From the IMG/VR virus record IMGVR_UViG_3300030107_003631, positions 1-22,258 of that record: DNA of 22,258 nucleotides; one strand, written 5' to 3'. The translations under genes and the position numbers were made by a program. Each line of letters opens with the position of its first letter. The stretch's first letter is position 1. This DNA comes from a virus. This document shows, one piece after another, positions 1-22,258 of this stretch. The notes below the pieces were generated by a model. The model ran no database searches, was not told where the DNA came from, and saw only the letters and a list, made by a program, of their open reading frames with translations.

Positions 1-1
1 A

Positions 2-301
2 GCTTTTGATCTACATAAAACACTTGTAGAAGAAGAAGGTTATGACCCACAATCTGACGAATATTATGCAGAAGTTGATAAAAGAATAAGACTTGAATTT
101 CCGCACAAATTTGATAAGATAGATGGTAATTCTACAGAAAGAGTAAAACCTACTCAAAATGTAGCATCAGCTAAACGTTCAAGCAATACCGGACGCAGAA
201 AAACTGTCAAACTCACGCCTTCACAGGTAGCAATTGCTAAAAGATTAGGTGTGCCACTAGAAGAATATGCGAAACAAGTAAACATCACGGAAGGAGTATA
301 G
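2..301 (+). CDS. Probable capsid scaffolding protein, C-terminal part (partial)
   Basis: The reading frame is open from the window edge and gives 99 residues before a TAG stop. The visible part is charged, with an acidic stretch (LVEEEGYDPQSDEYYAEVDKR), a basic Ser/Arg linker (SAKRSSNTGRRKT) and a C-terminal helix-rich segment (LTPSQVAIAKRLGVPLEEYAKQ). I recognise this LTxxQVAIAKRLGVPLExYAKQ ending from proteins just upstream of the major capsid gene in other phages, where a scaffolding or head-assembly role is assumed. The charged, low-complexity composition and the place two genes before the capsid protein fit that role. The N-terminus is outside the window, so domain content cannot be judged. 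A portal-associated or other head-assembly protein is the alternative. Confidence 0.55.
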   Translation, partial: AFDLHKTLVEEEGYDPQSDEYYAEVDKRIRLEFPHKFDKIDGNSTERVKPTQNVASAKRSSNTGRRKTVKLTPSQVAIAKRLGVPLEEYAKQVNITEGV

Positions 302-305
302 GCAT

Positions 306-770
306 ATGGAAAAAGATAATAAAATAAGAACTTCACGTGCGAGTCAGACAAGAATTAAATCTGAAAAGAAAAAAACTTGGACTCCACCCTCATCCTTGGA
401 TGCACCGCCTGCGCCAGACGGCTATAGGCATAGATGGATTAGAGCTGAAACTATGGGTTTTAACGATACAAAAAACATAGCAGCGTCTCTTCGAGAAGGA
501 TACGAGCTTGTAAAAGCTGACGAATATCCTGATGAAGATTTTCCAACTATGAGCGAAGGCAAATACGCAGGAGTCATCGGAGTAGGAGGCCTATTGCTGG
601 CTAGGATACCAGAGGAGATTGCGCTTCAAATTGAAGAGTACTATAAGAAACAGACTCAAGACAAAGAAGAAGCAATTAATTCCAATCTTATGAAGGAACA
701 GCACCCAAGTATGAGATTCTCAAAAGATTCGAGTACTCGTGTAACCTTCGGTGGTACAAAGAAAAGCTAA
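306..770 (+). CDS. Conserved phage head-region protein, 154 aa
   Basis: This starts 4 nt after the previous stop, with GGAGTATA upstream as ribosome-binding site. The first 30 residues are basic and disordered-looking. A conserved core follows: WTPPSSLDAPPAPDGYRHRW, then RAETMGFNDTKNIAASLREG and ADEYPDEDFPTM. After that comes a Gly-rich hydrophobic strand (GVIGVGGLLLARIP) and a long charged helix (PEEIALQIEEYYKKQTQDKEEAI). I recognise the Trp-Pro-Pro...Ala-Pro-Pro-x-x-Gly-Tyr...Arg-Trp pattern as a phage family that sits between the scaffold and capsid genes, but its function is not known to me. The position suggests a role in head assembly, for example as a minor scaffold or capsid-associated factor. 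There are no transmembrane segments or catalytic motifs. Confidence 0.75.
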   Translation: MEKDNKIRTSRASQTRIKSEKKKTWTPPSSLDAPPAPDGYRHRWIRAETMGFNDTKNIAASLREGYELVKADEYPDEDFPTMSEGKYAGVIGVGGLLLARIPEEIALQIEEYYKKQTQDKEEAINSNLMKEQHPSMRFSKDSSTRVTFGGTKKS

Positions 771-810
771 TTATTTAGTAATTCCTCAACCAACGAATTA
801 AACTAAAACC

Positions 811-837
811 GTACTGGAGGCCCTTCGGGGCAGGTAC
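811..837 (+). other. Small UUCG hairpin in the leader of the 221-aa gene
   Basis: GCCC-TTCG-GGGC (820-831) forms a short GC stem closed on a UUCG tetraloop. It is flanked by GTAC at 811-814 and 834-837, which can also pair. It lies 20-46 nt before the ATG at 857. There is no T-tract after it, so it is not a standard terminator. An mRNA-stabilising or processing structure is possible but unproven. Confidence 0.35.
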
Positions 838-856
838 ATAAAAAGGAAACAATACT

Positions 857-1522
857 ATGGCAAATGCAAGTACAACTGGATTTGGTTTAAGAATGGTCAT
901 GAACGTTGGTAACACACCAGCGACTTCTGGACAGTCTGAATACAAAATCCAAACAGCACCAGGCGTAGCATCAAACAAAGGTGATCCAATGTCGTTTAAC
1001 GATGGTGGAGCAGCTGCGGGAGAAGCTGGTAAGGTGCAAGATGCTTCTTTTACTGTTACTGATGATGGTGGAAATGGTGGAACTGCGTGGACAACTGCGA
1101 ACTCTGCTCTTTTATTAGGTGTTTTCAACGGAGCTTTTTTTATAAACTCTAATGGAAAACCTACATTCTCAAACAATGTAGTAGCATCACAAGCAACGTC
1201 AATAGACTACAATACAGGGTCTAATGACATCATAGCTTTCATCAACGATAATCCTAATCAGGAATACGTTGTAAAAGCTGACGCCGCTTTGGCAGACACT
1301 CTTCTTGGAGTTAACCCAATGGAAGGCTTTAATACTAACAACTACACAGCAACAGATAACAAAGATGGTCAATCGATCACTACGTTAGATGTTGGTTCTG
1401 CGGCAGCAACTTCAATGTTTACTGTCGTAAGAAGCGCAAACGATCCTGAAAATAATGACCAAACAGTTGCAGGATGCAACTTCGTGGTCGTTATTGCGAA
1501 GGGTTCTGCGTTGTATAACTAA
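857..1522 (+). CDS. Virion structural protein, probable capsid-associated or decoration protein
   Basis: A 221-residue protein rich in Ala, Asn, Gly, Thr and Val, with AAGGA 10-14 nt before the ATG. It starts MANASTTGFGLRMVMNVGNT and contains LLGVFNGAFFINSNGKPTFS and SNDIIAFINDNPNQEYVVKAD. I recognise that pattern (TTGFGLR ... LLGVFxG ... IxAFINDNPxQEYxV) from proteins encoded immediately before the major capsid gene in other marine phages. It is predicted to be almost all beta strand, with no membrane segment and no enzyme motif. The gene lies 22 nt upstream of the capsid gene, so both are probably on one transcript ending at the 2465-2492 terminator. A decoration or capsid-stabilising role is inferred from position and composition only. 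Confidence 0.7.
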   Translation: MANASTTGFGLRMVMNVGNTPATSGQSEYKIQTAPGVASNKGDPMSFNDGGAAAGEAGKVQDASFTVTDDGGNGGTAWTTANSALLLGVFNGAFFINSNGKPTFSNNVVASQATSIDYNTGSNDIIAFINDNPNQEYVVKADAALADTLLGVNPMEGFNTNNYTATDNKDGQSITTLDVGSAAATSMFTVVRSANDPENNDQTVAGCNFVVVIAKGSALYN

Positions 1523-1544
1523 TAGCAAATAGGAGTATATAACT

Positions 1545-2450
1545 ATGGCAATATCAAGAGCACAACTAGTTAAAGAACTAGAGCCTGGTCTAAATGCACT
1601 ATTTGGACTAGAGTATAAACAATATGCTAATGAGCATGCTGAGATTTTTGATACAGAAACTTCAGACAGAGCTTTCGAAGAGGAAGTAATGTTATCAGGT
1701 TTCGCGAATGCAGCAGTAAAACCTGAAGGACAAGGTGTTACTTTTGACGACGCACAAGAAACTTACACAGCTCGTTACACAAACGAAACAATTGCGTTAG
1801 CGTTTGCAATCACAGAAGAAGCTATCGAAGATAACTTGTATGACAGACTTGCGTCTAGATATACAAAAGCGTTAGCAAGATCTATGGCAAACACAAAGCA
1901 AGTTAAGGCAGCAGCAGTATTGAACAATGCGTTCGATGCAAATTTTGCTGGTGGTGACGGAGTAGAATTATGTTCTACTGTTCACCCTACATTAGCTGGA
2001 ACTTTCTCAAACGAGTTAGCAACAGCTGCTGATCTTAATGAAACTTCATTAGAACAGTCGTTGATTGACATCGCGGCGTTTACTGATGAAAGAGGCCTAA
2101 AAATTGCGGCACAAGGAACTAAATTAATAATTCCTTCAGCGCTTCAATTTACTGCTGACAGACTTATGAAGTCTGAAGGTAGAGTAGGTACTGCTGATAA
2201 TGATATCAATGCAGTTAGAAACATGGGAATGATTCCGCAAGGATACACAGTTAACCACTATCTAACTTCTGCAAAGAAATTCTTTATCAAAACAGATGTA
2301 CCTAATGGTCTTAAGCACTTTGTTAGAGCACCTATCAAAACTTCAATGGAAGGTGACTTTGACACTGGCAACGTAAGATACAAAGCTAGAGAGAGATACG
2401 TATTCGGATTCTCTGACCCTAGAGGTATCTTCGGATCAAACGCAACATAA
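1545..2450 (+). CDS. Major capsid protein, Mu gpT-like (HK97-fold family expected)
   Basis: A 301-residue protein with a good AGGAG ribosome-binding site (1531-1535). The N-terminus, AISRAQLVKELEPGLNALFG, followed by FEEEVMLSGFANAAVKPEGQ, matches the Mu gpT-like major head subunit family as I know it. Further family features are ARYTNETIALAFAITEEAIEDNLYD, the run YTKALARSMANTKQVKAAAVLNNAFD, the CSTVHPTLAGTFSNE segment, and the C-terminal GDFDTGNVRYKARERYVFGFSDPRG. Length is normal for this family (about 300 aa). Such proteins form the icosahedral shell. The intrinsic terminator 15 nt after the stop fits a very highly expressed gene that needs a defined transcript end. A frame-complete start and stop and the absence of internal gaps indicate an intact gene. 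Confidence 0.93.
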   Translation: MAISRAQLVKELEPGLNALFGLEYKQYANEHAEIFDTETSDRAFEEEVMLSGFANAAVKPEGQGVTFDDAQETYTARYTNETIALAFAITEEAIEDNLYDRLASRYTKALARSMANTKQVKAAAVLNNAFDANFAGGDGVELCSTVHPTLAGTFSNELATAADLNETSLEQSLIDIAAFTDERGLKIAAQGTKLIIPSALQFTADRLMKSEGRVGTADNDINAVRNMGMIPQGYTVNHYLTSAKKFFIKTDVPNGLKHFVRAPIKTSMEGDFDTGNVRYKARERYVFGFSDPRGIFGSNAT

Positions 2451-2464
2451 TAAATAATTAATTA

Positions 2465-2492
2465 GGGGCCGCCTTAAAACGGCCCCTTTTTT
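2465..2492 (+). terminator. Intrinsic terminator after the major capsid gene
   Basis: GGGGCCG (2465-2471) pairs perfectly with CGGCCCC (2480-2486) around an 8-nt loop and is followed by six T (2487-2492). The 7-bp all-GC stem stands out in this AT-rich sequence. It lies 15 nt after the capsid stop codon. Confidence 0.92.
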
Positions 2493-2510
2493 ACATATAA
2501 AGGTGTGTAA

Positions 2511-2765
2511 ATGAAAAAACTTCTAATCACTATTTGGGCCTACGATTATCATGCTAAATTTGAAATTTTAGCTAATGATAACGCTGAAGATGTGGAAAAT
2601 GCTATACTTGACAAACTGGGAGAGAATAGTATAAAATGGGAGTATATGGGCAACGTATATAGTGCCCAACCAAGAATAACTTTTGAGGAGGTTATTAATG
2701 ATACAGGACCTGTACAAACGAAAACAGTCCTTGGAGTTGAAGTGGCAACAGGAGCACCTAGATAA
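2511..2765 (+). CDS. Small hypothetical phage protein, 84 aa
   Basis: I do not recognise this family. The ATG follows AAAGGTG, which can serve as ribosome-binding site. The first 60 residues look like a small alpha/beta domain: strand KKLLITIWAYDY, strand KFEILANDN, a helix AEDVENAILDKLG, then WEYMGNVYSAQPRITFEEVI. The tail (NDTGPVQTKTVLGVEVATGA) is less ordered. It sits directly after the capsid terminator, and its 3' end overlaps the next gene by 68 nt in another frame. Codon use (AAA, ATA, GAA, GCT) is like the neighbours, so it is probably real. It could be a minor structural or regulatory protein; nothing in the sequence decides this. Confidence 0.65.
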   Translation: MKKLLITIWAYDYHAKFEILANDNAEDVENAILDKLGENSIKWEYMGNVYSAQPRITFEEVINDTGPVQTKTVLGVEVATGAPR

Positions 2766-2907
2766 TGATAGGTATACTCTTGACATGGTCAGAATTGATG
2801 ACAAGATTAGACAAGTCATTACTGAGATCAAGCTTGAAGAAGCTAAAATTGCTCACAGGCAAAATTCTATTGAAGGAGCCGCTCCACAAGTTTCTGTAGC
2901 TACTTAA
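2698..2907 (+). CDS. Small coiled-coil-like hypothetical protein, 69 aa
   Basis: I choose the ATG at 2698 because GAGGAGG (2685-2691) lies at normal spacing before it; an in-frame TTG at 2683 would overlap that site. The product (MIQDLYKRKQSLELKWQQEH...) is rich in Lys, Glu, Gln and Arg. It has hydrophobic residues at helical spacing through RIDDKIRQVITEIKLEEAKIAHRQ, so it is probably one long helix or coiled coil. The C-terminus (SIEGAAPQVSVAT) is flexible. The gene starts inside the end of the preceding small gene (68-nt overlap), which suggests translational coupling. No family was recognised. Small coiled-coil proteins in head modules can be scaffold or assembly helpers, but that is only a possibility. 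Confidence 0.7.
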   Translation: MIQDLYKRKQSLELKWQQEHLDNDRYTLDMVRIDDKIRQVITEIKLEEAKIAHRQNSIEGAAPQVSVAT

Positions 2908-2951
2908 ACAAAAGCTACATCGCTGAAATTGCATAAATACCTTAGGATCTC

Positions 2952-2980
2952 TTGCACTCTATTAAAATGTGATGTATAAA
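2952..2980 (+). promoter_or_regulatory. Candidate sigma70-type promoter upstream of the 150-aa virion gene
   Basis: TTGCAC (2952-2957) and TATAAA (2975-2980) are separated by 17 nt. They lie in the longest intergenic gap in the first half of the window (2908-3065). The -10 matches consensus at 5 of 6 positions, the -35 at only 3 of 6. Overlapping it, 2976-2992 matches the T7 RNA polymerase promoter core at 12 of 17 positions, including CACTATA. Either reading would start transcription about 75 nt before the gene at 3066. In AT-rich DNA such matches arise by chance, so this is tentative. Confidence 0.4.
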
Positions 2981-3016
2981 AGACACACTATACAATTAAT
3001 TAGAGCATAGACGCGT

Positions 3017-3039
3017 ATAGTCGACGGCCTAGAGACTAT
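3017..3039 (+). other. Hairpin in the leader of the 150-aa virion gene
   Basis: ATAGTC (3017-3022) pairs with GACTAT (3034-3039) around an 11-nt loop. The segment is more GC-rich than its surroundings (ACGCGTATAGTCGACGGCCT). It stands 13 nt before the AGGAGG ribosome-binding site (3052-3057), so it could form in the 5' leader without hiding that site. There is no T-tract. Confidence 0.35.
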
Positions 3040-3065
3040 GTTCAGAAAACTAGGAGGATACAATT

Positions 3066-3518
3066 ATGGCATCAACTACATTTTCGGGACCGATTAAAGC
3101 GGGAACGATTTCAAATACAACAGGTACAACACTTGGCGATGATGTAAAAAACACAGGTCAAGTTGTAATGTGTCAATCACAAGCAGTGACTCAAGCAGAT
3201 GGTACAACTAACATCGTACTTCCTGCAAATTCACAAATCGTAGGAGCTGAATTATCAGTAACTGCAATTTGGTCTGGAGCAGCAAGTACAACAGGACTTG
3301 GTTTTGTTGGAAATGCAACAGCATTAACAGCAGCTGGTGGCGTAGCAGGCGGAACATTAGGAATAATTTCTATAACTGCTGGAGCTAACGCAACTAGAGT
3401 TGGAAATTATGCTAATGTTGGAACTTCTGATGTAAGAATGCTTTTAACTAATACTAATACTGGTACTGGTACAGGATTCTTAACTATAAGATACATTCAG
3501 AATAACAATTTAAGTTAA
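3066..3518 (+). CDS. Gly/Thr/Ala-rich virion structural protein, 150 aa
   Basis: This has a strong ribosome-binding site (AGGAGG, 3052-3057). The protein begins MASTTFSGPIKAGTISNTTG and contains GQVVMCQSQAVTQADGTTNI, then PANSQIVGAELSVTAIWSGA, and ends GFLTIRYIQNNNLS. The composition (Thr, Ala, Gly, Asn; few charged residues) and the alternating strand pattern indicate an all-beta virion protein. I recognise the start FSGPIKAGTI from marine phage structural genes that follow the capsid gene. It has its own candidate promoter and its own terminator, so it is probably made in large amounts. A capsid decoration protein or head fiber is the most likely role. This is inference from position and expression signals. 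Confidence 0.72.
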   Translation: MASTTFSGPIKAGTISNTTGTTLGDDVKNTGQVVMCQSQAVTQADGTTNIVLPANSQIVGAELSVTAIWSGAASTTGLGFVGNATALTAAGGVAGGTLGIISITAGANATRVGNYANVGTSDVRMLLTNTNTGTGTGFLTIRYIQNNNLS

Positions 3519-3527
3519 TAAATAATT

Positions 3528-3550
3528 AAGTGCTCCTTCGGGAGCACTTT
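3528..3550 (+). terminator. Hairpin terminator after the 150-aa virion gene
   Basis: AAGTGCTCC (3528-3536) pairs perfectly with GGAGCACTT (3541-3549) around a TTCG tetraloop, 10 nt after the stop codon at 3518. The T-tract is weak (CTTTAAATAAA), so termination may be partial, with read-through into the next genes. Confidence 0.75.
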
Positions 3551-3569
3551 AAATAAATAGGAATAAAAT

Positions 3570-3878
3570 ATGAGTACATATCCAGTAGATGTAAAAGCGG
3601 TACAAAAATCAACTGCTGCCACACACACGATATTTGCAGGACCAGGTAGAATTGTAGGTCTTTATATTAATAAAGAACCAAATGTTGCACAAAGCACTGT
3701 TACTTTACAAGATGACAGCACAACTGTTGCAGAATTTACAGTTAGAGCTACCACTAATACTAACGGAGACGGTTTAACAGAATACATTCAGTTTCCAGGT
3801 ACAGGTATCAGATGTGCAACAAGTATTAAGTTGACAATTGCAACTGCAGTTACATTTTGTACAGTAATATTTGGTTAG
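3570..3878 (+). CDS. Small beta-rich structural protein, 102 aa
   Basis: The ATG follows AATAGGAATA. The protein starts MSTYPVDVKAVQKSTAATHT and continues FAGPGRIVGLYINKEPNVAQ, VTLQDDSTTVAEFTVRATT, EYIQFPGTGIRCATSIKLTI and a final strand CTVIFG. It looks like a single beta-sandwich of about eight strands with no enzymatic motif. Its layout resembles the 108-aa and 110-aa proteins at 7218 and 19636 (strand, V/I-G-x-x-I, strand, IxFPGTGIR-like turn, final strands), though similarity to those is weaker than between the two of them. It lies between a terminator and the connector operon and so is probably a minor virion protein, perhaps a decoration protein or fiber base. Confidence 0.68.
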   Translation: MSTYPVDVKAVQKSTAATHTIFAGPGRIVGLYINKEPNVAQSTVTLQDDSTTVAEFTVRATTNTNGDGLTEYIQFPGTGIRCATSIKLTIATAVTFCTVIFG

Positions 3879-3887
3879 GAGTTTTAA

Positions 3888-4994
3888 GTGGCTACAATTA
3901 CTTATACAGTCACTGTAGCAAGTGGCACAAACCAATATGGAACCGGTAATAAATTTTATATTAACGGTGAGGTAAGTCCTGTCTTGTATTTACAAGAAGG
4001 CAACACATATATTTTTGATCAATCAAATTCTAGTAACGCTGTAGGCGGAACACACATTTTAGCATTTTCAACAACAGCTAATGGTACACACGCAGTACCA
4101 GCAGGAACAGCTTATACTACAGGAGTTACAACTACAGGAACACCTGGAACTGCTGGAGCAAATACAACAATAGTTGTAGCTCCGGTTAGAACAACAGGCG
4201 CTCCATTATTATTTTATTACTGTACTGCTCACAGTGGCATGGGTAATACAGCACAAACTATTTCTCCAACTTCTGGAGAAACAGAATTTAATCCACAAAT
4301 AGATGAGATAATAGAAGAAGCTTATGAAAGAACAGGTGTATTAGGAACTAGAACAGGTTATCAATTAAGGTCAGCAAGAAGATCTTTAAATATATTATTT
4401 CAAGAATGGGGAAACAGAGGAGTTCATTTATGGAAAATTAAACTTGCAAAAGTTCCATTAGTAGAAGGTCAAGCAGAATATAATTATGCATCTGATTCTA
4501 CAAATTTTCCTGATGATATTGATTCAGTATTAGAAGCATATTATAGAAACAATTCTGATACAACAGCACCACAAGATATTGCACTTACAAAAATAGATAG
4601 ATCTGCTTATTCTGCTACACCCAACAAATTAGCCAAAGGCACACCTTCACAATATTATGTACAAAGACAATTAAATCCAAGTATATTTTTATACACTACA
4701 CCAAGTTCAAGTGTATCTGATTCTACTACACCAAGTAATTTTCAATTTTGTTTTTATTATTTAGCAAAAATACAAGATGTTGGCGCATATAATAATACAT
4801 CAGATGTAGTTAATAGATTTTATCCATGCATGATTTCAGGTCTTGCATATTATTTAAGTCAAAAAGTTTCACCAGAAAGATCTGGAGAACTTGAAAGAAG
4901 ATATGAAAGTGAAATGTTAAGAGCTCTTGATGCAGACAATCAAGGCACATCTAGTTTCATATCACCACAAACATTTTATGGAGATGGAGTATAA
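3888..4994 (+). CDS. Head-tail connector (P22 gp4-like) with an N-terminal cupredoxin-like domain
   Basis: A 368-residue protein starting at GTG (3888) with TTAGGAG upstream. Residues 1 to about 125 form a beta domain: YTVTVASGTNQYGTGNKFYI, PVLYLQEGNTYIFDQSNSSN, then THILAFSTTANGTH and LLFYYCTAHSGMGN. The His56, Cys112, His115 and Met118 arrangement (H ... CxxHxxM) matches type-1 copper ligands of cupredoxins. Residues 132-368 match the P22 gp4-like head-completion family: IDEIIEEAYERTGVLGTRTG, then LRSARRSLNILFQEWGNRGV and HLWKI. That family joins below the portal ring and extends the DNA channel. The next gene starts on the A of this stop codon (TAATG). The domain fusion is unusual; copper binding is inferred from the residue pattern, and the domain could be purely structural. 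Confidence 0.82.
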   Translation: MATITYTVTVASGTNQYGTGNKFYINGEVSPVLYLQEGNTYIFDQSNSSNAVGGTHILAFSTTANGTHAVPAGTAYTTGVTTTGTPGTAGANTTIVVAPVRTTGAPLLFYYCTAHSGMGNTAQTISPTSGETEFNPQIDEIIEEAYERTGVLGTRTGYQLRSARRSLNILFQEWGNRGVHLWKIKLAKVPLVEGQAEYNYASDSTNFPDDIDSVLEAYYRNNSDTTAPQDIALTKIDRSAYSATPNKLAKGTPSQYYVQRQLNPSIFLYTTPSSSVSDSTTPSNFQFCFYYLAKIQDVGAYNNTSDVVNRFYPCMISGLAYYLSQKVSPERSGELERRYESEMLRALDADNQGTSSFISPQTFYGDGV

Positions 4995-5641
4995 TGGGTA
5001 AATACGCGTCAGGTAAAAGATCTTTAGCAATTTCTGATAGATCAGGAATGGCATTTCCATATACAGAAATGGTTAGAGAATGGAATGGATCGTTAGTTCA
5101 TTATTCAGAGTTTGAGGCTAAACAACCACAACTTGAACCAAAACCTGTAGGTAGTGATCCACAGGCTTTATATAATCCAAGACCACAACCTGCATCAAAA
5201 ACAAGTTTAATACTTTTAAATAACAATCCATTTACAACTGTTATCTCTGGTGGAACAACTTATGTAAATGTTTTTTCAGAAGATCATCAAAGAGCAGCAA
5301 ATTCTATTGTAAGATTTAGAGGACCTCCTGTTGTAACTTCTGCTGGACCCGCTGGATCAGATTTAATTGAACAACCTAAATTAAGAAATTTGCAAGCTTT
5401 TGCAACCATACCTACATTTGACAATGTCAGTGATTTAAATAATGCAAATGGATTTACAATTGCATTAGGACAAATAGATTCTGCAGGGAATGTTACAGGA
5501 AATACAACAACGGATTCTTTAACAGATCCAATAAATTATTTTTATATAACAAGCACTAGTAATGCTACAACAGGCGGTGTAGAAGGTGGTGGAGATAACT
5601 GTTCAGCAGGACCAGTAACATTAGAGGTAGTAAACGGATAA
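4994..5641 (+). CDS. Neck/structural protein of the SDRSG-EWNG-PQLEPKP family, 215 aa
   Basis: The N-terminal 65 residues are a well conserved phage motif block: MGKYASGKRSLAISDRSGMA, FPYTEMVREWNGSLVHYSEF and EAKQPQLEPKPVGSDPQALY. From memory, related phage proteins have zinc-ribbon cysteines here (CDRCG and CxxC); in this copy they are Ser and other residues, so no metal site remains. The rest (about 65-215) is a Thr/Asn/Gly-rich beta region with PASKTSLILLNNNPFTTV and repeated NATTGG-type sequence. The gene lies between the connector and the adaptor genes with 1-nt overlaps on both sides, so it probably belongs to the head-tail joining region or tail base. The exact role is unknown. Confidence 0.75.
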   Translation: MGKYASGKRSLAISDRSGMAFPYTEMVREWNGSLVHYSEFEAKQPQLEPKPVGSDPQALYNPRPQPASKTSLILLNNNPFTTVISGGTTYVNVFSEDHQRAANSIVRFRGPPVVTSAGPAGSDLIEQPKLRNLQAFATIPTFDNVSDLNNANGFTIALGQIDSAGNVTGNTTTDSLTDPINYFYITSTSNATTGGVEGGGDNCSAGPVTLEVVNG

Positions 5642-6339
5642 TGGCATACACTTTAACAAATTTACAAGACGATATAAGATCATACACAGAAGTTAGTTCT
5701 ACAGTTTTAAGTAGCACTGTTCTTGATACTATAATTAAAAATTCAGAAAATAAAATTTACAGAGAAGTTGATTCAGATCAAGATAGATTTTATGCAACTT
5801 CAAACGCTATTGTTGGAAACAGATATGTTACAATTCCTGATGATTTAAGATTTATTAGATATGTACAGTTCAAAGATCAAGATGGAAATCAATTCTATTT
5901 AGAACAAAGAGATACTAGTTTTATGGCAGAATATTATTCTACACCGGGAACTCAAGCTGTAGATATTCCAAGATATTATGCTAATTGGGATGAAGAATTT
6001 TGGGTAATAGCTCCAACACCAGATAAAACTTATGAAATTACACTGGCATATAACAAACAGCCAGAAACAATAACAGATACAACGTCTACTCCAGCTCCAG
6101 CTACAAATGGAACTTATCTGTCAAACAAATATCAAGATTTACTTTTGTACGCTTGTCTGGTAAATACATATGCATACTTGAAAGGTCCTCAAGATATGTT
6201 ACAATACTATCAAGGGGCTTATGAAAAAGCTTTAATGTCTTATGCTATTGAACAACAAGGTAGAAGACGCAGAGATGAATACGGTGATGGTGTAATTCGT
6301 ACTGTTTTAGAGTCTAAGAACCCATCAAGTAATAAATAA
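5641..6339 (+). CDS. Phage adaptor / tail-joining protein, 232 aa
   Basis: The ATG overlaps the preceding stop (TAATG). The protein starts MAYTLTNLQDDIRSYTEVSS, then has a helix LDTIIKNSENKIYREVDSDQ, strand RYVTIPDDLRFIRYVQFKD, the segment DIPRYYANWDEEFWVIAPTP and YEITLAYNKQPETI. It ends in a helical part, LSNKYQDLLLYACLVNTYAY, LKGPQDMLQYYQGAYEKALM and an Arg-rich end (GRRRRDEY). The order (N-terminal helices with AExxIxRE, central beta part with IPxDLxxIRxV, C-terminal NxYxDLLLYACL helices) is that of phage adaptor proteins that join the portal/neck to the tail, some annotated tail tubular protein A-like. It acts in virion assembly. Confidence 0.75.
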   Translation: MAYTLTNLQDDIRSYTEVSSTVLSSTVLDTIIKNSENKIYREVDSDQDRFYATSNAIVGNRYVTIPDDLRFIRYVQFKDQDGNQFYLEQRDTSFMAEYYSTPGTQAVDIPRYYANWDEEFWVIAPTPDKTYEITLAYNKQPETITDTTSTPAPATNGTYLSNKYQDLLLYACLVNTYAYLKGPQDMLQYYQGAYEKALMSYAIEQQGRRRRDEYGDGVIRTVLESKNPSSNK

Positions 6340-6353
6340 GGAGATAAAATAAT

Positions 6354-6800
6354 ATGGCAAATATAATACCAAATAGTTTTAGAGGTGCTTTGTTTGAAGC
6401 TAATCATAACTTTAAAGCTTCAGGAGGAAATAACTTTTCACTTTCTTTATATACAACTAATCCATATTCAACAGCTTCAACTGTGTATTTATCAGGAACT
6501 GGAAACGGTGAAGTAGATACGACAGGTGGAACTAACTATTCTGTAAAAGCATTAACAAGATTTGGAGTTGCATCAAGCACAGCAGTTGCTTCAGTCGACT
6601 TTGATAATGTAGTTTATAGTAGTGCATCTTTTACTGCAGCTTTTGCAGCAATTTACAATACAGATACAGTTGATGGAACGGCAAATAGATTAGTAGTGGT
6701 TTTAGATTTTGGTGGTAACAAGACAGCGACGAATGGTACTTTTACTATTACGTTTCCTGATCCGACTACACCGGCTAATGCAATTATTAGTATGAGTTAA
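6354..6800 (+). CDS. Beta-rich virion protein, probable fiber or tail component, 148 aa
   Basis: Ribosome-binding site AAGGAG (6338-6343). The sequence starts MANIIPNSFRGALFEANHNF, then FSLSLYTTNPYSTASTVYLS, NGEVDTTGGTNYSVKALTRF, and ends with the strand-rich TFTITFPDPTTPANAIISMS. I recognise this type (SFRxxLxxxxHNF...LALYTxxAxxxxxTxxYxTxGEVxGxGYxxGG) from marine phage tail-region genes. The Pro-Asp-Pro-Thr-Thr-Pro-Ala-Asn-Ala-Ile ending is typical of it. No catalytic motif. Its place at the start of the fiber block, 14 nt after the adaptor gene, suggests a tail or fiber structural protein. Confidence 0.72.
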   Translation: MANIIPNSFRGALFEANHNFKASGGNNFSLSLYTTNPYSTASTVYLSGTGNGEVDTTGGTNYSVKALTRFGVASSTAVASVDFDNVVYSSASFTAAFAAIYNTDTVDGTANRLVVVLDFGGNKTATNGTFTITFPDPTTPANAIISMS

Positions 6801-6811
6801 GGAGAAAATTT

Positions 6812-7204
6812 ATGGCGTTGGTAATAAATGACAGAGTAAAAGTAACAAGCACAACTACTGGCACCGGTGCGTTTGCACTTGGAGCAGCAGTAACTGGTTT
6901 TGAAACTTTTGCACAAGGCATAGGAAACAGCAATACAACTTACTATTGTATCTTTAATCAAGGTACGAGTGAGTTTGAAGTTGGACTTGGAACATTAGAT
7001 GGTACAAGTGCAAATTTAACAAGAGGATCAGGAGCTACAATTTTTAGTAGTTCTAACTCAGATTCAGTTGTTGATTTTGGATCAGGTACAAAAGATGTAT
7101 TCTGTACTTTACCAGCAAGTAAATCGGTTTATCTGGATTCAACAGGTACACCAGTAGGAGCAGCTTCAGCAGGTTTTGCACTTGCAATGGCTGTTGCGTT
7201 ATAA
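6812..7204 (+). CDS. Tail-fiber family protein (VKVTSTTTGTGAFALG type), 130 aa
   Basis: Ribosome-binding site AAGGAG (6799-6804). The protein contains the widespread marine phage fiber signature DRVKVTSTTTGTGAFALGAA, followed by VTGFETFAQGIGNSNTTYYC, FEVGLGTLDG, NLTRGSGATIFSSSNSDS and KDVFCTLPASKSVYLDSTG. In long fibers this module (about 120 residues) is often one domain among several. Here it is the whole protein, so the fiber is probably built from separate chains. The C-terminus (SAGFALAMAVAL) is hydrophobic, but short and preceded by no basic anchor, so I do not call it a membrane segment. The role is virion surface structure, perhaps an adsorption accessory. Confidence 0.82.
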   Translation: MALVINDRVKVTSTTTGTGAFALGAAVTGFETFAQGIGNSNTTYYCIFNQGTSEFEVGLGTLDGTSANLTRGSGATIFSSSNSDSVVDFGSGTKDVFCTLPASKSVYLDSTGTPVGAASAGFALAMAVAL

Positions 7205-7217
7205 ATAGGAAAAAAAT

Positions 7218-7544
7218 ATGGCACAAGATTTTAGAAACAATTTACAAAGAAACGTTGGTACATCACCAGTCGATTTAGTAGTTGGTGGTAACTATGATGC
7301 TGTTATAGGTATTAGAATCTGTAACACTACCACTAGTACTGTTTTAGCTAGTTGTCAGATTGTAAATGGAGGAAATGATCACTTTATTGCAAAAGAAGTT
7401 AGTGTTCCACCAAACTCTGCAATCGAACTAATTCAAGGCGGTGCAAAAATTGTTTTAGAAAGTGGTGATACTCTTAAAGCACAAAGCAACACTGCTTCGT
7501 CTTTAGATATCGTTACATCATTTATTGACAGTATTAGTACATAG
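7218..7544 (+). CDS. Small beta-sandwich structural protein, 108 aa
   Basis: The ATG follows TAGGAAAAAAAT. The sequence MAQDFRNNLQRNVGTSPVDL is followed by VIGIRICNTTTSTVLASCQI, HFIAKEVSVPPNSAIELIQG, AKIVLESGDTLKAQSNTASS and LDIVTSFIDSI. It aligns along most of its length with the 110-aa protein at 19636-19968: VxLSANExxxVISEP and LKVQAASGAVDVVASVLEI there correspond to VPPNSAIELIQG and LKAQSNTASSLDIVTSFID here. The two are probably paralogs. I recognise this as a common marine phage structural family near fiber genes. No enzymatic residues are visible; a role in the tail or fiber base is inferred. Confidence 0.75.
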   Translation: MAQDFRNNLQRNVGTSPVDLVVGGNYDAVIGIRICNTTTSTVLASCQIVNGGNDHFIAKEVSVPPNSAIELIQGGAKIVLESGDTLKAQSNTASSLDIVTSFIDSIST

Positions 7545-7552
7545 GAGAAATT

Positions 7553-7729
7553 ATGACGGCAATAGTAAATGGAATCCAATACATCGGAGGTGGAACGGCT
7601 CCAAATGAATTTATAAATAATCAAGCAGGTACAATTGATGGCACACAAACTGTCGAGAACGGTGTTCTTGCAGGACCTATCACTATACCTGGTACAGTAA
7701 CAGTAACAGGGACTTTAGTAATAGTATAA
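7553..7729 (+). CDS. Small fiber-associated protein, 58 aa
   Basis: Ribosome-binding site AGGAG, ATG at 7553, and the TAA stop overlaps the next ATG (TAATG at 7727-7731). The protein is MTAIVNGIQYIGGGTAPNEF, then INNQAGTIDGTQTVENGVLA and a strand-rich end GPITIPGTVTVTGTLVIV. The short G-T-V-T-V-x-G-T-L-V-I-V ending is like the ends or stalk segments of phage fiber proteins. It is short, but has a good start context, no long gap on either side and neighbour-like codon use. It is likely to be co-translated with the first Gly-rich fiber. It could be a fiber-tip or assembly helper; that is not proven. Confidence 0.7.
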   Translation: MTAIVNGIQYIGGGTAPNEFINNQAGTIDGTQTVENGVLAGPITIPGTVTVTGTLVIV

Positions 7730-9153
7730 TGTCAAAGATAGAAGTAGATGCAATAACACAACAATCAGGATCAACACTTACAGTTGGTGGTGGAGCTAGT
7801 AAAACTGTTGTTGCTGATGCAACTACTGTAACTTTAGGTAGATGTGGTGGAACTGTGGCATTAGCTAGTGGTGCTACTCAAACAGGATTTGGTAGAACAG
7901 GAACTGTAGATTGGCAAACAGGATCAATTAAAACGACTACATTTACCGCAGCCAATGGTGAAGGCTATTTTGCAGATACATCTTCAGGTGGTTTTACAAT
8001 GAACTTACCAGCAGGATCTGCTGGAGCAATCGTATCGGTTGTTGATTATACAAATACTTTTCAAACAGGTAATTTAACAATATCCCCTAATGGTTCAGAA
8101 AAAATTGGTGGAGTAGCTGCTTCTTTTGTAGCGAGTACAGAAGGTCAATCTTTAACTTTTGTTTATGTTGATGGAACAGAAGGATGGAAAAACGTTCAAG
8201 ATTCAACAAGTAATGCAACAGGTAATGCTTTTTTAGTAGCATCAGGTGGAACAGAAACAACGTCTGGTAATTGTAAAATTCATACATTTACAGGACCTGG
8301 TACTTTTACAGTATCTGCTATTTCAACAAATTGTGCAGCTGAAAATGTAGTTTCATATATGGTAGTAGCTGGTGGTGGGGGTGGAAGTGGTGGACCGTCA
8401 GGTGATGCTGGTGGCGGTGGTGGAGCCGGTGGTTTTAGAGAATTAAAAACTCCTTTAACTCCATATACAGCAAGTCCATTAGATGGTTATCCATCTTCAC
8501 CTAACAGAGTAACAGTTACAGCAACAGCTTTTCCAATAACAGTAGGTGCTGGAGGAACAGGAACAAATGTTTATCAAACAGCTGGTGGTACGGGTGGCAC
8601 TTCTACATTTTCAACGGTGACATCAGCAGGTGGTGGTGGCGGTGGTGGTAATACTACAGCCGCACTTACCGGAGGTTCTGGTGGTGGAGGCGGAGGCGGT
8701 GGATCTCCTCCTGGTACAAACACTTTTCCAGGAGCCGCAGGAAACACTCCTCCTACAAGTCCACCACAAGGAAACACAGGTGGAGCTGGCGGTGCACAAG
8801 GTCCAGGAACAGATCAAAGAGGTGGTGGTGGCGGTGGAGCTACAGCAGTAGGTCAAAATTCTCAACCAACAGTTCAAGGTGGTGACGGTGGTGCTGGAGC
8901 AACAACATCAATTACAGGAAGTCCAACAGCTTATGCTGGTGGTGGAGGTGGTTATTCATCTCCAGTTACAGCACTTTCATATGGGACTGGTGGAACAGGA
9001 GGCGGTGGAAATGGATCATCACAGTGCCTTTCTGCAACCAACGGAACTGATAACCTCGGAGGAGGAGGTGGTGGAGCAGGTGGTCCTGTTAGTCCCTCTT
9101 CAGGTGGAAATGGTGGTTCAGGTGTAGTAATAATAAGGTATAAATATCAATAA
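7729..9153 (+). CDS. Glycine-rich tail fiber/adhesin, first of three paralogs, 474 aa
   Basis: Layout: residues 1-58 are a strand-rich stalk start (SKIEVDAITQQSGSTLTVGG). Residues 60-158 are a shared domain (GEGYFADTSSGGFTMNLPAG ... EKIGG ... LTFVYVDGTEGWKNV). Residues 165-212 are a collar (ASGGTETTSGNCKIHTFTGP, GTFTVS, VSYMVVAGG). From residue 214 to the end the protein is a glycine-rich domain with many runs of 4 to 8 Gly. It has the motif GNTPPTSPPQGNTGG at 338-352 and ends GGSGVVIIRYKYQ. Gly-rich domains of this kind are known in phage adhesins (T2 gp38-like), where stacked polyglycine-II helices display variable loops for receptor binding. It starts at the TAATG overlap with the small gene before it. 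Paralogs follow directly. Confidence 0.85.
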   Translation: MSKIEVDAITQQSGSTLTVGGGASKTVVADATTVTLGRCGGTVALASGATQTGFGRTGTVDWQTGSIKTTTFTAANGEGYFADTSSGGFTMNLPAGSAGAIVSVVDYTNTFQTGNLTISPNGSEKIGGVAASFVASTEGQSLTFVYVDGTEGWKNVQDSTSNATGNAFLVASGGTETTSGNCKIHTFTGPGTFTVSAISTNCAAENVVSYMVVAGGGGGSGGPSGDAGGGGGAGGFRELKTPLTPYTASPLDGYPSSPNRVTVTATAFPITVGAGGTGTNVYQTAGGTGGTSTFSTVTSAGGGGGGGNTTAALTGGSGGGGGGGGSPPGTNTFPGAAGNTPPTSPPQGNTGGAGGAQGPGTDQRGGGGGGATAVGQNSQPTVQGGDGGAGATTSITGSPTAYAGGGGGYSSPVTALSYGTGGTGGGGNGSSQCLSATNGTDNLGGGGGGAGGPVSPSSGGNGGSGVVIIRYKYQ

Positions 9154-9155
9154 TT

Positions 9156-10646
9156 ATGACAAGTAAAATTAAAGTAGATAATATAAATAAAGTTTCAGAT
9201 GATTCAAACATCATCAATAAATGTGGTACAACAGTAACTGTTGGAGCTGCTTCTGATGGAGTTAGAACAGGTTCAAATAATTTACAAGCATCAGATGGTG
9301 GAAATTTAATTAGTCAATGTGGAGCTACAATTACTATTGGTGCTAGTGGTGATACTATTTCTTTAGCATCAGGTGCATCACAATCAGGATTTGGTAGAGC
9401 AGGGACTGTTGATTGGCAGACATCGATTAAAACAGCAGCTAGTTTTACTGCAGTAAATGGCGAAGGTTATTTTGTAGACACTTCAAGCAATGCTATTACA
9501 GCAAATTTACCTGCAGGTTCTGTTGGTGCAATTGTATCTTTCAAAGATTATGCACAAAATTTTGATACAAACGCTTTAACTATTGCTGCAAATGGTTCAG
9601 AAAAAATAGACGGTTTAACTACCGATTTAGTTTTAAGTGCAGAAGGTCAAGCAGTTACTCTTGTTTATGGAGATGCAACAAAAGGTTGGCAAGCAGTGAA
9701 TAGTAATGATGTTGTTAACGAAATTAAATATATAGCTGCTTCAGGAGGTAGTGAAACTACTGTTTGCACAAATTTCAAAGTTCATACATTTACAGGACCA
9801 GGCACTTTTACAGTTTCTTGTGCAGGTAATGCAGCTGGTTCTAATACTGTTTCTTATGTAGTAGTAGCTGGTGCTGGCGGAGGTGGTGGAGAGCAAAGTG
9901 GCGGTGGTGGAGCTGGCGGTTATAGAGAAGGAAAATGTACTTCTGATCCATATACTGCATCACCTTTAAACGCACCAGCAGGTTTACCAGTTACAGCTCA
10001 AGGTTATCCTATTACTGTTGGAGGTGGTGGAAATGGTGGCTCAAACCCTGACACAAATGCAACAGCAGGTTCTAATTCAGTTTTTTCAAGTATAACATCA
10101 ACAGGAGGAGGTAGAGGTGGTACTTCTACTGATCCGCACCCTGCTGGAGCCGCTACAACAGGTGGTTCAGGTGGTGGAGGTGCTACACTTGGAGGATCAA
10201 CAGGAGCAGCAGGAAATACTCCCCCTGTTAGTCCACCTCAAGGAAATACTGGTGGAAATGGAGCAGGTGCACCTTACGTAGGTGGCGGTGGTGGAGGAGC
10301 TGGCGCAGTAGGAACTAATGGAGCTGGGAATCCTGGAGGTGCAGCACAGGCAGGACCAGGAGGTAATGGTGTAGCATCTTCAATAACATCATCACCGGTT
10401 ACAAGAGCTGGTGGAGGTGGAGCTGGAGGCACAGGAGCAACTGTCGGTGGTAATCAACCTTACAACGCATCTACAGGCGGTTCAGGTGGTGGCGGAGCAG
10501 GAGCACCAGACAGTCCAAGTACAAATGGAACAGCAGGAACAGCTAATACTGGCGGTGGTGGAGGTGGAGGTAATTTACAAAACCCTTCTAGCACTGGAGG
10601 TAACGGTGGCTCTGGTATAGTAATAATAAGGTATAAATTTCAATAG
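9156..10646 (+). CDS. Glycine-rich tail fiber/adhesin, second of three paralogs, 496 aa
   Basis: It starts 2 nt after the previous stop, without a clear ribosome-binding site, so translation is probably coupled. The N-terminus holds a doubled CGxTxTxG unit (NKCGTTVTVG, about 22-30; SQCGATITIG, 53-62), absent from the other two copies. Residues 83-182 are the shared domain (GEGYFVDTSSNAITANLPAG, EKIDG, VTLVYGDATKGWQAV). The collar is at 190-239 (NFKVHTFTGPGTFTVSCAGN). The glycine-rich domain runs from about 240 to the end with GNTPPVSPPQGNTGG at 353-367 and the terminus GGSGIVIIRYKFQ. The surface loops between Gly runs differ from the first copy, as expected for receptor-binding variants. Confidence 0.85.
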   Translation: MTSKIKVDNINKVSDDSNIINKCGTTVTVGAASDGVRTGSNNLQASDGGNLISQCGATITIGASGDTISLASGASQSGFGRAGTVDWQTSIKTAASFTAVNGEGYFVDTSSNAITANLPAGSVGAIVSFKDYAQNFDTNALTIAANGSEKIDGLTTDLVLSAEGQAVTLVYGDATKGWQAVNSNDVVNEIKYIAASGGSETTVCTNFKVHTFTGPGTFTVSCAGNAAGSNTVSYVVVAGAGGGGGEQSGGGGAGGYREGKCTSDPYTASPLNAPAGLPVTAQGYPITVGGGGNGGSNPDTNATAGSNSVFSSITSTGGGRGGTSTDPHPAGAATTGGSGGGGATLGGSTGAAGNTPPVSPPQGNTGGNGAGAPYVGGGGGGAGAVGTNGAGNPGGAAQAGPGGNGVASSITSSPVTRAGGGGAGGTGATVGGNQPYNASTGGSGGGGAGAPDSPSTNGTAGTANTGGGGGGGNLQNPSSTGGNGGSGIVIIRYKFQ

Positions 10647-10653
10647 GTAAATT

Positions 10654-12063
10654 ATGAGTGAAGTAAAAGTAAATAAAATTAGTCCACGATCTGGAACAGA
10701 AGTAACACTAGGTGATAGTGGCGATACGTTCACAATTCCTAGTGGTGCAACAATTAATAACCAAGGAACGGCGACAAACTTTGGTGCAACAGGTTCAGCG
10801 TCTTGGACAACAACAGTTAAGACATCAGGTTTTACAGCGGTTGCTGGTGAAGGATATTTTTGTGATACAACAAGTGGAGGATTTTCAGTTAATCTACCAG
10901 CAGGAACACCTGGAGCAGTGGTTGCATTTAAAGATTATTTAGGAACTTTTGATACAGGCACTTTAACATTAGTTCAAAACGGTTCAGATAAAATTGGTGG
11001 TTCAACGATTAATGCAACTCTAACTACAGAAGGCATTGCAGTTACATTAGTTTTTATAGATTCAACACAAGGTTGGTTAGTAACAGATTCAGGTTTACAA
11101 GACGAAGCACCAACAGCACAATATATTGCTGCAACTGGAGGAACCATTATTACTTGTAGTGATCACAAAATTCACGTTTTCACAGGACCAGGAACTTTTT
11201 GTGTTTCTAATGCAGGAAATGCTGCAGGGTCTAATAAAGTTTCATATATGGTAGTAGCAGGTGGTGGTGCGGGTGGTGGAACTAATAGACAATCTAGACC
11301 TGGTAGTGGAGCAGGAGCAGGGGGTTTTAGAGAAGGTAAAGCACCTGCATTTGAAAGTTATACAGCTTCTCCATTAGTAGATTCAGATGGTTTAACAGTG
11401 CCAGCAACGGCTTATCCAATAACAGTAGGTGCTGGTGGAACAGGTGGAGCAGGAGTTAATGGACCATCTTCAAGTGGAGCTAATTCTATTTTTTCAAGTA
11501 TTACGTCAGCCGGAGGCGGAGCAGGAGCATCACCTGGTGCCGATGAACACGCTGCAGGCGGATCAGGAGGAGCAGCAAGAGCAGGAGGACCAGTAGGTAA
11601 ATGTGGAAACACACCTCCAGTTAGTCCACCTCAAGGTAATGCAGGTGGAAATGGAGGACCTTGTGCTGTAAACTTTTCTACAGGTGGTGGTGGTGGAGCT
11701 ACAGCTGCTGGAGGTAATTCACCAAATCCTTGTGTTGCAGGTGCAGGTGGAGCTGGAGCTGGAACAGCTATTACAACATCAACTTGTTATGGAACACCAG
11801 GTCCAAGTGGTTCTTTAAGATACTATGCTGGTGGAGCAGGTGGAAATGTTTGGGGACCATCTGGTGGAGCTGGTGCAGGAGGTGATGGTGGTGGAGCTGC
11901 GGGTAAAAATGGAAATCCTTATGCTGATGGAACAGCTGGAACAGTAAATACTGGTGGTGGAGGTTCAGGAGCTTCTGGAGGACCAGGATATCCAGCGACT
12001 GCTGTAACAGGTGGTAATGGTGGTAGTGGAATTGTTATTATTAGATACAAATTTCAAAATTAA
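10654..12063 (+). CDS. Glycine-rich tail fiber/adhesin, third of three paralogs, 469 aa
   Basis: It starts 7 nt after the previous stop, with a weak AGGT site. It has a short N-terminal stalk (SEVKVNKISPRSGTEVTLGD). The shared domain is at 47-143 (GEGYFCDTTSGGFSVNLPAG, DKIGG, VTLVFIDSTQGWLV) and the collar at 155-200 (DHKIHVFTGPGTFCVSNAGN, VSYMVVAGG). The glycine-rich domain runs from about 202, with GNTPPVSPPQGNAGG at 318-332, and ends GGSGIVIIRYKFQN. More Cys residues occur here than in copy 1 (for example VGKCGNTP and ITTSTCYGTP). All three copies have the same order of parts, so the cluster arose by tandem duplication with divergence of the loops. Role: adsorption to the host surface, inferred. 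Confidence 0.85.
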   Translation: MSEVKVNKISPRSGTEVTLGDSGDTFTIPSGATINNQGTATNFGATGSASWTTTVKTSGFTAVAGEGYFCDTTSGGFSVNLPAGTPGAVVAFKDYLGTFDTGTLTLVQNGSDKIGGSTINATLTTEGIAVTLVFIDSTQGWLVTDSGLQDEAPTAQYIAATGGTIITCSDHKIHVFTGPGTFCVSNAGNAAGSNKVSYMVVAGGGAGGGTNRQSRPGSGAGAGGFREGKAPAFESYTASPLVDSDGLTVPATAYPITVGAGGTGGAGVNGPSSSGANSIFSSITSAGGGAGASPGADEHAAGGSGGAARAGGPVGKCGNTPPVSPPQGNAGGNGGPCAVNFSTGGGGGATAAGGNSPNPCVAGAGGAGAGTAITTSTCYGTPGPSGSLRYYAGGAGGNVWGPSGGAGAGGDGGGAAGKNGNPYADGTAGTVNTGGGGSGASGGPGYPATAVTGGNGGSGIVIIRYKFQN

Positions 12064-12108
12064 TATGTATTTACTAGTATTTAAAATTAATATATAAGGA
12101 GAAACATT

Positions 12109-12564
12109 ATGGCACATTTTGCAAAACTAGGAGCTAATGGAAAAGTTATTCAAGTGTTAACTATGGATAACGATAAAATGTTAAACGCTGATGGTGTTGA
12201 AGACGAAACAGTAGGTCAACAGTGGTTAGAAACACACAACAACTGGCCTGCACAAATGTGGATTCAAACATCTTACAACACAACACAAAACACACATAAA
12301 TCTGGTGATAACTCAAAAGCATTTAGAGGAAACTATGCAGGTATAGGTTATACTTGGGACGAAGATAATAATATCTTTTGGCCTAAATCACCTTATGCAT
12401 CTTGGGTAAAAGATACTACAACTGCATCTTGGAAATCACCAATCGGTGATGCTCCAGCATTAACTGCAGAACAAGAATCACAAAATACAGCTAATACTCA
12501 TCAATGGGGTTATGTTTGGAATGAAGCTAATCAATCTTGGGACTTGACAGATAACAACGCATAA
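12109..12564 (+). CDS. Conserved marine phage protein of the MAHFAKL family, 151 aa
   Basis: Strong ribosome-binding site AAGGAG (12096-12101). The sequence MAHFAKLGANGKVIQVLTMD is followed by VGQQWLETHNNWPAQMWIQT, RGNYAGIGYTWDEDNNIFWP, KSPYASWVKDTTTASWKSPI and WNEANQSWDL. I recognise the order MAHFAxLxxNxxVxxVxxxx ... W(I/V)QTSYN ... RxNYAGIGYxxDxxxxxFxxPxPxxSWxLdxxtxxWxxP as a widespread family in marine phages. It often lies near tail fiber genes; its function is not known to me. It is rich in Trp (11 residues), which together with the repeated W-x-W context hints at a surface-exposed binding fold. Placed between the fibers and the oxygenase cluster. Confidence 0.85.
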   Translation: MAHFAKLGANGKVIQVLTMDNDKMLNADGVEDETVGQQWLETHNNWPAQMWIQTSYNTTQNTHKSGDNSKAFRGNYAGIGYTWDEDNNIFWPKSPYASWVKDTTTASWKSPIGDAPALTAEQESQNTANTHQWGYVWNEANQSWDLTDNNA

Positions 12565-12582
12565 ATTAAAAATGGTGGTGGT

Positions 12583-13086
12583 ATGCAAAAGAAAGTATTA
12601 AGCGAACAGGCTTTATATTATGGTGATGTGGCAATGCCTAAAGATTGGGACATTGACCGAGATAAATTATCAGGCGATATTTTACAATCAGTAATTCAAA
12701 ACAAAGATTTTCCGTTCTCGCGAACATTTGATATGTTGAATACTTATATGAGAGATCATATAAATTTAGACTATGGATTTACTTTAGTTAATAAAGAAAC
12801 TTGGGGTAACATCTATAAACCTAGCGAGACTACAATTCCATTATTAAATATAGATCCAGTAGATTTACGAAACTCACCAGATTATACATTTTTATATGGT
12901 GTAAAAGTCAAAGACTGTATGGTCAGAATACACTATGAAGATAATAGACGTAAAGGTAGAAGTTGGGATATACCACTTAAAAATAATATGTTTATTATGT
13001 TTCCATCTACAAATATGTATTACTTAACTAACAATCAAAAGGATAGTTTAAATTTTGTACAAACTATATTGTATGAATATATCTAA
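12583..13086 (+). CDS. Conserved hypothetical protein before the oxygenase cluster, 167 aa
   Basis: The start region has only GGTGGTGG as a possible ribosome-binding site. The protein contains FPFSRTFDMLNTYMRDHINL, FTLVNKETWGNIYKPSETTI, NIDPVDLRNSPDYTFLYGVK and RIHYEDNRRKGRSWDIPLKN, then NNMFIMFPSTNMYYLTNNQK. The strand pattern and the N-N-M-F-I-M-F-P-S step resemble the late strands of double-stranded beta-helix proteins such as 2OG oxygenases (compare GSIIVFPS in the gene at 13575). However, no HxD/E motif and no distal His are visible. It may be an inactive relative or a partner of the following enzymes. I recognise it as a conserved marine phage family of unknown function. Its end overlaps the next gene by 14 nt. 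Confidence 0.7.
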   Translation: MQKKVLSEQALYYGDVAMPKDWDIDRDKLSGDILQSVIQNKDFPFSRTFDMLNTYMRDHINLDYGFTLVNKETWGNIYKPSETTIPLLNIDPVDLRNSPDYTFLYGVKVKDCMVRIHYEDNRRKGRSWDIPLKNNMFIMFPSTNMYYLTNNQKDSLNFVQTILYEYI

Positions 13087-13588
13087 TTATATTTTTATAA
13101 GCGATAATTTTTTAAACAATATAGAATGCGATAAATTAATAGATTATTATTACAAAAATAAAGATAAAATAATTACTAAATCAAATTATATTTATTGTGA
13201 TATGCAACCAAACAAATTTTTAGAAAAAAAATTAAATAAAATTCCTTCTTTGTATGAAAAAAAATATCCTGAAGCTAGTATAACATTTGACAAATGGTAT
13301 TTGGATGAGATTAGAATAAAACATTTTAAACCAAAAAATAGTTTTGACAATTGGCATTCGGAACATTCAACAAAAGCTCCTTTAAGAATGTTAGCTCTTC
13401 AAATATATTTATCTTCACATAAATGTGGAACTAAATTTTATCGTTATAAAACAATAAAATCAGAAAAGGGAAGATTAGCTATTTGGCCTGCATATTTTAC
13501 TCACACACATAAAGGACAAGTTTGTCCAGATAATTTGAATAGATTTATTTTTTCTGGATATTATAGGTTTAAGAATGAATCTATTTAA
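13073..13588 (+). CDS. 2OG-Fe(II) oxygenase-like protein 1, 171 aa
   Basis: I use the ATG at 13073 (MNISNYIFISDNFLNNIECD) rather than the in-frame TTG at 13055, giving a 14-nt overlap with the previous gene. The N-terminal FISDNFLNNIECDKLIDYY is typical of prolyl-4-hydroxylase-like proteins. Candidate Fe ligands are His95 and Glu97 (NWHSEHS; HxE, not the more common HxD) and His146 (or His144) in YFTHTHKG; Arg157 in LNRFIFSGYY would bind 2-oxoglutarate. The last strands, GRLAIWPAYFTHTHKGQ and NRFIFSGYYRF, match the family. The gene is extremely AT-rich, with long A and T runs, even compared with its neighbours. Predicted reaction: 2OG- and O2-dependent hydroxylation; the substrate is unknown. 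Confidence 0.72.
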   Translation: MNISNYIFISDNFLNNIECDKLIDYYYKNKDKIITKSNYIYCDMQPNKFLEKKLNKIPSLYEKKYPEASITFDKWYLDEIRIKHFKPKNSFDNWHSEHSTKAPLRMLALQIYLSSHKCGTKFYRYKTIKSEKGRLAIWPAYFTHTHKGQVCPDNLNRFIFSGYYRFKNESI

Positions 13589-14231
13589 TTACTATTGGTA
13601 TTTTACGAGTGTTCTAACACCAAAGTTCTGTGACGATGTAATAGCTTATGCTAATCAACAAAAAGAAACAATGGCTATTACTGGTGGTTATGGAAGAGAA
13701 AGAGATTTAAATAAAAAACCATTAAACAAAGAAGAAGTAAAAGATTTAAAAAGAAAAAGAAACTCTGATTTAGTATGGCTTAATGACACTTGGATATATA
13801 AAGAAATACACCCATATGTTCATGAAGCAAATAAACAAGCTGGTTGGAATTTTGATTGGGAAAGATCAGAATCTTGTCAGTTTACAAAGTATAAATTAAA
13901 TCAATATTACGATTGGCATTGTGATAGCTGGGATAAACCATATGATAGAAAAGATCCTAACAATTCAGAACATGGCAGAATTAGAAAACTATCTATGACT
14001 TGTCAGTTAACAGATGGATCAGAATACAAAGGCGGTGAATTAGAATTTGATTTTAGAAACTATGATCCACATATGCGAGATGAATCAAAACATAGAATAC
14101 AATGTAAAGAGATATTACCAAAAGGATCTATTATTGTATTTCCTAGTTTTGTGTGGCATAGAGTTAAACCAGTAACATCAGGCACAAGATATAGTCTTGT
14201 AGTATGGCATTTAGGGAGGCCTTTTAGATAA
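13575..14231 (+). CDS. 2OG-Fe(II) oxygenase 2 (prolyl hydroxylase-like), 218 aa
   Basis: This is the clearest oxygenase of the four. The start (MNLFNYYWYFTSVLTPKFCD) overlaps the previous gene by 14 nt. Fe ligands: His115 and Asp117 in YYDWHCDSW (HxD) and His195 in FVWHRVKPV. Arg205 in GTRYSLVVW is the expected 2-oxoglutarate ligand. The GGELEFDFRNYD strand, KGSIIVFPSFVWH and the segment KLSMTCQLTDGSEYKGGELE are typical of phage prolyl-4-hydroxylase-like or PKHD-type oxygenases. Length (about 220) is normal. It should act in the cytoplasm during late infection. The substrate is not indicated by the sequence; the fiber genes next door make virion proteins one candidate. Confidence 0.9.
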   Translation: MNLFNYYWYFTSVLTPKFCDDVIAYANQQKETMAITGGYGRERDLNKKPLNKEEVKDLKRKRNSDLVWLNDTWIYKEIHPYVHEANKQAGWNFDWERSESCQFTKYKLNQYYDWHCDSWDKPYDRKDPNNSEHGRIRKLSMTCQLTDGSEYKGGELEFDFRNYDPHMRDESKHRIQCKEILPKGSIIVFPSFVWHRVKPVTSGTRYSLVVWHLGRPFR

Positions 14232-14863
14232 TGTTTATAAATAGTTATTTTCCAACCATAGTATGGAGTGAGGAAAAACCAGAGTTTGTTAAATCGTTAA
14301 ATAAAGCAAGTAATAAATATATTACTGATGCTCGTAAAAGAGAAAAAGAATTTATAAAAAAAAACGGTGACTTTGGCAGATCGTATCATTCAACACCACT
14401 TACAACTGACAATGACTTTTTAGATTTTAGAAATTACATTGGTCAAAAGTCTTGGGAATATTTAGACCATCAAGGTTATGATATGCAACAATACACAACT
14501 ATGTTTTCTGAATTATGGGTACAAGAGTTTGCTAAAAAAGGTGGGGGTCATCATTCAGCACACATACATTGGAACCAACACGTATCAGGTTTTTACTTTT
14601 TAAAGTGTAGTGATAAAACTTCTTTTCCAATATTTCACGAACCGAAGACTGGTGCAAGATGTACAAAATTAAAAATGAAACCAAAATTAAAAGGTGTGTG
14701 GGCAGGTCACGAACAATTTCATTTAAAACCAAAACCAGGTACATTAATTATATTTCCAGGTTATTTAGAACACGAGTATGCAGTAGACTTCGGTATTGAA
14801 CCATTTAGATTTATACATTGGAATATACAAGCAGTGCCAAAAGAAATGGCAAAAGATGTTTAA
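14231..14863 (+). CDS. 2OG-Fe(II) oxygenase-like protein 3 (2OG-FeII_Oxy_5 type), 210 aa
   Basis: It starts at a TAATG overlap with the preceding stop. MFINSYFPTIVWSEEKPEFV matches the start of the putative oxygenase family known as 2OG-FeII_Oxy_5 / TIGR02466. ELWVQEFAKKGGGHHSAHIH is followed by WNQHVSGFYFLKC, with His111 and His113 as candidate metal ligands (HxH instead of HxD in this family). The distal site is His181 in GYLEHEYAVD, with Arg193 in EPFRFIHWNIQ. PKPGTLIIFPGYLEH is the usual strand before the last His. The enzyme is a member of the family by pattern; activity is not proven. The 3' end overlaps the next gene by 8 nt. Confidence 0.78.
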   Translation: MFINSYFPTIVWSEEKPEFVKSLNKASNKYITDARKREKEFIKKNGDFGRSYHSTPLTTDNDFLDFRNYIGQKSWEYLDHQGYDMQQYTTMFSELWVQEFAKKGGGHHSAHIHWNQHVSGFYFLKCSDKTSFPIFHEPKTGARCTKLKMKPKLKGVWAGHEQFHLKPKPGTLIIFPGYLEHEYAVDFGIEPFRFIHWNIQAVPKEMAKDV

Positions 14864-15476
14864 AAAGAAAAAGTATACAGTTATTCGTCAAGCAATATCA
14901 AAAGACCTAGCAGCTTTTATTGCAAATTATTTTTTAATGCAAAAACAAGTTTATGATACTTGTAAAGCTTCAAGATACTTTTCACCTTTTGAAAACATTA
15001 TAGGGTCTTATGAAGAGCCAGATGGTCAAATACCAAATACATATTCTCAATATGCTAATATAGCTATGGAAACTTTGTTACTTAAATGCCAACCTAAAAT
15101 GGAAGAAGTAACAGGATTAAAATTATATCCTGCTTATACTTATGCAAGAATATATAAAAAAGGTGATGAACTTAAAAGACACAAAGATAGATTTAGTTGT
15201 GAAATATCTACAACTATGAATCTTGCTGGTGATGACTGGCCTATATATCTAGAGCCATCTGGTAAAGAAGGTATGAAAGGTATCAAGGTAGATTTAAAAC
15301 CAGGAGATATGTTGGTTTATTCTGGCTGTGAGCTAGAGCATTGGAGAGAAAAATTCAAAGGCAAAGAATGTGTGCAAGTTTTTCTGCATTATAATAATCG
15401 TAAAACACCAGGAGCAAGAAATAATATGTTCGATACTCGTCCACATTTAGGTCTTCCTTCTTGGTTTAAACGATGA
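14856..15476 (+). CDS. 2OG-Fe(II) oxygenase-like protein 4, 206 aa
   Basis: I choose the ATG at 14856 (MFKKKKYTVIRQAISKDLAA), 8 nt inside the previous gene, because an earlier in-frame ATG at 14796 would need a 68-nt overlap. Fe ligands: His109 and Asp111 in ELKRHKDRFSCEISTTMNLA (HxD) and His162 in GCELEHWREKF. VQVFLHYN is the last strand. LYPAYTYARIYKKGDELKRH and PGDMLVYSGCELEHW are typical of an oxygenase type often seen in marine phage genomes. The 2OG-binding Arg is not obvious after His162; Lys170 or another basic residue may replace it. The gene ends 14 nt before the terminator at 15491-15528, so it is the last gene of this transcript. Confidence 0.82.
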   Translation: MFKKKKYTVIRQAISKDLAAFIANYFLMQKQVYDTCKASRYFSPFENIIGSYEEPDGQIPNTYSQYANIAMETLLLKCQPKMEEVTGLKLYPAYTYARIYKKGDELKRHKDRFSCEISTTMNLAGDDWPIYLEPSGKEGMKGIKVDLKPGDMLVYSGCELEHWREKFKGKECVQVFLHYNNRKTPGARNNMFDTRPHLGLPSWFKR

Positions 15477-15490
15477 TATAATTCTTAGAT

Positions 15491-15528
15491 GGAGACAGGG
15501 CACCACCACATACCCCCTGTCTCCTTTT
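15491..15528 (+). terminator. Intrinsic terminator after the oxygenase cluster
   Basis: GGAGACAGGG (15491-15500) pairs perfectly with CCCTGTCTCC (15515-15524) over 10 bp around a 14-nt loop (CACCACCACATACC), followed by four T (15525-15528). It separates the oxygenase genes from the fiber gene at 15540, whose ribosome-binding site AAGGAT follows at once. Confidence 0.85.
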
Positions 15529-15539
15529 AAGGATTTTTT

Positions 15540-15989
15540 ATGAGTTTAGGATTTGACGCAATATCAGCATTACCATTTGCTACATCGGGACCCGATACAG
15601 ATGTAAACGTATCGGTAACAGGTAATTCACTTACAATTACTATTGGTAGTGTAGGTATTATTGCTGATGCAGTAACAGAAAATTTAACACCCAATCAAGT
15701 TACATTAGGTACAGGAACTTTAACTATTACAGCTGATGCTAATCACACAGTTACAGGAAATGCAGTATCTTTAGGTATAGGTGCATTTACAGTTAATATA
15801 GATACTAACGTAACACCTTCTGGAAACTCGTTGACCTTGGCTACAGGAAATGTTACAATAACTGCTGACGCAAATGTAACACCTGATGCTACTAGTTTAT
15901 CTTTAGATACAGTGGAACCAGGAGTTATTACGTGGAATGATATAATACCAGGAGCAACAATGGTTTGGACACCAATAAAACCGTACTAA
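15540..15989 (+). CDS. Tail fiber protein with 22-residue repeats, 149 aa
   Basis: After a 22-residue head (MSLGFDAISALPFATSGPDT) there are about four and a half repeats of 22 residues from residue 25. Each has the pattern (N)VTxxGNSLTLxxGxxTITADA: VSVTGNSLTITIGSVGIIAD, TPNQVTLGTGTLTITADA, TVTGNAVSLGIGAFTVNID, TPSGNSLTLATGNVTITADA and TPDATSLSLDTV. The protein ends WNDIIPGATMVWTPIKPY. This is a typical marine phage fiber architecture, a stack of short beta repeats probably forming a trimeric or solenoid stalk. The repeat number is a natural place for length variation. It is followed after 1 nt by the next fiber gene. Ribosome-binding site AAGGAT. Confidence 0.8.
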   Translation: MSLGFDAISALPFATSGPDTDVNVSVTGNSLTITIGSVGIIADAVTENLTPNQVTLGTGTLTITADANHTVTGNAVSLGIGAFTVNIDTNVTPSGNSLTLATGNVTITADANVTPDATSLSLDTVEPGVITWNDIIPGATMVWTPIKPY

Positions 15990-15990
15990 T

Positions 15991-16758
15991 ATGGCATCAA
16001 CTTATTCAACAGATTTATCAATAGAACTTGTAGCAACCGGTGAAAAAGCTGGTCTATGGGGAGCTATTACAAATACTAATTTACAATTATTACAAACAGC
16101 AGCATCAGGTTATGTAGAAGTAACTTTAAGCACTGGCACAACTACGTTAAGTTTGGCTGACGGATCGTCAAGCGCAAACGGTAAAAATCTTTATATTAAA
16201 TTAACAGGAACTTTATCTGGTAATGCTAGTTTAGCTATGCCTGCAACAACATCAGGTGGTAATGCAAACAGAGTATTTTTTGTAGAAGATGGTACAACTA
16301 GAGGCGGAGCTGCAGATAGTTATACTGTAACTTTATTAACTACAGGTCAAAGTGCATCTACACAAGTTCCTCTTCCAGAAGGTGCAACAGCTTTAGTTTA
16401 TTCTAGAGGTAGTGTACCAGCAACAACATTAGGAATGTTACAAAAAGGAATGACATCTGTAACTGCAGCAAGTAAAGTTGCATATACAGCAGTTGCAGGA
16501 GATCAAATTGTAGTAGATACAGTTGCTAACCCTGTAACAATTACACTACCTGCATCACCTGCAGTTGGTGATGAAGTCACAATTATGGATGGTTCAGCAT
16601 CAAATGGTTTTGCAACAAACAATTGTATTATTGATAGAAATAGTGAAAACATAGAAGGCGCTGCTGCTAATGATACTCTTGCTACTAATAATCAATGTGT
16701 AACGTTAATATACGCTAACGCTGCAAAAGGTTGGCTATATAAATCTACTAATCAATAG
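15991..16758 (+). CDS. Tail fiber/structural protein, 255 aa
   Basis: The N-terminal part (ASTYSTDLSIELVATGEKAG, LWGAITNTNLQLLQTAASGY) is a common marine phage fiber start. A beta region to about residue 155 contains RVFFVEDGTTRGGAADSYTV and LPEGATALVYSRG. Residues 165-252 (GDQIVVDTVANPVTITLPAS, GDEVTIMDG, NSENIEG, CVTLIYANAAKGWLYKS) align with residues 60-158 of the first Gly-rich fiber and with the same domain in the other two. The shared pattern is GxxxxxDT, LPA, GxxVxxxD, NxExIxG and (L/F)xYxxxxKGW. So the window encodes four copies of one fiber domain. The gene begins 1 nt after the preceding stop and is probably part of the same transcript as the repeat fiber. Confidence 0.78.
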   Translation: MASTYSTDLSIELVATGEKAGLWGAITNTNLQLLQTAASGYVEVTLSTGTTTLSLADGSSSANGKNLYIKLTGTLSGNASLAMPATTSGGNANRVFFVEDGTTRGGAADSYTVTLLTTGQSASTQVPLPEGATALVYSRGSVPATTLGMLQKGMTSVTAASKVAYTAVAGDQIVVDTVANPVTITLPASPAVGDEVTIMDGSASNGFATNNCIIDRNSENIEGAAANDTLATNNQCVTLIYANAAKGWLYKSTNQ

Positions 16759-16769
16759 GAGCTAAAAAG

Positions 16770-18971
16770 ATGGCTCTGACTCAAATCAAATTCGCACCAG
16801 GAGTTGATAAACAAGACACTAGCGTTGGCGCTATAGGTCGTTGGGTTGATTCTGATAATGTAAGATGGAGATATGGATTACCAGAAAAAGTTGGTGGTTG
16901 GCAATCTTTACTACAAGATTCTATTGTAGGTGTAGTTAGAAAACAACATGCTTTTGTTGATACAGAAGGCAATAGATATATTGGAATAGGTACAGATAAA
17001 TTTTTACTTTTGTTTTTTGAAGGACAGCTTTTTGATATTACTCCTGTAAAAACTACAATTACCGGAGCTACTTTTACTTTTAATGGTAGCACTACAATTA
17101 CTATTACAACATCTGCTGCTCATGGATTAAGTGAAGGTGATATTATACAATTAGATTCTGTAACTTTACCTGGAGGAACAGGTTTAAATGCATCAGATTT
17201 TGAAGATAAAACTTTTCAAGTTATTACAACACCCACAGCAACTACTTTTACTATAACTTTTACAAGTTCTGGATCTGCAGCTTCTGGTGGAAGTACAAGT
17301 ATTATTCCATACGAACCTGTTGGGCCTGCAGCTCAAACTTATGGTTATGGTTTTGGTATCAGTCAATATGGTGGTACAGTGCAAGGAGCACAAACAACAA
17401 CTTTAAACGGAGCGTTGCTCGCGGATACTGCAGGTACAGGTGGATCGGGTACATCAATAACTTTAACATCGGTTACAGGTTTTCCAACAAGTGGTGGAAC
17501 AATTGCTATAGGAACAGAATTAATAACGTATACTGGAGTAAGCTCAAATGATTTAACAGGTATAACTAGAGGTACAAACGGAACTGCAGTTTCTGGAACA
17601 ACAGGACAAGCTCACAGTGATGGTGCAACTGTTACCAATGCTACAGATTTTAGTGGATGGGGGAGCGCAGTTGAAGCAGATACAATTACACTTGAACCTG
17701 GTCTTTGGTCTTTAAGTAATTTTGGTGAAGTTTTAGTTGCAACAATTGCTAATGGAAAAACTTTTACATGGAATGCAGGAGCGACTACACCATTAACTAC
17801 CAGAGCAGCTACTAACACATCTGGATTTGCAACTACAAATAATCCAACAGCTACAAGAATTACTTTAATATCACCAACCACAAGACACTTAATTCATTTT
17901 GGTACAGAGGTAACTATTGGTTCACCTACAACTCAAGACGATATGTTTATTAGATTTTCTGATCAAGAAGATATTGATGCTTATACTATTTTAGCTACTA
18001 ATACTGCAGGTTCGCAAAGACTACAAGATGGTACAAAAATTATGGGAGCATTAGTTGCAAAAGAAAACATACTAGTTTGGACTGATAACGCTTTGTATAC
18101 CATGAAGTTTGTTGGAGCTCCATTTACATTTGGATTTGAACAAGTAGGTACTAACTGTGGATTGATTGGTAAAAACGCTGCAATAGAAATTGATGGTGTT
18201 GCTTATTGGATGGGCAGTAATGGTTTCTTCTCGTTTGATGGTACAGTTAATACCTTACCATGTAGTGTTGAAGATTATGTTTATGATGATTGTGCAACTA
18301 CAAAAGGTCAACAAATAAATGCAGGTATCAATAATTTGTTTACAGAGGTTACGTGGTGGTATCCAACATCAGGATCTGATTTTAATAATAGATATGTGGT
18401 TTACAATTATGGTGTAACCAATAATCCTTTACCTATGGGTAATTGGTACACAGGCACAAATACAAATGCAATACGAACTACTTGGATGGATTCATTAGTA
18501 TATCCTAAACCTTATGCTACAGCATATAATAGTTCTAACAGTGGTACCTTTCCTACAATTATAGGTGAATCAGGATTAGGTCAAAGCGTATTGTTTGAAC
18601 ACGAAACGGGGACCGATCAAGTTAATCCAGATGGAAGTGTAACCACATTGACTTCTTTTGCACAATCATATAATTTTTCTTTGCAGACAGATCAAGGAGC
18701 TGCAGAATACTTTTTAGCAATGAGAAGATTTTTACCTAATTTTAAAAATTTGCAAGGTAATGCTGTAATGACAATTTCTATTTCAGACTATCCTGCAGAT
18801 CCAAATACAACATCTACTTTAAGTCCTTTTACTGTCAGCACTAGCACAACTAAAGTTGACACAAGAGCAAGAGGTAGGTATGCAAGTCTTAAAATAGAAA
18901 ATACAGGGTCAGCTGAGACTTGGAGATTTGGAACTTTTCAAGCAGACCTGCAACCAGATGGAAGGAGATAA
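16770..18971 (+). CDS. Tail nozzle / P22 gp10-like tail accessory protein, 733 aa
   Basis: The N-terminus carries the family signature: IKFAPGVDKQDTSVGAIGRW, VDSDNVRWRYGLPEKVGGWQ. YIGIGTDKFLLLFFEGQLFD and LEPGLWSLSNFGEVLVATIA are typical of the beta-propeller-like nozzle. The end (ARGRYASLKIENTGSAETWR, FGTFQADLQPDGRR) is the usual C-terminus of P22 gp10-like / T7 gp12-like nozzle proteins that close the tail tube. Two segments look like insertions into that core: about 95-180 (TTSAAHGLSEGDIIQLDSVT ...) and about 211-290 (TGFPTSGGTIAIGTELITYT, DLTGITRGTN). These resemble small adhesin or fiber modules. The family is usually shorter than this (about 470 aa in P22, from memory). Ribosome-binding site AGGAG. 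Confidence 0.87.
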   Translation: MALTQIKFAPGVDKQDTSVGAIGRWVDSDNVRWRYGLPEKVGGWQSLLQDSIVGVVRKQHAFVDTEGNRYIGIGTDKFLLLFFEGQLFDITPVKTTITGATFTFNGSTTITITTSAAHGLSEGDIIQLDSVTLPGGTGLNASDFEDKTFQVITTPTATTFTITFTSSGSAASGGSTSIIPYEPVGPAAQTYGYGFGISQYGGTVQGAQTTTLNGALLADTAGTGGSGTSITLTSVTGFPTSGGTIAIGTELITYTGVSSNDLTGITRGTNGTAVSGTTGQAHSDGATVTNATDFSGWGSAVEADTITLEPGLWSLSNFGEVLVATIANGKTFTWNAGATTPLTTRAATNTSGFATTNNPTATRITLISPTTRHLIHFGTEVTIGSPTTQDDMFIRFSDQEDIDAYTILATNTAGSQRLQDGTKIMGALVAKENILVWTDNALYTMKFVGAPFTFGFEQVGTNCGLIGKNAAIEIDGVAYWMGSNGFFSFDGTVNTLPCSVEDYVYDDCATTKGQQINAGINNLFTEVTWWYPTSGSDFNNRYVVYNYGVTNNPLPMGNWYTGTNTNAIRTTWMDSLVYPKPYATAYNSSNSGTFPTIIGESGLGQSVLFEHETGTDQVNPDGSVTTLTSFAQSYNFSLQTDQGAAEYFLAMRRFLPNFKNLQGNAVMTISISDYPADPNTTSTLSPFTVSTSTTKVDTRARGRYASLKIENTGSAETWRFGTFQADLQPDGRR

Positions 18972-18974
18972 ACC

Positions 18975-19133
18975 ATGAAAAAAGGTTATCATAAAACAAA
19001 AGATGGTAGAACGGCTAAGAAAGGTCTTTACTACTACATGAATAGAGCCAAAAAAAGAGGCACTAGCAGACCAGGCAAAGGCACTGTTACAGACAAAGCT
19101 TTAAAAAGATCTGCAAAGACGGCGAAAAAATAA
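18975..19133 (+). CDS. Very basic small protein, 52 aa
   Basis: The ATG at 18975 follows AAGGAG (18962-18967). The protein is MKKGYHKTKDGRTAKKGLYY, YMNRAKKRGTSRPGKGTVTD and KALKRSAKTAKK. About one third of the residues are Lys or Arg and there are only two acidic residues. I recognise the KKGLYYxxNxxKKxGTSRPxxKGTVxDxALKxSAKTAKK pattern from small phage proteins found together with the next gene's family. The function is unknown; binding DNA or RNA, or the packaged genome, is plausible from charge alone. The TAA stop overlaps the next ATG (TAATG). Confidence 0.78.
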   Translation: MKKGYHKTKDGRTAKKGLYYYMNRAKKRGTSRPGKGTVTDKALKRSAKTAKK

Positions 19134-19468
19134 TGGATCAAGCTAGACGAGGATATGGTAAAGCATATTTAAATCGTATTGCTATGGCGTCGGGTGGTAA
19201 GACACCCGCCTGGCAAAGAAAAGAAGGTAAGAATCCTTCTGGCGGTTTAAATAAAAAAGGAGTTGCTTCTTATAGAGCAGCTAATCCTGGATCAAAATTA
19301 AAAACTGCTGTAACAACTAAACCGTCTAAATTAAAAAAAGGATCTAAAGCTGCCAAGCGTAGAAAAAGTTTTTGCGCTAGGATGAAAGGCATGCGTAAAA
19401 GACAAAAGCCTAGTAATAATACAGGTGATGATAGATTATCTAAATCACTTAGAAAGTGGAATTGTTAA
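19133..19468 (+). CDS. Basic conserved protein, DUF6321-like, 111 aa
   Basis: It starts at the TAATG overlap. Residues 25-111 hold a conserved block: WQRKEGKNPSGGLNKKGVAS, YRAANPGSKLKTAVTTKPSK, LKKGSKAAKRRKSFCARMKG and the end DDRLSKSLRKWNC. I recognise this as the DUF6321-type domain of phage and plant-like proteins (SGGLNxKGxxSYR ... SKLKxxVTTKPSKLKxGSKAAKRRKSFCARMxGM ... SLRKWNC). It has two Cys, the last residue being one of them. Net charge is strongly positive. It lies with another very basic gene between the nozzle and small structural genes. Function unknown; possible nucleic-acid contact in the virion. Confidence 0.85.
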   Translation: MDQARRGYGKAYLNRIAMASGGKTPAWQRKEGKNPSGGLNKKGVASYRAANPGSKLKTAVTTKPSKLKKGSKAAKRRKSFCARMKGMRKRQKPSNNTGDDRLSKSLRKWNC

Positions 19469-19636
19469 ATGACAAAAGTAGTAGTTAGATTACCAGAACC
19501 TAAAAAAGAATATAGTGAAGACAATCAAAGACAAATTAACAGAGCGTTAACTGCAATTATAGAACAGTTAAACTCAACATATTTAACACAACAAAAAGAA
19601 GACCAAGAACGATTTACTTGGTTAGGTTTAGGTTAA
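19469..19636 (+). CDS. Small helical phage protein, 55 aa
   Basis: The ATG directly follows the previous TAA (19466-19468). The product is MTKVVVRLPEPKKEYSEDNQ, RQINRALTAIIEQLNSTYLT and QQKEDQERFTWLGLG. The middle is one amphipathic helix (DNQRQINRALTAIIEQLNSTY), and the end (ERFTWL) is conserved in other short phage proteins of this kind, to my recollection. The TAA stop overlaps the next ATG (TAATG at 19634-19638). It may be a small tail or spike assembly protein; the function is unknown. Confidence 0.75.
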   Translation: MTKVVVRLPEPKKEYSEDNQRQINRALTAIIEQLNSTYLTQQKEDQERFTWLGLG

Positions 19637-19968
19637 TGGCAAATATATATAGAAATCAAAAATTAAGTTTAACCAGCACAGCTGATACAGTTTTATATAC
19701 TGTGCCTTCTAACTCAAGAGCAATTGTTAAATCAATTTTAATAGCAGAAGATGCAGCAGGATCTGCTACTGCTAAAGTAACATTATTAAATGCTTCTAGC
19801 ACAGTTTTTGTTATAGATAATCTAGTAAGTTTATCTGCTAATGAAAACAAACAAGTGATATCAGAACCTTTAATTATGGAAGAAAGTGAAGTATTAAAAG
19901 TACAAGCAGCCAGTGGTGCTGTTGATGTTGTTGCATCGGTACTAGAAATTAACAGAGAGGATAAATAA
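19636..19968 (+). CDS. Small beta-sandwich structural protein, 110 aa (paralog of 7218 gene)
   Basis: I choose the ATG at 19636 in the TAATG overlap, not the in-frame TTG at 19618. The sequence MANIYRNQKLSLTSTADTVL is followed by TVPSNSRAIVKSILIAEDAA, ATAKVTLLNASSTVFVIDNL, VSLSANENKQVISEPLIMEE and LKVQAASGAVDVVASVLEIN. It is all beta by pattern and aligns with the 108-aa protein at 7218-7544. The two probably come from one ancestral gene, placed now at both sides of the fiber block. No active-site residues. A structural role in the tail or at the fiber base is inferred. Confidence 0.75.
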   Translation: MANIYRNQKLSLTSTADTVLYTVPSNSRAIVKSILIAEDAAGSATAKVTLLNASSTVFVIDNLVSLSANENKQVISEPLIMEESEVLKVQAASGAVDVVASVLEINREDK

Positions 19969-20219
19969 TGCCGTTTATTGAAACAGAAGCTTCTGTTAGG
20001 TATGAGACTATTAATGGTAAAAGAGTGCCAGTAATTACACCTAAAACAGAAGTAACATTAACTAATACAGAAACAGGCCAAGAATATATGTCAGACGCAG
20101 AAGCTTTAGCAGACGTTCAAAATGCTAATACCCCTACTAAATCAGAACATATACGAAGAGATGTAAATGTGACTGTAGAAGAAATAAAAATAGGCGCTGA
20201 CTTTAACATCAGCGATTGA
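19968..20219 (+). CDS. Small conserved phage protein, 83 aa
   Basis: It starts at a TAATG overlap (ATG 19968). The sequence MPFIETEASVRYETINGKRV is followed by PVITPKTEVTLTNTETGQEY, MSDAEALADVQNANTPTKSE and HIRRDVNVTVEEIKIGADF. The segment (V)TLTNTETGQEYxSDAEALADVxNPNTxTxxxHIxRDVxVxV is one I recognise from short marine phage proteins of the structural module. The likely fold is a few strands and one helix. It is the last gene before the 90-nt leader of the long gene at 20310. The function is unknown. Confidence 0.8.
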   Translation: MPFIETEASVRYETINGKRVPVITPKTEVTLTNTETGQEYMSDAEALADVQNANTPTKSEHIRRDVNVTVEEIKIGADFNISD

Positions 20220-20240
20220 CGAAGCGTAAAAAAACAAGTA

Positions 20241-20298
20241 AAATGCACGATACCGGCATATATACAAGAGTTGCCTTCTTGCATTTCAACAATATAAT
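20241..20298 (+). promoter_or_regulatory. Structured leader and candidate promoter before the long 3' gene
   Basis: AAATGCA (20241-20247) and TGCATTT (20280-20286) are perfect inverted repeats enclosing a second pair, GGCA (20255-20258) and TGCC (20272-20275). TTGCCT (20271-20276) and TATAAT (20293-20298) are 16 nt apart: the -10 is a full consensus match, the -35 four of six. A start about 7 nt after TATAAT would lie just before the ATG at 20310 and remove the AGGAA site, so the promoter call is doubtful. The inverted repeat is more certain. Confidence 0.4.
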
Positions 20299-20309
20299 AG
20301 GAATTTAAT

Positions 20310-22258
20310 ATGGGATTTTTTTCAGGAATAAGACGTAGAGCTAGAAAGCTAATACCTAAAGAGCTAAAGCCTTTTTTACCCTATGCTGCAGCTTTAATTC
20401 CTGGATCTGCTCTTGGTTTAGGTGCTTTTGCTACAGCAAATCCTGCAACATACAAAGCCTTAATGGCAGGTGGCACTAGATTTTTGAGTGATGAAGATGC
20501 AGATTTAAAAGATGTAGCAACAGCAGGTATATTAGCAGCAGCTCCAACAGCATTAGATTCATATGTAGGTGGTTTAGAAACAAAACAAGGTCTTGGAAAA
20601 TTTTTACACACACCTGGTAAAGGTAAAGATGCAGTTTCTATGGCAAAAACTATTTCACGATATGCTGATCCAGCTGGTGCTAAAGATATAGCTACAGTGG
20701 TTGGTGGTCAAGCTGCAATTGATGCAGGTATGCAAGCAGCAGAAGACGCAGAAGATAGAGAAAAAGAAGAAGATAGAAAATCAAAAGAATTTAAAGCAAA
20801 AAGAAGACAACAAATAAAAGATGTTTTTCTTGGCGCTGGTTATGGTGAAGAAGAAACAGAAGAAATGTTAGTTAGATATGGCTACGCTAGAGGTGGTGAT
20901 GTAGATGATGAAGATGTAATAATGGAAATGGAAGAAGAAATTATTACGCCTTTTGATTTACAAAAAGAAGAAGGAGTTCCAATTGGTCCTATGGCTGGTC
21001 CTGATTGGTACATTAAAAGAATAGAAAATTTAGAATTTTTAGGTTACAGCTACGAAGAAGCAGCAGAGATAGCTTTTGATAGTGACAAGTATTATGAAAT
21101 AGTTGGAATGGAATCTAAAAAAGATAGTGGTGGTATAAAAAGAATGGCATCTAATCCTAGCCCAGAAGCTGAAAGAAATGATGCAGCAATAAGTGTGTTT
21201 GGTAAACCGTTAAACATGTTAAGTTTAGATGAACTTGATCAATTAGATGAATACATAAGAAGTATGATGTCTAAAGGTGGTAAAGTTATGAACAAAGCAA
21301 GTATGCAAGGCTTTGGAAAAAAATATGAAGAATGGTTAAGAAAAAATAAACCAGAACTTTTTGTAAAAAAAGAAGAAAAAAATAAAAAAACAGAAAAAAA
21401 AGCTAGTGGTGGTAGAATAGGTTTTGACAAAGGTGGAATTTCAGAAGCAGCAGGATCTATTGTTGCTCAATTAGTTGCAAACGGAACACCTTATGAAGTA
21501 GCTATAGAAATGGTTAGAGAAGAATTTCCTGATAAAAGTGCAGAAGAAAGAGAACTAGATAAAAAAGAAAGATTAGAAGAATACAGAAAACAAAAACAAG
21601 ATGAAGAGGAAGATGCAATATCTAGTAATCTTGGAATAGCAGCTTCTGGATTAGAACAAGCATTTGGTAGACCTTTTGGAAATGTACAACCTACACCTAT
21701 GTTAAGATTTGCACAAGGTGGAGATGTTGAAGACATAGAAATGATGGACGAAGAGTTTGTAGGTGATGACGAACTTATGATGGAAGAAGGAGTTCAGATA
21801 GGTCCTATGGCAGAGGACGGTGAAACAGATGTAGAAGTTTTAATGGCTATGAAAGTAAGTCCAGGATTAATTGACGAGTATAGAAATTATGTTTTTGAAT
21901 TAAAAGAATTAGATATGGAACATCAAATAGTACCATTTAGAGAATGGTTTAATACTACTTATGGTGCAGCTAGAATGGGTGTTAAAAAAGGTGGTAAGAT
22001 AATTAAGATTATGCCTGAAGGTGTAATCTATAAAGGTAAGGCAAAAGACTATCCAGGTATCAAACAACTTATAAAAGACATGAAGAAAAAAGGTACAAGA
22101 AATAAAAAAGCTGAAGGTGGTCTTATGGAAACTAAAATTAAAAAAATGAAAAAAGATGGTGCTACAAAAGAAGAATTATATGAAACTATAATTTTAGGTA
22201 AAGATTATAAATATAAAACTAATCGTATTACAGGAAAAAGAAAAGGTAAAGCTGATGG
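20310..22258 (+). CDS. Long GG-motif virion protein, candidate internal/ejected protein (partial, no stop)
   Basis: The frame is open from ATG 20310 (TAGGAAT upstream) to the window end: 649 residues without stop. The start MGFFSGIRRRARKLIPKELK is basic and amphipathic, then PFLPYAAALIPGSALGLGAF is hydrophobic. The rest is mostly Lys/Glu/Asp-rich helix, with low-complexity runs near 150-165, 350-364 and 430-450. GG-centred motifs recur: ARGGDVDDED (193), MSKGGKVM (G323), ASGGRIGFDKGG (365-376), AQGGDVEDIE (468), VKKGGKII (G561) and AEGGLMET (G603). ARGGD...EEGVPIGPMA (193-229) and AQGGD...EEGVQIGPMA (468-501) form an internal repeat. I recall such GGRIGF-type motifs from marine phage virion proteins. 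A basic/hydrophobic start and long helices fit DNA-ejection or internal virion proteins; this is inference. Confidence 0.75.
   Translation, partial: MGFFSGIRRRARKLIPKELKPFLPYAAALIPGSALGLGAFATANPATYKALMAGGTRFLSDEDADLKDVATAGILAAAPTALDSYVGGLETKQGLGKFLHTPGKGKDAVSMAKTISRYADPAGAKDIATVVGGQAAIDAGMQAAEDAEDREKEEDRKSKEFKAKRRQQIKDVFLGAGYGEEETEEMLVRYGYARGGDVDDEDVIMEMEEEIITPFDLQKEEGVPIGPMAGPDWYIKRIENLEFLGYSYEEAAEIAFDSDKYYEIVGMESKKDSGGIKRMASNPSPEAERNDAAISVFGKPLNMLSLDELDQLDEYIRSMMSKGGKVMNKASMQGFGKKYEEWLRKNKPELFVKKEEKNKKTEKKASGGRIGFDKGGISEAAGSIVAQLVANGTPYEVAIEMVREEFPDKSAEERELDKKERLEEYRKQKQDEEEDAISSNLGIAASGLEQAFGRPFGNVQPTPMLRFAQGGDVEDIEMMDEEFVGDDELMMEEGVQIGPMAEDGETDVEVLMAMKVSPGLIDEYRNYVFELKELDMEHQIVPFREWFNTTYGAARMGVKKGGKIIKIMPEGVIYKGKAKDYPGIKQLIKDMKKKGTRNKKAEGGLMETKIKKMKKDGATKEELYETIILGKDYKYKTNRITGKRKGKAD

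Follow-up and report, generated by a model that had tools for sequence, protein, structure and literature searches.

A block of overlapping genes downstream of three glycine-rich tail-fibre genes, in a marine phage related to the HTVC023P-type pelagiphages, encodes four oxygenase-like proteins, one of them annotated as a ferrochelatase, headed by a fifth protein that appears from its structure model to be a pseudo-oxygenase of the same fold. The pairing of fibre and oxygenase genes recurs in many unrelated phages, which suggests that phages chemically decorate the tips with which they grip. The block may be an operon for post-translational modification of the adhesins at the fibre tip, with both chemistry and substrate inferred, a reading to which we give slightly less than an even chance.

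Members of the block

The window is the whole stretch of DNA that was analysed, 22,258 nucleotides of IMG/VR record IMGVR_UViG_3300030107_003631. The initial annotation described four overlapping genes (13073-15476) carrying iron-binding signatures, inside a tail-fibre locus and ending at one terminator. The features of this region, all on the + strand, are as follows.

7729..9153, +, glycine-rich tail-fibre/adhesin paralogue A, candidate substrate (PF21722 Gly_rich_2, 5e-19; NTPPTSPPQGN)
9156..10646, +, glycine-rich tail-fibre/adhesin paralogue B, candidate substrate (PF21722, 9e-13; NTPPVSPPQGN)
10654..12063, +, glycine-rich tail-fibre/adhesin paralogue C, candidate substrate (PF21722, 3e-19; NTPPVSPPQGN)
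12109..12564, +, small conserved gene between the fibre genes and the array (phrog_7759, 2e-31)
12583..13086, +, W0, putative pseudo-oxygenase, double-stranded β-helix without metal ligands (AF2, Foldseek, VIA)
13073..13588, +, W1, predicted accessory 2OG-Fe(II) oxygenase (phrog_2297; 42/42 relatives match PF13640)
13575..14231, +, W2, predicted P4H/PKHD-like 2OG-Fe(II) oxygenase (phrog_61; PF13640, 1e-15)
14231..14863, +, W3, predicted PF13759-type oxygenase, HxH...H...R (phrog_81; PF13759, 6e-12; PDB 3bvc, 2rg4)
14856..15476, +, W4, putative prolyl-hydroxylase-like oxygenase fold, the 'ferrochelatase' phrog_2954 (AF2, Foldseek, VIA, invariant ligands)
15490..15524, +, terminator hairpin, then a T-rich tract (-20.6 kcal/mol, z = -4.5)
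15540..15989, +, downstream array-flanking gene, probably virion-type (same-size ORF behind W4 in many relatives' loci)
15991..16758, +, downstream array-flanking putative tail-fibre-like protein (position conserved)

The four reading frames are present as described, with overlaps of 14 nt (W1/W2), 1 nt (W2/W3) and 8 nt (W3/W4), and the terminator behind W4 is a 10-bp hairpin. Overlooked was the fifth member of the fold, W0, which itself overlaps W1 by 14 nt. A promoter scan found promoter-like sites to be rarer than in shuffles. An ORF of the same size as 12109..12564 lies ahead of W0 in most related loci, and the positional counterpart of 15991..16758 in 023Pt_psg01 is annotated 'putative phage tail fiber like protein'.

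The quoted signatures proved real and conserved across the family alignments of all four proteins. In W1, H95-x-E97...H146 is found in 42/42 family members, with K/R157 after the distal His (33 K, 9 R); W1 by itself falls under the PF13640 cut-off, and all 42 members match that family. The label 'DNA endonuclease' or endonuclease V carried by W1 homologues was rejected accordingly, there being no endonuclease V or pyrimidine-dimer family among the profile matches listed for the 42 members. In W2, H115-x-D117...H195...R205 is retained in 119-120 of 120 sequences, and a profile search of the PDB matched PKHD-type hydroxylases and a viral collagen P4H. W3 has H111-x-H113...H181...R193 in 120/120; its metal site is thus HxH and not HxD/E, as it is in the solved relatives matched by profile (3bvc and 2rg4). 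The HxD/E...H triad is invariant in the W1, W2 and W4 alignments, and the Arg or Lys for 2OG after the distal His is conserved as R205 in W2 and R193 in W3. By profile, W1, W2 and W3 are double-stranded β-helix oxygenases for which turnover is predicted.

W4 is a more distant case. By sequence it had no Pfam match and, with five sequences, no PDB match, and its profile-profile links to the other oxygenases of the block reached at most 11% probability, so that its identity is settled only by the structure model. The AF2 model (pLDDT 93.8) matches prolyl 4-hydroxylases: the best Foldseek match is 4iw3 (9e-9), a Pseudomonas putida P4H solved with EF-Tu, VIA Z scores reach 16.8, and the matches listed by both programs are 2OG oxygenases, with no ferrochelatase structure among them. 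Across the 38 family members H109-x-D111...H162 is invariant and no ferrochelatase profile appears at E up to 1. There is no Arg at the usual spot past the distal His, where Q174 stands at H+12, and R98, R112 and R164 are invariant. On this high-confidence model, W4 is a putative enzyme with a prolyl-hydroxylase-like oxygenase fold. None of the four proteins was thus placed outside the oxygenase fold or family, whether by AF2, Foldseek and VIA (W4) or by profiles (W1-W3).

The model of W0 (pLDDT 89.3) likewise matches oxygenases, among them 3bvc (Foldseek, 9e-7) and PHD2, with a VIA Z of 14.9. Its metal-ligand columns are lost, L87, N89 and Y146 replacing His, and distant relatives retain HxH...H. 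As modelled, W0 is a conserved pseudo-oxygenase and the fifth member of the block's fold.

A stable core, variable slots and neighbouring fibre genes

Across about 230 IMG/VR loci the order W0-W2-W3-W4 is constant, with W0 at its head; what varies is the slots between these core genes, which take up further oxygenases, VirX1-like halogenases or methyltransferases. W1 is itself a slot gene, missing from HTVC023P and placed in different slots elsewhere. The four genes therefore do not form the fixed unit first envisaged, the stable part being W0-W2-W3-W4 with W1 as an accessory. As a coupled set of one fold or family they do stand, since the types co-occur rather than being found independently: at W4 loci whose flanks each extend for 2 kb or more, further oxygenase-family genes lie within 2 kb in 17/17 and 27/27 cases, with a mean of 3.4-3.7 such neighbours per locus.

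The position inside a tail-fibre locus also recurs in many unrelated phages. All three window fibres score above the cut-off for PF21722 (Gly_rich_2), and the N-terminal part of paralogue C matched tailspike and T4 gp10 structures. Of the phage genomes having both, 9/9 place phrog_2954 no more than 11 kb from a Gly_rich_2 gene, a closeness that differs from random positions (Fisher combined p 0.0005; p 0.001 with one genome per lineage). Among divergent IMG/VR arrays, 56 loci offer 1.5 kb or more of upstream sequence, and in 44 of them a glycine-rich ORF is no further than 4 kb away. A reverse test, in which contigs were picked solely by DNA encoding GNTPPVSPPQG and at least 2.5 kb of room was needed, found an oxygenase-family gene downstream of the tip motif in 40/44, at a median distance of 932 nt. 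When W4 was clustered at 60% identity, a glycine-rich gene was near in 20 of the 33 lineages having at least two oxygenase genes. The smallest such arrangement is in L328, a phage-like contig from a betaproteobacterial MAG, where a glycine-rich fibre gene is followed by a fused W4-W2 gene and lysis-type genes; this is a minimal version of the fibre-plus-oxygenase block. A comparable pairing occurs in Polaromonas, Rhodoferax and their relatives among the bacteria, where W4 and a second oxygenase gene belong to a cluster whose first gene encodes a large repetitive protein and which is accompanied by SecA-like and HlyD-like genes.

Finer associations with the proline motif are less even. Presence of W0 goes with the motif at p 0.037 under 60% clustering and p 0.005 under 50%, an association that is suggestive. 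A gene-specific pairing of W2 with the motif (36/59 versus 1/15 before clustering) gave p 0.26 after clustering and was discarded as not significant.

Other observations count against a link to fibres. The remaining 13 of the 33 W4 lineages have no glycine-rich gene nearby, some owing to short flanks; S-PM2, S-P4 and S-SCSM2R contain phrog_2954 and no Gly_rich_2 gene; and in ACG-2014f a W4-W2 fusion adjoins nrdAB. Some lineages thus carry these oxygenase genes away from fibres, and some array relatives adjoin glycosyltransferases, nrdAB or clamp-loader genes. Part of the linkage may come from shared ancestry or from a permissive late-operon insertion site, the second of which the comparison with random positions leaves uncontrolled.

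Candidate substrates

The fibre is the best candidate for a common substrate of the block. Glycine-rich adhesins would be produced late in infection, and the Fe(II) oxygenases encoded just behind them would hydroxylate adhesin residues before or during virion assembly, most probably in loops rich in Pro, Asn and Ser/Thr that separate the glycine runs. Because of their resemblance to peptidyl-prolyl hydroxylases, W2 and W4 may be Pro hydroxylases, for which a candidate tip peptide is GAGNTPPVSPPQGNAGG. W3 and the slot enzymes would contribute other modifications, to which some relatives may add a VirX1-like halogenase or a methyltransferase, and W0 could be a subunit that binds the substrate or serves as a scaffold. 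By exchanging slot genes, a phage lineage might then alter the chemistry of its receptor-binding tip with the sequence unchanged, or the tip might be stabilised. The basis for this scheme is the fold, modelled for W0 and W4 and assigned by profile for W1-W3, together with the observed ligands, gene coupling, co-occurrence, slots and fibre linkage; from it we infer that the enzymes are active, what they act on, what W0 does and how the phage benefits. More tentative is the generalisation that many marine phages possess an exchangeable tailoring operon of oxygenases, pseudo-oxygenase, halogenase and methyltransferase that diversifies receptor-binding fibre tips chemically, varying adhesion by chemistry and not by sequence.

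Unlikely, in our estimate, is that these are auxiliary metabolic genes acting on host small molecules or on 2-oxoglutarate levels (for example in nitrogen signalling) and merely housed in a permissive region by the fibres. This is the published view for cyanophages (PMC3037559) and pelagiphages (PMC9599517), and hot-spot insertion is plausible because the slots gain and lose genes, such as an HNH-like gene in one locus (L125). It leaves unexplained, however, why glycine-rich fibre genes turn up again and again beside these genes in unrelated phages, why a dead paralogue is retained at the head of the core and why the proteins resemble protein hydroxylases.

The enzymes might instead modify proteins other than the glycine-rich tips, such as host EF-Tu, ribosomal proteins or other virion proteins, a reading to which we assign a small probability. 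The top Foldseek match of W4 was solved with EF-Tu, and the Syn10 array includes a member of JmjC_2, a family that includes ribosomal oxygenases; yet the roughly ten different enzymes of that array exceed the need of one translation factor, and it is fibre genes, not translation genes, that lie next door. A glycan, lipid or host-surface polymer, or a virion glycan, is a target we consider improbable: most arrays neighbour fibres and no glycosyltransferase was recognised in the HTVC023P-type slots surveyed, against which stand a glycosyltransferase further downstream in HTVC023P and the W4-W2 fusion of S-SCSM2R, which adjoins several glycosyltransferases, an aminotransferase-like gene and a radical-SAM maturase.

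Modification of nucleotides or DNA (base hypermodification) is very improbable. A relative does lie beside nrdAB in ACG-2014f and, in S-P4 and Syn30, behind a gene for a DNA methyltransferase, and AlkB is among the Foldseek matches of W4, but the window array sits among virion genes, and the hypermodification genes of these phages (TS, aG/PT-PPlase1) are grouped separately, near DNA polymerase in some clades (PMC9599517). Finally, that W4 is a ferrochelatase and the block an iron/heme partner module, as a database annotation and two papers have it and as the heme oxygenase-like and PcyA-like genes adjoining the Mosig array might suggest, is scarcely credible given the high-confidence 2OG oxygenase fold, the invariant HxD...H and the lack of a ferrochelatase profile among 38 members.

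Relation to known systems

That 2OG genes cluster in such phages is already published; the re-annotation of W4, the pseudoenzyme, the slot structure and the fibre link appear new, and a literature search found no paper on prolyl-hydroxylated phage fibres or on glycine-rich fibres paired with oxygenases.

The nearest structural relatives are prolyl 4-hydroxylases (4iw3; PHD2; the Chlorella virus collagen P4H, 5c5t), which share the fold of W4 and W0 and the profile of W2. Identity in the structural alignments is just 9-18%, and W4 differs in having no Arg at the usual position past the distal His. The window fibres resemble the polyglycine-II sandwich adhesin gp38 of phage S16 (6F45; PMC6851490) in their glycine-rich receptor-binding tip and variable loops, a likeness at the level of sequence features; 6F45 was not among the sequence-search matches of the window fibre.

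Cyanophage S-CREM1 has ten 2OG oxygenases (PMC9964418), and T4-like cyanophages also have 2OG genes (PMC3037559). Like the window, they have a consecutive run of oxygenases with a W4-family member in it; halogenase and fibre genes lie close by. In the available text of both papers these are read as host-metabolism genes and the fibre link is not drawn, and in that of PMC9964418 the S-CREM1 virion proteome served protein identification only. VirX1, the flavin-dependent halogenase of cyanophage Syn10 (PDB 6qgm), differs from the window enzymes in being a halogenase and not an oxygenase. Its locus has glycine-rich fibre genes on one side and an oxygenase/JmjC run on the other, and its homologues (1.7e-97) occupy slots of HTVC023P-type arrays. 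If the fibre-tailoring reading is true, phages that infect SAR11 and Synechococcus/Prochlorococcus chemically alter the adhesins they make, and there is a candidate for the natural setting in which VirX1 works.

Closest of all are the HTVC023P-type pelagiphages, in which eight non-orthologous 2OG genes were found co-located with 'ferrochelatases' (Wittmers et al. 2022, PMC9599517) and which have the phage group and gene families in common with the window block. There the 'ferrochelatase' was taken as a heme enzyme with oxygenases near but not adjacent, whereas in the window it is itself assigned by its model to the oxygenases, in a block of overlapping genes with a pseudo-oxygenase head, variable slots and glycine-rich fibre neighbours. 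Elsewhere phrog2954 and phrog61 have been treated as seasonal auxiliary metabolic genes (PMC11561400). If our assignment is correct, the widely used 'ferrochelatase' annotation needs changing, and the gene pairs described as heme/iron partners (PMC9599517) and as seasonal auxiliary metabolic genes (PMC11561400) would be members of one oxygenase block.

The oxygenase block and its members

The window, a 22 kb virus record of IMG/VR, has 023Pt_psg01 and Pelagibacter phage HTVC023P among its relatives, with 82–84% DNA identity over the matched parts. The four consecutive 2OG-Fe(II) oxygenase-like genes of the initial annotation (W1 to W4) were all borne out in coordinates and metal motifs on re-check of the window sequence, overlap by 14, 1 and 8 nt as claimed, and are followed by a strong terminator hairpin at the place first given for it; the four-gene block as a whole is confirmed. 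A further upstream gene, W0, is added here.

Overlapping genes of the block in the window
W0, 12583-13086, upstream gene, predicted inactive
W1, 13073-13588, first oxygenase-like gene
W2, 13575-14231, second oxygenase-like gene
W3, 14231-14863, third oxygenase-like gene
W4, 14856-15476, fourth oxygenase-like gene, "ferrochelatase" family

The label "ferrochelatase" is attached to the W4 family (phrog_2954) in PHROGs and in many records. In Foldseek, the AF2 model of W4 (pLDDT 93.8, pTM 0.89) matched 2OG enzymes, the top match (9e-9) being the prolyl 4-hydroxylase of P. putida whose structure was determined with EF-Tu, with PHD-type hydroxylases and others after it; VIA Z values of 16.8 for SnoN versus 16.2 for P4H amount to a tie. 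Given these modeled similarities, the invariance of H109, D111, and H162 in 38 sequences, and no match of the family to a ferrochelatase profile, W4 is very probably not a ferrochelatase. It lacks the Arg normally seen beyond the distal His, and is found fused to a second, W2-like oxygenase domain in phrog_3531-type proteins. The re-annotation is known locally, since the S-CREM1 member is already labeled a 2OG oxygenase, and is absent from PHROGs, from Wittmers 2022 (PMC9599517), where co-location with the "ferrochelatase" was described, and from a 2024 seasonal study (PMC11561400).

For W1, W2, and W3, profiles point to the oxygenase fold. W2 and W3 score above the Pfam 2OG-Fe(II) oxygenase cut-offs and W1 below, and the metal-ligand residues are invariant or nearly so within each family alignment, with H-x-H rather than H-x-D/E in W3. 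Some W1 homologues carry the database label "DNA endonuclease (V)" but are oxygenases by profile: 42 of 42 W1 relatives matched PF13640.

W0 has no family match in Pfam or PHROGs searches. Its AF2 model (pLDDT 89.3) matched 3bvc, PHD2, P4H, and viral collagen P4H, and in profile comparison its link to the oxygenase family 008M_404 reached 94.6%, the best link of any oxygenase family to a control family being 3.3%. The metal-ligand positions are occupied by L/F, N/D, and Y in most members, while HxH...H is kept in eight or nine distant relatives. W0 is read as a fifth, dead member of the fold. Two of the active-type relatives that keep HxH...H (L228:4259-4810, which follows a fiber gene with a 1-nt overlap, and L069:305-856) may resemble the ancestor of this pseudo-oxygenase.

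Core order and variable slots

A gene-neighborhood survey of about 230 loci gave a usual order of a phrog_7759-sized gene, W0, W2, W3, and W4, with insertions between core genes. The bulk of these are additional oxygenases (one family of 60 ORFs and several small families); the remainder comprise VirX1-like halogenases (five), methyltransferase-like genes (three), and one HNH-like gene. The last, an HNH-endonuclease-like ORF between W2 and W3 (L125:7548-7991), is a possible agent of slot mobility. W1 is itself a slot gene of changing position: in the window it separates W0 from W2, in L031 W2 from W3, and in L046 and L102 W3 from W4; HTVC023P is without it.

HTVC023P and relatives also have a gp71-like second oxygenase after another glycine-rich, gp70-like gene (L003:20139-20813; also L041 and L128), in some relatives with a small ParB-like gene between the two. 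HTVC008M (KC465899.1, 147 kb) has 18 PF13759 and 13 PF13640 matches, exceeding each of twelve other phage records searched.

Association with glycine-rich fibers

All three fiber genes upstream of the window block contain Gly_rich_2 (PF21722), and arrays also lie near Gly_rich_2 genes in HTVC008M, Mosig, HTVC033P, Sf-FR1, S-RIM44, ACG-2014b, Syn10, and S-CREM1. In the nine phage genomes having both, phrog_2954 is nearer a Gly_rich_2 gene than random positions are (combined p 0.0005), and among the 56 divergent IMG/VR arrays whose flanks are long enough, 44 lie within 4 kb of a glycine-rich ORF. The motif GNTPPVSPPQG is frequent in fiber tips that otherwise vary. In a reverse test, IMG/VR was scanned for DNA encoding this motif; of the 44 contigs in which at least 2.5 kb follows the motif, 40 have a downstream oxygenase-family gene (median distance 932 nt over all contigs having one), a result partly confounded because many motif contigs are HTVC023P-like.

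The dedicated modification system originally proposed is supported in part. W1 is a variable rather than a core gene. Post-translational tailoring of the glycine-rich fiber tips is the likeliest mechanism, held tentatively at a little short of an even chance; both substrate and chemistry are inferred. The most compact module among the loci surveyed is on a phage-like contig in a betaproteobacterial MAG (L328:337-2513), with a glycine-rich fiber gene, a fused W4-W2 protein, and then lysis-type genes.

Other settings and earlier proposals

A nearby glycine-rich gene is absent in 13 of 33 W4 lineages (60% clustering, at least two oxygenases), in some of them because flanks are short. No Gly_rich_2 gene occurs anywhere in the records of S-PM2, S-P4, and S-SCSM2R. 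The W4-W2 fusion adjoins nrdAB in ACG-2014f and, in S-SCSM2R (L233:5010-10519), several glycosyltransferases, an aminotransferase-like gene, and a radical-SAM maturase, neighbors that could point to a glycan or a peptide product as the substrate in this lineage. In the SAR11 phage Mosig (L232:7984-9220), genes annotated as heme oxygenase and as phycocyanobilin:ferredoxin oxidoreductase come immediately after the array.

W4 and a second oxygenase gene likewise stand together in bacterial clusters that begin with a large repetitive protein, conceivably a substrate. Those of Polaromonas and Rhodoferax (L339:1-6979 and related L336-L338 and L341) contain, besides this protein and the two oxygenases (the second PF13640 in L339), an Lcl_C-domain protein and an APH-type kinase, with SecA-like, M50-like, and HlyD genes on the opposite strand, and resemble a bacterial system for surface proteins that is equipped with oxygenases of its own.

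A limited search of the literature, in part of incomplete texts, found no paper linking these oxygenase genes to glycine-rich fibers. In earlier reports, a role in 2OG/nitrogen signaling (Sullivan 2010, PMC3037559) and reprogramming of host metabolism (the S-CREM1 authors, PMC9964418) are proposed, and in Phold EGLN3-like phage proteins were noted as widespread.
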